Source of the DNA: Thermosulfurimonas marina
GTDB taxonomy: Bacteria; Desulfobacterota; Thermodesulfobacteria; Thermodesulfobacteriales; Thermodesulfobacteriaceae
Reading direction: 5' to 3'
DNA length: 64,000 bases
NCBI RefSeq assembly: GCF_012317585.1
Contig: NZ_CP042909.1
Location: 806,001-870,000 of the forward strand
Shown here: positions 1 to 64,000 of the stretch, piece by piece
Layout of the letters: the number at the start of each line of letters is the position of its first letter
Position numbering within the stretch: position 1 is the first letter of the stretch
Notes under the pieces: generated by a model
The model's input: the letters and a program-made list of their open reading frames with translations, nothing else
What the model was told of the DNA's origin: nothing
Database searches by the model: none
Translations under genes and position numbers: made by a program

Positions 1-1
1 T

Positions 2-922
2 CAGAAAAAACTGGGGCTTGAAAATTTTGTCCTTCTCCAGGTCTCCAACTCTCAGAACACTATGGAGATCGTCTGCACCTCCCCCCCAGGACTAGAGGTC
101 AATCCCGAGATCCTCTTTAATGCCTCCTTCTGTCGGGCCAAGCGTACGGGACATGTGGTGAGTTCCCTGGATCACAAAGGGATTTGTCCCCGGTTTCTCT
201 GGCCAGAGGAGGCCGATCATTACTGTATCCCCATGATGAGCGGAGGAGAGTGCATCGGGGTGGTCCAGTTCCTGCTTCCTCCGGAATATGCCGTAAGGAA
301 AGAGAAGAATCTCCACGAAAAGTTACGCATGGCCAACAGATACATCGAAGAGGCCGTCCCGGTAATTGAGGCCAAACGTTATGCCGCTTCCTTTAAGGAA
401 CAAAGCCTTAAAGACCCCCTCACCGAACTTTATAATCGCCGTTTCTTGGAGACGGCTATAGAAAGTTTAGTGGCTGGGGTCATGCGTCGCAAGACCACAC
501 TGGGAATCCTTATGGCCGATCTGGACTACTTCAAAGAGGTCAACGACAAATATGGACACGATGCCGGAGACCTCATTTTGAAAGAAACCGCCCAGATCTT
601 CAAGAAAAATGTACGCAATTCGGATCTAGTGGTCCGTTTCGGGGGGGAGGAATTCCTCATTCTCCTCATGGATACCCGGAATGGAGAATCGGTGAAGGTG
701 GCCGAAAAACTGCGCCGGGCGGTGGAGGCCCACGAATTCCACATCCGGGGAAATATCCTCCACAAGACGGTCTCCATCGGGGTGAGCGAATTTCCCACCG
801 ACGCCCAGGGGATCTGGGAGGCCATCAAGTACGCCGATGTAGCCCTTTACAAGGCCAAGGAGATGGGCCGCAACCGGGTGGTCCGTTTCACCCCCGATAT
901 GTGGCCCGCCGAAGAATACTAA
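2..922 (+). CDS. GAF-GGDEF diguanylate cyclase, 5' end cut by window
   Basis: The frame is open to the left edge, so the true start lies upstream; the first in-window ATG is at 62. The N-terminal part resembles the end of a GAF sensor domain. A full GGDEF domain follows, with the DPLTxLxNRR entry motif, the metal-binding DLDYFKxVND segment and active-site GGEEF, predicting synthesis of cyclic di-GMP from two GTP. An RNSD sequence sits exactly five residues before GGEEF, matching the RxxD inhibitory I-site, so product feedback is expected. The signal sensed is unknown. The next gene, ileS, is about 66 bases downstream on the same strand and is probably unrelated in function. Confidence 0.9.
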   Translation, partial: QKKLGLENFVLLQVSNSQNTMEIVCTSPPGLEVNPEILFNASFCRAKRTGHVVSSLDHKGICPRFLWPEEADHYCIPMMSGGECIGVVQFLLPPEYAVRKEKNLHEKLRMANRYIEEAVPVIEAKRYAASFKEQSLKDPLTELYNRRFLETAIESLVAGVMRRKTTLGILMADLDYFKEVNDKYGHDAGDLILKETAQIFKKNVRNSDLVVRFGGEEFLILLMDTRNGESVKVAEKLRRAVEAHEFHIRGNILHKTVSIGVSEFPTDAQGIWEAIKYADVALYKAKEMGRNRVVRFTPDMWPAEEY

Positions 923-988
923 CTCTCCTTGTCATAGCCCGTCTTCCCGGTTTAAGTTTGGGAAAGTCCCCAAGCGGAGGCGGTGCAT

Positions 989-3808
989 ATGGAGTGGAAA
1001 AAGACCCTCAATCTCCCGCAAACGGATTTTCCGATGAAAGGAAAGCTCCCCCAGCGGGAGCCGGAATTCCTGCGCTTTTGGGAATCCCTTAAACTCTACC
1101 AAAAGCTCAACCAGCGGGAAGGCCCTCTTTTCGTCCTCCATGACGGCCCTCCTTACGCCAACGGGCGCATCCACATGGGCACCGCCTTAAACAAGGTCTT
1201 GAAAGACATCATCCTTAAGAGCCGGCGCATGATGGGCTTCCGGGCCCCTTATGTCCCGGGGTGGGACTGCCACGGTTTGCCCATTGAGCTCAATGTAGAG
1301 CGGGAACTGGGAGTGCGCCGGGGAGAACTTCCCAAAAACGAGATCCGGCAACACTGCCGGGCCTATGCCGAACGCTTCATCCACATCCAGCGGGAGGAAT
1401 TCCGCCGGCTGGGGGTCCTCGGCGACTGGGAGAATCCTTACCTCACCATGAGTCCGGACTACGAGGCTACCATCGCCCGGGAGTTCGTGCGTTTCCTCTC
1501 CTCAGGACAGGTCTACCGGCGCAAAAAGCCCGTTTTCTGGTGCACCCACTGCGTAACCGCCCTGGCGGAGGCCGAAGTAGAGTATTACGATCACCGCTCC
1601 CCCTCCGTTTATGTAAAATTTCCTCTGGCCAAGGACGCCCTTGAAGCCCTGGGACTTTCTGAGCCGGCTGCGGTCCTCATCTGGACCACCACCCCTTGGA
1701 CCCTTCCGGCTAATCTAGCCGTAGCCCTCCATCCGGAATTCGACTACGTGCTGGTGCGCTGGCCCGGAGAGGAACCCTTGCTTCTGGCCGAAGGTCGCCT
1801 TTCGGCCCTTTGTGCGGAGCTTTCCCGGGACCTTCCCGAGATCCTCCTCCGGGTAGATCCGCGAAAGCTCGAGGGCCGGCATGCCCAACACCCCTTCTAC
1901 GAAAGGGAAAGCCTTTTCATCCTGGCCGACTACGTAACCCTGGAGGCAGGAACGGGTTGCGTGCACATCGCTCCCGGCCACGGAGAAGAGGACTACGAAA
2001 GCGGTCTGCGCTACGGGCTGGAGGTTTACTCTCCGGTAGACGACACCGGGCACTTCCTCCCCGACCTTCCCCTTTTCGGGGGCCTTAAGATCTGGAAGGC
2101 CAATCCGCGCATCCTGGACCTCCTCCGGAAAAAAGGGCGGCTCCTTTTCGCCGAGGAGATCACCCACAGCTATCCCCACTGCTGGCGCTGCAAGAAACCG
2201 GTGATCTTTCGGGCCACCGAACAGTGGTTTATCTCCATGGAAGCAAAAGGCTTGAGGGAAAAGGCCCTACGGGCCATCGAGGAGGTACGCTGGATTCCTC
2301 GCTGGGGACGCGAACGAATCCGGGGGATGGTGGAAAAACGACCGGACTGGTGTCTTTCCCGACAGAGGGCCTGGGGGGTTCCCCTCACCGTCTTTACCTG
2401 CACCTCCTGCGGGGAAATCCTGCGCGAGGAAAAATACTACGCCAAAGTCCTTTCCCTTTTCGAAAAGGAGGGCACGGATCCCTGGTTCGAAAGGTCGGCG
2501 GCGGAACTCCTTCCCGAAGGGACCCGGTGTCCGGCCTGCGGGGGGACGGATTTTCGCAAAGAGGAAGACATCCTGGACGTCTGGTTCGACTCCGGGGTCT
2601 CCTTTGCCGCGGTCCTCGAAAGACGCCCGGAGCTTTCCTTCCCCGCAGACCTCTATCTCGAAGGCTCGGACCAGCACCGGGGCTGGTTCCAGAGTTCGCT
2701 CCTCTGTGCGGTGGGCACTCGAGGAAAGGCCCCCTACAAGGCGGTTCTCACCCACGGTTTCGTGGTGGACGGCCAGGGACGCAAGATGTCCAAGAGCTTG
2801 GGCAACGTCATCCACCCCCAGGACATTATCGAGCGCTACGGGGCGGAGATCTTGCGCCTCTGGGTGGCCTCCGAAGACTATCGGGAAGACATCCGCCTTT
2901 CCGAGGAAATCCTCCGGCGCCTGGTGGAGGCCTATCGCAAGATCCGCAACACCGGTCGCTACCTTTTAGGGGTCCTCTACGACTTCGACCCCGAAAGACA
3001 CCTCCTTTCCTGGGAGGAGCTTCCGGAATTCGAACGCTACCTACTTTTCCGCCTGGGAGAGGTCATCCGTCGCGTACGCCGGGCCTATGAGGAATACGAA
3101 TTCCATATCGCGGTCCAGGAGATCCACCGCTTCTGTGTGGTAGAACTTTCGGCGCTTTCCATCGACATCAATCGGGACCGACTTTACTGCGAACATCCGG
3201 ACTCCCCCCGGCGACGGGCGGCCCAGACCGCCCTCTACCATGCGCTTGAGGCCCTGGTGCGGCTCGCGGCCCCCATCCTTTCCTTTACCGCCGAAGACCT
3301 CTATCAACACTTTCCTTTTCCTCGAAAGACGGAAAGCGTACACCTCCTTTCCTTTCCTGAGGTAACCTGGCCGGATCCCGGCCCGGAATTTGCACAGCGC
3401 TGGGAAAAATTGCTCTCCCTTCGGGGAGAGATCACCCGGGCCCTGGAAATAGCCCGCAAGGACAAGGACCTCATCGGAAATTCTCTAGAGGCCCAGGTCC
3501 TGGCCCGGGTACCCGGAGATCTGCAGGAATTTTTTACCGACCCCTCCTGGTGGGCCTACTTCACCATCGTTTCGGACTTTCGCCTAGCAGACCAACTTCC
3601 GGACCCTGAAGAGGGAGAAGTCCTTTACCGGAGCGAGGAGTTTCCGGGCTTGGAGATCCTGGTGTGCCGGGCCCCAGGGGCCAAGTGCGAAAGATGCTGG
3701 CAGTGGCGGGAGGAAGTCGGTCGGCAGGAGATCCCCGGGCTCTGTGGCCGCTGCGCGGAGGTGGTCCGGAGACTCCGGGAGGAGGGAAGACTTAAGGAGG
3801 AGGCGTGA
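989..3808 (+). CDS. ileS: Isoleucyl-tRNA synthetase
   Basis: Charges tRNA-Ile with isoleucine in the cytoplasm. From ATG 989 it is 939 residues, normal for bacterial IleS. The HIGH-type motif appears as HMGT near residue 62 and KMSKS begins at Lys599. A Cys-rich insert (CTSCG...CPACGG) and a C-terminal CERCW...CGRC zinc site are present. A GTG at 983 is also in frame, but GGAGG at 976-980 is only 2 nt from it and 8 nt from ATG 989, so 989 is preferred. The stop overlaps the GTG start of lspA. I saw no T-box-like leader in the short upstream gap. Confidence 0.97.
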   Translation: MEWKKTLNLPQTDFPMKGKLPQREPEFLRFWESLKLYQKLNQREGPLFVLHDGPPYANGRIHMGTALNKVLKDIILKSRRMMGFRAPYVPGWDCHGLPIELNVERELGVRRGELPKNEIRQHCRAYAERFIHIQREEFRRLGVLGDWENPYLTMSPDYEATIAREFVRFLSSGQVYRRKKPVFWCTHCVTALAEAEVEYYDHRSPSVYVKFPLAKDALEALGLSEPAAVLIWTTTPWTLPANLAVALHPEFDYVLVRWPGEEPLLLAEGRLSALCAELSRDLPEILLRVDPRKLEGRHAQHPFYERESLFILADYVTLEAGTGCVHIAPGHGEEDYESGLRYGLEVYSPVDDTGHFLPDLPLFGGLKIWKANPRILDLLRKKGRLLFAEEITHSYPHCWRCKKPVIFRATEQWFISMEAKGLREKALRAIEEVRWIPRWGRERIRGMVEKRPDWCLSRQRAWGVPLTVFTCTSCGEILREEKYYAKVLSLFEKEGTDPWFERSAAELLPEGTRCPACGGTDFRKEEDILDVWFDSGVSFAAVLERRPELSFPADLYLEGSDQHRGWFQSSLLCAVGTRGKAPYKAVLTHGFVVDGQGRKMSKSLGNVIHPQDIIERYGAEILRLWVASEDYREDIRLSEEILRRLVEAYRKIRNTGRYLLGVLYDFDPERHLLSWEELPEFERYLLFRLGEVIRRVRRAYEEYEFHIAVQEIHRFCVVELSALSIDINRDRLYCEHPDSPRRRAAQTALYHALEALVRLAAPILSFTAEDLYQHFPFPRKTESVHLLSFPEVTWPDPGPEFAQRWEKLLSLRGEITRALEIARKDKDLIGNSLEAQVLARVPGDLQEFFTDPSWWAYFTIVSDFRLADQLPDPEEGEVLYRSEEFPGLEILVCRAPGAKCERCWQWREEVGRQEIPGLCGRCAEVVRRLREEGRLKEEA

Positions 3809-4236
3809 TTCCTCTCCTGGCCTTTGCGGTCGCGGCCTTGGATCTCTTGACCAAATATCTCCTGGACCGGGGGCTTCCCCCGGAGGGACTTCCCTTGATC
3901 CCGGGATTTCTTTCTCTGGTCAAGGTGCGCAACCAGGGGATCGCCTTTGGGCTCTTTCGTGAGGCCTCTTTGGGGCTCTTTTGGACCCTGGCGGGACTGG
4001 CCGTGGCCGGGCTTATCCTCTGGCTGGGCCGAACCGAAAAAGATAGAGGAAAGAGGGTGGCCCTGGGGCTGATAGCCGGGGGGGCCTTGGGGAACGGAAT
4101 TGATCGGCTGTGGCACGGGGCGGTCTTTGATTTCGTGGATCTTCATCTGGGCCCCTATCACTGGCCGGCCTTTAACCTGGCCGATGCGGCCATCGTCCTG
4201 GGACTTCTTCTCTACCTTTTGAGGTGGAAGGCTTGA
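3805..4236 (+). CDS. lspA: Lipoprotein signal peptidase II
   Basis: Inner-membrane aspartyl protease that cleaves signal peptides from prolipoproteins after lipid attachment. It has 143 residues and about four hydrophobic segments. The two catalytic-Asp motifs are visible as NGIDRLW and FNLADA. It starts with GTG inside a GTGA overlap with the ileS stop, implying translational coupling; ileS-lspA is a common bacterial gene order. RlpA at 17802, a predicted lipoprotein, would be one substrate. Confidence 0.95.
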   Translation: MIPLLAFAVAALDLLTKYLLDRGLPPEGLPLIPGFLSLVKVRNQGIAFGLFREASLGLFWTLAGLAVAGLILWLGRTEKDRGKRVALGLIAGGALGNGIDRLWHGAVFDFVDLHLGPYHWPAFNLADAAIVLGLLLYLLRWKA

Positions 4237-6131
4237 GGGTTCATCTGCGACTTTACTGGCATCCCCATCTCCTCCGATATCTCTTTCCCGGACGAGAACT
4301 CGACTTTCGGACCCTGGCCGAACGTTATCTCCTGCGGGCCCTTCCTCGAGCCGGAGAAGGTTTCCTCTTTGACCCCACCCGTCTTTCAGACCTCGAAAAG
4401 GGCCTTTCTGAGCTCCGCAAACTCTTTGAGAGTTCTCTGGGAGAGGCCCCCCTTCCTTTCACCCTGGCCCCAGAGGGCTCCCCAGGACCCTGGCTGCGTC
4501 CGGGACTTCTCTATCTTCCCCGGGAAATGGAGCCTGCCCTACGGGAGGCCCGTGGGGGGCTGGATTCCCTGATCAAGGCCACCAGGGCCGGTCGCCTTCT
4601 GGAGGTCACCCTTCCGGCAGCTACCCGTCCGCAGACCCTGCTTGAGGTGAGAGATCTTTTCTGGGTGGGGGAGAGCAGGCCCTGCTTTTATTGCGGTCTC
4701 CCCTGGCACGCATCCGCCCGCTGTCCGGCCCTGAAGGAAACGGTCCCCGGAGGTGGTCTCCGAGGATATCTCTCCGCCCCGCTTCACGAACTGGCTAAAA
4801 CCCTCAACCAGAAGATCCTTTCCCGAGAGCTCTCCGCCCCGGAACTTCAGGGACTCTACGGCCGCTTTTTCTACTTCTTGCCGCTTTTTCTGCGCCCGGT
4901 CTTTCACAAGAATTTCCATCAATTTTCCCAGCTCACCCCAGGCCAGGAAGTCCCCGGAAGGGGAGGGCCGGTCCAGATCGCCCTGGAACTTTTAGCGCAC
5001 CAGGAAATCGATGAGGCCGAAAGACGATTGCTCGCCGCGGAAGGAGCCGGCCCGGAGGTCCTCTTGGCCCTGGTCCAGGTGGCCCTTCTTAAAGGAGAGT
5101 ACGACCGGGCCCTTTACCATTTTGAAGAGCTGGACCTGGAGGAGGCTTCTCCCCTCCTTCGGGCCACGGCCCTCCTCTGGCGGGCCCGGCTCTCTGAAAC
5201 ACAAGGGGACTACGCCTCGGCCGAACGCCTCTACGGAGAGGCCCAGAGGGCGGATCCCTCCTTTTTTCCGGCGGCCTTTCACCGCCTCCGAGTCTCCTTC
5301 TTTTACGGCACCCCAGAGACCCGCACCCTGGAACGTCTAAAGCCCCTTCTGGCCCAGCCCTTGATCTTCCTTTACGCCTTTCTGGAACCCACGGCCATCC
5401 TCTGGGAGAAGGCCCTGGAAAAAACCCTCTTGCAACTCCTCGAAGACAAGCAGGCCGAGGCCTTGGCCCGTCTGCGGGAGGCCGAAGATCACCTACACGC
5501 CTTAAAAACCATCCTTTCTGAGGAGGAAAGAAACTCTCTGGAGGAAACTTTAAGAACCCTCCGGGAGACCATCTACAGCGGAGTCTATGCGGAACTGGAA
5601 AGGACCGCCCTCAAGGCCGCGGAGTTGGCCCTGGAACTTCAGGGCTACGCCTACCGCAAGATTCGAGAACTGAAAGACCGCCTTTCCGAATTTTACCATC
5701 GTTACTGGCACCTCAAGCGCTACTGGAGCCGTTATCCCTACCGGACCGAGGCCCCAGGCTTTGGAAAAAAACTCCGGGAGGTAGGCGAACGGCTCACCCG
5801 GATCGAACACCGTCTGGACCGCGACCCGGCCAAAGAATTCAAACCCCTCCTGGAAGAGACGGCCCAGGTGGCGGCCGACCTGGAGGCCCTGGAGAAGGAA
5901 AAGGAGCGGCTGGAGGCCTTCTGGCTCTTCCGAAGACAGCTAGCCTTCTTTCTCAAATTCTTCCTCTTAGGGGAGACCTTGCTTTTCCTCTTCTTCTTTT
6001 CCCTTCCGGACTTTTTGTCTTCGGTCTTCCCCGAGGCCCTCGTTCGCTACTCCTTCAGTCTTTCTACCTTTCTCTGGCTTTCGGTGGGCCTCTTCTTCTT
6101 AAGCCTTCTGGCCGCCCTTTCCCGCCGCTGA
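4224..6131 (+). CDS. TPR-like membrane protein with CCHC zinc knuckle
   Basis: I do not recognise a named family. The 635-residue product has, in order: an alpha/beta-looking N-terminus, a Cys-X2-Cys-X4-His-X4-Cys cluster (C154, C157, H162, C167), TPR-like helical repeats about 250-370, a long charged probably coiled-coil region about 400-570, and two hydrophobic segments near the C-terminus ending in short basic residues. A tail-anchored protein with a large cytoplasmic domain is likely. GTG 4224 gives the longest frame, but TTG 4233, which overlaps the lspA TGA and has GAGGTGG five bases upstream, may be the real start. It probably shares the ileS-lspA transcript. Confidence 0.8.
   Translation: MEGLRVHLRLYWHPHLLRYLFPGRELDFRTLAERYLLRALPRAGEGFLFDPTRLSDLEKGLSELRKLFESSLGEAPLPFTLAPEGSPGPWLRPGLLYLPREMEPALREARGGLDSLIKATRAGRLLEVTLPAATRPQTLLEVRDLFWVGESRPCFYCGLPWHASARCPALKETVPGGGLRGYLSAPLHELAKTLNQKILSRELSAPELQGLYGRFFYFLPLFLRPVFHKNFHQFSQLTPGQEVPGRGGPVQIALELLAHQEIDEAERRLLAAEGAGPEVLLALVQVALLKGEYDRALYHFEELDLEEASPLLRATALLWRARLSETQGDYASAERLYGEAQRADPSFFPAAFHRLRVSFFYGTPETRTLERLKPLLAQPLIFLYAFLEPTAILWEKALEKTLLQLLEDKQAEALARLREAEDHLHALKTILSEEERNSLEETLRTLRETIYSGVYAELERTALKAAELALELQGYAYRKIRELKDRLSEFYHRYWHLKRYWSRYPYRTEAPGFGKKLREVGERLTRIEHRLDRDPAKEFKPLLEETAQVAADLEALEKEKERLEAFWLFRRQLAFFLKFFLLGETLLFLFFFSLPDFLSSVFPEALVRYSFSLSTFLWLSVGLFFLSLLAALSRR
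4683..4724 (+). other. CX2CX4HX4C zinc-knuckle coding segment
   Basis: Codons 154-167 of the preceding gene encode CFYCGLPWHASARC. Its Cys/His spacing is exactly that of retroviral nucleocapsid zinc knuckles, including an aromatic after the first Cys and Gly after the second. Such motifs usually bind one zinc and often contact single-stranded nucleic acid; the latter is only inference here. Confidence 0.7.
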
Positions 6132-6139
6132 CCCCCCTC

Positions 6140-6167
6140 TTGCAACCCCGGCGACGGTGATTATATT
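6140..6167 (+). promoter_or_regulatory. Housekeeping-type promoter for groS-groL
   Basis: TTGCAA (-35, 6140-6145) and TATATT (-10, 6162-6167) are separated by 16 bases. The -10 box runs into the left arm of the CIRCE element, so repressor binding would block polymerase. Confidence 0.7.
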
Positions 6168-6192
6168 AGCAGCCGAACTTCGAGAGTGCTAA
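6166..6192 (+). promoter_or_regulatory. CIRCE operator (HrcA binding site)
   Basis: TTAGCAGCC, nine spacer bases, then GAGTGCTAA. The right arm is a perfect match to the CIRCE consensus; the left arm differs at two positions (consensus TTAGCACTC). Its place between the -10 box and groS is the classic HrcA arrangement, giving heat-inducible chaperonin expression. hrcA is not in this window. Confidence 0.88.
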
Positions 6193-6222
6193 TAACAAAT
6201 CCATTTTAAGGAGGGGGTTGTT

Positions 6223-6513
6223 ATGAAGATCAAACCGCTTCACGATCGTATTTTGGTCAAGCGCTTGGAAGAAGAGGAAAAGACGGAGTCGGGGATCATC
6301 ATTCCAGACACCGCCAAAGAGAAGCCGGTCATGGGAAAGGTGATCGCCGTAGGTGACGGGCGCATCCTGGAAAACGGTCAAAAGCAGCCCCTGGCGGTCA
6401 AGGAAGGGGACAAGATCCTTTTCGGAAAGTATGCGGGCACCGAGGTCAAGATCAAGGGTGAGGAATACCTCATCATGCGTGAGGACGACGTTTTGGCCAT
6501 TATTGAAGAATAA
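6223..6513 (+). CDS. groS: Co-chaperonin GroES
   Basis: Heptameric 10-kDa lid of the GroEL folding chamber, cytoplasmic. It is 96 residues, full length, opening with [14 protein letters not shown] and containing the mobile-loop [14 protein letters not shown] typical of the family. A strong ribosome site (AAGGAGGGGG) precedes the ATG. It is co-transcribed with groL, which starts 31 bases after its stop, under the CIRCE-controlled promoter. Confidence 0.98.
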
Positions 6514-6529
6514 AAACCCAAAATTCTGA

Positions 6530-8170
<1,641 letters not shown>

Positions 8171-8190
8171 GGAGATCTCCTAAGGGATCT

Positions 8191-8220
8191 AAAGGGCGGG
8201 CTGTGGCCCGCCCTTTTTTA
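8191..8220 (+). terminator. Rho-independent terminator after groL
   Basis: Stem GGGCGGGC / GCCCGCCC (8194-8201 with 8206-8213), loop TGTG, extended by A-T pairs and followed by a run of seven T. Confidence 0.92.
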
Positions 8221-8255
8221 TTGGTCCTTAATCCGGGTAAAGGTAAAATGTATTT

Positions 8256-9620
8256 ATGCGGCGGGTCCTTCTTTTGATCCTTTTATTTTTTTGGGCCCTT
8301 CCGGCCCTGGCCCTCATGAGCCCGGAAGAGGAGGCCGAGCTGGGCCAGAAGATCCTCTCGGAGATCCGGGCCCAGGCCCAGATCATTGAAGATCCGGAAA
8401 TCACCCAGTACTTAGAACGTATCGGACACCGGCTCCTGCGCCAGGCTGGCCCCCACTACTTTCCCTTCCGCTTCTTGGTCCTGAAGGACAGTTCCCTTAA
8501 CGCCTTTGCTCTTCCCGGAGGGTATATCTTCTTCACCTCCGGCCTGATCGAGGAGGTGGACCGCGAAGACGAACTGGCCGCGGTCATGGCTCACGAAATG
8601 GCCCACGTGCAGGCACGCCATGTGGCCCGGCGGCTTGAGGCCTTAAAACGGCTCCAGATCGCCACCGCCGGCCTTTCCCTAGCCGGCCTCCTCCTGGGAG
8701 GAGGAAAAGCCGGAAGCGCCGTGGCCGTCACCTCCTCGGCCCTGGCCCTTACCCGGGCCCTGGCCTACAGCCGAGCCGACGAAGAAGAAGCCGACCGTTT
8801 GGGCTTTGAATACCTGGTGAAGGCAGGCTACGATCCCGCGGCCTTTCTCTCCATCCTGGAGAAGATCACCCGGCACCGCTGGCTTCTTACGGAAACTGGC
8901 CCCAATTACCTTCTCACCCATCCTGCTCCCCCGGAACGGATTACCTATCTCGAAAACCTGGTGCGGCGCTACCCCTCCCCCAAGAAAACCTCTGGGGACC
9001 CCCTATATCTTCGCCGACTCCAGGTACGCCTCAAAGTCCTCACCCACGACCCCGGCACTTTAGTGGTCCGTTATCGGGAGGCCCTGAAGCTCTCCGAGGA
9101 TCCCATGCTCCATTACGGCCTGGGATTGGCCCTGGCCCGGAGCCGCTTCTTTAACGAGGCCCTCCACGAACTCTCCCGAGTGGTCCAGGCCTTTCCAGAC
9201 CGGGATTATTTCCGCCTGGATCTGGCCCAGGTCTATTTCGAGGCCGGACGCTACCGGGAGGCCGAGGCCTGGCTTAAGGACTATCTCTCGCGCCATCCGG
9301 GAAATCTCCGGGCCCGCTGGCTTTTGGCCCGCACCTATCAGGAACTCCGCCGCCCAAAGGAGGCCCTTTCCGCCTTTGAGGCCCTAGCCGAAAAGCTTTC
9401 CGATCTTCCCGAATTTCACTATCACTATGGACGCCTCCTTTCGGAAACCGGCCATGAAGGCCGGGCCCACTACCAGTTTGGCCGCTACTTCGCCCTTAAA
9501 GGGGACCTCCGGGTGGCCCGGTATCACTACCGCCAGGCCCTGAAATATCTTCCCGCAAAAGACCCCCTGAGAGAGGAAATTGCCCGGAAGCTCAAGGCGC
9601 TGGATTCCCATAAATCTTGA
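8256..9620 (+). CDS. M48 zinc metalloprotease with TPR tail (BepA-like)
   Basis: Exported protease of the BepA/LoiP type that probably handles outer-membrane protein quality control in the periplasm. The 454-residue product starts with a clear signal peptide (MRRVLLLILLFFWALPALA). The zinc/catalytic site HEMAH is at residues 113-117 and the third-ligand region (Ser-Arg-Ala-Asp-Glu-Glu-Glu-Ala-Asp) lies about 60 residues later. The C-terminal half from about 260 is TPR-like, as in BepA. It follows the groL terminator, so it is a separate unit. Substrate is not known. Confidence 0.92.
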   Translation: MRRVLLLILLFFWALPALALMSPEEEAELGQKILSEIRAQAQIIEDPEITQYLERIGHRLLRQAGPHYFPFRFLVLKDSSLNAFALPGGYIFFTSGLIEEVDREDELAAVMAHEMAHVQARHVARRLEALKRLQIATAGLSLAGLLLGGGKAGSAVAVTSSALALTRALAYSRADEEEADRLGFEYLVKAGYDPAAFLSILEKITRHRWLLTETGPNYLLTHPAPPERITYLENLVRRYPSPKKTSGDPLYLRRLQVRLKVLTHDPGTLVVRYREALKLSEDPMLHYGLGLALARSRFFNEALHELSRVVQAFPDRDYFRLDLAQVYFEAGRYREAEAWLKDYLSRHPGNLRARWLLARTYQELRRPKEALSAFEALAEKLSDLPEFHYHYGRLLSETGHEGRAHYQFGRYFALKGDLRVARYHYRQALKYLPAKDPLREEIARKLKALDSHKS

Positions 9621-9652
9621 TTTTTTCCGATATTTTAGGTAGGTAAAGTATA

Positions 9653-10252
9653 ATGTTCATAGGTTTGCTTTTTGTGGCCGGAGCCTATCTTCTGGGATCC
9701 ATCCCCTTTGCCCTGGTGGTGGCCCGGCCCTTCGGGATAGATCCCCGGCGGGCCGGCTCGGGGAATCCGGGGGCCACCAATGTGGCCCGGCTCTTGGGGA
9801 AAAAGTGGGGGGCCCTAGTCCTGGCCCTGGATCTGGGAAAAGCCCTCCTTCCCACCGCCTTGGCCCGGGCCTATCTTTCCGGGATTCCCGAGGGCCCCTG
9901 GTGGGTGGCGGCCACCGGTTTGGCGGCCTTTCTGGGGCATCTTTTTCCGGTCTGGCTGGGTTTCAGAGGAGGCAAGGGGGTGGCCAGCGCCGCCGGGGTA
10001 CTGGCCGTGCTCTGTCCCAAAGCCCTGGCCCTCCTTCTTCCGGTCTTTGTCCTGGCCGTAGCCCTTTCCGGATACGTCTCTGTGGGTTCCCTGGCCGCGG
10101 CGGCTTTGGCCCCGCTGGGGGTCAAATTCCTCTATCCGGAGCCCGCTTACTTCTGGATGACCCTCTCCATGGCTATTCTCATCTGGGTCAAACACCGGGC
10201 CAACCTCCAGCGCCTCCTGCGGGGCGAGGAAAAGAGCTGGCGGAGGGCCTAA
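9653..10252 (+). CDS. plsY: Acyl-phosphate:glycerol-3-phosphate acyltransferase
   Basis: Inner-membrane enzyme that adds the first acyl chain to glycerol-3-phosphate from acyl-phosphate, starting phospholipid synthesis. It is 199 residues with several TM helices. All three family motifs can be seen: the early GSIPFA segment, GSGNPGATNVAR near residue 40, and GFRGGKGVA near residue 105. AGGTAGGT lies upstream of the ATG. The stop is followed at once by the GTG start of the next gene, so the two are probably co-transcribed; PlsX is not seen nearby. Confidence 0.96.
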   Translation: MFIGLLFVAGAYLLGSIPFALVVARPFGIDPRRAGSGNPGATNVARLLGKKWGALVLALDLGKALLPTALARAYLSGIPEGPWWVAATGLAAFLGHLFPVWLGFRGGKGVASAAGVLAVLCPKALALLLPVFVLAVALSGYVSVGSLAAAALAPLGVKFLYPEPAYFWMTLSMAILIWVKHRANLQRLLRGEEKSWRRA

Positions 10253-11650
10253 GTGAGCGTACGGGAGGAGCTCCAGAAAAAGGGTTACCAGGTAGGAAAC
10301 TTCCTCCTGCGGACCTCAAAGGAGGAAATGGAGGTCTGGGTGGAGGGGGGAATCCCGGAGGGAGAGAACTGGGAGGAACTCAAGCGCCAGATGGAAGACC
10401 TCGGGATCACCGGTATCCTTGAGCGGCCCGAGGTCCGAGAAGACGGACGGGTGATTGTGGCCCGAGGAACCCCTCCGGTGCCGGGAGAAGACGCCCGGCT
10501 GGAACTCCTGGTGGATCTTTCTCACGGCCCCAGGGAGGTGGACAAACATCGGGTCAACTTCCGGGAGATGAACCTGGTGGTTTCCGTCCGGGCCGGCACC
10601 CCGGTAGTCAAAAAGATCCCCCCGCGTCCCGGCCAGCCCGGACACAACATCTGGGGAGAGATCATCTCCCCTCCTCCGGTCAAAGATGTGGACCTTATCC
10701 CGGGAGAGGGTTTCCGTTTGGATCAAGAAAACCAGGTCCTCATCGCCGAAAGATCCGGCTGTGTGGTAGAAAAACAGGGCCGTCTGAGCATCGAGCCCAC
10801 CTACACTCTTGAAGGGGATGTGGACTGGGAGTCCGGAAACATCCGCTTCTTTGGAGAAAAACTCACCATCTCCGGCGGGGTAAAGCGAGGTTTTCGGGTA
10901 GAAGCCGAAGGGGAGGTGGAGATCGGAGGTGGAGTGGAGGATGCGGCCCGGATCGTAGTTCAGGGCAACCTGACTATCAGGGGGCTCATCCACGGGGAGA
11001 AAGCCTATATTGAATGTTCCGGAGACGCCGTCCTTCACAGTGTGGAGTACGCCACCATCAAAGTAGGGGGAAATCTTACCGTAAGGGATTACCTCCTTCA
11101 GGCCCGAGTGAAGGTGGGCCGAAACCTTACCGTGGTCGAAGGGCGAGGCCTGGTGGCCGCCGGGGAGATCCAGGTGGGAGAGGAGGCCACGGTGAAGGTG
11201 GCTGGAAACGATTCCTTTGTGCCCACCGTGTTTCGGATCGGGGCCCCGCCGGATCTCTACGAAGAAATTGAACACCTCCGGGGAGAACTCTCCCTTCTGG
11301 ATGAGACCACGGAAAAATTACGCAAGGCGGTAGCCCTGGGGCTCAAATTAAAAAAGGAAGGGAAGCTCACCCCGGAGAAGCTCAAAATTCTGGCCAAGCT
11401 TCAAAAGGTCTATGGCGAAAAACTCCGGGCCCAGGCCGAGGCCCAGGAGAGGCTCCGCGAAAAGGAAGAAGCCCTTAAGGCCTATGGGGAATACACCTTC
11501 AAGATCCTGGAAAGGGCCTTTCCTGGGGTGCGGGTCTTTATCGGCCGCCACGAACACCAAGTAAAGGAGCTCCTCCAAGGGCCCGGAGAATTTTATTTGG
11601 AAGAAGGGCAGGTCAAGTTCCGGCCTTTAAGCCAGGAAGAGGCTTCTTAG
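10253..11650 (+). CDS. FapA-family protein (DUF342)
   Basis: A 465-residue cytoplasmic protein that matches the DUF342/FapA architecture: an N-terminal alpha/beta part, a central repetitive beta region around residues 165-320 rich in Gly and Val (successive short segments such as GGVEDAARIVVQGNLTIRG), then a coiled coil at about 340-405. Proteins of this family are poorly understood; some are linked to flagella or polar assembly. It starts with GTG directly after the plsY stop, with GGAGGG inside plsY as ribosome site. Its 3' end overlaps the convergent parB gene by 24 bases. No flagellar genes are in the window. Confidence 0.82.
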   Translation: MSVREELQKKGYQVGNFLLRTSKEEMEVWVEGGIPEGENWEELKRQMEDLGITGILERPEVREDGRVIVARGTPPVPGEDARLELLVDLSHGPREVDKHRVNFREMNLVVSVRAGTPVVKKIPPRPGQPGHNIWGEIISPPPVKDVDLIPGEGFRLDQENQVLIAERSGCVVEKQGRLSIEPTYTLEGDVDWESGNIRFFGEKLTISGGVKRGFRVEAEGEVEIGGGVEDAARIVVQGNLTIRGLIHGEKAYIECSGDAVLHSVEYATIKVGGNLTVRDYLLQARVKVGRNLTVVEGRGLVAAGEIQVGEEATVKVAGNDSFVPTVFRIGAPPDLYEEIEHLRGELSLLDETTEKLRKAVALGLKLKKEGKLTPEKLKILAKLQKVYGEKLRAQAEAQERLREKEEALKAYGEYTFKILERAFPGVRVFIGRHEHQVKELLQGPGEFYLEEGQVKFRPLSQEEAS

Positions 11651-12472
11651 GCGCTCTAGGAACCTTTCGGCCTCCTCCAGGCCTGGGAAGTCCAGGCGCA
11701 AGCGGGGCTTTCCCCGGGCCATCTCCACCTTCACCCGGGCCCCGGTGAGCCGGGAAAGTTCTTCCGAAAGGGCTAAAAGGTCCGGGTCTTCCGGGGGGGT
11801 TTTCCTGGGTCGAGGGCCCTCTTTGAGGCGCCTCACAAGGCGCTCGGTTTCCCGTACCGAAAGTCCCCGGCGCAGGACCTCCCTGCGGGCCGCAAGCATT
11901 AACTCCGGAGTCTCTAGGGCCAGCAGGGCCCGGGCATGGCCTGCCGAAAGACGGCCCTCCCAGAGGTCTTCCTTGATTTCTTCTGGAAGACGGAGGAGCC
12001 TTAAGGCGTTGGCCACCGTAGAACGGTCCTTGCCCACCCTTCGGGCCACCTCCTCCTGGGAGAAACCGAATTCCTCCATAAGGCGCCGGTAGCCCTCAGC
12101 CTCTTCCAGGGGGTTGAGATCTTCCCGCTGGAGGTTTTCCACCAGGGCTACCGCCAGGGCCTCTTCGTCGGAGAAGTTTTTTACCAAAACCGGCACTTCC
12201 CGCAGGCCGGCCATCCGGGCCGCACGCAGCCTCCTTTCCCCGGCCACCAGCTCGTAAGTTCCAGCCCCCACCTCCCGCACCAAGAGAGGCTGAAGCACCC
12301 CCTTTTCCCGGATGGATTCGGCCAGTTCCTGTAGATCTTCTTCAGAGAATCTCCGGCGAGGTTGAAAGGGCGAGGGCAAGATGGCCTCCACCGGGACCTC
12401 CCTCAACTCCCCTTCGGCCTCCGGTAGAAGGGCCGCCAGCCCCCTACCCAGACGCTTTTTCTTGGCGGGCAC
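11627..12472 (-). CDS. parB: Chromosome partitioning protein ParB
   Basis: CTP-dependent clamp that loads on parS and spreads to organise the origin region. It has 281 residues: a Lys-rich N-terminus with LGRGLAALL (ParA-interacting type), the CTP-binding GERRLRAAR motif near residue 78, a helix-turn-helix (FSQEEVARRVGKDRSTVAN) near 133-151, and a C-terminal dimerisation domain. It overlaps the end of parA by 29 bases. A perfect parS site lies 3.3 kb upstream on the same operon, supporting a working ParABS system. Confidence 0.96.
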   Translation of the reverse strand: MPAKKKRLGRGLAALLPEAEGELREVPVEAILPSPFQPRRRFSEEDLQELAESIREKGVLQPLLVREVGAGTYELVAGERRLRAARMAGLREVPVLVKNFSDEEALAVALVENLQREDLNPLEEAEGYRRLMEEFGFSQEEVARRVGKDRSTVANALRLLRLPEEIKEDLWEGRLSAGHARALLALETPELMLAARREVLRRGLSVRETERLVRRLKEGPRPRKTPPEDPDLLALSEELSRLTGARVKVEMARGKPRLRLDFPGLEEAERFLERLRSLFLA

Positions 12473-13214
12473 GTTCCTCCACCTCCTTGGCTAGTCTGCG
12501 AAAGGCCTCGGCCGCCGGCCCCCGGGGATCATAGACCGTGATGGGCTTTCCGTGGCTGGGGGCCTCGGAAAGCCGAACCGTCCGCGGAATCATCTCCTCA
12601 AATACCGTCCCCCGAAAGTGCCGCCGCACCTCCTCGGCCACCTCCCGGGAGAGGCGGTTACGCTTATCGTACATGGTAAGGATGATCCCGAAAAGAAAAA
12701 GGTCCCGGTTGAGGCCCTCCCTCACCCGCCGCAGGGTCCGCACCAGAAGAGAAAGTCCCTCCAGGGCGTAGTATTCACACTGGAGAGGGATGATCACCCC
12801 TTGGGAGGCACAGAGACCGTTTACGGTAAGGATCCCCAGGGAGGGGGGAAGATCCACCAAGACAAAGTGGTAGCGGGAAAAGAGCGGGGACAGGGTGCGC
12901 TGGAGGAGCCTTTCTCTTTCCGGAAGCTCCAGAAACTCCGCCTCCGCCCCGGCCAGCTCCACCGAGGAAGGGAGGAGATCCAGGCCGAAGGGGGTCTTTA
13001 CCAGAAGCTTTTCCACCGGGACCCGCCCCACCAGGGCCGCATAGAGGGATCTTTCCGCCGAAACCCTTATCCCCAGACCGCTTGAGGCGTTGGCCTGGGG
13101 ATCGGTATCCACCAGAAGGACCCGGCGACCCCGTTCGGCCAGAGCCGCAGCCAGATTTACGGCCACGGTGGTCTTGCCCACCCCGCCTTTCTGGTTGGCC
13201 AGAGCCAGGATCAT
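12444..13214 (-). CDS. parA: Chromosome partitioning ATPase ParA (Soj)
   Basis: Deviant-Walker ATPase that drives origin segregation with ParB. It is 256 residues, with the deviant P-loop KGGVGKTT at residues 9-16, a VDTDPQANASSGLG Walker A' segment and the LVDLPPSLG Walker B segment, all standard for Soj. The start codon overlaps the stop of the upstream histidine-kinase gene (ATGA), implying translational coupling, and its own end overlaps parB. Confidence 0.96.
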   Translation of the reverse strand: MILALANQKGGVGKTTVAVNLAAALAERGRRVLLVDTDPQANASSGLGIRVSAERSLYAALVGRVPVEKLLVKTPFGLDLLPSSVELAGAEAEFLELPERERLLQRTLSPLFSRYHFVLVDLPPSLGILTVNGLCASQGVIIPLQCEYYALEGLSLLVRTLRRVREGLNRDLFLFGIILTMYDKRNRLSREVAEEVRRHFRGTVFEEMIPRTVRLSEAPSHGKPITVYDPRGPAAEAFRRLAKEVEERARQEKASG

Positions 13215-15757
13215 GCGCCCGGAAGGTGCCGCTTAAGGAGCGCGGAAAGCTCCGCGAGGGTATAGGGTTTGCGCAGGATATCCGCAAAGAGTCCAAATTT
13301 GTCTCCCAAGGTCTCGGCTTCAAGGCTGTAGCCCGTAGAAAGGATGAGAGGCGGGAGATCCTTTTCTCCTCTCAGCCTTTCGGCGACCCACAGAGCCCCC
13401 TTTCCCCCCGGCACGGTAAGGTCCAGGATGAGAAGATCAAAGGGCCTCCCCTCGGCCCGGGCCTTTTCAAACTTTTGGAGAGCCTCTCCGCCTTCAGAGG
13501 CCGTCTCTACCTCCAGCCCCAGGTAAGAGAGGGCCTCGGAAAGGAGCACCCGGATGGACTCCTCGTCGTCCATCACCAGAGCCCTTCCCGAAAACCTTTG
13601 AGGCCGGGAAGGGACCTCCTTTTCCTCTGCAGGTCGCCCCCCTTCGCCTTTCGCGAGGGGGAGGCAAAGGCGGAAGGTGGTCCCCAGACCGGGGCTGGAG
13701 AAGACCTCCACTCGCCCCCCGTAACGCTCGACCACGCTTTTTACCACCGCAAGCCCCAGACCTGTACCCGCGGGTTTGGTAGTAAATCCGGGCTCGAAGA
13801 TGCGGGGAAGGATCTCCGGAGGAATCCCCGGACCAGTGTCCCGGAAAACAAGGATCACCTCTTCCTCCCGGGGCTCGGCCTGGACAAAGAGATCTCCTCC
13901 TTCAGGCATGACCTCCAGGGCGTTGAACACCAAGTTCTGGATCAATTGGGTCAGGTGAGAAATATCCATCCGGATTGGAGGAAGTCCTGGAGGGATTTCC
14001 AGGTGGAGCCTTACCGGTTGGCCGTGAAGAAGGAATTTCAAAAAGTCCTGGAGGAAGTCCCGCAAGACCACCTCCTTGGGAACCGGAACATCCCCCTTAG
14101 AGAAGATCAAAAGGTCCCGGGCCAAGTGCCGGGCCTGGGAGGCCACCTTCTCGGCCCGCTCAAGAATCTCGCGCGCCCGCTTATCTTCAAGGTACATCTC
14201 AAGAAGCTCCAGGTTCCCGATAAGCGAGGTCAGGAGATTGTTGAGATCGTGGGCCACCCCTCCGGCAAGGAGCTCCAGGGCCCGATACTTCTCCATCCGG
14301 AGTCTTTCCTCTTCCAGGCGTTTTCTCGCAGTGATGTCCTGGACCAAACCCAGGAAAAGCCTTCTTCCGTCGAATTCCAGGATGGAGAAATAGATTTCTA
14401 CCGGAAAACGGGTTCCGTCCCGCCGCAGAGCCTGAAACTGGAACGCCTGACCCGCAAGACGGCTCTTTCCGCTTTCTTTCACCCGCTTAAAGGCCCGCAG
14501 ATAACGCTCGTGATATTCGGGTGGGGCCAGAGTAAGGTGAAGATCCCGCCCCAGGACCTCTTCTTCGCGAAAACCGAACATGCGCTCGGCCGCAGGGTTG
14601 AAATAGGTGACCTTACCCTCTTCGTCCATAAGGATGATGGCCAGGGGAGCACTCTCGGCTAGGGTCCGGAACCGGGCCTCACTTTCGACGAGGGCCCTTT
14701 CGGCCTCCTTGAGGGCGGTGATATCCTGAAGGTGGGTCCAGATCTCCTGCCCCCTTTCCAGGGAAAAAAGGCGCGAGGACAAGATGAAAGTTCGCTCTCC
14801 ACCCTCCATATCCCCTAGGCGGACTTCTCTTCCGGAAACCTCTCCTTTAAGAGCCAGTTGCTCCAGAAAGCGCTGACGATCTCGGGAATCCACCCAGGAA
14901 TCCCAGGCAGAAAGGCGGGAAAGCTCCGCCTTTTCCGGGAGCTTCAGGAGCGCCCGAAAAGCCCGATTGGCCATGAGAATCTCCCCTTCCGGGGTGGTGA
15001 CCACCAGGGCCGCCGGAGATTCCTCAAACAGGGCTTGCAAACGTTTTTCAAGGACCTTCCTTTCGTGGATGTCCCAAAAGAGACTCAGCCGGTAGGACCG
15101 GCCGGTTAAAGGATCTCTCCAAAGTCCGGAAAGGGCTAGATACCAGCGCCCATCCAAGGGAAAACGCACTTCCCAACTTTCAACCTTTCCTTCTTGAAAG
15201 ACCCTCTCCGCCAGGCACTCCTCACAGGGGAAGTCCCTTCCGGCGATAACCTCGTAGCATTTACGCCCCGAGACCTCCTCCCCCACCATCCTTTGCAAGG
15301 CCTGATTGGCCAAAAGGATATAGTAATCCTGGTCCGCAAGATAGCAGGGGCCGGGGACCAGATCCATTAAGGCTCCAACCAGGGTCGCGGCAAAACCCCC
15401 AGCTTCTTTGCTAGCCAAAGGCCGCACCAGGTGAAAACAACCCACGATGCGCCCCTTTTCGTCCTTAATGGGGGCGGCGTAGGCCCAAAGGAGGCACTGG
15501 AGGTGGGGCTCGTAAAAAAGGGCGCTGGTGGATCGAGCCTCTTCCCGCATACAGAGATCCACACAGAAAGAAGGTCTTTTCCCCGAGCCGTGCACCACTT
15601 CATAGCACTTTTTTCCCAAGAGGTCTTCCCGCGAGCGCCCTAGGAGGCGGGCCAGGGCTTGATTAACATAAATTATGCGCCCCTCCGCATCGAGGAGCAT
15701 CACCCCCTCGGGAAGATAATCCAAATAATAAGAATGATCTGCCGATCCGAAAACCAT
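13211..15757 (-). CDS. Multi-PAS hybrid sensor histidine kinase
   Basis: Predicted cytoplasmic two-component sensor of 848 residues with no TM segment seen. Four PAS-like domains occupy roughly 5-115, 130-235, 240-350 and 360-480. The first two carry Cys clusters (KCYEV followed by FCVDLC, and KCYEV followed by PCEEC). HisKA follows with His503 in GGVAHDLNNLLT, then an ATPase domain (N-box FNALEVMPEG, DTGPGIPP, GTGLGLAV). A receiver domain ends the protein with Asp779 as likely phosphoacceptor and Lys830. It lies between the cyclo-ligase/parS and parA and overlaps parA by 4 bases. No separate response regulator is adjacent. The ligand is unknown; the paired Cys suggests redox or metal sensing. 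Confidence 0.92.
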   Translation of the reverse strand: MVFGSADHSYYLDYLPEGVMLLDAEGRIIYVNQALARLLGRSREDLLGKKCYEVVHGSGKRPSFCVDLCMREEARSTSALFYEPHLQCLLWAYAAPIKDEKGRIVGCFHLVRPLASKEAGGFAATLVGALMDLVPGPCYLADQDYYILLANQALQRMVGEEVSGRKCYEVIAGRDFPCEECLAERVFQEGKVESWEVRFPLDGRWYLALSGLWRDPLTGRSYRLSLFWDIHERKVLEKRLQALFEESPAALVVTTPEGEILMANRAFRALLKLPEKAELSRLSAWDSWVDSRDRQRFLEQLALKGEVSGREVRLGDMEGGERTFILSSRLFSLERGQEIWTHLQDITALKEAERALVESEARFRTLAESAPLAIILMDEEGKVTYFNPAAERMFGFREEEVLGRDLHLTLAPPEYHERYLRAFKRVKESGKSRLAGQAFQFQALRRDGTRFPVEIYFSILEFDGRRLFLGLVQDITARKRLEEERLRMEKYRALELLAGGVAHDLNNLLTSLIGNLELLEMYLEDKRAREILERAEKVASQARHLARDLLIFSKGDVPVPKEVVLRDFLQDFLKFLLHGQPVRLHLEIPPGLPPIRMDISHLTQLIQNLVFNALEVMPEGGDLFVQAEPREEEVILVFRDTGPGIPPEILPRIFEPGFTTKPAGTGLGLAVVKSVVERYGGRVEVFSSPGLGTTFRLCLPLAKGEGGRPAEEKEVPSRPQRFSGRALVMDDEESIRVLLSEALSYLGLEVETASEGGEALQKFEKARAEGRPFDLLILDLTVPGGKGALWVAERLRGEKDLPPLILSTGYSLEAETLGDKFGLFADILRKPYTLAELSALLKRHLPGA

Positions 15758-15802
15758 ATTTCCGCAGTTTATCAGAAGATAAACCTCTAAAGAAGGGGGC
15801 GG

Positions 15803-16438
15803 CTATGTTTCACGTGAAACACGAAGGACCCTCTCGGGGGTCACCAGGATATCCACTCTAAGATCATGGGGTTCCTGGGGGATTCCCGAAAGGATCTGGA
15901 ATTCGTGCACGGTGGTCAGCACCGGGGCCCCGGGAGCGAGACGCCCGGCCTTCAGGAGCAGGGCGTATTCCCGATCGGCAAAACCCCCACCCTTTCCCAG
16001 GCGCGCCCCTTCGGGGCTCACGGCCACACAGCCCGTAACGAAAAGGTCCACCAGCGGGGCCTCCTCGGGACCGATCCTTATCCCGTAACGGAAGGCGCCT
16101 TTGAGGGTGGCCACCCTCAAGGGATGGGGTTTTATCCTTGTGGGGTCCAGGAGGAGAAAGGGTTTTTCCCCGGAAAGTTTGGGGGCGGCCATGACTAGGA
16201 CCTTTCCTGCAGAAAGGAGTTCGGCCCTCAGGGGATATTGGGGGCTATCGGGATTAACGAAGACCACCCGGGCCCTTTGCACCTCCGGGAGTTCCAGGGC
16301 CCGGCGGGCGGCCTCCTCGGCCCCCACAAAGTTGGGAATACGCCCCCAGGCCCCGGGGAAACGAGCCACTCCGGCCTCGGTGAGCCTGCGCCAGACCGCC
16401 TCCCGAAGCTCCTTTTTGCGTCTGGCTATATCTTCCAT
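15803..16438 (-). CDS. 5-formyltetrahydrofolate cyclo-ligase
   Basis: Converts 5-formyl-THF to 5,10-methenyl-THF using ATP, returning stored folate to the one-carbon pool. It has 211 residues, with the ATP-binding basic N-terminus (RRKKELREAVWRRL) and the family signature RLGKGGGFADREYALL near residue 150. The ATG overlaps the stop of the upstream membrane-protein gene. The last five codons and stop coincide with the parS palindrome, so the C-terminal Val-Ser-Arg-Glu-Thr is dictated by that DNA site. Confidence 0.93.
   Translation of the reverse strand: MEDIARRKKELREAVWRRLTEAGVARFPGAWGRIPNFVGAEEAARRALELPEVQRARVVFVNPDSPQYPLRAELLSAGKVLVMAAPKLSGEKPFLLLDPTRIKPHPLRVATLKGAFRYGIRIGPEEAPLVDLFVTGCVAVSPEGARLGKGGGFADREYALLLKAGRLAPGAPVLTTVHEFQILSGIPQEPHDLRVDILVTPERVLRVSRET
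15806..15821. other. parS: parS centromere site, perfect 16-bp consensus
   Basis: TGTTTCACGTGAAACA is identical to the bacterial chromosomal parS consensus. It lies within the 3' end of the cyclo-ligase gene in the same operon as parA and parB. parS sites cluster near replication origins, so the window is probably origin-proximal. I noticed no second copy in these 64 kb. Confidence 0.96.
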
Positions 16439-17763
16439 CAGGGCAAACTCAGAGGAAAAGAAAGATGTTTTTCCAGGGGCCGCAGGCCGGGAAAGATTCC
16501 TGAATCCGGTTGAACCTCAAGGAGGATTTCCGCCGGAACCGGCCCCTTTCCGAAATCCCGGGTTCCCCGGCGCTTAAGTTCCTGAAAATCTTCTTGGACC
16601 AGGGGGAATTCCAGAGAAAAGGTCCCCGGGCCGGAGTCCGGGAAAAAGGGGCCGTAGCAGGCGTATTCTCGCCCCTTCCAGTTCCTCACCCCCAGCAATT
16701 GGGCCTGAAAGAGAAGGTCCCGCGGGGGGCCTTCCTGGGCCAGGCGCAGGCTGAGGTTTTCCCCGAAACGAAAACATACCCGAACTTCGCTTAGGGGCAA
16801 ATCCGTCCTCAGGGAAAGGATTAAGGCCGGTGAAGACCCTTCTCTCCAGTGTGCCTTCACCAAAGATATATCCAGAGGCCTTGGGGGCTCCAGAGGAAAG
16901 AGAAAGACCGGCCCCGGACGAGTCCCTAGTGGGGGGATCTCCTCCTGGGTCTCTACCCTCAACCTCTTTGGGGCCTCCTTTCCTTCCGGAAAGGCGGGAA
17001 GAAGACAGAAAAAGCCCCGGTCCTTCCACTGGCGCCAGGTGACCCTCAAGGCCGAGGAAGGATCTCCCTGGATAGAGAGAATCGTATAACGCCGCAGAAT
17101 ATCCTCCGGCAAAAATCCGCAGGAAAATTTTCCTAGAGAATAGAGAGGTAAGGAAGAGCCCTGAACCAACTTTGGAGAATCCGGAGAAAGAAAAAGGGTC
17201 CTCTTTAAGGCGGTGTTGGCTACCGAAAGAATTCTTACGGAGGGAGCTAGGATCAAAAGACTCACCAGACAAAGACGCCAGGCCTCCTGCACACCCAACC
17301 CGAAAGGCAACCTCCGCCGCAGGAGATAGAGGGCCAGGAGGTGAAGCCCCAGAAAGAAAAAGGGAAAAACCGCGAGCACAAAAATAGGGACCAAAAGGAC
17401 CCCGGCCAGCCCCAACCCCTGACCCCTGAAAGAAGCCAGAAAGGCCACAGTGGTAAGAAACCCAGCCAGGGCCGCCACCACCAGACTCAGGGGGATTTCA
17501 AAAAGATGGTAGGCTAAAAAGACTTTTAACCGCCCTTTCCGCCGATAAATCCTCAAATAAATCCCATAGACCAACAAAACAATCAACAAAAAGAAAATAT
17601 TATGGAAAAACCGAAAAATCCAGAAAGTAAAATCCTCGGACCGGGGAAAAAGAGAAGAAACTTTCCAAAAGGAAAAATAGTAAAAAGAGGCCAAACTTAG
17701 AAGGGCCAGGAAGGCCCCCTCCAGCAACGCCAAAACTCTTTTGGGCCACCCAAGGTTTTTCAT
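16438..17763 (-). CDS. Polytopic membrane protein of unknown function
   Basis: Not recognised. From ATG 17763 it encodes 441 residues. The first 200 or so contain about five to six hydrophobic helices (for example LLEGAFLALLSLASFYYF and FFLLIVLLVYGIYL); the remaining 230 are a soluble, mostly beta-looking, probably extracytoplasmic domain without clear motifs. A longer in-frame reading up to 18030 runs through the rlpA promoter and is rich in Arg/Pro, so I reject it. It is first in the operon leading to the cyclo-ligase, the kinase and parAB. The gene is divergent from rlpA. Confidence 0.75.
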   Translation of the reverse strand: MKNLGWPKRVLALLEGAFLALLSLASFYYFSFWKVSSLFPRSEDFTFWIFRFFHNIFFLLIVLLVYGIYLRIYRRKGRLKVFLAYHLFEIPLSLVVAALAGFLTTVAFLASFRGQGLGLAGVLLVPIFVLAVFPFFFLGLHLLALYLLRRRLPFGLGVQEAWRLCLVSLLILAPSVRILSVANTALKRTLFLSPDSPKLVQGSSLPLYSLGKFSCGFLPEDILRRYTILSIQGDPSSALRVTWRQWKDRGFFCLLPAFPEGKEAPKRLRVETQEEIPPLGTRPGPVFLFPLEPPRPLDISLVKAHWREGSSPALILSLRTDLPLSEVRVCFRFGENLSLRLAQEGPPRDLLFQAQLLGVRNWKGREYACYGPFFPDSGPGTFSLEFPLVQEDFQELKRRGTRDFGKGPVPAEILLEVQPDSGIFPGLRPLEKHLSFPLSLP

Positions 17764-17775
17764 GACCGAAATTGT

Positions 17776-17783
17776 AGTATAAT
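17776..17783. promoter_or_regulatory. Overlapping divergent -10 boxes between membrane gene and rlpA
   Basis: TATAAT reads on the plus strand (17778-17783) and TATACT on the minus strand (17781-17776). The only -35-like match is weak on either side. Expected start sites would give leaders of about 12 nt for rlpA and about 6 nt for the membrane gene, which agrees with both lacking a clear Shine-Dalgarno. Confidence 0.45.
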
Positions 17784-17801
17784 TCCTCAGGGCCGAAAAG
17801 C

Positions 17802-18542
17802 ATGACCTGGGGGCAGAAACTTTTAATCTTGAGTGGTTTTTTCTTTCTTTTTTCCTGTGGCGGTCCGGAGCACCGGGTAAAGATCGTGCACGTCCCCCTG
17901 GGGCCTTCAGCAGGAAAGCCCTACAAAGCAAATGGGCGCACCTATTATCCCTTACCCCGCCCTCTGGGCTATACGGAGGAAGGCCTGGCCTCCTGGTATG
18001 GTCCGGGTTTTCACGGCCGCCGCACCGCAAGCGGAGAGATTTACAACATGTATGCCTTTACCGCGGCCCACAAGACCCTCCCCCTGGGGACCTATGTCCT
18101 AGTGACTAATCTCAAAAACGGCCGGCGGGTAGTGGTGCGCATCAACGATCGGGGCCCCTTTGTCCCGGGACGGATTATTGATCTTTCCTATGCCGCGGCC
18201 CGGGCTTTAAACATGGTCGAAGATGGGGTGGTTCCCGTAAGGATCACCGTGCTGGCCCCGGCCCGACCGGGACCCAAAGGGCCGGTCTTTGCCCGGGTGC
18301 CCAACCTCAAAAAGGGCGAGTTCTATCTTCAGGTGGGGGCCTTTCGCAGCTACACCAACGCGGTGCGCCTGCGGGAGCGCCTGGCCCGGCGCTTCCGCAC
18401 CGTGCTCATCGAACCCTACGACTCTCCCGAGGGCCCCTTTTACCGGGTCAAGATCTTCCTGGCCTATGACCTGGAAAAGGCCCGCAAAATGGCAGAAAGT
18501 CTGCGAAGGGAGTTCCCCGAAGCCTTTGTGGTGGCCCGGTGA
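17802..18542 (+). CDS. rlpA: RlpA septal lipoprotein with SPOR domain
   Basis: Outer-membrane lipoprotein, probably a lytic transglycosylase acting on peptide-free glycan at the division septum. It has 246 residues: lipoprotein signal ending LFSCGG (Cys about 20), a double-psi beta-barrel RlpA domain ([19 protein letters not shown], then [17 protein letters not shown]), and a C-terminal SPOR domain from about 165 ([21 protein letters not shown]). Its stop overlaps the GTG start of rnc (GTGA), so rlpA-rnc-era form one operon, an uncommon link between septal wall processing and RNA/ribosome maturation. Confidence 0.94.
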
Positions 18543-19243
18543 AGGAGCTCTATCCACGTCTCCCAGAGCTTGAAAGACGACTGGGGGTCCGTTTTCGGGA
18601 CCCGGGGCTCCTGGTACAGGCCCTCATCCACCGCTCTTACGCCGCAGAAAAAAAGCTTCCGCCCGGGGCGGATAATGAACGGCTGGAATTCCTGGGAGAT
18701 GCCGTACTTTCGGCGGTCATAACCCATCTCCTCTTTGAGCGGTTTCCCGAGGCCTCGGAGGGAGAGCTTTCCCGCATGCGGGCTTGGCTGGTTCGGGAAG
18801 AACGTCTGGCTCGGATAGCGGAAAGACTGGGGCTTTTCGAGTTTGTGCTCGTGAGTCGAGGAGAGGCCCGCTCCGGAGGGCCGAAAAAGGCTTCTATCCT
18901 GGCCGGGGCCCTTGAGGCGGTGATCGGAGCGATTTATCTTGATGGAGGCTACGGGAAGGTCTTTGAATGCCTGCGGCGGCTCTTTGCCCGGCTTCTCCCT
19001 CAGGCCCGGCGAGGGATGGAGGCGGATTACCGCTCGCGGCTCCAAGAGCTCACCCAGGCCCTGTTTCGGGAAACCCCCACCTATGAGGTAGTCTCCGAAA
19101 AAGGGCCCTCCCACGCCCCGATCTTCGAGGTGGAAGTTCGGGTGGGGGAGCGGGTGCTGGGTCGGGGGAAGGGGCGCTCCAAGAAAGAAGCCGCCCAAGA
19201 GGCCGCCCGCAAGGCCCTAGATATCCTGGAGAAGGAGAAATGA
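18539..19243 (+). CDS. rnc: Ribonuclease III
   Basis: Endonuclease that cuts double-stranded RNA in rRNA precursors and other transcripts. It has 234 residues, with signature [13 protein letters not shown] near residue 42, the second acidic cluster in [14 protein letters not shown] near 123, and a C-terminal dsRNA-binding domain ([19 protein letters not shown]). GTG start overlaps the rlpA stop; the stop overlaps the era start. rnc-era is a widely conserved pair in ribosome assembly. Confidence 0.97.
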
Positions 19244-20151
19244 CGGAAACACCCAAAAAGAAATTTCGTTCGGGTTTTGTGGCCATTGTCGGACTTCCCA
19301 ATGTGGGCAAATCCACCCTCATGAATCAGATCCTGGGGACCAAGGTGGCCATTGCCACCCCCAAGCCTCAGACCACCCGTTTCAACATCCGGGGGATCCT
19401 CACCGGCCCGGACTATCAGATCGTCTTTGTGGACACCCCGGGGATCCATCAGGCCCGGGAACTTTTCAATCGTCTCATGGTGGAACAGGCCGTGCGGGCC
19501 ATCGAAGAGGTAGACGGGGTCCTCTGGGTGGTAGACGCCTCGGATCGCCGGCCCACTGAGGAAGAAAAAATTCTGGAAATCCTCCAGAAGACCGAAAAGC
19601 CCGCGGTTCTGGCCCTGAACAAGATAGATCTGGTCAAAAAGGCCGAGCTTCTGCCCATGATTGACTTCTTTTCACGGCTTTATCCCTTTCGGGCTATCGT
19701 CCCGGTCTCGGCCCTGGAGCGGGACGGCTTGAGCGAACTGGTAGAGGAGTTGGTGGCCTTACTTCCGGAGGGGCCGCCCTATTATCCTCCGGAGATGGTT
19801 ACCGACCAGCCGGAACGGGTACTGGCCGCGGAGATCATTCGGGAAAAGCTCTTTATGCTCACCCGGCAGGAGATCCCCTATTCCACGGCGGTAGTGGTGG
19901 AGGAATTTCGGGAAGACCCGGAAAAGGACCTCCTCTATATTCAGGCGACCATCTATGTGGAAAAGGACTCCCAGAAAGGGATCGTAATCGGCAAGGGGGG
20001 GCAAATGCTCAAAAAGATCGGGACCCTGGCCCGGGAGGAACTGGAGTTCCTTTTCGGAAAACGGGTGTATCTGGATCTTTGGGTGAAGGTCCTCAAGGGA
20101 TGGCGTAAGGAAGAACGCCTTCTGCGCCGCTTGGAAATGCCTTTCTTTTGA
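19240..20151 (+). CDS. era: GTPase Era
   Basis: Essential GTPase that binds the 3' end of 16S rRNA during 30S assembly. It has 303 residues, with G1 GLPNVGKST, G3 DTPGIH, G4 NKID, G5-like VSALERDG, and the C-terminal KH domain with GIVIGKGGQMLKKIG. It is translationally coupled to rnc by an ATGA overlap. Its stop codon lies at the centre of a perfect inverted repeat. Confidence 0.97.
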   Translation: MTETPKKKFRSGFVAIVGLPNVGKSTLMNQILGTKVAIATPKPQTTRFNIRGILTGPDYQIVFVDTPGIHQARELFNRLMVEQAVRAIEEVDGVLWVVDASDRRPTEEEKILEILQKTEKPAVLALNKIDLVKKAELLPMIDFFSRLYPFRAIVPVSALERDGLSELVEELVALLPEGPPYYPPEMVTDQPERVLAAEIIREKLFMLTRQEIPYSTAVVVEEFREDPEKDLLYIQATIYVEKDSQKGIVIGKGGQMLKKIGTLAREELEFLFGKRVYLDLWVKVLKGWRKEERLLRRLEMPFF

Positions 20152-20167
20152 GGATGATCCTCAAAAG
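20145..20167. repeat. Perfect 11-bp inverted repeat spanning the era stop
   Basis: Left arm CTTTTGAGGAT (20145-20155), one central base, right arm ATCCTCAAAAG (20157-20167). As RNA it would form a 10-bp stem with a three-base loop. There is no following T-run, so it is not a standard terminator; it could be a dimer-binding operator or a 3'-end stabilising hairpin. Confidence 0.6.
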
Positions 20168-20282
20168 TGACACTGTGATCTAGAGGTAACAACCTTAAAA
20201 AGAGGGACTTTCACATCCCTTATCGAGTTATCCCCCTTCTCCACGGGAAAAAATAGGGCTAGAGAGGGCATACTTTTTGCAT

Positions 20283-20288
20283 TATAAT
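20283..20288 (+). promoter_or_regulatory. Likely -10 box of the lpxC promoter
   Basis: TATAAT lies 29 bases before the lpxC ATG. The best -35 match 17 bases upstream is weak (TAGAGA, 20260-20265). The rest of the 165-base gap from 20152 holds the inverted repeat and nothing else I can identify. Confidence 0.5.
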
Positions 20289-20316
20289 CCTCCAAACTCA
20301 AACTGAAGGGGATCTT

Positions 20317-21231
20317 ATGCAGCGGTTCCAGCAGACCTTAGCCGCTCCGGTAGAACTGGAAGAGGTAGGGATTTTTTCGGGACAAAAAGTGCGGATAGTT
20401 CTGGAGCCTGCGGAGGCCGGAGAGGGGGTGACCTTTGTCTTGGAAGGGGTCTCCGGGGCTCCTCGGATCCCTCTGCGGCCGGAACACGTGCTGGGGACCG
20501 AAGGGGCCACGGTGCTTTCGGATGGATACCACTCCGTCTATATGGTGGAGCATCTCCTTTCGGCCCTTCACGGTCTGGGGATAGACAACGTGGTGGTGAG
20601 GGTCTTCGGTCCGGAAATCCCTCTTTTTGATGGCTCAGCCGAGGTCTTTGTACGGGAGATCTTGCGCCAGGGGCTGCGCCTCCAGCCCGCCCTTAAGCGC
20701 TACCTGGAAGTCCTGCGTCCCTTTGAAGTGCGAAACGGGGTGGGTTGTCTCCGGTTTCGCCCGGCCCCGGAGTTTCGCCTTCGGGTCCGCATCGCCTTTG
20801 ACCATCCCTTGATCGGAGAGCAAATCCTTCAACTGACCCTTAACCCCCTTAACTATCAAAAAGAACTGGCCTTTGCCCGGACCTTTGGCTTTAAAGAAGA
20901 CCTCTTGCGGCGCAAGGAAAAGGGCCTCCTGCGAGGGGGAGATCTCTCCAACGCCCTCGTACTTGACGAGAGCCGGGTTCTCAACGGCCCCCTACATCGT
21001 CCCGATGAATTTGTGCGCCACAAGGCCCTGGATCTGGTGGGGGACCTCTTTGCCGCCGGGATTCCCTTCCGGGGAGAGGTGGAGGCCGAGCTTTCCGGCC
21101 ACCGGCTGCACATTGAAGCCCTGAAAAACCTCTTGAGCGCTCCGGGAGTGGCCCGCCTTTCCGACGGTCTGGCCCCGGTGGCCTTTTTTTTCCTCGCCCC
21201 TAAAAAGAGGTCTTTCCGGGCCCACTATTGA
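20317..21231 (+). CDS. lpxC: UDP-3-O-acyl-GlcNAc deacetylase LpxC
   Basis: Zinc enzyme for the committed step of lipid A synthesis, so the organism makes LPS. It has 304 residues with two repeated alpha/beta domains. Zinc ligands can be placed: His79 in MVEHLLSAL, and His235 and Asp239 in RHKALDLVGD; the catalytic-region His262 in SGHRLH is also present. AAGGGG precedes the ATG. It is a single gene after its own -10 box, separated from era. Confidence 0.96.
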   Translation: MQRFQQTLAAPVELEEVGIFSGQKVRIVLEPAEAGEGVTFVLEGVSGAPRIPLRPEHVLGTEGATVLSDGYHSVYMVEHLLSALHGLGIDNVVVRVFGPEIPLFDGSAEVFVREILRQGLRLQPALKRYLEVLRPFEVRNGVGCLRFRPAPEFRLRVRIAFDHPLIGEQILQLTLNPLNYQKELAFARTFGFKEDLLRRKEKGLLRGGDLSNALVLDESRVLNGPLHRPDEFVRHKALDLVGDLFAAGIPFRGEVEAELSGHRLHIEALKNLLSAPGVARLSDGLAPVAFFFLAPKKRSFRAHY

Positions 21232-21318
21232 GCCTGGCCTCCGGTATGGTAGAATAGGCCTGGAAGGGGGGTGGAGTCCGCGCTTCCCTCCCTTGAAATT
21301 CATTTAAAGGAGTTTTGT

Positions 21319-21786
21319 ATGCGTAGGGCCCAGATCGGAGATGTAGTAAGCATCCATTGTGTAGGTATGTTGGAAAACGGGGAAATCTTCGAGAGCACTC
21401 CGGAGGATCAACCCTTCTACTTTGAGGTAGGCTCTCCGGAGATCATCCCCGGGCTCTCCGAGGCCGTGGTGGGCATGGCCGAGGGCGAAGAGAAGGAGGT
21501 TCTTCTTTCTCCGGACAAGGCCTTCGGAGAAAGGGACGAAAACCTGGTGCGGGAGATCCCGCGCGAGGCCCTTTCGCTGGAGACCGAGCCTCAGCCGGGG
21601 ATGATGCTCAACCTCATCGTGGATACCCCTCAGGGAGAAATGCAGTTTCCGGCCCTAGTGGCTGCGGTGGATCCGGAGAAGATCGTCCTGGATCTCAATC
21701 CGCCGCTTGCGGGAAAGAACGTAATCTTCCGGATCAAACTCTTAGGAATCCACGACCGGGAAGAGCTGGTCCTCGAAGACCTTTAA
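21319..21786 (+). CDS. FKBP-type peptidyl-prolyl isomerase (SlyD-like)
   Basis: Cytoplasmic proline isomerase/chaperone of the SlyD type. From ATG 21319 it has 155 residues: a split FKBP domain (GDVVSIHCVGMLENGEIFEST, then GLSEAVVGMAEGEEKEVLL) around an insert-in-flap domain at about 70-125, and a short acidic C-terminus without the His-rich metal tail of E. coli SlyD. AAAGGAG lies 7 bases before this ATG, which is better placed than the upstream in-frame GTG at 21271. A terminator follows. Confidence 0.92.
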   Translation: MRRAQIGDVVSIHCVGMLENGEIFESTPEDQPFYFEVGSPEIIPGLSEAVVGMAEGEEKEVLLSPDKAFGERDENLVREIPREALSLETEPQPGMMLNLIVDTPQGEMQFPALVAAVDPEKIVLDLNPPLAGKNVIFRIKLLGIHDREELVLEDL

Positions 21787-21807
21787 GTCCTTTCGAAAGG
21801 AAATTCG

Positions 21808-21838
21808 TCCGGGCCGGGTCTTCCGGCCCGGAATTTTC
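21808..21838 (+). terminator. Rho-independent terminator after the FKBP gene
   Basis: Stem TCCGGGCCGG / CCGGCCCGGA (21808-21817 with 21823-21832), loop GTCTT, then ATTTT. Confidence 0.88.
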
Positions 21839-21889
21839 CCTCCTTGCCTTTTGCTTGCCTAAGAGGGAAAGGCTTTTTATGATTTAAGT

Positions 21890-22678
21890 ATGTTCAACCC
21901 TCTGCGCTATTTGGAAGATTTTCGCGAGAGCTTTGGAGAGGAGGCGGCCCTCAAACTCCTGCGGGCCCTGGGGGAAATCTACGAAAACTTGGCCCAGACG
22001 GTCACCCGGGAAGAATTCAATGAACTCAAAGAGATCGTTCGCCAGCAGGGCGAAAACCTAAAAGTCTTAACTCAACGGATGGATCAGCTCACCCAGCGGG
22101 TGGATCAGCTTACCGAACGGATGGATCAGCTCACCCAGCGGGTGGATCAGCTTACCGAAGATGTGCGCCAGCTTACCCTCCGGGTGGATCAACTCACGGA
22201 GGATGTGCGCCGGCTCACCGGAGAGATGGGCAAGATGAAAGGAGATCTCCGAGACCTGCGGCAACAGGTGGGAGGGCTAAGTATCACCGTGGGTTATACT
22301 CTGGAAAACCAGGCCTATCGGGCCCTTCCCCGGCTCCTGGCCCGAGACTACGGCCTCCGGGTGAAAGGTCGTCTCCTGCGCACCTTTGTGGAAGACGATA
22401 AGGGTCGCCCCCTGGAGGTAAATATCTTTGGCCGGGCGCAAAGGGACGGTCAAGAGGTGGTCATCCTGGGAGAGGCCAAGGCCCAGCTCTCCAAACGGGA
22501 TGTGGATCGTTTCCTCCGCAAAAAGGTGCGGCCCCTCGAAAAAGTCTTTCCCGAACGCTTCCTGGTCCTGGTCACCCACATGATCTCTGAGCCCTCGGTG
22601 GAAGCCTATGCCCGGGATCGGGGGGTGGTCCTCTACTATTCCTACGACTTTGAGGGTCCCGAAGAGGCCCCTTTCTAG
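21890..22678 (+). CDS. Coiled-coil protein with PD-(D/E)XK nuclease-like C-terminus
   Basis: A 262-residue protein of the DUF3782-like group common in thermophiles; no assigned role. Residues about 30-130 form a coiled coil built of seven-residue units of the type (M/V)DQLT-x-R. The C-terminal half has a nuclease-like core: LEVNIFGRAQRDGQ, then VILGEAKAQLSK, where Glu-X-Lys could be the catalytic pair. It is a single gene; the 3' end overlaps panB by 4 bases convergently. DNA cleavage is inference only. Confidence 0.72.
   Translation: MFNPLRYLEDFRESFGEEAALKLLRALGEIYENLAQTVTREEFNELKEIVRQQGENLKVLTQRMDQLTQRVDQLTERMDQLTQRVDQLTEDVRQLTLRVDQLTEDVRRLTGEMGKMKGDLRDLRQQVGGLSITVGYTLENQAYRALPRLLARDYGLRVKGRLLRTFVEDDKGRPLEVNIFGRAQRDGQEVVILGEAKAQLSKRDVDRFLRKKVRPLEKVFPERFLVLVTHMISEPSVEAYARDRGVVLYYSYDFEGPEEAPF
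22076..22202 (+). repeat. 21-bp coding tandem repeat (coiled-coil heptads)
   Basis: Six degenerate copies of a 21-base unit based on GATCAGCTCACCCAGCGGGT. A 42-base higher-order unit (Met-type then Val-type heptad) is repeated almost exactly at 22076-22159, suggesting a recent duplication. Confidence 0.85.
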
Positions 22679-23508
22679 CCTTCGGTAAGGGCCTTAAGCA
22701 CCTCTTCGGAGAGGGAAAAACTCTCTTCTGGACCGGGGAAATTCCCGGCCCGGACATCTTGGGCATAATTCCTTAAGGCCCGCACGATCTCCGGAGCCAG
22801 TTCCGCATAGGAGCGCACAAACTTGGGCCGGAAACGGGGCCAGAGACCCACTACATCGTGAAAGACGAGGATCTGGCCGTCACAGTGAGGGCCGGCCCCG
22901 ATGCCGATGGTGGGCACCGGGACCCGCTGGGTAATGATCCGGGAAAGCTCCGCGGGCACACATTCCAGAAGGAGGGCAAAGACCCCGGCCTCCACCAGGG
23001 CCTCGGCATCGGCCAGGAGTTTGCGCGCCCCCTCAAGATCCCGACCCTGGACCCGATAACCTCCGAGGGCCGAGGCCCTCTGCGGGGTAAGGCCAATGTG
23101 CCCCAAAACCGGGATACCCGCCCGGACCACCGCAGCCACAATCTCCGCCACCTCCTGGCCTCCCTCCATCTTTACCGCCTGGCAGCCCCCCTCCTTGAGG
23201 AAACGCCCGGCGTTGCGGATGGCCTCCACCGGCCCCGTCTGATAGGAAAGAAAGGGCAGGTCTCCCACCAGAAGGGCCCGTTCCGAACCCCGGGCTACCG
23301 CGCGGGAAAAAGTAAGCATCTCTTCCATGGTGATGGGCAGGGTGTCCTCGTGGCCCAGGACCACCATGGCCGCGGAATCCCCTATTAGGAGAAGGTCCAC
23401 CCCGGCTTCTTCGGCCAGGCGGGCGGAGACCACGTCGTAGGCCGTAAGGGCCACGATGGGCTCCCGCCCTTTGCGGGCCTGAATCTCCGGTACGCTCAGG
23501 CGTCCCAT
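22675..23508 (-). CDS. panB: 3-methyl-2-oxobutanoate hydroxymethyltransferase
   Basis: First committed step of pantothenate (CoA) synthesis: adds a hydroxymethyl group from methylene-THF to ketoisovalerate. It has 277 residues, with the early ALTAYDVVSARLAEEAGVDLLLIGDSAAMV segment, the conserved VKMEGG substrate-binding motif near residue 117 and HIGLTPQ. It is last in the yebC-ruvCAB-panB run, two bases after ruvB. panC and panD are not in the window. Confidence 0.96.
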   Translation of the reverse strand: MGRLSVPEIQARKGREPIVALTAYDVVSARLAEEAGVDLLLIGDSAAMVVLGHEDTLPITMEEMLTFSRAVARGSERALLVGDLPFLSYQTGPVEAIRNAGRFLKEGGCQAVKMEGGQEVAEIVAAVVRAGIPVLGHIGLTPQRASALGGYRVQGRDLEGARKLLADAEALVEAGVFALLLECVPAELSRIITQRVPVPTIGIGAGPHCDGQILVFHDVVGLWPRFRPKFVRSYAELAPEIVRALRNYAQDVRAGNFPGPEESFSLSEEVLKALTEG

Positions 23509-23510
23509 GG

Positions 23511-24467
23511 CTAGAACAATACCCCCTCCCGGGGGGCCTTCAAGTAGGCGTAGGCCCTTTCGGTGAGGACCCGGCCCTTGCGGGTGCGCCGCAGGAGACC
23601 GCAGCGGATGAGATAGGGTTCGTAGATGTCCTCCAGGGTCTGAGGGTCCTCACAGAGGGCCGTGGCCAGAGTGGAAAGCCCTACCGGGCCGCCGTCGAAC
23701 TTTTCGAGAATGGTCTCCAGGATGCGTCGATCCAGGGGAGAAAGACCCAAAGGGTCCAGATCCATGAGATCCAAAGCCTCTTGGGCGATCTCCGGGGTGA
23801 TCTCCGGGGCCGCTTTCACCTCGGCGTAGTCGCGCACCCGGCGCAGAAGGCGGTTGGCAATGCGCGGAGTGCCCCGGGAGCGGGACGCAATGACCCGGGC
23901 CGCCTCTTCCGAAAGCCTGATCCCCAAAAGGGCCGCCGAGCGCAGAAGGATGCGGGCCAGGGCTTCCTGATCGTAAAAATCCAACTTAAAGACTATCCCG
24001 AAACGGTCCCGCAGAGGGGCCGAAAGAAGACCCGGACGGGTAGTGGCCCCGATGAGAGTGAACCGGGGCAGCTTAAGGCGCACGGCCCGGGCTCCGGGCC
24101 CCTTCCCCACCACCAGATCCAAGGCAAAGTCCTCCATGGCCGGATAGAGGACCTCCTCGCAGGCCTTGGGCAGGCGATGGATCTCGTCGATAAAAAGGAC
24201 GTCCCTCTCCTCCAGGGTGGTAAGGATGGCCGCCAGATCTCCCGGACGCTCCAGGGCCGCCCCGGAGGTAATCCGGAAATTCACTCCCAGTTCGTGGGCC
24301 ACTACCTGGGCCAGGGTGGTCTTGCCCAGGCCGGGGTAACCGGTAAGGAGCATGTGGTCTAAGGCCTCCCCCCGGGACCGGGCCGCCGAAAGATAGACCT
24401 CAAGCTCCCTCTTCAGGTCTTCTTGACCTACATATTCGGCAAGGGTCCTCGGGCGAAGGGGGTCCAT
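23511..24467 (-). CDS. ruvB: Holliday junction branch-migration motor RuvB
   Basis: Hexameric AAA+ ATPase that drives branch migration with RuvA. It has 318 residues, with Walker [10 protein letters not shown] near 43, Walker [11 protein letters not shown], the arginine-finger region [18 protein letters not shown], and a C-terminal winged helix. It starts 23 bases after ruvA in the same operon. Confidence 0.97.
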
Positions 24468-24490
24468 CCCTGCCTTATCTTAGCACGCCC

Positions 24491-25063
24491 TTAAGGGGGA
24501 GAGAATTCCCGCAGGGCCTTGCGCAGGAGTTCCTGTAGATCCTCCTGGCCGGTGTAGACCCGGTGAAGGACCTCTTCAGCCTCCGTGGCCGGAAAGCCCA
24601 GATTTTTGAGGGCCTCCAGGGCCTCACGGAAATGAGGGACCTCGGCCCGGGGCCGGCGCTTGAGCCCCAGTTTGCCTCGCAACTCCACGCAAAGACGCTC
24701 CGCCCGGCGCGGTCCGATTCCCGGAACCCGGGAGAGGGCCTCCAGGTCTTCCGCAGCCACGGCCTCCTCCAGGGCCTCCGGACGAAAAAAGGCCAGGATG
24801 TTCAGGGCCAGGCGAGGCCCCACTCCAGAAAGGGAGGCCAGGAGGAGAAAGGTCTCCCGGGAGGCCTGGTCGGGAAAACCGTAAAGTTCCGGAACCCCCT
24901 CCTGCACCCACAGGCAGACCGGAAGCCGCACCTCCTCTCCCACCGGGGGCAACTCCTCCACCAGGGTGAAAGGCACCGAGACCTCCAAAGTAAAGGGGCC
25001 GGCCTCTATCCAGACCTTTCCCGGGATCTTGTGTTTCAGACGCCCGCGGATCTCGGCCAGCAC
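24491..25063 (-). CDS. ruvA: Holliday junction binding protein RuvA
   Basis: Tetrameric junction-binding subunit of RuvAB. It has 190 residues: N-terminal OB fold (MLAEIRGRL start), two helix-hairpin-helix motifs (LSGVGPRLALNIL and VPGIGPRRAERLC), and a C-terminal RuvB-contact domain. The start is GTG and overlaps the end of ruvC by 28 bases. Confidence 0.96.
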   Translation of the reverse strand: MLAEIRGRLKHKIPGKVWIEAGPFTLEVSVPFTLVEELPPVGEEVRLPVCLWVQEGVPELYGFPDQASRETFLLLASLSGVGPRLALNILAFFRPEALEEAVAAEDLEALSRVPGIGPRRAERLCVELRGKLGLKRRPRAEVPHFREALEALKNLGFPATEAEEVLHRVYTGQEDLQELLRKALREFSPP

Positions 25064-25530
25064 CTCGTCTCTCCGTACAGATGGGTCAGGGCCAGGGCCA
25101 AGGCGTCGCTGGCGTCCCGGGGAAGGCTTTCCGCAAGCCCCAGTGTGGCCCGAACCATAAAGGCCACTTCCTCCTTTCGGGCCCGTCCGTTTCCGGTAAG
25201 GGCCAGCTTGACCGCCGAAGGATGATAGGTGCGCACCGGAAGACCATGGCGGGCGGCCAGGACCAGGACCACCCCCTGGGCCTGTCCCAGGGAGAGGGCC
25301 GCCCGGGGAAAGCGCTCCGGGATGACCTCTTCCAGGGCCAGGACCTGGGGAGCCAGGGTGAGAATAAGGTCCTCGAGTTTCTGGAAGAGGAAGGCCAGAC
25401 GCTCGGGAAGGGGATCGCCGGCCCGGGGACGGATAACCCCCCAGGCCAGGGCCCGCGGAGAACGACTTTGGGCCTCGATTAGACCGTAGCCCGTGGCCCG
25501 GCAGCCAGGATCTATACCCAGAATGCGCAC
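25036..25530 (-). CDS. ruvC: Holliday junction resolvase RuvC
   Basis: Dimeric endonuclease that resolves Holliday junctions. It has 164 residues with the RNase-H-like acidic residues in MRILGIDPGCRATGYG (Asp7), ALEEVI, and C-terminal SDALALALTH. GTG start one base after the yebC stop. With ruvA and ruvB the full RuvABC resolvasome is encoded together. Confidence 0.97.
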   Translation of the reverse strand: MRILGIDPGCRATGYGLIEAQSRSPRALAWGVIRPRAGDPLPERLAFLFQKLEDLILTLAPQVLALEEVIPERFPRAALSLGQAQGVVLVLAARHGLPVRTYHPSAVKLALTGNGRARKEEVAFMVRATLGLAESLPRDASDALALALTHLYGETRCWPRSAGV

Positions 25531-25531
25531 C

Positions 25532-26287
25532 TTAACCCCCGGAGAGCCTTTCCATCAGCTCCTCGGGGATATCAAAATTCGCATAAACCTTCTGTACGTC
25601 GTCGTGATCCTCTAGCATCTCCATGAGACGGAGCATCTGCTGGGCGGTCTTTTCGTCCTCCAGGCGCACCGTGGTCTTGGGGACCAGAGTCACCTGGGCC
25701 GAGGCAGGCCGGAGTCCGGCCTCCTCGAGCTGGCGTTTGACCTCCTCAAAGTCCTCCGGAGCGGTAATAATCTCGAACTCTCCCTCATAACTGCGCACAT
25801 CTTCGGCCCCGGCCTCCAGGGCCACCTCCAGCACCTGATCCTCGGAAAGACCGTCACGGGGAATGACGATGAGCCCCCTTTTTTCAAAGATCCAGGAGAC
25901 CGCCCCGGGCTCCGCCAGATTCCCTCCGCACTTACTGAAGATGTGCCGGAGTTCGGCCACCGTGCGCCGACGATTGTCGGTCAGGCTTTCGATATAGACC
26001 GCCACCCCCCCCGGCCCGTAACCTTCGAAGACGGCCTCTTCATACTGGGTTCCCTCTTCCAGGCCCAGTCCCTTACGGATGGCCCGCTCGATATTTTCTT
26101 TGGGCATATTCACCGCCTTGGCCGCGGCTATGGCCGCCCGCAAACGGGGATTACCCTCCGGATCTCCCCCTCCCAACCGGGCGGCCACCATGATCTCCCG
26201 GACGATTTTGGTAAAAAGGCGACCCCGCTTGGCGTCCTGGGCGGCCTTTTTGCGTTTGATCTGGGCCCAGTGGGAATGTCCGGCCAT
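25532..26287 (-). CDS. YebC/TACO1-family protein
   Basis: Widely conserved protein first described as a DNA-binding regulator and more recently linked to translation of difficult sequences such as proline runs. From ATG 26287 it has 251 residues, starting with the invariant [27 protein letters not shown] is 8-9 bases upstream of this ATG, ruling out the longer in-frame reading to 26401. yebC-ruvC adjacency is very common in bacteria. It is the first gene after a strong promoter. Confidence 0.95.
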
Positions 26288-26318
26288 AAAAAAATTCACC
26301 TCCTTCCGTTTCCGGCCC

Positions 26319-26346
26319 ATTATAACCCTTCTCCCTTCTCTTTCAA
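26319..26346 (-). promoter_or_regulatory. Promoter of yebC-ruvCAB-panB
   Basis: On the minus strand TTGAAA (-35, 26346-26341), 16-base spacer, TATAAT (-10, 26324-26319). The predicted start gives a leader of about 25 bases carrying the yebC ribosome site. Confidence 0.75.
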
Positions 26347-26424
26347 TTCTACGCAAAGAACCTCCTGGCCCTTTCCGGAAACCTTTGCCAATAAAAATCA
26401 TCGGAAAGTTAAATAAAAAATTCC

Positions 26425-26453
26425 TTGTTTTTTGAAATTTGGCATGCTAGAAA
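26425..26453 (+). promoter_or_regulatory. Possible promoter of the selenopeptide gene
   Basis: TTGTTT (26425-26430), 17-base spacer, TAGAAA (26448-26453). Both boxes are imperfect. The region is notably AT-rich and is the only promoter-like stretch before the ATG at 26481. Confidence 0.35.
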
Positions 26454-26480
26454 TTAGTTAATAGACCCGTGGAGGGGAAA

Positions 26481-26738
26481 ATGAAGGAAAAAGAGCTTCG
26501 GAAGTTGCTTGCGGGCCTTAGTCTTTCGGCCCTTTTAGCCGGAGGGGGGTTGGCGGCGGCCCCGGTGCTGGCCCAGAGTGGCTGAAGCGGTTGAGGTTCT
26601 AAAAAGGGCGGCGGGCCCGCCCTCATGGAAACTCAACCCGCGGAGAACGCTACGAAAAACGCCACGGAGAATGCCACGGAAAACGCCACGGAGGTCCCCC
26701 GGGCCGAAAAACCTCAGGGCAAAAGCGGCTGAGGCTAA
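26481..26738 (+). CDS. sbtA: SbtA-like selenopeptide RiPP precursor with three in-frame UGA codons
   Basis: Read normally the frame stops after 34 codons at TGA 26583-26585. Reading UGA as selenocysteine gives 85 residues ending at TAA 26736-26738. The leader (MKEKELRKLLAGLSLSALL, then Gly/Ala-rich to PVLAQ) resembles a signal peptide. All three UGAs follow Ser-Gly: Sec35, Sec38 and Sec84 (codons AGT GGC TGA, AGC GGT TGA, AGC GGC TGA). The different synonymous codons suggest selection on the protein. Between them lies a Lys/Gly patch and four Asn-Ala-Thr repeats. GGAGG lies five bases before the ATG. The next gene is a radical SAM/SPASM enzyme, matching the predicted SbtA/SbtM selenopeptide family. 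selA is in the same window. Expression is not shown by sequence. Confidence 0.82.
26589..26638 (+). promoter_or_regulatory. SECIS-like stem-loop for UGA 2 (and perhaps UGA 1)
   Basis: Lower stem GGTTGAG (26589-26595, containing the UGA at 26592-26594) pairs with CTCAACC (26632-26638). The upper hairpin GGGCGG / CCGCCC (26606-26611 with 26617-26622, loop CGGGC) begins exactly 11 nt after UGA 2. The loop lacks the GU of E. coli fdhF. No T-run follows, so it is not a terminator. Confidence 0.55.
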
Positions 26739-26779
26739 GCCCAGCCCCGGTGCGGGGCATCCATGTTTCGTCTAGCCTC
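26731..26779 (+). promoter_or_regulatory. SECIS-like stem-loop for UGA 3, overlapping sbtM start
   Basis: Lower stem GAGGCTA (26731-26737) pairs with TAGCCTC (26773-26779). The upper hairpin GCCCC / GGGGC (26744-26748 with 26754-26758) has loop GGTGC, containing the GGU seen in the E. coli fdhF SECIS loop, and starts exactly 11 nt after UGA 3 (26730-26732). The structure encloses the ATG of the next gene at 26763, so folding may link Sec decoding with maturase translation. Confidence 0.55.
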
Positions 26780-28046
26780 CGGAGTCTCTCTCCGGAAAGA
26801 AGGAGAGCGTTATTTTCTTTCTTTCCGAGATTCCGCGGGCCGGTTTGAGGAAAGGCCGGCCCGAGCCTACGAGCTTGCGGCCCTCAAACTGGTCGCCGAA
26901 GGTCGTCCGTTAAGGGAGGTAGCCGCAGAAGAGGGGCTCCCCCTGGCCCTTCTCAAAAAGGCCCTCCTTGCCGCCTGGCAGGAGGGTCTCCTCGAAAAAG
27001 AGCCTTCGGCCTTGGTGCGCCAAAAGGGTTTTGAAGGGGCCTGGTTTCCCAAAGAAGAATTCCGGCGGGCCGAGGTCTTCACCCTTCAGTGGCATCTCAC
27101 CCAGCGCTGCGATCTTTCCTGTCGGCACTGTTACGACCGTAGCCCCCGCCGGGAACCCACCCTCAGCGAGGCCCGGCGGGTCCTGGAGGAACTGGAACTT
27201 TTCTGTGAAAGGATGCGCGTTTTCGGACAGATCTCCTTTTCCGGAGGGAATCCCTTTCTCTATCCCCACTTCTGGGAGGTCTATAAGGAGGCCGCCGCAA
27301 GGGGCTTCACCCTGGCCATCCTGGGAAATCCCGTCCCCGAGGCCGAGCTCGAAAGGCTCCTGGCCCTCGAACCTCCGGCCTTCTACCAGGTAAGCCTAGA
27401 GGGCCTTTCGGAGACCAATGATTATCTCCGGGGACCGGGACACTTCGAGCGCACCCTGGCCTTTCTCAAAACCCTCAAAGCCCACGGGGTATCCTCTTCG
27501 GTGATGCTCACCCTCCATGCCCGGAATCTTTCCGAGGTGTTGCCTCTGGCCGAAAGGCTTTCCGGGCTTGCCGAAACCTTCAGTTTCAACCGTTTGGCCC
27601 TTTCCGGCCGGGGCCAGAGTCTCCTTCCGGCAGAAAGGAAGGCCTTCGAGAGGTTTCTCGAAGACTACCTTGAGGCCTCCGGCCGCCTCCGGCATCTCCA
27701 TCTAAAGGACAACCTCTTTAACCGCCTGCTTTATCTTCGGGGGGCGGAAGTTTGCGGGGGTTGCACCGGCTTTGGCTGCGGGGCCGCCTTTAATTTTCTG
27801 GCCCTCCTTCCAGACGGAGAGGTCCATGCCTGCCGCAAGTTTCCCTCGCCCCTAGGAAATCTTTACCGGGAGGGCCTTTACCAAATCTATCATTCCGAGG
27901 CCGCCCAGTGTTATCGGGAGGGCCCCCGGGCCTGCCGGCCCTGTCGCCTTTATGGAGTCTGCCGGGGGTGTCTGGCGGTCATAGCCACCTCCGGACTCAA
28001 TCCCTTTGAGGACCGGGACCCCTTCTGCCCCGGGCCGGTGGATTAG
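26763..28046 (+). CDS. sbtM: Radical SAM/SPASM peptide maturase (SbtM-like)
   Basis: Predicted to modify the upstream selenopeptide. It has 427 residues: an N-terminal winged-helix-like region (1-85) that could bind the leader as PqqD-type RRE domains do; a radical SAM core with C116-X3-C120-X2-C123 (RCDLSCRHCYDRS) for the SAM [4Fe-4S] cluster and an SGGNPFLYP glycine motif near 160; and a C-terminal SPASM-type domain with Cys at 331, 334, 339, 357, 391, 394, 400, 403 and 422 for auxiliary clusters. It starts 24 bases after the precursor TAA with only a weak ribosome site inside a hairpin. The 3' end overlaps the convergent DUF434 gene by 4 bases. The product chemistry is unknown; the thio(seleno)oxazole label used for this family is a prediction. 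Confidence 0.85.
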   Translation: MFRLASGVSLRKEGERYFLSFRDSAGRFEERPARAYELAALKLVAEGRPLREVAAEEGLPLALLKKALLAAWQEGLLEKEPSALVRQKGFEGAWFPKEEFRRAEVFTLQWHLTQRCDLSCRHCYDRSPRREPTLSEARRVLEELELFCERMRVFGQISFSGGNPFLYPHFWEVYKEAAARGFTLAILGNPVPEAELERLLALEPPAFYQVSLEGLSETNDYLRGPGHFERTLAFLKTLKAHGVSSSVMLTLHARNLSEVLPLAERLSGLAETFSFNRLALSGRGQSLLPAERKAFERFLEDYLEASGRLRHLHLKDNLFNRLLYLRGAEVCGGCTGFGCGAAFNFLALLPDGEVHACRKFPSPLGNLYREGLYQIYHSEAAQCYREGPRACRPCRLYGVCRGCLAVIATSGLNPFEDRDPFCPGPVD

Positions 28047-28684
28047 AAGGGTCGGAGGAGACGGGCTCGGCCACGGAGGAGATGTCCGGCCAGATCAAAG
28101 ACTGCCGGGGCCTCATCCAACAAAGCCCCGTCGGCGGTACAGACCACCTCTCCGGAAAGCACCCGACGCTCGGCCTCGGGAAGGGCCAGGACTTCTCCGG
28201 GAAGCGCCAGGGCCTGCAAAAGGGTCTTCCGGAGATGGGCGGCCAACTCTCCGGAGCCCGAGACGGGGGCGTCGAGATAAAGGCCCAGATAAGCGGGAGG
28301 GTAGCGGCGGAAAAATTCCCGCAGAAGTTCCAGGGCCTCCGGAAGCCGAGGGGCCAGACGCAGCCTGCGGCCGGCCCCCTCGGCATCCCGCACAAAGCCA
28401 TCTCGAGCGAGCACCAGGGTCCGCCCCTCCAGGCCGTGGACCAGGGTAGCCAGGACGTTGTAGCCGTCCACGGTCACCTTTCGGCCCCGTAGGGCCCGGG
28501 CCGGGACCTTCTTTTTCCGACGAAAGGAGGCCCGGGGCTCCGGGACCACCGCCCGCAGGAGGAGGGCCCTTTGCCGGGACGAAAGCCCGTAGCGGTCGCC
28601 TACCAGCTTAAGGGAGGCCCTTTCCGGATAGCCCCGGTCCAAGAGCCAGGCCAGATCCCGGGCGGCCTTCCGAAAAGTCTCCAC
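28043..28684 (-). CDS. DUF434 domain protein
   Basis: A 213-residue protein of unknown function. The N-terminal part ([35 protein letters not shown]) matches DUF434, best known from archaea. The following part, with [12 protein letters not shown] and later an acidic VFDLAGHLL segment, looks like a nucleotide- or metal-binding alpha/beta fold. GTG 28684 is chosen because GGGGAG sits seven bases upstream; a TTG at 28705 is also in frame. It is divergent from leuC and convergent with sbtM. Confidence 0.7.
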
Positions 28685-28745
28685 CTTGTTTCTCCCCAGA
28701 TTCAAGGTTATGTATAGAAGCCATCCCGGTAAAGAGGAGGGTTAC

Positions 28746-30032
28746 ATGTCCAAACGGCCCATGACCATGGCCGAAAAGATCCTGGCCGACCGGGCGGGGC
28801 TTCCGGCGGTGGAGCCCGGGGAACTGGTAGAGGTCCCGGTAGACCTCACTCTGGCCAATGACATCACCGCGCCCCTGGCCATCAAGATCTTTGAAGAAAC
28901 CCGTATCAACCGGGTCTTTGATCCGCAACGCATCGTCTTGGTGATGGACCATTTCACCCCCAACAAGGACATCAAAAGCGCGGAGCAGGTGCGGATCTGC
29001 CGGGAGTTCGCCCGCCGTTTCGGTATTCAACACTATTATGAAGGGGGGGCCTGTGGCATCGAACACGCCCTGCTTCCCGAACTGGGCCTGGTGGTCCCGG
29101 GAGACATCGTCATCGGGGCCGACAGTCACACCTGTACTTATGGGGCCTTGGGGGCCTTTGCCACCGGGGTGGGCTCCACCGACCTTGCAGCCACCTGGAT
29201 CACCGGGCGGACCTGGTTCAAGGTCCCAGAGACCATCAAATTTGTCTATCGGGGCCGCCTCAAGCCCTGGGTCTCGGGCAAGGACCTCATCCTTTACACC
29301 ATAGGAGACATCGGGGTGGACGGGGCCCTCTACATGGCCATGGAGTTTTCCGGAGAAGTTATCCGCCGGCTTTCCATGGCCGAACGCTTTACCATGGCCA
29401 ACATGGCCATCGAGGCCGGAGGCAAGGTGGGCCTAATCGAGCCGGACCGCAAGACCCTCTCCTATGTCCGAAGACATAGCTCACGGTCCCCTCGGGTCTT
29501 CCGAAGTGACCGCCGGGCCCCCTACCGGGAGGTGCGGGAATACGATTGTTCCCGGATCGATCTTCAGGTGGCCTTTCCCCATCTGCCCTCCAATGTGCGC
29601 CCGGTGACGGAGATCCCGGAGATCCCCATTGACCAGGTGGTCATCGGCTCCTGCACCAACGGGAGATTGGAGGACCTGGCGGTGGCGGCCAAGATCCTCA
29701 AGGGGCGCAAAGTGAACCCCAACGTGCGCACCATCATCATCCCCGCCACTCCGCGGATCTATCGAGAGGCCCTACGGCGGGGCTATCTCCGGGTCTTCCT
29801 GGAGGCCGGGGCCATCGTTTCTCCCCCCACCTGCGGCCCCTGTCTCGGAGGACACATGGGGATCCTGGCCAAAGGGGAACGGGCCGTGGCCACCACCAAC
29901 CGCAATTTTGTGGGGCGTATGGGGCATCCCGAAAGCGAGGTCTATCTCGCCGGGCCGGCTGTGGCCGCAGCCTCGGCGGTCTTGGGAAGGATCGGAAGTC
30001 CCGAAGAGCTGGGACTCAGAGAGGAGGACTGA
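28746..30032 (+). CDS. leuC: 3-isopropylmalate dehydratase large subunit
   Basis: [4Fe-4S] aconitase-family enzyme that isomerises isopropylmalate in leucine synthesis with LeuD. From ATG 28746 (GAGGAGGG upstream) it is 428 residues, the length of the shorter leuC/homoaconitase-like group. Cluster ligands can be seen in IGSCTNGR and in PTCGPCLGG; substrate-site [13 protein letters not shown] is intact. Because this short class also includes homoaconitases and citramalate dehydratases, the exact substrate is likely but not certain. It is followed one base later by leuD. Confidence 0.92.
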
Positions 30033-30033
30033 G

Positions 30034-30549
30034 ATGCGTTTCCGGGGAAGAGTATTCAAATTTGGAGACAATATCGACACCGACGTAATCATTCCCGCCC
30101 GTTATCTCAACACTACCGATCCTCAAGAGCTGGCTCGGCACTGTATGGAGGATGCGGATCCCGAATTCGTCAAAAAGGTCCGCCCCGGGGACATCATCGT
30201 GGCCGGACGTAACTTCGGCTGCGGCTCCTCCCGAGAGCACGCCCCGGTGGCCATAAAGGCCGCGGGGATCTCCTGCGTAATTGCCGAAAGCTTCGCCCGC
30301 ATTTTTTACCGCAACGCCTTCAACACCGGACTTCCCATCGTGGAGGCCCCAGAGGCCAGCCGGGAGATCCAGGAGGGAGACGAGGTGGAGGTGGACCTGG
30401 AGGCCGGAGAGATCCGCAACCTCACCCAAGGCAAGGTCTATCGCATAAAGCCTCTTCCCCCTTTCATGCGCGAACTCTTGCGGGACGGAGGGCTTATCCC
30501 GCACCTTATCTGTAAGTACCGCAGCGCCCGGCTGGAAGACGACAGTTGA
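30034..30549 (+). CDS. leuD: 3-isopropylmalate dehydratase small subunit
   Basis: Swivelling small subunit that forms the active site with LeuC. ATG 30034, preceded by GAGGAGGA, gives 171 residues starting with [20 protein letters not shown]. The catalytic loop [14 protein letters not shown] is intact. It is coupled to leuC (one-base gap). tRNA-Arg follows 40 bases downstream. Confidence 0.93.
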
Positions 30550-30589
30550 CAGGGGAGCCGGGGCCTTTAAAATTTGAATTTGAAAGGAA

Positions 30590-30663
30590 GGGCGCGTAGC
30601 TCAGTTGGATAGAGCGTTGGCCTCCGGAGCCAGAGGTCGGGAGTTCGAATCTCCCCGCGCCCT
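30590..30663 (+). tRNA. tRNA-Arg (anticodon CCG)
   Basis: Full cloverleaf of 74 nt: acceptor GGGCGCG / CGCGCCC, D arm GCTC / GAGC, anticodon stem TTGGC / GCCAG with loop CTCCGGA, T arm GGGAG / CTCCC with TTCGAAT. Anticodon CCG reads CGG. The CCA end is not encoded. Its 3' end directly abuts the stop of the convergent read-through small ORF. Confidence 0.96.
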
Positions 30664-30816
30664 CTACTTTTTCCCTTTCTTTTTCTTCTGGGCCCGCTTA
30701 TCCAGTGGGCACTGAGGGGCTGTGGTTCAGGTGGGGACCCCGAGCCGGGGAAGAACGATAGAATTGAGGACCACCCAGAAAAGAATCAAGATCCCCAAAA
30801 GGATAATTTCGTTCAC
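30664..30816 (-). CDS. Small one-TM protein with in-frame UGA, candidate selenoprotein
   Basis: GTG 30816 overlaps the gltX stop (GTGA) and has AAGGAGG six bases upstream, so translation is clearly intended. The conventional product is 29 residues, MNEIILLGILILFWVVLNSI then VLPRLGVPT, one TM helix, ending at TGA (30729-30727). The same frame continues past this TGA with TTAPQCPLDKRAQKKKKGKK and stops at TAG 30666-30664, exactly where the convergent tRNA-Arg ends. The tail looks like a cytoplasmic Lys-rich anchor with a Cys six residues after the putative Sec30. A small hairpin begins 11 nt after the UGA. I do not know the function. If UGA is a true stop, the gene is 30727-30816. Confidence 0.65.
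30701..30715 (-). promoter_or_regulatory. Weak SECIS-like hairpin after the UGA of the small ORF
   Basis: Beginning 11 nt after the UGA (minus strand) is UCAGU-GCCC-ACUGG: a 4-bp stem plus a U-G pair and a GCCC loop. It is short and lacks GU in the loop; position is its best support. Confidence 0.35.
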
Positions 30817-32216
30817 GAGCGTCCTCCTTGGAGATATTGCAGGGCCCGCTCAAGACGCCGCAGAACCCGTTCCCGGCCCAGGATGCGCATGATCTCAAAA
30901 AGTCCCGGGCTCACCGTCTTTCCGGTAAGGGCCACCCTCACGGGCTGCGCGATCTTCTTGAGCTTAAGACCCATCTCTTCGGCCAGACCTCGAAAAAGCT
31001 TTTCCAAGGCCTCGTCGGAAAATTCCACCTCCCGCAATTCCTTAAGCAGACGCTTAAAGACCGGAGCCACCTCCGGAGTGAGGAACTTGCGCGCGGCCTC
31101 TGGATCGTAGTCCACCTCTTCTACCAGATAGAAGGCCAGCATCTCTGCGGCCTCTTTGAGGGTGCGGGCCCGGGGCTGGACCGTGGCCAGGGCCGCCCGG
31201 AGATACTCCTCCTCGGGAAGAGGAAGCCCTAAACGCTGGATAAAGGGTTTGACCCTGGCGGAGAGTTCTTCAAGAGGGGTGGCCCGCATCCAGTGAGCAT
31301 TTAAGGCCAAGAGTTTTTCCGGGTCGAAGCGAGCCGCAGACTTGCTCACCCGGGAAAGATCAAACTTTTCGATCATCTCCTCCAGGGTAAAGATCTCCTG
31401 ATCCCCGTAAGACCACCCCAGACGCACCATATAGTTCCGCAGGGCCTGGGGGAGATAGCCCTCCTCCCGGTACTCCAGAATAGAACGCGCTCCATGGCGC
31501 TTGGAAAGACGCTGCCCGTCAGGGCCTAGAATCATGGGAACATGGGCAAACTGAGGGGGCTCGGCCCCCAGGGCCCGGTAGAGGAGGATCTGCTTTGGGG
31601 TGTTAGAGAGATGATCGTCTCCCCGGATGACGTGGGTGATCCCCATGGTGAGGTCGTCCACCACCACCGCGAATTGATAGGTGGGGGTGCCGTCGCTGCG
31701 CATGAGGATGAAGTCGTCGAGTTCCCGGTGATCGAAGGCCACCGGCCCCCGAATGAGGTCCTCCACCACGGTGGAGCCCACAGGAGGGACCTTAAGGCGC
31801 AGGACGCGGCCCGGGCCTGGAGGGAGATCCTTTTCCCGGCAGGTACCGTCGTAGCCCGGTTTGCGCCCCGCAGCTAGGGCCTCCTTGCGCTTGCGCTCCA
31901 GCTCCTCCGGAGAACACTCACAATAATAGGCCCGGCCTTCCTCGTAGAGTCTGCGGGCGTATTCCTGATAGATCTCCAAACGCTGACTCTGAAAGAAGGG
32001 CCCCTCGTCCCAGTAAAGCTCCAGCCACTCCAGGGCCTCCCGAATGGAGTCTACGAACTCCGGCCGGGAGCGTTCCCGGTCGGTATCCTCGAAGCGCAAG
32101 ACAAAAAGGCCTCCATGGTGACGGGCAAAGAGCCAATTAAAAAGGGCCGTGCGGGCCCCACCCAGATGGAGATGGCCGGTGGGGCTAGGAGGAAAGCGGG
32201 TCTTGACCTGACTCAT
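30813..32216 (-). CDS. gltX: Glutamyl-tRNA synthetase
   Basis: Charges tRNA-Glu (possibly also tRNA-Gln in organisms with an amidotransferase). From ATG 32216, with GGAGAGG upstream, it has 467 residues starting MSQVKTRFPPSPTGHLHLGG, where the HIGH motif is HLHLG. The KMSKS motif is LSKRHG. It is 10 bases after the Memo-family gene and overlaps the start of the UGA-containing small ORF. Confidence 0.96.
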   Translation of the reverse strand: MSQVKTRFPPSPTGHLHLGGARTALFNWLFARHHGGLFVLRFEDTDRERSRPEFVDSIREALEWLELYWDEGPFFQSQRLEIYQEYARRLYEEGRAYYCECSPEELERKRKEALAAGRKPGYDGTCREKDLPPGPGRVLRLKVPPVGSTVVEDLIRGPVAFDHRELDDFILMRSDGTPTYQFAVVVDDLTMGITHVIRGDDHLSNTPKQILLYRALGAEPPQFAHVPMILGPDGQRLSKRHGARSILEYREEGYLPQALRNYMVRLGWSYGDQEIFTLEEMIEKFDLSRVSKSAARFDPEKLLALNAHWMRATPLEELSARVKPFIQRLGLPLPEEEYLRAALATVQPRARTLKEAAEMLAFYLVEEVDYDPEAARKFLTPEVAPVFKRLLKELREVEFSDEALEKLFRGLAEEMGLKLKKIAQPVRVALTGKTVSPGLFEIMRILGRERVLRRLERALQYLQGGRS

Positions 32217-32226
32217 GGACCTCTCC

Positions 32227-33042
32227 TTACCAGATGAGGATTCCGGCGTAGCCGACCACCTGAGCGTAGTCTCCGGAGACCTCTCCAGAGGTGGCATAGC
32301 GAACCAGTTCGGCCCTCTGGGCCCCCAGGGCGCGCACCGCCACCAACATCACCGCCGTAGGGATGACCCCGCACATGCTGATCCTCTCCCGGGCGACCAC
32401 CTCCACCAGACCCTCGGGGTCGAGTTCCAGGATCCTTTCTAGGGCTAAACGATCCTTCCGGCGGGCCACCTCGTCCGGAACGTAGTGACTGAAATCTGTG
32501 CTGGCCACCAGGGTCACCCGTCGGGGGTAGGCCTCAACCGCCTGGGCCAGGCCTTCCCCTAACTCGAAGATTTCTTCCAGAGAGAGCCGCGAAAGGCAAA
32601 CGGGGACCAGGCTTACCTCCGGATTAAGGTATTGAAGAAAGGGGACTTGGACCTCTAGGGAATGCTCATAAAGATGGGCCAGGGCATCTTCCCGGAGAAA
32701 AGGGACCCGGGAAAGAAGGTCTTCGGCTAGAGGACTTTCGATGGGGACCTCTCCCAGGGGGGTAAGGAAGACCCCCACGGGGAGCACCGCGGCCCGCTGC
32801 CCCAGACCGGTATGGTTGGGCCCCAGAATGACCGCCACCTCCGGGGGAACCAAACGGCCATAAACCTCCCCGGCCACCGCCCCGGAGTACATGTAGCCCG
32901 CATGAGGAGCCACCACCCCCAGGGCCTCCACCTGGGGCCCCGTGGCCCGAATTAAACGGGCCAGTTCGGCCCGTAAATGGACCGGATCCCCCGGATAAAA
33001 CTGCCCGGCTACGGCTGGCTCCCGTCGCATATCTTTTAACAT
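32227..33042 (-). CDS. Memo-family (AmmeMemoRadiSam system protein B) protein
   Basis: A 271-residue member of the MEMO1-like family, related in fold to class III extradiol dioxygenases. The conserved His/Asp set appears in VVAPHAGYMYSGAVAG, LGPNHTG, YEHSLEVQVPFLQ, ASTDFSHYVP and MCGVIPTAVM. In many prokaryotes it accompanies an AMMECR1 protein and a radical SAM enzyme; neither partner is in this window. Start ATG 33042 has AGAGG upstream; ATG 33030 is an alternative. Divergent from mreB and probably co-transcribed with gltX. Confidence 0.9.
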   Translation of the reverse strand: MLKDMRREPAVAGQFYPGDPVHLRAELARLIRATGPQVEALGVVAPHAGYMYSGAVAGEVYGRLVPPEVAVILGPNHTGLGQRAAVLPVGVFLTPLGEVPIESPLAEDLLSRVPFLREDALAHLYEHSLEVQVPFLQYLNPEVSLVPVCLSRLSLEEIFELGEGLAQAVEAYPRRVTLVASTDFSHYVPDEVARRKDRLALERILELDPEGLVEVVARERISMCGVIPTAVMLVAVRALGAQRAELVRYATSGEVSGDYAQVVGYAGILIW

Positions 33043-33070
33043 ACTAACCTCTGGGAAAGCCGTAAAGTTA

Positions 33071-34140
<1,070 letters not shown>

Positions 34141-34143
34141 CCG

Positions 34144-34983
34144 GTGCCTTCGGTTAAAGTCCTTAAAGTCCTGGCCGGCGCAGTCGTGGGAGGGATCCTG
34201 CTTTTCGTGCTAGCCTGGATATGGGAGATCCACCCCTCTCGCCTGGGAAGCTCTCTGTTTTCCCCTCTTCTTAAGGGAATTTCCGTGGCCGGAGGGGGGC
34301 TCCGCAAGGAATTCGAGCGCTATATATGGCTGACCCGGGTGCGCCAGGAAAACGAGCGTCTCCTTCGGGAAAACGAGGCCCTGAAGAGTCGCCTGGTGGA
34401 ACTCCAGGACCAACTGGACCTATGCAAGGCCCTTAAGGAGGAAGAAAAGGAGGCCCTTTTCCGCCGCTATCCCCGGGTGCTGGCCCGGGTGATCTATCAT
34501 CCCCTTTCCCCCTTTGAGGGGCTTCTCATTATTGATAAAGGGGGAAAAGACGGCCTCCGGCCGGAGATGCCTGTGGTGAGTGTGGCCGAAGGCGAACCCG
34601 GGGTCTTGGTGGGACAGGTAGTGGAAACCACCCGCCATTACGCTCGAGTCCTTCCGCTTACCCATCCCCAGAGCGCCGTAGATGTCTATAGCCTCCGATC
34701 TAAAGAGAGGGGGCTCCTTAAAGGAAGGGGTATGGACCAGCCCCTCCTTCTGGACTATGTACCCTACGGGACAGACTTTCGGGTGGGAGACCTCCTGGTG
34801 ACCTCCGGTCTGGACGCCCTCTTCCCCCGGAACATCCGGGTGGGACGGATTGTGCGAATCCTTCCGCAAAGACGCCAGGGCTTTTTCCAGACCATCGAAG
34901 TAGAACCTCTGGTGGACCTGCGGCGGCTCTCCTGGGTGGCGGTTCTTATCAAACCTTTGCGGAAAAAGGAACTTTCTCCATGA
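34144..34983 (+). CDS. mreC: Rod-shape protein MreC
   Basis: Periplasmic scaffold that activates PBP2. It has 279 residues: an N-terminal TM helix (about 9-27), a coiled coil (about 55-105), then the beta-barrel domain (YHPLSPFEGLLIIDKGGKDGL and GDLLVTSGLDALFPRNIRVG). GTG start three bases after mreB; no clear ribosome site, so translation may depend on reinitiation. The stop overlaps mreD. Confidence 0.93.
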   Translation: MPSVKVLKVLAGAVVGGILLFVLAWIWEIHPSRLGSSLFSPLLKGISVAGGGLRKEFERYIWLTRVRQENERLLRENEALKSRLVELQDQLDLCKALKEEEKEALFRRYPRVLARVIYHPLSPFEGLLIIDKGGKDGLRPEMPVVSVAEGEPGVLVGQVVETTRHYARVLPLTHPQSAVDVYSLRSKERGLLKGRGMDQPLLLDYVPYGTDFRVGDLLVTSGLDALFPRNIRVGRIVRILPQRRQGFFQTIEVEPLVDLRRLSWVAVLIKPLRKKELSP

Positions 34984-35459
34984 AACGCCTGGGAATTTTA
35001 GGCCTTATTTGGGCCTTGGAGATCTTTCTGCGAGAATTTTTGAGGGTCTATCCCGGAGAAATCTTTCTGGCCGCAGGGCTTTACTTTTTCCTGGTGGCCG
35101 AAGAGCGCTCCCAGGAGGCCCTAACCGGGCTTATTTTGCTGGCCGGATACGGCTGGTTAAGGGACCGTCTTCTTTCGGTCTTCCTCACCCTGATCTTTCT
35201 CTTACACCTCAAGAGCCTTTCCCGGAGACACTTCCATTTCCGAAGCCCCTATCCCTTTCTCCTCTTTTCTGGTCTTAGTATTTTCCTCTGGGGTCTCCTG
35301 GGCGAAGGTCTTTTTCCCTATCTCTTCGAAAAGGGACTTCCGGCCCGCTGGGGACTGCATTACCTCAAATTTAGTTTCTTTTTGGCCCTCTGGTATTTTT
35401 TGATCTTTCTCCTCTATGAAGGCCGAAAAGAGGAATTTCTTTTGCCCAGAAGAAAATGA
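34980..35459 (+). CDS. mreD: MreD-like rod-shape membrane protein
   Basis: A 159-residue hydrophobic protein with about five TM segments, identified mainly by size, topology and position between mreC and mrdA; MreD sequences are poorly conserved. It starts and ends in ATGA overlaps with its neighbours. Confidence 0.8.
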   Translation: MKRLGILGLIWALEIFLREFLRVYPGEIFLAAGLYFFLVAEERSQEALTGLILLAGYGWLRDRLLSVFLTLIFLLHLKSLSRRHFHFRSPYPFLLFSGLSIFLWGLLGEGLFPYLFEKGLPARWGLHYLKFSFFLALWYFLIFLLYEGRKEEFLLPRRK

Positions 35460-37270
35460 TTCCCTCAAAGCGCACCGAAGCCTTTCAACAGCGCCTTATC
35501 CTCTTCGGCTATTTCTGCGGATTCGTCCTTTTCGTCCTCCTTCTCAAACTTTTCTATCTTCAGATTTTACGCCATCCTTATTTTTGGCGCCTGGCCCGGG
35601 AACGCACCTATGACCGTCGGCCTCTGCCGGCTCCCCGAGGACGAATCTTTGACCGTCGGGGACTGCTCCTGGCCGGGGATCGCCCTACCTTTAACCTTTA
35701 CGTAGATCCCCAGTATCTTCGAGGGAAAGAAGATGAGGTCCTGCGACGGCTGGCCCGCCTTTTGGGAGAGGATTTCTCGGAGCTCAAAAATGAGTTTTTG
35801 TGGAAGAAAAAGAAGGCCTATGGAGAAGTCCTTTTAAAAAAGCGCCTGAGTCGGGACACCGTAGCCCGTCTGGAGGCCCGACGTTATTTTCTTCCGGGCA
35901 TACGGGTCGAACCCCGCCCCGAAAGATACTATCCCTTCGGGGAGGCCTTTTTCCACGTCCTGGGTTACGTAGCTCCGATTACCCAGGAGGAAATCCGGAG
36001 ACTGCGCCCCTTAGGATACGGGCCCTCGGATTATGTGGGGCGTACTGGCCTGGAGAAGGCCTATGAAAATCTCCTGCGCGGGCGCAAGGGAGAAAGGGAG
36101 GTAGAAAGAGACGCCTTTGGACGGGTGGTCCACATCGTAAGCGAGACCCCTCCCCAGCCCGGGGCCGACCTTTTTCTCACCCTGGAGGCCGCCTTCCAGC
36201 GTCAGGCCTATGCCCTCCTGAAGGATAAATCCGGAGCGGTGGTCATCCTCGATCCCTCCGACGGAGAGGTCCTGAGCCTGGTAAGCGCTCCGGCCCTGGA
36301 TCCCAATCATTTTGTGGAAGGGTGGAGTCCCCAAGAGTGGGAGAAGATCCTGAAGGACCCCCGGCATCCCCAGCTCAATAAGGCCCTGTTGAGCTTCCAT
36401 CCCGGCTCCACCTTTAAGCCCGTGACCCTGCTTGCGGCCCTGGAGGCCCATCTGGTGGACCCCAAAGAGATCATCTTTTGCCCGGGATACTATCGTCTGG
36501 GCCGGCGCGTCTTCCGCTGCTGGCGACGCTGGGGACACGGCAAAGTAGATATCGTGCGGGCTCTAGCCGAATCCTGCGACACTTACTTTTATGTCCTGGG
36601 AGAGAGATTGGATATCGATTACCTCGCGGATTTTGCCCGAAAGTGCGGTTTTGGAAAGGCTTCCGGTCTGGGATTCCCCGGAGAGAAGCCGGGGATCGTC
36701 CCGGATCGGGCCTGGAAAAGGGTCCGCTTCGGTGAACGCTGGCAAAAGGGGGAAACCTTGAATGTGGCTATCGGACAGGGTTTCCTGGAGGTAAATCTCT
36801 TACAACTTACCCGGTTTTACGCCGCTCTGGCCAATGGAGGGACCCTCTGGCAGCCTTGGCTGGTGAAGGAGGCCTCCGGCCTCGAAGGAGGTCCTCTCCT
36901 TCAGCGCGGCCCCCGAGCCCTGGGTCGCCTTCCGGTCCATCCCGAAAATCTCCGCTGGGTGATTCAAGGGCTTACTCAAGCGGTCGAGGGAAAAAGAGGG
37001 ACCGGGCGCGCGGCCCGGGTGCCCGGAATCCTCGTGGCCGGAAAGACCGGAACAGCTCAGGTGGTCCGGAAAAAAACCGAAAAAGACCGGAAGGACGAAG
37101 AAGTTCCCTATGAAGAACGAGATCATGCCTGGTTTGTAGCCTTTGCTCCGGTAGAAAAGCCGGAAATAGTGGTAGGGGTCTTCGTGGAGCACGGAGGCCA
37201 CGGAGGCCGTGCCGCAGCCCCCATCGCCGGGAAACTTCTGAGATTCTATTTCAAGGGAGAAAGGCCATGA
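35456..37270 (+). CDS. mrdA: Penicillin-binding protein 2 (elongasome transpeptidase)
   Basis: Peptidoglycan DD-transpeptidase of the rod complex. It has 604 residues: one N-terminal TM helix (about 14-38), a pedestal domain, then the transpeptidase domain with SxxK motif HPGSTFKPV, SxD-type second motif ESCDTYF (Ser-Cys-Asp) and KTGTAQ. The start overlaps mreD, the stop overlaps rodA. Confidence 0.95.
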   Translation: MIPSKRTEAFQQRLILFGYFCGFVLFVLLLKLFYLQILRHPYFWRLARERTYDRRPLPAPRGRIFDRRGLLLAGDRPTFNLYVDPQYLRGKEDEVLRRLARLLGEDFSELKNEFLWKKKKAYGEVLLKKRLSRDTVARLEARRYFLPGIRVEPRPERYYPFGEAFFHVLGYVAPITQEEIRRLRPLGYGPSDYVGRTGLEKAYENLLRGRKGEREVERDAFGRVVHIVSETPPQPGADLFLTLEAAFQRQAYALLKDKSGAVVILDPSDGEVLSLVSAPALDPNHFVEGWSPQEWEKILKDPRHPQLNKALLSFHPGSTFKPVTLLAALEAHLVDPKEIIFCPGYYRLGRRVFRCWRRWGHGKVDIVRALAESCDTYFYVLGERLDIDYLADFARKCGFGKASGLGFPGEKPGIVPDRAWKRVRFGERWQKGETLNVAIGQGFLEVNLLQLTRFYAALANGGTLWQPWLVKEASGLEGGPLLQRGPRALGRLPVHPENLRWVIQGLTQAVEGKRGTGRAARVPGILVAGKTGTAQVVRKKTEKDRKDEEVPYEERDHAWFVAFAPVEKPEIVVGVFVEHGGHGGRAAAPIAGKLLRFYFKGERP

Positions 37271-38328
37271 AGGCCTGGTTAAGGGACTGGCCCTTTCATC
37301 TGGTAGTATTTCTTCTGGTAATTCTGGGACTTCTCAATCAATGGAGCGCCGGAGGGCCTCATTATTTTTGGAGGTACCTCCTTTTCTCTTTCGGAGGCCT
37401 GGTGGTCTACGGAATCTTTATTTTCTGGGACTATCGGCGCTGGGCCCTGGGAAAAGTCTTCTGGCTCTATCTGCTCTATGCCCTGCTTCTGGCTTATCTG
37501 GCCTTGACCCACCGAAGATGGCTCTACTTTGGAGGATTTAGTCTGCAACCCTCAGAATTTGCCAAGCCTCTTTTGGTGGTCCTCCTAGGGCTTTTTCTCA
37601 GCGGTCTGGAAGGGGAAGTGCTCTCTCTTCCTTTTTTCTTAGGGGCTATGGGAGTGGTCCTCTTGCCGGCCCTCTTGATCGCCTCTACGGACCTGGACCA
37701 GGCCTTCATGATCGTCCTCATAGGTTTCACCATCGTGAGTTTTGCCGGCCTTTCCCGACGGCTGATTTTAGGACTTTCCCTCCTGGCCCTCCTCACAGGC
37801 TTTCTGGTAGGACCGGTCCTCTGGCACCATCTCAAGCCCTATCAAAGGGCCCGCATAACGGCCTTCTTGAAACCGGGCAAGACCCAAAAGCGCTGGTCCT
37901 ATCAAACCCAACAGGCCCTAATTGCCGTGGGCTCTGGAGGACTCAAGGGAGAAGGCTTTGGAAAGGGCCTTTCGGCAAAACTTCATTACCTTCCGGCCAA
38001 ACATACCGATCTGGCCTTTGCCGTCTGGGCCGAAGAATGGGGCTTCTTGGGAAGCACTCTCCTTCTTACCCTTTACGGAGTTCTCTTGGGGCTGGGCCTT
38101 CGGGCCGCCTATCTGGCCCGGGATCATCTGGGACGCTTCCTGGCCTTTGGGGCCACGGCCTGCCTTTTCTGGCAGATTTTTATCAACCTGGGAGGGGTCA
38201 TCCGGCTTTTGCCTACGGCCAGCGTCCCCCTCCCTTTTCTCAGCTACGGAGGTTCGGCCTACCTTACCAACATGATTTTGTTAGGAATAATCGCTTCAGT
38301 CCTGAAAAGGCGCTTTTCTTTTATGTAA
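37267..38328 (+). CDS. rodA: Peptidoglycan glycosyltransferase RodA
   Basis: SEDS-family membrane polymerase that pairs with PBP2. It has 353 residues and about ten TM helices. Family features include FGGFSLQPSEFAKPLL, the KHTDLAFAVWAEEWGFLG loop and a final GVIRLLPTASVPLPFLSYGGS. Last gene of the elongasome operon; no clear terminator was found in the 38329-38364 gap. Confidence 0.96.
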   Translation: MKAWLRDWPFHLVVFLLVILGLLNQWSAGGPHYFWRYLLFSFGGLVVYGIFIFWDYRRWALGKVFWLYLLYALLLAYLALTHRRWLYFGGFSLQPSEFAKPLLVVLLGLFLSGLEGEVLSLPFFLGAMGVVLLPALLIASTDLDQAFMIVLIGFTIVSFAGLSRRLILGLSLLALLTGFLVGPVLWHHLKPYQRARITAFLKPGKTQKRWSYQTQQALIAVGSGGLKGEGFGKGLSAKLHYLPAKHTDLAFAVWAEEWGFLGSTLLLTLYGVLLGLGLRAAYLARDHLGRFLAFGATACLFWQIFINLGGVIRLLPTASVPLPFLSYGGSAYLTNMILLGIIASVLKRRFSFM

Positions 38329-38364
38329 AATGAACTCTCGGTTTTTTTTGGAACCTAACTTTTC

Positions 38365-38393
38365 TTGACATCTATCCCAGATTGGGCTAAAAG
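38365..38393 (+). promoter_or_regulatory. Promoter of the ATP synthase operon
   Basis: Perfect TTGACA (-35, 38365-38370), 17-base spacer, TAAAAG (-10, 38388-38393), 41 bases before the first ATG. Confidence 0.7.
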
Positions 38394-38433
38394 CTCAATT
38401 GGCCTTTTAAAAGCTGGGGAGGCGGGCGAGGCG

Positions 38434-38859
38434 ATGCTCAATTTTGACATTACCCTGTGGCTTACCATTGTCGAAGCCTTGATCTTTACCTTCATCTTTA
38501 ACGCTATTTTGATCCGTCCGGTGATGCAGACCCTGGAGGAAAGGCGTCGCCGTTTTGAGGGTCTGCGGCAGGAGACCGAAAGCCTTTTTTCTCGGGCAGA
38601 GGAGGCCCTCAAGAGGTACGAGGCCGAACTAGCGGAAGCCCGGAGTCGGGCCGCTGCGGAACGGGAGGCCTTGAAGCATCAAGCCCGGGAAGAGGAAAAG
38701 AAGATTCTGGAGACGGCCATGGCCGAGGCCGAAGCTTACAAAAATAAGGTTTTGACCGAGTTGCGGTCTCAGGTGGAGGCGGTGCGCAAGACCCTGGAGG
38801 CCCAGGTGGAGGTCTTTTCCAGGGCCGTGGCGGAAAAGATTTTGGGGAGAGCGTTATGA
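38434..38859 (+). CDS. ATP synthase peripheral-stalk subunit b'
   Basis: Short b-type stator subunit, 141 residues: one TM helix (about 9-27, LWLTIVEALIFTFIFNAIL) followed by a long charged helix. ATG 38434 (GGGGAGG and GAGG upstream) is chosen because the TM helix then sits at the N-terminus; an in-frame upstream reading from 38365 would overlap the promoter. Paired with a second b gene, it suggests a b/b' heterodimer. Confidence 0.85.
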   Translation: MLNFDITLWLTIVEALIFTFIFNAILIRPVMQTLEERRRRFEGLRQETESLFSRAEEALKRYEAELAEARSRAAAEREALKHQAREEEKKILETAMAEAEAYKNKVLTELRSQVEAVRKTLEAQVEVFSRAVAEKILGRAL

Positions 38860-39530
38860 GAAGGGCAGGGCTTCTTCTATTGCTGGTGACCTTCTTGAGT
38901 TGGGCCGCGCTGGCAGTCTCCACAAGTCTGGGAGAGGCCTTCTGGGGAGGGCCCAAGGTCTATGCGGAAACGGTGCACGGGGAAACTCTAGGGCACGGAG
39001 AGGCCGGTCAGGTCCAAGAAGAACATGCGACGGGGGTGACCCGGGAGCAACTTAAAAATTTCCTCTGGTGGTCGGTCAATTTTCTCATTCTTCTGGCCAT
39101 TCTTTACAAGTTCGGAAAGGAGCCCGTGGCCAATCTTTTCCGTTCCCGCAAAGAGGCCATCGTGAATGAGTACGAGGATCTTATGGCCAAAAAACGGGAG
39201 GCCGAGGCCCGGTACGCGGAACTTCAGGAAAAATTGAAGGGTCTTGAGGCCGAGGCCGAAAGATTGCTGGCGGCTTTTCGGGAGCAGGGCGAGAAGGAGG
39301 CCCAGCGGATTATCGAAGAGGCCAAGGCCAATGCGGAACGTCTCAAACAACAGGCCGAGCTTTATATCCAGCAGGAGATGGCCCGGGCCCGAGAGGAATT
39401 ACAGCGAGAGGTGGCGGAGATGGCCGTAAGGATGGCCGAGGAACTCATCCGGAAGAACATCACCGCCGAGGATCATCGGCGGCTTTTTGAGGAATTTCTC
39501 CAAAAGGTTGAGGGGGAGAGGCTACATTGA
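38856..39530 (+). CDS. atpF: ATP synthase peripheral-stalk subunit b with signal-like N-terminus
   Basis: A 224-residue b subunit. Unusually it begins with a signal-peptide-like stretch (MRRAGLLLLLVTFLSWAALA) and about 45 polar residues before the real membrane anchor (LKNFLWWSVNFLILLAILY, about 65-83), followed by the long stator helix. This layout is seen in sulfate-reducing relatives. Overlaps b' and atpH by ATGA/TTGA. Confidence 0.9.
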   Translation: MRRAGLLLLLVTFLSWAALAVSTSLGEAFWGGPKVYAETVHGETLGHGEAGQVQEEHATGVTREQLKNFLWWSVNFLILLAILYKFGKEPVANLFRSRKEAIVNEYEDLMAKKREAEARYAELQEKLKGLEAEAERLLAAFREQGEKEAQRIIEEAKANAERLKQQAELYIQQEMARAREELQREVAEMAVRMAEELIRKNITAEDHRRLFEEFLQKVEGERLH

Positions 39531-40078
39531 TTAGGACCATTATTGCCCAAAAGTATGCCCGGGGTCTTTTTGCGGTAGGCAAGGAGCAGGGTCGTTTTCA
39601 GGAATTCGGAGAAGAGCTCAAACGGGTAGGGGCCTTTCTGGCCGCCTCCCCGGAGGTGCTCGAGGCCCTGGAAAGCCCCATTTATCCCCCGGATCTCAAG
39701 ATGGAGATCGTGGAAGAAGTGATCAAGGGGCTTTCCCTGGACGAGGAGGTGGCCCGTTTTCTGAGGCTACTGGTAGAGAAAAAGCGCATCCAATACATTC
39801 AGGCCATCATCGAGGCCTACGATCAGCTGGTAGACGAAGAGTTAGGCATCGTACGGGCGGAGGTGCGGGCGGCCTTTTCTCTGGGGGAGGAGGAGAAGGG
39901 CCGACTTTCCGAAACACTCAAGAAGCTGGTGGGCAAAGAGGTCAAGCTCCAGGTTTCCGAAGACCCCGAACTTATCGGGGGGCTGGTGGTCCGTATCGGA
40001 GATCTGGTCCTGGACGGTAGCGTCCGGACCCAGCTTGAGGCCTTTAAGGAATCCATAATAAGAGGAGAGGTGGCCTAA
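39527..40078 (+). CDS. atpH: ATP synthase subunit delta
   Basis: Connects the peripheral stalk to the alpha3beta3 head. It has 183 residues, with family features [13 protein letters not shown] near the start and the C-terminal [23 protein letters not shown]. The start is TTG overlapping the atpF TGA with GAGGGGGAG upstream. One base separates it from atpA. Confidence 0.94.
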
Positions 40079-40079
40079 T

Positions 40080-41624
<1,545 letters not shown>

Positions 41625-41635
41625 GGGGTTAAGCG

Positions 41636-42514
41636 ATGCCTAACCTGAGAGACATCCGGCGAAAGATAGAGGCCGTCAAGAAGATCGGCCAGATTACCCG
41701 GGCCATGAACATGGTGGCCGCGGCCAAGCTCCGCGGCGCCCAGACCCGTCTGGAGAAGTTCCGCCCTTACGGGGAGAAGTATCGGGAGGTAATTCGGGAG
41801 CTGGTGGCCAGCGGGGCGGTGCTCCCCTCGCAGTTTCCCCTCATGGAGACCCGGGAGGTCCGGAATGTGGGGCTCATTCTGGTCACCGCGGACCGGGGCC
41901 TCTGCGGGGCCTTTAACACTAACCTCATCAAGGAAGCGGAAAAATTCATGGCCGAGCAGGCCCGGGAGGGCCGCCAGGTCAAGCTCATCTGTGTGGGAAA
42001 GAAAGGGGCCCAGTATTTCCGAAAGCGGGCAGAGATCTTAGAGGCCTATACGGATGTGATGGGACGGGTCCTCATGCAGGATGCCCGGACCATCGCCCGG
42101 CGGGCCATGCGGGCCTTTCTGGACGGAGAGATCGACGAGGCCTATCTCCTTTACGGTTACTTTATAAATGTGGTCCGGCAGATTCCGAAGCGGGAAAAAC
42201 TCCTTCCCATCAGCGTAGAAAAGGGGGAGGCGGAGGAAAAGGCCTTTCGTGGGGCCCCTATTTACGAGCCCTCGCCGGAGGAACTTTTGGATCAGATACT
42301 GCCCATGTATGTGAACACTAGGGTCTTTGCGGCCATGCTAGAGACCGCGGTCAGTGAACAAGCGTCCCGGATGACGGCCATGGACAACGCCACCCGGGCC
42401 TGCGGAGACATGGTCCGGGATCTGACGCTTCTTTTTAACAAGACCAGGCAGGCCTCCATCACCAAAGAACTTATGGATATCGTGGGTGGAGCGGAGGCCC
42501 TCAAGAAGGCTTAA
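41636..42514 (+). CDS. atpG: ATP synthase subunit gamma
   Basis: Central rotor shaft of F1. It has 292 residues with the N-terminal ITRAMNMVAAAKLRGAQ helix, LILVTADRGLCGAFNTNL core and C-terminal MTAMDNATRACGDM signature. Confidence 0.97.
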   Translation: MPNLRDIRRKIEAVKKIGQITRAMNMVAAAKLRGAQTRLEKFRPYGEKYREVIRELVASGAVLPSQFPLMETREVRNVGLILVTADRGLCGAFNTNLIKEAEKFMAEQAREGRQVKLICVGKKGAQYFRKRAEILEAYTDVMGRVLMQDARTIARRAMRAFLDGEIDEAYLLYGYFINVVRQIPKREKLLPISVEKGEAEEKAFRGAPIYEPSPEELLDQILPMYVNTRVFAAMLETAVSEQASRMTAMDNATRACGDMVRDLTLLFNKTRQASITKELMDIVGGAEALKKA

Positions 42515-44005
<1,491 letters not shown>

Positions 44006-44007
44006 AG

Positions 44008-44436
44008 ATGGCCCGGATACTCCTGGAAATCGTAACCCCGGATCGGGTGGTGATAAGCGAAGAGGTGGACATTGTGACCGCTCCGGGGGTGGCTGGAGAG
44101 TTCGGAGTGATGGCTGGACACGCCCCCATGCTGGCGGGGATCAAGATTGGGCCCCTCCACTATCGGGTGGGAGATCGCGAAGAATGGGTAGCTGTTTCCG
44201 GGGGCTTCTGTGAGGTCACGGGTAAGAAGGTAACCTTCCTGGTGGAGGCGGCGGAGCGGGCCTACGAGATCGATGTGGAACGGGCCCTGCGGGCCAAGGA
44301 ACGGGCGGAAAAGCGCCTCCAGGAAGCTCAGGCCAAGGGAGACCGGGTGGCCGAGGCCCGGGCCCGGGCCGCCCTCCAGAGGGCCCTCACCCGTATCGCG
44401 CTCGCCGAAAGGGCCAAGGCCGGCCATCCCCGTTAA
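44008..44436 (+). CDS. atpC: ATP synthase subunit epsilon
   Basis: Regulatory rotor subunit, 142 residues: N-terminal beta sandwich (ILLEIVTPDRVV, GEFGVMAGHAPMLAGI) and a C-terminal helical hairpin. Last gene of the operon before a strong terminator. The membrane-ring genes atpB and atpE are not here, so the operon is split. Confidence 0.95.
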   Translation: MARILLEIVTPDRVVISEEVDIVTAPGVAGEFGVMAGHAPMLAGIKIGPLHYRVGDREEWVAVSGGFCEVTGKKVTFLVEAAERAYEIDVERALRAKERAEKRLQEAQAKGDRVAEARARAALQRALTRIALAERAKAGHPR

Positions 44437-44460
44437 CCTTGACCCCGATCGGGATTCTCG

Positions 44461-44490
44461 GAGGGGCCTTCTTGTGGCCCCTCTTTTTTT
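44461..44490 (+). terminator. Rho-independent terminator of the ATP synthase operon
   Basis: Stem GAGGGGCC / GGCCCCTC (44461-44468 with 44476-44483), loop TTCTTGT, followed by seven T. Confidence 0.93.
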
Positions 44491-44506
44491 GTCTTATCAT
44501 TAGGTT

Positions 44507-45040
44507 ATGCCAAGGGCAGTCCTTCTTTTAGGGCTCCTCCTTATAGGGGGGCTTTCTAAAGGAGGTTGGGCCATGAAGATCTGGTCCCCTACTATTCCGG
44601 CCGAAGGAACCATCCCTAAAAAGTATGTCATGCGGACTATCGGAGGGAAAAACCTTTCCCCTCCCCTCAAGTGGGAAGGAGTCCCGGCAGAGGCCCGCTC
44701 CCTGGTCCTGGTCTGCGTGGACACCCATCCCGTGGCCCGCAACTGGATTCACTGGGTGGTGATCAATCTCCCCCCGGAGACCCTGGAGCTTCCAGAGGGG
44801 GCCTCCGGGAAAGACCTGCCCGCAGGGGCGAGGGAGCTGGTAAATTCCTACGGATTTTCTGGCTGGGGTGGTCCCCAGCCCCCTCAAGGGACCGGTCCCC
44901 ACCCTTACCATTTCATCCTTTATGCTTTAGATGTGGAAAGGGTGGAGCTTCCGGAAAGACCTTCCTTTGCGGAGATAGAGCGTTATCTTAAGGACCATAT
45001 CCTGGCCAAGGCCTCCTTTACGGCTTATTATGAGAGGTAG
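44507..45040 (+). CDS. YbhB/YbcL-family PEBP-like protein
   Basis: Member of the phosphatidylethanolamine-binding/Raf kinase inhibitor-like family; bacterial role unclear. The core has the family opening (KIWSPTIPAEGTIPKKYVM, LSPPLKWEGVP), DTHPVARNWIHWVVINLP, and the ligand-site YGFSGWGGPQPPQGTGPHPYHF. From ATG 44507 it has 177 residues with a signal-peptide-like start (MPRAVLLLGLLLIGGL). A second in-frame ATG at 44573 has a near-perfect ribosome site and gives a 155-residue cytoplasmic form that matches the usual family start. Either or both may be used. Confidence 0.88.
   Translation: MPRAVLLLGLLLIGGLSKGGWAMKIWSPTIPAEGTIPKKYVMRTIGGKNLSPPLKWEGVPAEARSLVLVCVDTHPVARNWIHWVVINLPPETLELPEGASGKDLPAGARELVNSYGFSGWGGPQPPQGTGPHPYHFILYALDVERVELPERPSFAEIERYLKDHILAKASFTAYYER
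44558..44567 (+). promoter_or_regulatory. Strong internal ribosome-binding site in the PEBP-like gene
   Basis: AAAGGAGGTT lies at ideal distance (seven bases after GGAGG) from the in-frame ATG 44573, whereas the outer ATG 44507 has only a poorly placed AGG. Confidence 0.6.
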
Positions 45041-45051
45041 AGGAGGAAAGG

Positions 45052-45324
45052 ATGACCAAGGTTCCCAATCCCGGTGAACGCCGCCACCGGATCGTAGCCC
45101 GCAAGCCGGTAACGGTACTGGTGCGGGAAAAGATCGTCTGTCCCTATTGTGGCAACCAGGAGGAGTTCTACGAGGTAGCCGAAAATGCCCTCATGGTGGT
45201 CCACTATCTTCAAAACGAGGATGGCACCTTCGTCCCCTTGGACGAGAGCATGGAGGCCGGGGCGGTGAAGTTTTTCTGCGGCCGGTGTCAAGCGGATCTT
45301 TCTCACCTCCGCGACCGGCTTTGA
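45052..45324 (+). CDS. Small zinc-ribbon-like protein of unknown function
   Basis: Not recognised. It has 90 residues with two CxxC pairs, CPYC (about 30-33) and CGRC (about 76-79), spaced as a zinc ribbon. The first 20 residues are basic. GAGGAAAGG precedes the ATG. Its stop overlaps the start of the ATP-grasp-like gene (TGATG), so the two are probably made together. Confidence 0.75.
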   Translation: MTKVPNPGERRHRIVARKPVTVLVREKIVCPYCGNQEEFYEVAENALMVVHYLQNEDGTFVPLDESMEAGAVKFFCGRCQADLSHLRDRL

Positions 45325-46115
45325 TGCGCCCTCCCTGGGTTATCCTTTCTAACCGGGCCCTGAGGGCCCGCTTTCAGGATCTTGAGGCCGGGGATCTCCT
45401 TCTGGTCCCCCTGAGTCTCAAACGGGGAGAAGAAGGGCTCTTCCTGGACCTGGCCGCCCGCGGAGTGGAAGCCTTTCCCTCGCTCCTTTCCCAGGCGCTC
45501 TCCCGCTCCAAGTGTCTCCAGGCCGCAGTCCTTAAAGAATTCATGCCTCCGCATACGCTGGTGGTTTACGACCGTCACGATCTCTTGCGGGCCGTGGCCC
45601 TTTACGAAAGGCTCGGGATAGAGGAGGTGGTCACCAAGGAGGACCGGGCCAACTGCGGACTGGGAATCCACCTCTGGTCCCGGGTGGAGGAGGTTTACAA
45701 CCATGCCGGAGGCGGGCCTCTGGCCTATCCCTTCGTGCTGCAGCCCCGTTTCCGAAAGTTGCGGGACATTCGAGTAATCCTTCTGGGAGACTACGAGGAG
45801 GCCTACCTTCGGGAAAATCCTTACGGTTTCCGTAATAATCTCTATTTCGGGGCCGAAGCCCGGCCCTACGAACTCTCAGAGGCCGAAAGGGACTTTTGCC
45901 TTCGGGCCCTGGCCCGGGGCCGCTTCCCTTACGCTCACCTGGACCTGATCTATACGGAGACCGGGGGTCCCTACCTTTCGGAAATCAATCTGCGCGGAGG
46001 CCTCAAAGGGGCCCGGGTGGACCGCAAAACTTACGAGAAAAAACTTTCAGCCCTCAGAGAGGCCTTTTTAAAGGATTGGCTCTCCCATCACCCCGAAGCC
46101 CAACTCATCGAGTAA
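45324..46115 (+). CDS. ATP-grasp-like (RimK-type) protein
   Basis: A 263-residue protein that looks like a compact ATP-grasp ligase: an alpha/beta N-terminal part, an ATP-binding segment (GGPLAYPFVLQPRFRKLRDIRVILLG), and the metal-binding LDLIYTETGGPYLSEINLRGGLKGA (Glu-X-Asn). Such enzymes join a carboxylate to an amine using ATP; the substrate here is unknown. Its ATG overlaps the zinc-ribbon gene stop, suggesting that small protein as partner or substrate. The 3' end overlaps the convergent FG-GAP gene by 11 bases. Confidence 0.78.
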   Translation: MRPPWVILSNRALRARFQDLEAGDLLLVPLSLKRGEEGLFLDLAARGVEAFPSLLSQALSRSKCLQAAVLKEFMPPHTLVVYDRHDLLRAVALYERLGIEEVVTKEDRANCGLGIHLWSRVEEVYNHAGGGPLAYPFVLQPRFRKLRDIRVILLGDYEEAYLRENPYGFRNNLYFGAEARPYELSEAERDFCLRALARGRFPYAHLDLIYTETGGPYLSEINLRGGLKGARVDRKTYEKKLSALREAFLKDWLSHHPEAQLIE

Positions 46116-47850
46116 GAGGCTTGAGGGGTAAGGCCAGAAGGTAGGTCTCTCCCTCCTGGGTGAAGGGATTTCCCTTGACTAAAGCCACCCAGAGTTCCCG
46201 GCCTACCAGGCTCAAGCCCTGAAGAGGACCCTCGAATTTCCCGGAATAAGGCCGAAGCTCCAGACCGGCCGCTCCCCAGGAAAGGACCATGATCTCCCCG
46301 GCGGTGAAGGCGGGGATTCCGGGAAGAAGGTCATGGTGAGCGCTGTGGTTCCAGAGGAGAAGGACCTCCCGGCGTCCGTCACGGTTGAGATCTAGGGTGA
46401 CGAAGTCTACCTCTGCAGGGATGATCTCCGGAGGAGAAAACTGAGTTTTGCGAAAGCGGAGGCCATAAAGGCTCCCGCCTACCTTGGTAGAGGAAACCCA
46501 GAGCCTGCGGGTGTACTTATAGACTTCGAGCTTGTGCCCCTGGTCAATAAAGAGGGTCTCCAGATATCCATCTCCATCGAGATCGGCAAAGGTCCCTCCC
46601 ACCAGGCGAAAACCTTCGGGAACCTTGAGTTCCTGGCCCCGCCGGAGACGGGAACCTTCCCTTTTGAGGATATAGACCCGGGAGCCGAAAAAGTTTTCTT
46701 CCGAGTACGTCTGACCCAGGAGGACCTCCTTTTGGCCGTCGCCGTTAAAGTCCGCAAAGGCCAGGATCAGATTTTGGTCTCGAATAGGGGCCGTAAGGGA
46801 GCGGCCGTCGAAATGTAGGAGGGCACTCCGCAGACCTTTCCCCTCCTCATAAAGATTGAGGGCCACCCATCCCCGAGGGCCCAGGGAAAAGTTCAGGGGT
46901 TTTACAAAGCCGGAAATCTTATACCTTATGGGGGCCGAGGTCTGACGATAGTGGGCCACAAAAAGGGCCTGCGGGGTGAGATAGACCACCTCCGGGGTCC
47001 CGTCTCCGTCAAGATCGGCCACCTCTAGATCCACTACCACCTGAGGGAAACGCCCCAGACGGCGAAAGACCGGGGCCTGGGGCTGGGTATAGGTGAGCGT
47101 GGTGTAGGGATAGGGCCCTTGGGGCCTGGCTGGCGAAGGGGCCGGGGCGGGGGCCGGCCTCGGCCCGGGAGCAGGGGCCGGAGCTGGGGTAGGAACCGGA
47201 CTCGGAGCCGGAGCGGGGGCCTGAGCCGCCGGGGAAGGAGAGACCAGGCGCGGAAGACTATAGACCCGTTTGAGATTGAGGGAAGGACCATAGAGGCGCA
47301 ACTCCCCCGGGGCCAGGTAGAGGACCAGGGCCACCTCCTGCCGGGCCAATTCCGCAGGAGAAAGGGCCCCCAGGGTAAGGTCCGGCCGCGGAAGAAGATG
47401 GGCCGAGGGAAGGGCACCCTCTAAGTCCGAAAGAAAATCCTTGAGGGCCGGCCCCAGCACCAGGATCTTGAGGTCTCCGTAACGGACGGCAGCCGTGGGC
47501 ACGGGAAAATCGCCCTTACGCCTTAGGAGGCGCGCGGTGGCAAAGTTTTCCTCCACCTGGACCACTTCGGCCAAGGCCACGGGTTCTTTGAGATAACCCA
47601 GGACTTTCTTGGTCTGGGGATGGATGACCGGGTTTCCCCGGCGATAGACGGTAAAAAGATCCCCCAAACGCACTCCCTGGGCCCGTCCATGGTCCAGGAT
47701 AACGCGGTCCCCGTCAAGGCCAATGACCAGAGCCGAAAGCGGAGAAAGATCTCGAGACACCTCCGGAGGAAGGGCCGCATAAAGAAAGGCCGCAAGAAGG
47801 ACCAACCATCCGGCTAAAAAAAAGATTCCTCGCCCCAGGCTTCTTTTCAT
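46105..47850 (-). CDS. Exported FG-GAP/VCBS repeat protein
   Basis: A 581-residue surface or periplasmic protein. Signal/TM segment at about 8-27, then a FlgT-C-like beta domain (HGRAQGVRLGDLFTVYRRG), a Pro/Ala-rich linker of about 45 residues near 210-250, and a beta-propeller with calcium-type loops DLDGDGTPEV, DFNGDGQKEV, DLDGDGYLET and DLNRDGRREV. ATG 47850 is preferred (GGAGAGGTGG upstream); a longer reading would collide with prmA. Function is unknown; repeats of this type often mediate adhesion or protein binding. Confidence 0.82.
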   Translation of the reverse strand: MKRSLGRGIFFLAGWLVLLAAFLYAALPPEVSRDLSPLSALVIGLDGDRVILDHGRAQGVRLGDLFTVYRRGNPVIHPQTKKVLGYLKEPVALAEVVQVEENFATARLLRRKGDFPVPTAAVRYGDLKILVLGPALKDFLSDLEGALPSAHLLPRPDLTLGALSPAELARQEVALVLYLAPGELRLYGPSLNLKRVYSLPRLVSPSPAAQAPAPAPSPVPTPAPAPAPGPRPAPAPAPSPARPQGPYPYTTLTYTQPQAPVFRRLGRFPQVVVDLEVADLDGDGTPEVVYLTPQALFVAHYRQTSAPIRYKISGFVKPLNFSLGPRGWVALNLYEEGKGLRSALLHFDGRSLTAPIRDQNLILAFADFNGDGQKEVLLGQTYSEENFFGSRVYILKREGSRLRRGQELKVPEGFRLVGGTFADLDGDGYLETLFIDQGHKLEVYKYTRRLWVSSTKVGGSLYGLRFRKTQFSPPEIIPAEVDFVTLDLNRDGRREVLLLWNHSAHHDLLPGIPAFTAGEIMVLSWGAAGLELRPYSGKFEGPLQGLSLVGRELWVALVKGNPFTQEGETYLLALPLKPLTR

Positions 47851-47902
47851 CTTCCACCTCTCCTGGCGCCAAAGGCCAAAATAAGCTACCTTAATCTCTA
47901 CC

Positions 47903-48751
47903 ATGAAGAAGGACCAAACTCAAATCCTGCTTAAGGCGGAGGTGGAGGGGCCGGAGGAGGCCCTGGAGGAAGGGCTCTCCCTCCTGGCCGAGGATTGGGG
48001 TGGGTGCTGGGTCCTCTCCGAGGTCCCCTTGCGGGCGGCCTTCTTTTTAAAAGATCCCCAAGATCTTCCCCGCTTTGAGGCCCAGGTCCGCAAGGTGGGG
48101 CTCTCTCTGGTCCGCACCGAAGAGTGCCCGGTGGAAGACTGGGGCCGGCGCTTTCGAGAGCATTTCCGGCCTCTGCGGGTAGGAAGGAGACTCTGGATCG
48201 TGCCCCCCTGGGCCCGAGGGAGGGCCAGCGGCGAAGAGATAGAGATCGTGATCGATCCCGGACAGGCCTTCGGTACCGGGCAACACCCCTCCACCGCCCT
48301 GGTGCTCGAGACCCTGGAGGAATTCTTCCAGGAAAGGCCCTGGACCTCGGTCCTCGATGTGGGAACCGGAAGCGGCATCCTGGCACTGGCCGCGGCCAAA
48401 CTCGGGGCCCCGAAGGTGGTGGGCCTTGACGTGGATCCGGTGGCCGTAGAAGAGGCCCGAAGGAACGCGACCCTGAACGCCCTGGACCTTGAATTCTCCA
48501 CCGAGCCCCTGGAAAGACACCCCGGAAGATACCAGCTGGTACTGGCCAATATCTCGGCCCTGGAGCTGCGGCGTCTGGCTCCCGCACTTTCCGGCCATCT
48601 TCTTCCCGAAGGACGCCTTCTCCTTTCCGGGTTTCTCGAAAAGGAGATCCCGGAGATGCTCGAAATCTATCGTCCTCTGGGGTTCAGCCCCCTGAGGGTG
48701 CGGAGCAAGGAGGAATGGGGTTTTCTTGCCCTGGTCCGGGAAAAGGGGTAG
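47903..48751 (+). CDS. prmA: Ribosomal protein L11 methyltransferase
   Basis: SAM-dependent enzyme that trimethylates ribosomal protein L11. It has 282 residues: an N-terminal L11-recognition domain with EDWGRRFREHFRPLRVG, the PGQAFGTGQHPST segment and Rossmann SAM motif LDVGTGSGILALAAAKLGA, then the NISALEL motif (NPPY-like position). Confidence 0.93.
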   Translation: MKKDQTQILLKAEVEGPEEALEEGLSLLAEDWGGCWVLSEVPLRAAFFLKDPQDLPRFEAQVRKVGLSLVRTEECPVEDWGRRFREHFRPLRVGRRLWIVPPWARGRASGEEIEIVIDPGQAFGTGQHPSTALVLETLEEFFQERPWTSVLDVGTGSGILALAAAKLGAPKVVGLDVDPVAVEEARRNATLNALDLEFSTEPLERHPGRYQLVLANISALELRRLAPALSGHLLPEGRLLLSGFLEKEIPEMLEIYRPLGFSPLRVRSKEEWGFLALVREKG

Positions 48752-48785
48752 CTTTTTCTCAAAAACTAAACGAAGGAGGTGGGGT

Positions 48786-49133
48786 ATGCCCAAGGTCCTT
48801 ATCGTGGCCTGCGGTTCCTATGCGGAGACCTCCCATTCTTGCGTGGGAGACTGGAAGTGCCTTTCCTCCGCCGCGGAAAAGAAGGGGCCTTTTGCCCAGT
48901 ACCCCGATGAGGTCAAGGTCATGGGATTTCTGCGCTGCAAGTGTCCGGGGCGGAGCCTGGTGGCCAACATCGCCATGGCCAAGGAGAAGACCGGCTTTGA
49001 GGTGGTCCATCTCACCAACTGTCTGGCCAAGGCCCAGCCGGCCTGCAAAAACCACGACCTGGACCAGCTGGTGCAGATGATCAAGGAGAAGACCGGGGCC
49101 GAAGTGGTTATCGGGACCCACGATCTGGGCTAA
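48786..49133 (+). CDS. CGGC-domain-like small Cys-rich protein
   Basis: A 115-residue protein resembling the CGGC domain family of predicted metal-binding proteins in anaerobes. Cysteines occur at CGSYAETSHSC, WKCLSS, RCKCPG, TNCLAKAQPAC. A strong ribosome site (AAGGAGGTGGGG) precedes ATG 48786. Role unknown; six bases before ribE. Confidence 0.75.
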   Translation: MPKVLIVACGSYAETSHSCVGDWKCLSSAAEKKGPFAQYPDEVKVMGFLRCKCPGRSLVANIAMAKEKTGFEVVHLTNCLAKAQPACKNHDLDQLVQMIKEKTGAEVVIGTHDLG

Positions 49134-49139
49134 AGGGCC

Positions 49140-49778
49140 GTGTTTACCGGGCTGGTGGAAGGCCTCGGCCGGGTGGAAGACCTCCGCCGGGAGGGAGAAG
49201 GGGCCCTTCTCCTCATCGCCCCTCCCTTCCCGGCGGAAGAACTCTCCTTAGGGGAAAGTGTGGCCGTAAACGGGGCCTGTCTCACCGTGACCCGCATCCA
49301 TTCCGGGGCCTTTGAGGTCATGGTCTCCCCGGAGACCCTTTCCCGGACCACCCTGGGGGATCTGCACCGAGGAGACCCGGTAAATCTGGAGCGGGCCCTG
49401 CGTCTTTCGGATCGTCTGGGGGGCCATTTGGTGACCGGGCATGTGGACGGAGTGGGCCGGGTACTCGAGCGACGGGAGACCGGAGAATTCCTCTTTCTGC
49501 GTCTTGAAGCCCCGGAGGAGGTGGCCCGCTATCTGGTGGAAAAGGGCTCGGTGGCCGTAGACGGGGTAAGTCTTACCGTGAACCGGGTCTCCGGACGGAC
49601 CTTTGAGCTGGCCATCATTCCCCATACCGCCCGTCTTACCACTCTGGGCCTGCGGCGCCCGGGAGATCGGGTGAACTTAGAGGCGGATCTCATCGCCAAA
49701 TACGTGGAAAAGTTTCTCTCCCCTTACCGCCAGAGGGATCTCAGCCTGGAATTTCTGCGGGAGAAGGGATTTTTCTGA
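49140..49778 (+). CDS. ribE: Riboflavin synthase alpha subunit
   Basis: Dismutates two 6,7-dimethyl-8-ribityllumazines to riboflavin. It has 212 residues with two lumazine-binding repeats, each starting with the family pattern (MFTGLVEGLGRV and LVTGHVDGVGRV) and containing SVAVNGACLTV / SVAVDGVSLTV. GTG start. No FMN riboswitch or other rib gene is adjacent. Confidence 0.95.
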   Translation: MFTGLVEGLGRVEDLRREGEGALLLIAPPFPAEELSLGESVAVNGACLTVTRIHSGAFEVMVSPETLSRTTLGDLHRGDPVNLERALRLSDRLGGHLVTGHVDGVGRVLERRETGEFLFLRLEAPEEVARYLVEKGSVAVDGVSLTVNRVSGRTFELAIIPHTARLTTLGLRRPGDRVNLEADLIAKYVEKFLSPYRQRDLSLEFLREKGFF

Positions 49779-50309
49779 ATGGAAGGAGGCCTCGGGCTTA
49801 AGGCCGCGCTTGAGGCCCTGCTCTTTGTGGCGGGAAGACCGGTAAAAGTGGAGGAGTTGCGCGGGATATTTCCGGGGGTGACCGAGGAGGAGCTGCGGCA
49901 AGCCCTGAGGGAACTCTCTCAAGAATACCAGGGGCGGGGACTGCGGATTCGGGAAGTGGCCGGGGGCTTCCGGATGGAGACCGCCCCGGAGGTGGCCGAA
50001 CCGGTGCGGGCCTTTCTCAAACCCCGGCCCCGCAAACTTTCCCGAGCGGCGCTGGAGACCCTGGCCGTGGTAGCCTATCATCAACCGGTAACCCGGGCCG
50101 AAATCGAACGTCTGCGGGGGGTGGATTCCTCGGGAGCGCTCAAGGTGCTCCTTGAGGAAAAGCTCATCCGCATCGTAGGGCGCAAGGCCGTGCCCGGCCG
50201 TCCCCTTCTTTACGGGACCACGGCCAAATTCCTGGAAGTTTTCGGTCTAAGGAGTCTGGAGGATCTTCCGCCGCTGGAAGAAATCCGGAAGTTGGCGGAG
50301 GGGGCGTGA
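49779..50309 (+). CDS. scpB: Condensin accessory protein ScpB
   Basis: Winged-helix subunit of the SMC-ScpAB condensin. It has 176 residues, including EALLFVAGRPVKVEELR and the second winged-helix segment ALETLAVVAYHQPVTRAEIERLRGVDS. It starts directly after ribE. scpA, the usual neighbour, is not in the window. Confidence 0.94.
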   Translation: MEGGLGLKAALEALLFVAGRPVKVEELRGIFPGVTEEELRQALRELSQEYQGRGLRIREVAGGFRMETAPEVAEPVRAFLKPRPRKLSRAALETLAVVAYHQPVTRAEIERLRGVDSSGALKVLLEEKLIRIVGRKAVPGRPLLYGTTAKFLEVFGLRSLEDLPPLEEIRKLAEGA

Positions 50310-50734
50310 TCCGGAAAGAAGTTCGGGAAGAGGCCGAACTGATCCTCCTCGAGGGAGGGGAAATTCCCGAAGTGGCCTACTGGAACGCCTGGTTCTTTCT
50401 GACCTCCCCTCCCCCGGAGGGCCTGGGATTACGGCTCAACGGAAAAGAGACGCGGTATCTCAAGGAGGCCGTCTGCCGGCGTTATCTGGCCATCATTCGC
50501 CGGGATCTCACCCCGGAAAACATCGGAAAACCCCATTATCGGGGGCTGCCCCGAGCCCGCATCAACTGGGAAAGATTACGGCGCTTCGCCCAGCGGGAGG
50601 GCCTTTGGGAAAACGGCTGGCACCAAGAAATCCTGGAGTATCTTCAAGGCTTCATTGAAGGGCTTTCCCCCGGAGAAGCCCTTCGGGAGGAGGCCTTGCA
50701 ATTCCTGGAAGAATTGCGGAGGGAGGTCCTATGA
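50306..50734 (+). CDS. Uncharacterised protein between scpB and cutA
   Basis: Not recognised. It has 142 residues, mainly helical and charged, with a central WNAWFFLTSPPPEGLGLRL segment and no signal peptide or TM helix. It is linked by GTGA to scpB and by ATGA to cutA, with GGAGGGG before its GTG, so it is a genuine operon member. Confidence 0.7.
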   Translation: MIRKEVREEAELILLEGGEIPEVAYWNAWFFLTSPPPEGLGLRLNGKETRYLKEAVCRRYLAIIRRDLTPENIGKPHYRGLPRARINWERLRRFAQREGLWENGWHQEILEYLQGFIEGLSPGEALREEALQFLEELRREVL

Positions 50735-51054
50735 GGGAGGTGATGCTCCTTTATGTTACCGCTTCCGGCCCGGAAGAGGCCAAAAGGCTGGGCCGGCACT
50801 TGGTGGAAAGGCGACTGGCGGCCTGCGTGAATATCTTTCCGGAGATGCACTCCTTTTACTGGTGGGAGGGAAAGCTCGAGAGTTCCCGGGAGGCGGTGCT
50901 TTTGGTCAAGACCCGAAAGGAACTGGCCGAGGCCGCCCGGGAAGAAATCGTGCGTCTCCACTCCTACAGCTGTCCCTGCATATTGGAGATCCCGGTAGCC
51001 GGAGGACATCCCCCCTTTCTGGAATGGATCTATGCGGAAACTCCCTCCCGGTGA
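50731..51054 (+). CDS. cutA: Divalent-cation tolerance protein CutA
   Basis: Small trimeric protein linked to copper tolerance; exact role debated. It has 107 residues with ERRLAACVNIFPEMHSFYWWEGKL and the C-terminal YSCPCILEIPV segment typical of the family. The end overlaps the convergent rlmH gene by 25 bases. Confidence 0.92.
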   Translation: MREVMLLYVTASGPEEAKRLGRHLVERRLAACVNIFPEMHSFYWWEGKLESSREAVLLVKTRKELAEAAREEIVRLHSYSCPCILEIPVAGGHPPFLEWIYAETPSR

Positions 51055-51500
51055 TAGGGGTGGCCGGAAAGGAGGGTGAGGGCTCGATAAAGGGCCTCCG
51101 CAAAGACCAAGAGGGCCAGCTCATGATTGAGGGTGAGGGGAGAGAGGGAGAGGCGCTCCTCGGCGGCCTCCAGGATCTCTGGGGGCAGGCCCTCCGGCCC
51201 GCCGCAGACCACGGCCATCTCCCGATGCCGAAAGAAGAGATCTTCCAGCCAGGCCGCCATCTCCGGTGTGCGCAGGCTGCGCCCCCTTTCGTCCAGGGCC
51301 AGGAGATAAGCCCCCTTCGGGAGATGGGCCAGAAGCCTTCGGGCCTCTTCGGCCGGGCGTTTGCTTTTCAGGCGGGGAAAGCGGGTCTCAAATCGGAGAT
51401 AGGCCTTTAGCCTGCGGGTGTAATAGTCCAGCCCCTCTTTGATGAAGGGAAAGTGCAGGGGACCCGGAGCCAAGAGAAGGAGACGGACCGGGAAACGCAT
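51030..51500 (-). CDS. rlmH: 23S rRNA pseudouridine-1915 N3-methyltransferase
   Basis: SPOUT-family methyltransferase acting on helix 69 of 23S rRNA. It has 156 residues from ATG 51500, with the knot SAM-site [14 protein letters not shown] and C-terminal [17 protein letters not shown] followed by HPYHRE. Divergent from selA. A longer in-frame N-terminus is possible but lacks family similarity. Confidence 0.93.
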
Positions 51501-51518
51501 GGTATAAAGGTAGTCGGC

Positions 51519-52919
51519 ATGGCGGAAAAAGAAAAGCTCCTTTCCCAGATCCCGGCGGTACATCGCCTGAGGGAGGAACTTTCCCGGAAACATCCCGGTC
51601 TCCCGGAGGTCTTCTATTTACGGGCCGCCCGGCGCACGACCGAGATCCTGCGCCAGGAGATCCTGGAGGGGCACCTTCGGGGACTTTCTCCAGAAGAAGT
51701 ATTCTCTCGGGCCGAGGAAATCCTCTCGGAGGAGGCCCGTCCCCACCTCCGGCCGGTGATTAACGCTACCGGAGTGGTGGTCCATACCAATCTGGGACGC
51801 TCTCCTCTGGCCGAAGAGGCCCTGGAGGAAATCCTCTCCGTGGCTCGGCGGTACTCCAATCTGGAGTATCGCCTCTCTGAAGGGCGCCGGGGAAGCCGCT
51901 ACGAACATGTGCGGGACCTCCTGCGGGAGCTCACCGGAGCCGAGGAGGCCCTGGTGGTGAACAATAACGCCGCGGCGGTCCTCATCACCCTGAATACCCT
52001 GGCCCGAGGCAAAGAGGTGGTGGTTTCTCGGGGAGAGCTGGTAGAAATCGGGGGCTCCTTCCGCATGCCGGAGGTCATGGCCTGGGCCGGCTGTCGCCTG
52101 CGCGAAGTGGGGACCACCAATCGCACCCATCTGCGGGACTATGAGGAGGCCATAAGCGAAGAGACGGCCCTTCTCATGAAGGTCCACCGGAGCAACTTCG
52201 CCATCGTGGGCTTTACCAAGGAGGTCTCCGGGGCAGAGCTGGTGCGTCTGGCCCGCCGGCACGGCCTTTTTGTGGTGGAGGATTTGGGAAGCGGGTGTCT
52301 GGTGGACTTTGCCCGTTACGGGCTACGGCGGGAACCTACGGTACAGGAGGTGGTGGCCTCCGGGGTGGACGTGGTGACCTTCTCCGGAGACAAGCTCTTG
52401 GGAGGTCCCCAGGCCGGAATCATTGTGGGCCGGGCGGAGCTGGTAGAGCGTATTCGGGCCAATCCCCTGAATCGGGCCCTGCGCATAGACAAACTCACCC
52501 TGGCCGGTCTTGAGGCCACTCTGAGGCTTTATCTGGACGAAAAAATAGCCGTGGAACGTATTCCCACCCTGAAGATGATCCTTATGACTCCCGAAGAAGT
52601 AAAACGCCGCGCTCGACGCCTGACTCGTCTTCTCCAAAAGGCCCTCCCGGAGAGGGCCCGCTTTTCCGTAGTCCCCACCGTAGGACGCACCGGAGGTGGG
52701 GCCCTTCCCCTGGCCGATCTCCCTTCCTTTGCCGTAGCCGTAGAGGTGGAAGGGCTTTCCCCGGAAGAACTTCACGAAAGACTGCGCACCGGAGAACCTC
52801 CGGTGGTAGGCCGCATCGAGGAGGACCGCTTCCTCCTTGAGGTCCGCACCATCTTTGAGGAAGAGTTTCCCCTGGTAGCCAAGGCCCTGAAGAGGGTGGT
52901 GGAAGGTGCCGGAGCCTAG
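51519..52919 (+). CDS. selA: L-seryl-tRNA(Sec) selenium transferase
   Basis: PLP enzyme that turns Ser-tRNA(Sec) into Sec-tRNA(Sec) using selenophosphate; required to decode UGA as selenocysteine. From ATG 51519 it has 466 residues, normal for SelA. The PLP lysine is Lys292 in [30 protein letters not shown] and [15 protein letters not shown] are strongly conserved. It overlaps the next gene (TPR protein) by 14 bases rather than selB, the usual neighbour. selB, selC and selD are not in this window. Confidence 0.96.
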
Positions 52920-54378
52920 AGGTTGGGAGATTTACCTCCCCCATTATCTGGCCCGGGCGGAAGAGGAATTGCAGGCCCTGAGGCCGGATCTTTGCCTGCG
53001 TCTCCTTCCGGAGGAGGGCAACCTTCTCCTTTTCGATCGGATTCCGGCCACCCTTCGGGTAGAAGAAAGGAGGCCCCTTTCGGAGATGCGGCGCTGGTTC
53101 CCGGTGCTGACCTCCCTGGCCCGGGCCTTGATAGAGCGCACCGTGCTTTCCCTGAGCCTGAACGGCCTTCCCGGCCCGGGTCTCTTGGGTGAACTCCTGA
53201 AAGAGGGTCCGCTTTCCGGACTTCTGCTGCGGGGCCGCGGTCTCAAACTTCCCGAGGGGACGCTGGCCCTCACCCGGGGGCTTTACTTTCTTCCGGATAG
53301 CCTTTCCCTGCGCCAGCGTTTTCTCCGGGAACACTGGAGGGAAGGGAGGAGTTTCCGGGCCCGGGCCCTGGAGCTTGCCGAGGAAGAAGACCTGAAAAGG
53401 GCTCCCTGGGCCCTCAAGGCCCTTTCTCCCCTGGGGCTTACCTATCTCGGGGAGAAAGGGGCCAGGGCCCTCTCTCCAGTACTTGAAATCCTTCCGGCGC
53501 TCAAGCGCCTTCTCCGGCGGGGGGGCCCACTTACGGTCTTGCGGGTAAGGCAGTCCCCGGAGGGCCTTTCCGGGATAGCCGCCGGGGAATTTTTCTTCAC
53601 CACCGAAAGGCTTCCGGGCGGCCGGGGATTTTGTGCCGGAATTTACGAGGGGGACTTTGAAGGCCCCCCTCTGGCCCTGGCCCTTGCGGCCTGCGAACAT
53701 GCCCGCCGAGCCGGAGGCGGCGTGGTGCGCTTCGAGCCCTTTACCTATCATGTGCTGGGAGACCTCTATCTGGAATGGGAGGACCTGGGAGCCGCCCGCT
53801 GGGCTTATGAAAAGGGCCTTTCCGGAACTCGCCAGCCGGCAGACCTCCTGAACAGCCTGGGAGGAGTTTACCGGGCCCTGGGGCTGAGGGCCGAGGCCCG
53901 GGAGGCCTTAGAGGAAGCCCTGCGCCTTTGCCCGGAAGATCCCCTTATCCATCACAATTATGGGGAGATCCTTTTAGAAGAAGGAGACCCGCGGGCCCTG
54001 GAACATCTCCGAAGGGCTTGGGAACTTTCCAGGGGACGCCCCCTTTTCGCCGGGACCTTGGCCCGGGCCCTGGCCCGGGAGGGGCGGCGAAAGGAGGCCC
54101 TGGGCGTCCTTTCCTCCCTTCCCCATCTAGACCGCGAAACTCAGGCCCTTTACGGGGAACTCCTCTATCAGGAGGGCCGTAAGGAGGAGGCCCTCAAGGT
54201 CCTCAAGGGGCTCTCCTATCATCGGGATTGCCCGGCGGCGGTCCTGGCCCGACTGGCGGTGATCTATTTTGAAAAGGGCGAGGCGGAGGCCGCCCGGGTG
54301 CTCGCCCGCGAGGCGGTACGCCGAGGAGGCAAGGCCGCCCGAGAGATCCTGGAGGAGGTGAAAGGACTTTGGAGTTAA
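52906..54378 (+). CDS. TPR-repeat protein
   Basis: A 490-residue cytoplasmic-looking protein. The N-terminal half has no motif I recognise; residues about 285-470 form at least five TPR units (for example [46 protein letters not shown]). GTG start inside selA and a 10-base overlap with the next gene show tight coupling. A scaffold role is likely; link to selenium metabolism is unproven. Confidence 0.75.
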
Positions 54379-55130
54379 TAGTTCTGGGCTCTGGCACCGG
54401 CTGGCCTCGCAGGGAACGCAACGCCGCAGGCTATCTGGTACGGGCCGCCGGCAAGACCGTCCTCCTGGACTTCGGCCCGGGAATCCTGCGAAGGCTCACC
54501 GAGGCCGGGGTGGATATCAACGAAATCGATTTTATCTTCCTCTCCCACTGGCACCCGGACCATGTGGCCGATCTCACCCCCTATCTTTTTGCCACGCGCT
54601 ATCGCCTGGGCTTCACCCGGAACCGGCCGGTGAGGCTTATCTCTGCCGAGGGTTTTGGAGCCTTTCTTTCCGCCCTGCGCGGGGCCTACGGCCACTGGCT
54701 GGATCCCCCGGAGGGCCTGGTGGAGATCCTGGAAAGACCCCGCGGAAAAAGGAGTAAGCTGGCCCTGGAGGGACTGGAATGGGAGACCGCTCCGGCCCGG
54801 CACAATCCCGAAAGTCTTGCGGTGCGCCTTTCGGCCGAGGGCCGCGCCCTGGTCTATACCGGAGACACCGAATACAGCCCGGAGGTGGTGGATCTGGCCC
54901 GGGGAGCGGACCTGATGATCGCCGAATGTGCCTTCCCGGAGGAGCTTCCGGTGGCCGGTCATTCCACCCCCTCGGTGGCCGCCCGCATGGCCGAGGAGGC
55001 CGGACTGAAGCGCCTGCTCCTTTCCCACTTTTATCCCCCCTGCGAGGAGGCCGATCTCCTGAGCCCGGCCCGCAAATTCTTCTCCGGAGAGATCCTCTTG
55101 GCCCAGGATCTCCAAAAGATTAAAATCTAG
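54369..55130 (+). CDS. Metallo-beta-lactamase-fold hydrolase (RNase Z-like)
   Basis: A 253-residue MBL-fold enzyme with the metal motif LSHWHPDHVADL, an upstream LDFGPGILRRL segment and later VYTGDTEYSPE, and a third His in LLLSHFYPP. Resembles RNase Z/arylsulfatase-type phosphodiesterases but lacks a long exosite. TTG start overlaps the TPR gene. Confidence 0.85.
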   Translation: MELIVLGSGTGWPRRERNAAGYLVRAAGKTVLLDFGPGILRRLTEAGVDINEIDFIFLSHWHPDHVADLTPYLFATRYRLGFTRNRPVRLISAEGFGAFLSALRGAYGHWLDPPEGLVEILERPRGKRSKLALEGLEWETAPARHNPESLAVRLSAEGRALVYTGDTEYSPEVVDLARGADLMIAECAFPEELPVAGHSTPSVAARMAEEAGLKRLLLSHFYPPCEEADLLSPARKFFSGEILLAQDLQKIKI

Positions 55131-55132
55131 AT

Positions 55133-55348
55133 ATGGAGCGCCTTTTTCAGGAATTAGGACGTTGGTTTTACAATTTGGCTTTGGGAGTAGCTTTAGCTAT
55201 ACTGGTAAAAAGTCTCTTAGAAAAAGGGCTCCCTAGAGGAGACGCCCTGGTGGGGTTTTGGGTGGTGATTCTTTTGATGGTAGCGGGAAGCCTTTTTCTG
55301 GTTTTGAGCGAAAACGCCAAAGGGGTGGCCCAGTGTGTTGAGCTTTAA
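55133..55348 (+). CDS. Small two-TM membrane protein
   Basis: Not recognised. It has 71 residues with two hydrophobic helices (about 15-30 and 40-60). It starts two bases after the MBL gene with no clear ribosome site, and is followed by an overlapping second small membrane ORF. Confidence 0.6.
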   Translation: MERLFQELGRWFYNLALGVALAILVKSLLEKGLPRGDALVGFWVVILLMVAGSLFLVLSENAKGVAQCVEL

Positions 55349-55481
55349 CGAAACCCTGATCTTGATGGTCTTGGCGGTCCTAGTGGGGGCGATCCTCTCC
55401 TACGGACTTGCGGGTTATCTCAAAAAGAAATTGAAGGAATTTTCTCCTTCCTGAGAGGACATGGATCCCAAACTGCTTGAG
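55335..55481 (+). CDS. Possible second small membrane protein
   Basis: A 48-codon frame starting at GTG 55335, with AAAGGGGTGG five bases upstream: MLSFNETLILMVLAVLVGAI, then a basic tail. One TM helix. It overlaps the previous gene by 14 bases and the next by 21, in other frames. Supported by ribosome site and hydrophobicity only. Confidence 0.45.
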
Positions 55482-55670
55482 AATCTCAAACGGAAAGTCC
55501 AGCAGGAGTTGGTTAACCGGGAACGGGAGGTCCTGGAGTACTGGCTGGCGGAGCTGGAGAAGGTCTATCGCCGAAAGCACCAGACCCTGGCGGAGCTCAA
55601 GAGCGAACTCCACCTCCTTATGGAAAAGATGAAAAAGAGGCTTTCGGTCATTCAGACCAAAGGGATCTAG
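55461..55670 (+). CDS. Small coiled-coil protein
   Basis: Not recognised. It has 69 residues, almost all charged helix with heptad-like Leu spacing (NREREVLEYWLAELEKVYRR). GAGAGG lies just before the ATG. It overlaps the end of ptsI on the other strand by 23 bases. Confidence 0.55.
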   Translation: MDPKLLENLKRKVQQELVNREREVLEYWLAELEKVYRRKHQTLAELKSELHLLMEKMKKRLSVIQTKGI

Positions 55671-57390
55671 AAAAACGCCGGATCATAGGGCCGAAACGGG
55701 CGCTTAGGGCCTCCTTGACCTCGTCCTGACAGGTAAGCTTGAGGAGCTCCTCCACGGCCTCCCGACATTCTTCATAAGAAAGCTCCCGGAGGAAGAGTTT
55801 GATCTCCGGAAGGCTCTGGGGGTTCATGCTGAGCTCATCGAGCCCCAGGCCTACCAGGACCGGCACATAAAGGAGTTCCCCGGCCATTTCCCCACAGAGG
55901 GCCACAGGGATACCCGCCCGATGGCCCGCCTCCACCGTCTGGCGAATAAAACGTAGAACCGCGGGATGCAGGGGCTCATAGAGTTCAGCCACTTCCTGAT
56001 TCCCGCGGTCGATAGCCAGCGTGTACTGGATGAGGTCATTGGTGCCGATGCTGAAAAAATCGGCCTCTTGAGCCAAGAGGTCGGCTACAGCCACGGCCGA
56101 GGGAACCTCAATCATGGCCCCAATTTTTAAATCTGGGTCAAAAGGGATTCCTTCCTCCGCGAGTTCCTGCTGGATTTCTCCCACCAGGTTGCGGGCCCTT
56201 AGGAATTCCGTAACCCCAGAGATCATGGGAAACATGATCTTCACCTTGCCGTAGGCGCTGGCCCGGAGGATGGCCCGCAGCTGGGTGCGGAAAAGGCCTT
56301 CCTCCTTGAGACAAAGCCGAATGGCCCGGAGACCCAGAGCGGGATTGATCTCCTCCGGGAGGGAGAGGACGGAGGCAAACTTATCCCCCCCAATATCCAG
56401 GGTCCGGATGGTCACCGGATGGGGAGCTAGGGCCTCCACTACCCTCCGATAGGTCTCGAAAAGGAGGTCTTCTGAAGGAAGTTCCCGGCGAGAGACATAA
56501 AGATATTCGGTGCGGAAAAGTCCCACCCCTTCGGCCCCGTATTCCCGGGCAAAGGAGACCTCTTCTGGGAGATCCAGATTGGCCCTCAGGGCCAGACGAC
56601 GGCCGTCGCGGGTCTCTGCGGGAAGATGGCTTACCTGATGGAGCCGGACCTTAAGGGCCTCAAATCGCCGGGCCCTTTCCCGGAATTCCCGGATGATCTC
56701 CTCCCCGGGGCCGAGGATGACCTCTCCGGTAGTCCCGTCCACGGCCAGCCAGTCCCCGGGGGAGACTTCCTCCAGCAATCCCTTAACCGCCACCACCGCC
56801 GGGATCCCCAGACTGCGGGCCATAATCGCCGTATGCGAGGTGCGACTCCCTCCTTCGGTCACGAAGGCCAGGGTGTTGGCCGGGGTGAGGGATACGGTAT
56901 CGGCCGGGGTGAGATCCTGGGCCACAATGATGGCCGGCTCCTTCACCCGCGCATTTTCCTCTCCAGAAAGGGCCGAGATCACCATCTCTACCAGCCCTTC
57001 GAGATCGCGGAAGCGCTCCCGGAAATATTCTTCCGGGAGCTCCTGAAAGGCCTTCTGATAGCGTTTGAGGACCCGAAGGAGGGCCCACTCGGCATTTAGA
57101 CCCTCCCGAATAAGGGCCGCCACTTCCTCCCGCAGGGAGGGGTCGGCCAGAATGTAACGCTGGGCCTCCAGAATGGCTCGCACCTCTCCCAGTCCCTCGG
57201 GAATTCCGGCCTCCAGATCCTCGATGCGTCGGAAGACCGTCTGTATGGCCTCTTCCAGACGCCGGATCTCCGCGGGAATCTCCTCCGGGGTGATGCGGGT
57301 CCGGGTAACCTTGATGCGCCCCGGAAAGATCACATGGGCCGGACCTACGGCCACCCCGGCCGAAACCCCAAGCCCCCGCAGGATTTTCAT
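55648..57390 (-). CDS. ptsI: PTS enzyme I (PEP-protein phosphotransferase)
   Basis: Autophosphorylates on His with PEP and passes the phosphate to HPr. It has 580 residues, phospho-His186 in GGSRTSHTAIMARSLG, PEP-site segments FRTEYLYVSR and TLDIGGDKF, and the catalytic Cys in VALCGEMAG. The start overlaps the HPr stop by 4 bases (ATGA). No enzyme II gene is nearby, so a regulatory PTS is possible. Confidence 0.95.
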   Translation of the reverse strand: MKILRGLGVSAGVAVGPAHVIFPGRIKVTRTRITPEEIPAEIRRLEEAIQTVFRRIEDLEAGIPEGLGEVRAILEAQRYILADPSLREEVAALIREGLNAEWALLRVLKRYQKAFQELPEEYFRERFRDLEGLVEMVISALSGEENARVKEPAIIVAQDLTPADTVSLTPANTLAFVTEGGSRTSHTAIMARSLGIPAVVAVKGLLEEVSPGDWLAVDGTTGEVILGPGEEIIREFRERARRFEALKVRLHQVSHLPAETRDGRRLALRANLDLPEEVSFAREYGAEGVGLFRTEYLYVSRRELPSEDLLFETYRRVVEALAPHPVTIRTLDIGGDKFASVLSLPEEINPALGLRAIRLCLKEEGLFRTQLRAILRASAYGKVKIMFPMISGVTEFLRARNLVGEIQQELAEEGIPFDPDLKIGAMIEVPSAVAVADLLAQEADFFSIGTNDLIQYTLAIDRGNQEVAELYEPLHPAVLRFIRQTVEAGHRAGIPVALCGEMAGELLYVPVLVGLGLDELSMNPQSLPEIKLFLRELSYEECREAVEELLKLTCQDEVKEALSARFGPMIRRFSRSLWSE

Positions 57391-57662
57391 CCCTCGGCCT
57401 CCAGGATCTCCTTGAGGGTCTTTACGGCCTCCTCGGCCTCCTCTCCTTCGGCAATCACCCTAAGACGGGTGCCGGTCGAAGCCACAAGGGTCAACACATC
57501 CAGAATACTGCGGGCGTTGACCCGGTGGTTTCCCCGAGAGAGATAGACCTCGGCTCTCAAGGATTTCAAGGCCTGGGCTAGGCGAGCCGCCGGCCGGGCG
57601 TGCAATCCCAGGGGGCCCTTCACCTCCACCTCGGCCTCAATCCGTTTCCCCTTCGCCGCCAT
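57387..57662 (-). CDS. ptsH: PTS phosphocarrier HPr
   Basis: Small phosphocarrier, 91 residues from ATG 57662. The phospho-His is His21 in GPLGLHARPAARL; a Ser52 lies in NARSILDVLTL at the position used by HPr kinase in other bacteria. It overlaps the end of the FmdB-like gene by 26 bases and ptsI by 4. Confidence 0.94.
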   Translation of the reverse strand: MAAKGKRIEAEVEVKGPLGLHARPAARLAQALKSLRAEVYLSRGNHRVNARSILDVLTLVASTGTRLRVIAEGEEAEEAVKTLKEILEAEG

Positions 57663-58014
57663 CCCCCTCCTCAGACCCTCCCTCTCGGGAGAGTTCCTTT
57701 TCCATTTCCTCCTCGGCCTCGCCCAAGACTTCCTCAAAATCGTCCCCCAGCTCCTCTCCGAACTCGGCCCCCATTTTCTCCATGAAACGCCTCACACGGC
57801 GAGGATCCTCTTCATCCAGTCCGGAAAGGAGGGCCGGATCCGCCAAGCGCTCCAGACGGCTATCCAGGGAAAGCCTTACCCGCACCCGGGAGATCAGTTT
57901 GCGCACCTTTTGAGAACCACAGCGCCGGCAATAGGGCGTAAAATCTTCCTCGCGGAAAACCAGGTGTTCCGAAATCCTGCGGCATTCGAGACACAGGTAC
58001 TCATAAAGCGGCAC
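57637..58014 (-). CDS. FmdB-family zinc-ribbon protein
   Basis: A 125-residue protein starting with the family hallmark MPLYEYLCLECRRISEHL and a second CRRCG, forming a zinc ribbon. The C-terminal half is very acidic (Glu/Asp-rich) and probably unstructured. Such proteins are proposed regulators, but function is unproven. It overlaps both neighbours. Confidence 0.85.
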   Translation of the reverse strand: MPLYEYLCLECRRISEHLVFREEDFTPYCRRCGSQKVRKLISRVRVRLSLDSRLERLADPALLSGLDEEDPRRVRRFMEKMGAEFGEELGDDFEEVLGEAEEEMEKELSREGGSEEGDGGEGETD

Positions 58015-59047
58015 CTTGGGCCCTCCTGCCGGCCTGCATATCCCGAAAGTGTTTGCGTAAAAGCTGGATAAGAAAGAGGGTGTTTAAATTTCCGTTGCCC
58101 TCCACCCCCAGGGTGGCCAGCGGGATCTCGGCCCGGGCCTTTTCCCGGTGTCCTCCAGCCAAGCCCAAGGATCCGAAGGCCCTGGCGGCCAGCCTTCCGG
58201 CGTCCTTGCGGTACCCGTCACACCGGATGATAACCACCAGCTTCTGGCGATATTCTCCGGAAACAAAGACCCAGCCGGCCTCCTGCACGTGGTTAAGGAA
58301 GTCGGCAATCACCACCAAAATGTCCGGATTGGGTACCCGCCCTATGTGGGTAAAAAGCCGCTGTTTGCGGAATTTCATGTTCTCCAGGGCCAATTTTATG
58401 TATTTGAGCTCGGAGCGCCGAATGTCCGAGGCCTCGATCTTGTGGAGGAGGTGACGATTGAGGCGTTTGAAAAGAAAATGGAAGGCAATGACGTCCTGGA
58501 GGGTGCAGTGTTTTTCAAAGTTGTCCGTGTCGGTCTTGATCCCGTAGACCAGGGCCGTGGCCAGGGCCACGGAGGGAGAGATCCCCACCGCCTTGAGGTA
58601 TTCCGCCAGGATGGTGGAGGAGGCTCCATACTCCGGTCGGATATCTACCAGGGAGGCTTCCCAGCCCTGGGTCTCCGGGTGGTGATCAATCACCACATCG
58701 AAGGAGATCTTTTGAAAGACCTCATGATGCGGAGGCTGGGCGTCCACGAGCACAAAACGGCTGAAGTCTTCCAGAGAAATCTGAGAAAACTTAACCACCG
58801 GGATGCGCAGTAGAGAAATCATGAGCTGGTTGTTTACCCTGCGGATTTCGTTCACGTGAGCGATGACCACCTGAGAGACACGCTGGGCTAAAAGGCGTTT
58901 AACGGCAAAGGCACTGGCCAGGGCGTCGGGATCGGCCCACACCGGGATAAGGACCCGGTCTTCCCGGCGGAAGAGGGAAAAGAGGGCCTGCACCCGCTCC
59001 CGATTGGAGCGGAAACGCCGCTTGCCGTTTCTTGAATGTCCAGGCAT
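58001..59047 (-). CDS. DHH-family phosphoesterase (NrnA-like)
   Basis: Predicted to cleave short oligonucleotides or cyclic dinucleotide products. It has 348 residues with the DHH motif Asp121-His122-His123 (VVIDHHPE), ALVYGIKTDTDNF, and a DHHA1-type C-terminus with GSLGLAGGHREKA. The first metal motif reads WADPDALASA, keeping Asp39/Asp41 but without the usual preceding His, so activity could be altered. The basic N-terminus (about 20 residues) is unusual. Confidence 0.85.
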   Translation of the reverse strand: MPGHSRNGKRRFRSNRERVQALFSLFRREDRVLIPVWADPDALASAFAVKRLLAQRVSQVVIAHVNEIRRVNNQLMISLLRIPVVKFSQISLEDFSRFVLVDAQPPHHEVFQKISFDVVIDHHPETQGWEASLVDIRPEYGASSTILAEYLKAVGISPSVALATALVYGIKTDTDNFEKHCTLQDVIAFHFLFKRLNRHLLHKIEASDIRRSELKYIKLALENMKFRKQRLFTHIGRVPNPDILVVIADFLNHVQEAGWVFVSGEYRQKLVVIIRCDGYRKDAGRLAARAFGSLGLAGGHREKARAEIPLATLGVEGNGNLNTLFLIQLLRKHFRDMQAGRRAQGAAL

Positions 59048-59055
59048 TTTTTCTC

Positions 59056-60234
59056 TTACAAAAAAAGCCTCCCTTTATAGAGTCCCAGGGAGGCCACCTG
59101 ATCTACATATTTAGTTAAGCCCTCTTTGAGAAAAAAATCAAGCTCTTCCCAGTCTGTCTTTCCGACAATAAAAGACCGTATATCCGAGTGACCCGCTATA
59201 ATATCAATAGGCAGCCTTTTTTCTTCAAATTCGTAGGGAGGAAGGCGGAAGGCGAACTCCGGGTGCGTTTGGGCTATGACACGCAGGAGAAGGAGCGTGG
59301 TACGCACCGGGCGGAAGGACGCAAGATCCGTAACGTGAAGTTGAAACCCGCACACCAGGCGGTCCTTCCATTTGTCAAAGACCGGGCGAAAGACTACCGG
59401 TCGAAGTTTGGCCCCCGGAAGGCCTTCGGGCAGGACCGCTTGCACCCTTTCCGGGCGAAGCCAAGGGGCTCCGAAAAGTTCAAAGGGCCGAGTGGTCCCC
59501 CGGCCCTCGGAAAGATTGGTCCCTTCAAGAAGGACCTGACCGGGATAGACCAGGGCGGTCTCAAAGGAAGGCATATTGGGGGATGGGGGTATCCAGGGAA
59601 GGCCGGTCTGGGGGAAGGTATATTCCCGGCGCAGGCCCTCGGCTCGGATCACCCGCAATTCAAGGTCAAAGCCCCGGGCCCTCTGAAAGAGGAGAGCCGC
59701 CTCGCCTAAGGTGAGCCCGTGGCGCATAGGGAGGGGAAAGAGCCCCACAAAGGAAAGGAGGTCTTCGGAAAGAAGAGGCCCCTCCACATACCCTCCCAGG
59801 GGATTGGGACGATCCAGGATGACCACCTCCACCCCGGAGCCCGAAAGGCTCTCTAGCAGCAAATAAAGGGTCCAAAGATAAGTATAGACCCGACAGCCCA
59901 CATCCTGGAGGTCCACCAGAAGGAGATCCAGATCCGCAAAGTGGGCGGGCTCCGGACGCAGGCGCGGGCCATAGAGACTCACCACCGGTAGCCCCGAAAG
60001 GGGGTCAATCTCATCTCCGGTGGGGATCATATTGGCCTGTTCGGTTCCGTAAAGACCGTGCTGGGGGGAAAAGAGGCGTACCAGATCCCTTCCCAGGATT
60101 TCTTTCAGGGCCACCTGGGCCGGGACCAGATCCGGGGTGACCGAGGCCTGATGGAGCAGCAAGCCTGCCCGGCGGCCGCGGAGCCAGGCCGGCCTTTCGG
60201 AAAGAAGGACTGCAAGCCCCGGGCGCACCCTCAT
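59056..60234 (-). CDS. NamZ-like exo-N-acetylmuramidase (DUF1343)
   Basis: Matches the DUF1343 family, of which NamZ of Bacillus releases terminal MurNAc from peptidoglycan fragments. It has 392 residues with LFSPQHGLYGTEQANM, LLVDLQDVGCRVYTYLWTL and SFETALVYPGQVLLEGTNLSEG motifs. No signal peptide is visible, suggesting cytoplasmic recycling or an unrecognised export route. It overlaps the amidase gene by 4 bases, supporting a joint wall-turnover role. Confidence 0.9.
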   Translation of the reverse strand: MRVRPGLAVLLSERPAWLRGRRAGLLLHQASVTPDLVPAQVALKEILGRDLVRLFSPQHGLYGTEQANMIPTGDEIDPLSGLPVVSLYGPRLRPEPAHFADLDLLLVDLQDVGCRVYTYLWTLYLLLESLSGSGVEVVILDRPNPLGGYVEGPLLSEDLLSFVGLFPLPMRHGLTLGEAALLFQRARGFDLELRVIRAEGLRREYTFPQTGLPWIPPSPNMPSFETALVYPGQVLLEGTNLSEGRGTTRPFELFGAPWLRPERVQAVLPEGLPGAKLRPVVFRPVFDKWKDRLVCGFQLHVTDLASFRPVRTTLLLLRVIAQTHPEFAFRLPPYEFEEKRLPIDIIAGHSDIRSFIVGKTDWEELDFFLKEGLTKYVDQVASLGLYKGRLFL

Positions 60235-61856
60235 GGCTTACGGGCCACCTGGATCTCCCGGGCGTAGGCCACTATGCCCTGGGCGATCCCCCGGGCGATA
60301 TCCCGGAGATAGCCTTCGTCGCGCAGGCGGCGGGCCTCAACCGGGTTGGTGATGAAGGAGATCTCCACCAGGACCGCGGGCATCCGGGCCCCCACCAATA
60401 CCAGAAAGGGAGCCCTTTTGACCCCCAGATCTTTCACCCCCTTCCAGCGCCTTCGCAGCTCTCTTACCAGATTTTCCTGAACCAACTGGGCCAGGCGCCG
60501 GGATTCCTCCAGCTTGGTGTTGCGCAGGATCTTTTTCAGGATGTTCTGGAGGTCGCTCAGAGACTGGTTGGAGATGGCGTTTTCCAGGGCAGCCACCCGC
60601 ATGGCCTCGGGGTCGGTGGTAAAGGAAAGGTAGTAGGTCTCGATACCCCGACTGCGCCGATTGGGAGCGGCGTTGACGTGAATGGAGACAAAAAGGTCTG
60701 CCCGCTTGAGGTTGGCGATGGCCGGCCGCTTGATGAGGGGAAGAAAAATGTCCCGGGTCCGGGTAAGAAGGGTCTCAAAGCCCCTCTTTTCCAATTCTTC
60801 GGCCAGATACCGGCTGACCTTGAGGGTGATGTCCTTTTCCCGGAGCCGATAAAGCCCGAGGGCCCCGGGGTCGTGGCCCCCGTGGCCGGGATCGATGACC
60901 ACCCGACGGATGGAAAGGCCCAACTGCTGGGCCAGGGAATAGCGTCCCTGGGGAGGGGGCTTAAGGGGTGAAGGGCCGGCGGGGGCCTCTCCCAGGAGGT
61001 CAATCACCACCCGCGGAGGCTGGGTGAGAAAGAAGGTGCGGTAGGAGGTGAGGCTCTTCAGATCCAGGACCACCCGGACCGTGTCCGGGCGATACTGGCC
61101 CAGCCGCACCCGGGTAAGGAGTCCGTCCCGGATGGGAATTTCGGGTTTGAGATAGGGGGAAAGCCGGGCCGGGGTGAGATCCACATAGACCCGTGGAGGG
61201 CGACCGGCATGGGCCTTCAGGGCATGGTCCTGAAAGCGCACCTGGCCGTTCAGATCCACCACCACCCGGCTATAGTCCTCCCCGGACCAATGACGGATGT
61301 TCTTGACCAGGGCCGGACCGGAGGTCCGGCTCGGAGCGACCTCTTTCGAGGCCCTCTTTCGGGAAACCGCGAGGCCGCAGAATTTACGGGCCTGGTCTCC
61401 GTGGGGATAGCGCTGGCAAAGGATCTCTAAAAGCCTTTGGGCCTGGCCGGGCTCTTTCAGGAGATCCCGTAAGACCCCCGCGGCCTCGGCCAGGGCGTCG
61501 TCGGCCAGAGGACTTCGGGGATAGTGCTCCCAGAGGAGGCGATAGCGTCTGAGGGCCTCCTTAAGATCGCTTACCCGATGGGAATACCCGTAGAGATTTC
61601 GGTAGAGCCGGGCGGTCCAGATAAGGGCCTTGGGGGCCTCCGGGCTTTCGGGATACCGGAGATAGACCCTCCGGAAACGATTGATGACCCGGACCCAGTA
61701 ACGTCGGTAACGCTGTCTTTTGGGGGAGGCCGCCAGTCGGGCCAGCTCTCGCTTGGCCTCGGCAAAGGCCTTCTGGGAGGGAGTGCGGGCCTGGGAAGAG
61801 GTGGGGGCGCCCAGGATCAGGGCCACCCAGAAGAAGACCGTGAAAAAAACTCTCAT
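60231..61856 (-). CDS. N-acetylmuramoyl-L-alanine amidase with TPR and AMIN domains
   Basis: Periplasmic zinc amidase that separates stem peptides from glycan, AmiC-like. It has 541 residues: signal peptide (1-23), TPR-like helical region (about 25-165), AMIN domain (about 185-295, starting HWSGEDYSRVVVDLNGQVRF), then Amidase_3 with VVIDPGHGGHDPG, SIHVNAAPNR and a C-terminal Glu (AVLVEISFITNPVEA). It overlaps mutS by 4 bases (ATGA). Confidence 0.94.
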   Translation of the reverse strand: MRVFFTVFFWVALILGAPTSSQARTPSQKAFAEAKRELARLAASPKRQRYRRYWVRVINRFRRVYLRYPESPEAPKALIWTARLYRNLYGYSHRVSDLKEALRRYRLLWEHYPRSPLADDALAEAAGVLRDLLKEPGQAQRLLEILCQRYPHGDQARKFCGLAVSRKRASKEVAPSRTSGPALVKNIRHWSGEDYSRVVVDLNGQVRFQDHALKAHAGRPPRVYVDLTPARLSPYLKPEIPIRDGLLTRVRLGQYRPDTVRVVLDLKSLTSYRTFFLTQPPRVVIDLLGEAPAGPSPLKPPPQGRYSLAQQLGLSIRRVVIDPGHGGHDPGALGLYRLREKDITLKVSRYLAEELEKRGFETLLTRTRDIFLPLIKRPAIANLKRADLFVSIHVNAAPNRRSRGIETYYLSFTTDPEAMRVAALENAISNQSLSDLQNILKKILRNTKLEESRRLAQLVQENLVRELRRRWKGVKDLGVKRAPFLVLVGARMPAVLVEISFITNPVEARRLRDEGYLRDIARGIAQGIVAYAREIQVARKP

Positions 61857-64000
61857 AGTCCCGATTTTAATAGAAGGGCCCGCAATTCAAAAATCAGATT
61901 AAGGGCCTCGCGGGGGGTAAGTTCCTCCGGGTCCACGGAAAGGAGTCTTTCTTTGAGGGGAAGAAGGGGATCGAAGAGGGGGAGTTGGCGGGGCCTTTCC
62001 GGGGCCGGGGGTCGGACTTCCAGGGCCTTCCTTTCCAGAGTAGAGAGGATCTCCCGGGCCCGAGCGATCACCTCCGGGGGAAGCCCCGCCAGAGCCGCCA
62101 CTTCCACCCCGTAGGAGCGGCTGGCCGGTCCGGGCTGGAGTCGGTAGAGGAAGACCACCTGATCCCGCCAACTCTTTACCGCCACATTGTAGTTTTTGAC
62201 CCCCGGAAGTTCCTCGGCCAGCCGGGTGAGTTCGTGGTAATGGGTGGCCAGGAGGGTCAGGGCCCGCAAGCCGTGAAGGTGTTCGGCCACCGCCCAGGCG
62301 ATGGCCAGCCCGTCATAGGTGCTGGTCCCTCGGCCGATCTCGTCCAGGATCACCAGGCTCCTTTCCGTGGCGTTGCGCAGGATGTTGGCACACTCGGCCA
62401 TCTCCACCATGAAGGTGGAACGCCCCCGGGAGAGTTCATCCGAGGCCCCGATACGGCTAAAGATCCGATCACAGAGTCCGATACGGGCCGAAGCCGCGGG
62501 GACAAAACTTCCCATATGGGCCAGAAGCACGATAAGGGCCGTCTGACGCAGGATGGTGGACTTTCCGGCCATGTTGGGACCGGTGATAAGAAGCAGACGT
62601 TCGCCTTCGGGCTCAAGACGCACGGTGTTGGGGACAAAGCTTCCGTAGGGAAGGACCCTTTCCAGGACCGGATGCCGCCCCTCCACGATTTCTATTCCCG
62701 GGGCCTCGGTGACCTCCGGGCAGACGTAACCGTACTTTTCGGCCACCTCCGCCAGCGAGCAGAGGGCATCGATCTCTCCCAGGGCCCGCGCGGTCTGCCG
62801 CAACTCCTCGGCCCTTTCGGCCACCTCCTCCCGCAAGCCGACAAAGATTTCGTATTCCAGGGCCTGGATGCGTTCCTCCGCCGAAAGGACCCGGGCCTCA
62901 AACTCCTTGAGTTCCGGGGTGATAAAACGTTCGGCGTTGGCCAGAGTCTGCTTGCGAATGTAGTCCCTGGGGACCCGGGCCAGATGGCTCTTGGTGACCT
63001 CGATGTAGTAGCCAAAGACCCGATTGAAGCCCACCCGAAGGTTGGGAATCCCGGTGCGGGCCCGCTCCCGAGACTCGATCTCCGAAAGGTAGCGCAGGGC
63101 GTTTTCCTTGAGATCGCGCAGTTCGTCCAGTTCCGGATGGACCCCGGGGCGCACCAGGCCCCCCTCTTTGGGACTGGCCGGCACCTCTTCGAGCAAGGTC
63201 TCCTCCAGGCGCCGCAAGAGTTCTCCGAAGTCCGCTAGCTCCTGGACCAGAGCCCTCAAGCGCCCGGGGGCCTCCGGGGGAAGGCTTTCCCGGATCTCCG
63301 GTAGCCTTTTCAGGGTCTCTCGCAGGGCCACCAAATCCCGGGGGCCCGCCAGCCGCAAGGCGCAACGGGTAGCCAGCCTTTCCAGATCGGTGACCCGAGA
63401 AAGGACCTCCCGCAAACGGCGCCGCCTTTCGGCCTCCTCTAAGAGGAATCTCAGGCTGGCCTGTCTTTGGCGAATGGCGGAAAGATCTCGCAGGGGATAG
63501 AGGATCCAGGAGCGGAGGGTGCGCCCTCCCATGGGAGTCCGGGTCTGATCCAGGACCCAGAGGAGACTGTGGCGGACCGTGCCGTCGAGCTGGTTGCGCA
63601 CCAGCTCCAGATTGCGCTTGGTGGGCTCATCCAGGACCAGATAGTTTCCCGGGAAATAAGGTCGGGGCGGGGCCAGACGCTCCAGCGCCCCGGGTTCATT
63701 TTCGGAAAGGTAGGTGAGGACCGCGCCCACGGCCGCAAGCCCCGCAGACATCTCCGCAAGGCCCAGCCCCGCGGGGTCGTGCACCCCGAAATGGCGGGCC
63801 AAAAGCTCCCGGGCCCGGGCCTCGCTGAACTCCCCGGAGGGTCTCTCCGAGAAGGCCACCCGGGGAAGGATTTCGGCCAGACTTTTTTTCAGAGGTTCGT
63901 TTCCCGGTGGAAGGAGGATCTCCCGGGGCTCGAGTCGAAAGAGTTCGTTCAGGAGATCCTCCCTTTCGGGAAGTTCGGTAACCCGGAAGTCTCCGGCCGA
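61853..64000 (-). CDS. mutS: DNA mismatch repair protein MutS, 5' end cut by window
   Basis: Mismatch sensor and ABC ATPase. The frame is open to the right edge, giving about 715 residues; the N-terminal mismatch-binding domain with the Phe-X-Glu motif lies outside. Visible are connector and lever domains, clamp, Walker A GPNMAGKST, the LSRGRSTFMVEM signature, Walker B LVILDEIGRGTST, and the His-loop ATHYHEL. First visible gene of the long minus-strand cluster ending with ptsI. Confidence 0.96.
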   Translation of the reverse strand, partial: SAGDFRVTELPEREDLLNELFRLEPREILLPPGNEPLKKSLAEILPRVAFSERPSGEFSEARARELLARHFGVHDPAGLGLAEMSAGLAAVGAVLTYLSENEPGALERLAPPRPYFPGNYLVLDEPTKRNLELVRNQLDGTVRHSLLWVLDQTRTPMGGRTLRSWILYPLRDLSAIRQRQASLRFLLEEAERRRRLREVLSRVTDLERLATRCALRLAGPRDLVALRETLKRLPEIRESLPPEAPGRLRALVQELADFGELLRRLEETLLEEVPASPKEGGLVRPGVHPELDELRDLKENALRYLSEIESRERARTGIPNLRVGFNRVFGYYIEVTKSHLARVPRDYIRKQTLANAERFITPELKEFEARVLSAEERIQALEYEIFVGLREEVAERAEELRQTARALGEIDALCSLAEVAEKYGYVCPEVTEAPGIEIVEGRHPVLERVLPYGSFVPNTVRLEPEGERLLLITGPNMAGKSTILRQTALIVLLAHMGSFVPAASARIGLCDRIFSRIGASDELSRGRSTFMVEMAECANILRNATERSLVILDEIGRGTSTYDGLAIAWAVAEHLHGLRALTLLATHYHELTRLAEELPGVKNYNVAVKSWRDQVVFLYRLQPGPASRSYGVEVAALAGLPPEVIARAREILSTLERKALEVRPPAPERPRQLPLFDPLLPLKERLLSVDPEELTPREALNLIFELRALLLKSGL

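Follow-up and report, generated by a model that had tools for sequence, protein, structure and literature searches.

The locus described here lies in a window of 64,000 nucleotides (the whole stretch of DNA that was analysed). It consists of sbtA, a short reading frame that runs through three in-frame UGA codons, and sbtM, which encodes a radical SAM/SPASM maturase. The features of the two genes, together with selA, are as follows.

26471..26477, +: ribosome binding site of sbtA, GGAGGGG, read from the sequence
26481..26738, +: sbtA, 85 codons through three UGAs to the stop TAA; TIGR04081, 39.4 bits (cut-off 30.5)
26481..26573, +: leader, residues 1-31, signal-peptide-like by hydropathy and an AXA-type pattern; TIGR04081 covers residues 1-26
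26583..26585, +: UGA codon 35, first predicted selenocysteine (Sec); Cys in the relative L101
26592..26594, +: UGA codon 38, second predicted Sec
26605..26623, +: SECIS-like hairpin of 7 bp with the loop CGGGC; its apical loop follows UGA 35 at 26 nt and UGA 38 at 17 nt
26646..26690, +: spacer with four Asn-Ala-Thr sequons; 4/4 spacer Asn in N-x-T, matched by 0/1000 shuffles
26730..26732, +: UGA codon 84, third predicted Sec, beside the C-terminus
26744..26758, +: SECIS-like hairpin past the TAA, 6 bp, loop GTG; apical loop 17 nt after UGA 84, just ahead of the sbtM start
26763..28046, +: sbtM, radical SAM/SPASM maturase, 427 residues; TIGR04082, 556.5 bits (cut-off 350)
51543..52892, +: selA, selenocysteine synthase; TIGR00474, 620.5 bits; a separate locus at ~25 kb from sbtA and not part of the sbtAM unit

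With U standing for UGA, sbtA translates as MKEKELRKLLAGLSLSALLAGGGLAAAPVLAQSGUSGUGSKKGGGPALMETQPAENATKNATENATENATEVPRAEKPQGKSGUG. The initial annotation had described an 85-codon frame with UGA at codons 35, 38 and 84, a final TAA and a good ribosome site ahead of the ATG, and its coordinates and frame are correct as given. It had also placed all three TGAs in a Ser-Gly-TGA context with synonymous differences between the copies, which is what the sequence holds (AGT GGC TGA, AGC GGT TGA and AGC GGC TGA). Over all six frames of the window, TGA follows Ser-Gly in 18 of 1339 cases, and the sbtA frame, with three out of three, is the only one that contains at least two; the pattern is therefore more than chance. 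Membership in the SbtA family, also proposed there, was confirmed by the profile search, in which the Cys-lettered translation passed the TIGR04081 cut-off. The same Cys-lettered peptide retrieved nothing from a protein database at E 1e-3 (104 candidates), a result that, we suspect, reflects deposited entries being cut off at the first UGA. Standard gene calling stops sbtA at that codon and yields a 34-residue product, and a gene of this kind is easily missed by ordinary gene finding.

Divergent from sbtA and upstream of it lie yebC, a ruvC-like gene (recognized by eye), ruvA and ruvB, while sbtM, which starts 24 nt after the sbtA TAA, is followed by a DUF434/DUF5616 gene on the other strand and an aconitase-family gene. 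Judged from these flanking genes, sbtA-sbtM forms a two-gene unit among housekeeping genes. A conserved third gene beside sbtAM was considered and rejected when 29 neighbourhoods were clustered. The group found beside sbtM in 9 loci consists of frames antisense to sbtM (7) or to sbtA (L033 and L079), two-component regulators stand beside sbtM in 8 of the 29 loci (three of ten genes scanned), and three further groups occur in 3 loci each, which is too few for an argument; one such group includes a heavy-metal P-type ATPase (one of three genes scanned). Such an ATPase is encoded ~4.6 kb from sbtM in a same-family genome (L071:6405-8426); as the cluster appears in only 3/29 neighbourhoods, we draw no argument from it.

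Decoding of the UGA codons

Besides selA, the genome encodes SelB (379.4 bits, cut-off 242.25), a tRNA-Sec (83.9 bits, anticodon TCA) and SelD (359.7 bits), whose own gene carries one in-frame UGA. TGA ends 9 of the 17 window genes checked, so the UGA codon is not reassigned in this genome. SelA was found in 27 of 28 genomes with SbtM; this co-occurrence was rejected as support and given no weight, because 269 of the 297 genomes of the phylum sample have SelA anyway.

In a relative of the same genus (L102), SbtA reads MDREKLRKILASLSFSALLASGGGLALPSGGLGQSGUSGUGSRKGGG...TENATENATENAT...KPAGKSGUA, and all three UGA columns coincide with those of the window. The 47 codons aligned after the first UGA comprise 16 identical, 15 synonymous and 16 residue-changing codons; the corresponding numbers before it are 9, 12 and 13. 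In a same-family relative, L101 (QSGCSGUGSKKGGG...SGKSGUG), Cys takes the place of the first Sec, the second and terminal sites being Sec, and the terminal KSGU[GA] is kept in L103, L104, L105, L027 and L029. Two observations that the initial annotation would have taken as evidence against itself, a frame lost past the first UGA in relatives and a Ser-Gly-Sec/Cys pattern that is not conserved, were thus not made: L102 preserves the frame, and L101 preserves the pattern. Its prediction of three selenocysteines is supported by the three UGAs of L102, by the family profile match and by the Sec machinery of the genome.

A metagenome-assembled genome (MAG) named Thermodesulfatator sp. (L035, 4755-5237) has the same yebC neighbour, followed by a 5' part of sbtA with QSGUSGUGSKKGGG and then by pieces that resemble, by eye, the end of sbtA and both the start and the 3' part of sbtM. 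Since both genes are present there only in pieces, internal stretches are missing, through deletions or assembly joins. Same-family genomes (L070:7889-8065 and L104:924-1130) encode a further SbtA-like peptide (SSUGSSUGDKPKRSGVSA), which is shorter and whose leader diverges; in G128 this shorter peptide was missed by the SbtA model.

For a wider comparison, a set of 39 SbtA reading frames was used, from which L101-L105, found later, were left out. In it, TIGR04081 matches account for 31 frames that exceed the cut-off and for three that fall short of it (28.8, 23.2 and 16.0 bits); two more frames come from named MAGs (L033 and L034), and three are peptides from the family of the window that the model does not match (G128a, G289b and G289a, the last truncated at the end of a contig). 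All other rows of the profile search were dropped, including two at 16-17 bits inside long frames. Three Sec codons were counted in 15 of these frames, two in 13, four in 4, one in 3 and none in 4; the second UGA of G282a is possibly a true stop. Cys-only forms (G129 and G202b) and forms with Cys plus one terminal Sec (G029 and G181) show, at the level of predicted residues, an exchange of Cys and Sec across the family. Two reading frames, L084:9191-9508 and L080 (G202b), contain no Sec; their many Cys stand in SCGG/SGCG motifs. The genome of G202b also has a four-Sec form of SbtA.

A review lists the family in its tabulated form as 'Selenobacteriocin' (TIGR04081), with the motif SGUG and two Sec (PMC13188914). 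The window shares with this thio(seleno)oxazole RiPP family the leader model, the adjacent maturase, the SGUG motif and Sec codons with hairpins. It differs from the entry listed there in having three predicted Sec instead of two, and two of its UGAs lie 9 nt apart with one hairpin for both. Three Sec are in themselves not special, as three is the commonest count among the 39 frames. The window sbtA is an addition to a known kind: a three-Sec member in a single-contig genome.

According to the bacterial SECIS model given in the same review, the apical loop has 3-9 nt with a G in the first two positions, sits on an upper stem of 4-16 bp and lies 16-37 nt after the UGA; the elements are typically within the coding region (PMC13188914). 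Our strict test required a stem of at least 6 pairs with at least 3 G-C, a loop of 3-5 nt and a distance of 15-28 nt after the UGA, criteria that were fixed after the folds had been seen. By this test, 78 of the 90 Sec codons in the 39 frames passed and 12 failed, against 49/1443 control codons at a distance of over 5 codons from every Sec, 311/2198 of all controls and 0/47 Cys codons. The three UGAs of the window all passed, codon 35 only by way of the hairpin of codon 38. Loops 17-22 nt away were found for 67 of 90 Sec codons at shift 0, for 30 and 48 at a shift of one codon, for 4 and 10 at two codons and for 1 to 6 at three or more; the SECIS-like hairpins are thus in register with UGA. 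For a terminal Sec (at most 6 residues from the C-terminus), the hairpin lies past the stop codon in 24 of the 27 cases in the set.

The evidence for the hairpins of the window is their position and not their stability. Relative to dinucleotide shuffles, the folding energies of its three sites are not unusual (z -0.45, -0.41 and -0.91), and energy z-scores alone were dropped as SECIS evidence in favour of position-specific hairpins. Over all 90 Sec sites the average z is -1.48 and the mean energy -16.1, compared with -12.4 for 2129 control codons, so that Sec sites as a whole are more stable. An Rfam search of 26400-26900 gave five matches, with E up to 5 and far below the gathering scores, none of them to a SECIS family.

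Among Sec codons about 10 or more residues from the end, 49 of 58 are followed, 3-12 residues on, by the peptide motif [GSTDK][AGT][GV][GST][ATVSP], which follows Cys codons in 1 of 43 cases; the pattern was written after the sequences had been seen. We read this recurring 'GAGS[TA]'-like motif as a probable echo of the RNA hairpin through the code. In the part of the literature that was searched, we met no prior description of a SECIS past the stop, of one hairpin serving two UGAs or of such a peptide echo. The third hairpin (26744-26763) holds a G-rich stretch just ahead of the sbtM start, and translation of sbtM is possibly coupled to the decoding of Sec 84.

The maturase and its distribution

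SbtM aligns to positions 107-516 of the TIGR04082 model, and its same-family relatives begin at positions 102-119. Its predicted structure (pLDDT 93.4) found its best Foldseek matches in SkfB and SuiB, RiPP maturases with 16-20% identity to SbtM. The chemistry of SkfB and SuiB is other than that of SbtM. The N-terminal domain of SbtM is predicted to have an RRE-like secondary structure, an assignment that leans on the order of strands and helices, since the structure comparison hardly reached the domain; a Pfam search of this domain gave no match.

An SbtM is reported in a review to make thio(seleno)oxazoles in vitro (PMC11002830), and the SbtM of the window is predicted to turn Sec residues into selenium-containing rings. 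The initial annotation had spoken of SbtA and SbtM as a computationally predicted family; it was right that the kind was known, but the idea that the chemistry is only predicted has to be given up in view of the in vitro product mentioned in that review.

A protein search with SbtM gave 3288 matches at E 1e-40 or better, and the best named match among the 7998 candidates scored was from Thermosulfurimonas dismutans (63% identical). In the phylum sample, SbtM exceeds the cut-off in 28 of 297 genomes, and 25 of these 28 also have SbtA over its cut-off. Within the window's family SbtM passed the cut-off in 8 of 30 genomes, and within its genus in only two of six, the window's own genome counted. 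In G088, L086 and L096, SbtM and an SbtA match over the cut-off are on different contigs; either the two genes need not adjoin or the assemblies are broken.

Possible export and metal binding, and other readings

The leader of SbtA is likely cleaved after PVLA, to judge from its residues, and the Sec motif would then begin directly behind the cut (PVLA|QSG). Most leaders of the family begin with a short positively charged part and contain a hydrophobic segment (37 ORFs; G289a and G289b left out). By simple patterns, 17 of these 37 are lipobox-like and 15 others are of the AXA type. Shuffles gave a mean of 8.6 lipobox matches and a maximum of 16, three of the 17 matches (G195, G240 and G129) resemble core SGC motifs, and the AXA-type count stands without a control. 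On these patterns, the SbtA product is likely exported.

In three same-family peptides, every Asn behind the leader is in N-x-T (4/4, 3/3 and 2/2, or 9/9 together). The loci found later, inspected by eye, gave 3/3 in L102, 2/2 in L104, 3/3 in L105 and 1/2 in L101, with no Asn in L103. Over the 39 ORFs there are 20 sequons against 11.0 in shuffles (sd 2.9, maximum 22), an enrichment that is strong only in the window's family. The genome encodes an STT3/PglB-like protein that carries WWDYG, and a match to STT3 over the family cut-off was found in 7 of the 8 genomes searched. PglB enzymes of Desulfovibrio are described as taking the minimal N-X-T (PMC4894442). Together, the leader patterns, the sequons, the STT3/PglB-like protein and the use of N-X-T by PglB point to a spacer that would be exported and possibly glycosylated.

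A parallel is offered by the captophorins and bufferins. MNIO enzymes are reported to place 5-thiooxazoles on copper-binding peptides (PMC12452194, PMC12668002, PMC12538549); bufferins, whose precursors carry signal peptides, are exported to the periplasm (PMC12452194). The compounds listed as absorbing at ~305 nm include the modified SbtM substrate (PMC12668002, PMC12538549). The type of ring and a Cys/Sec followed by Gly are shared with SbtA, whereas the captophorin and bufferin rings are made by MNIO and the SbtA maturase is a radical SAM enzyme acting mostly on Sec. No MNIO (PF05114) was matched in the single-contig genome at E 0.001, a search in which 2 of 14 controls gave a signal. By analogy, we infer that the SbtA peptide may do likewise with selenium and bind metal.

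We consider it highly probable that 26481-26738 encodes an SbtA precursor in which the three UGAs very likely specify Sec, from which SbtM is predicted to make selenooxazoles, and whose export is likely. In the mechanism we propose, SelB would use a single hairpin to carry Sec-tRNA to both UGA 35 and UGA 38, and the hairpin beyond the stop to carry it to UGA 84. The N-terminal domain of SbtM would bind the SbtA leader in the cytoplasm, and its rSAM/SPASM part would take four hydrogens off each Sec to give a heterocycle. The weakest step is the last, in which the signal-peptide-like leader would be removed during export and a periplasmic or surface peptide might be left, with rings near both ends and able to bind soft metals. 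A more specific form of this reading, which we put forward tentatively and regard as doubtful, is that the SbtA peptides would form a selenium arm of the thiooxazole metallophores, in which a radical SAM enzyme working on Sec arrived at the ring independently. The form seen here would combine an exported, glycosylated Asn-Ala-Thr spacer, a selenooxazole pair at the new N-terminus and another ring at the C-terminus that clamp soft metals, and a last SECIS beyond the stop at the sbtM start.

Other readings of the locus fare less well. That the first UGA is a true stop and the remainder decayed or non-coding is extremely improbable: TGA does serve as an ordinary stop here, and standard gene calling ends there, but relatives keep the frame, the UGA positions and the motifs, Cys and Sec are exchanged, and the hairpins are in register. 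The label 'Selenobacteriocin', given to TIGR04081 in Table 1 of the 2026 review (PMC13188914), suggests instead that the modified peptide is a secreted antimicrobial. Against this, no recurring immunity, exporter or protease gene appeared in the 29 clustered neighbourhoods, the scanned neighbours of sbtAM in the window are housekeeping genes, and the lipobox-like sites of some relatives would tie the peptide to its producer; we think a bacteriocin unlikely.

We hold it equally unlikely that sbtA is a selenium gauge, in which low selenium would lead to a stop at UGA 35 and a 34-residue signal-like peptide, and sufficient selenium to the full peptide and, through the position of the third SECIS at the start of sbtM, to coupled translation of sbtM. 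In 6 of the 8 same-family loci with the terminal motif, the sbtM frame does have an ATG or a GTG at 32-48 nt, counted from the first base of the last UGA, and a hairpin lies in between, but in the other two (L029 and L105) the sbtM start is 265-268 nt off. In L029 a second SbtA-like frame lies between, and L105 looks alike; Cys-only relatives also speak against a gauge.

For the preferred reading, a modified SbtA selenopeptide, the window is a clean case, with three predicted selenocysteines in 85 codons of a single-contig genome. The family comparison provides testable points, namely a post-stop SECIS for most terminal Sec codons, a hairpin shared by two UGAs and the 'GAGS[TA]' echo. If export and metal binding are true as well, two unrelated enzyme classes would have arrived convergently at the same ring, and for the same purpose.
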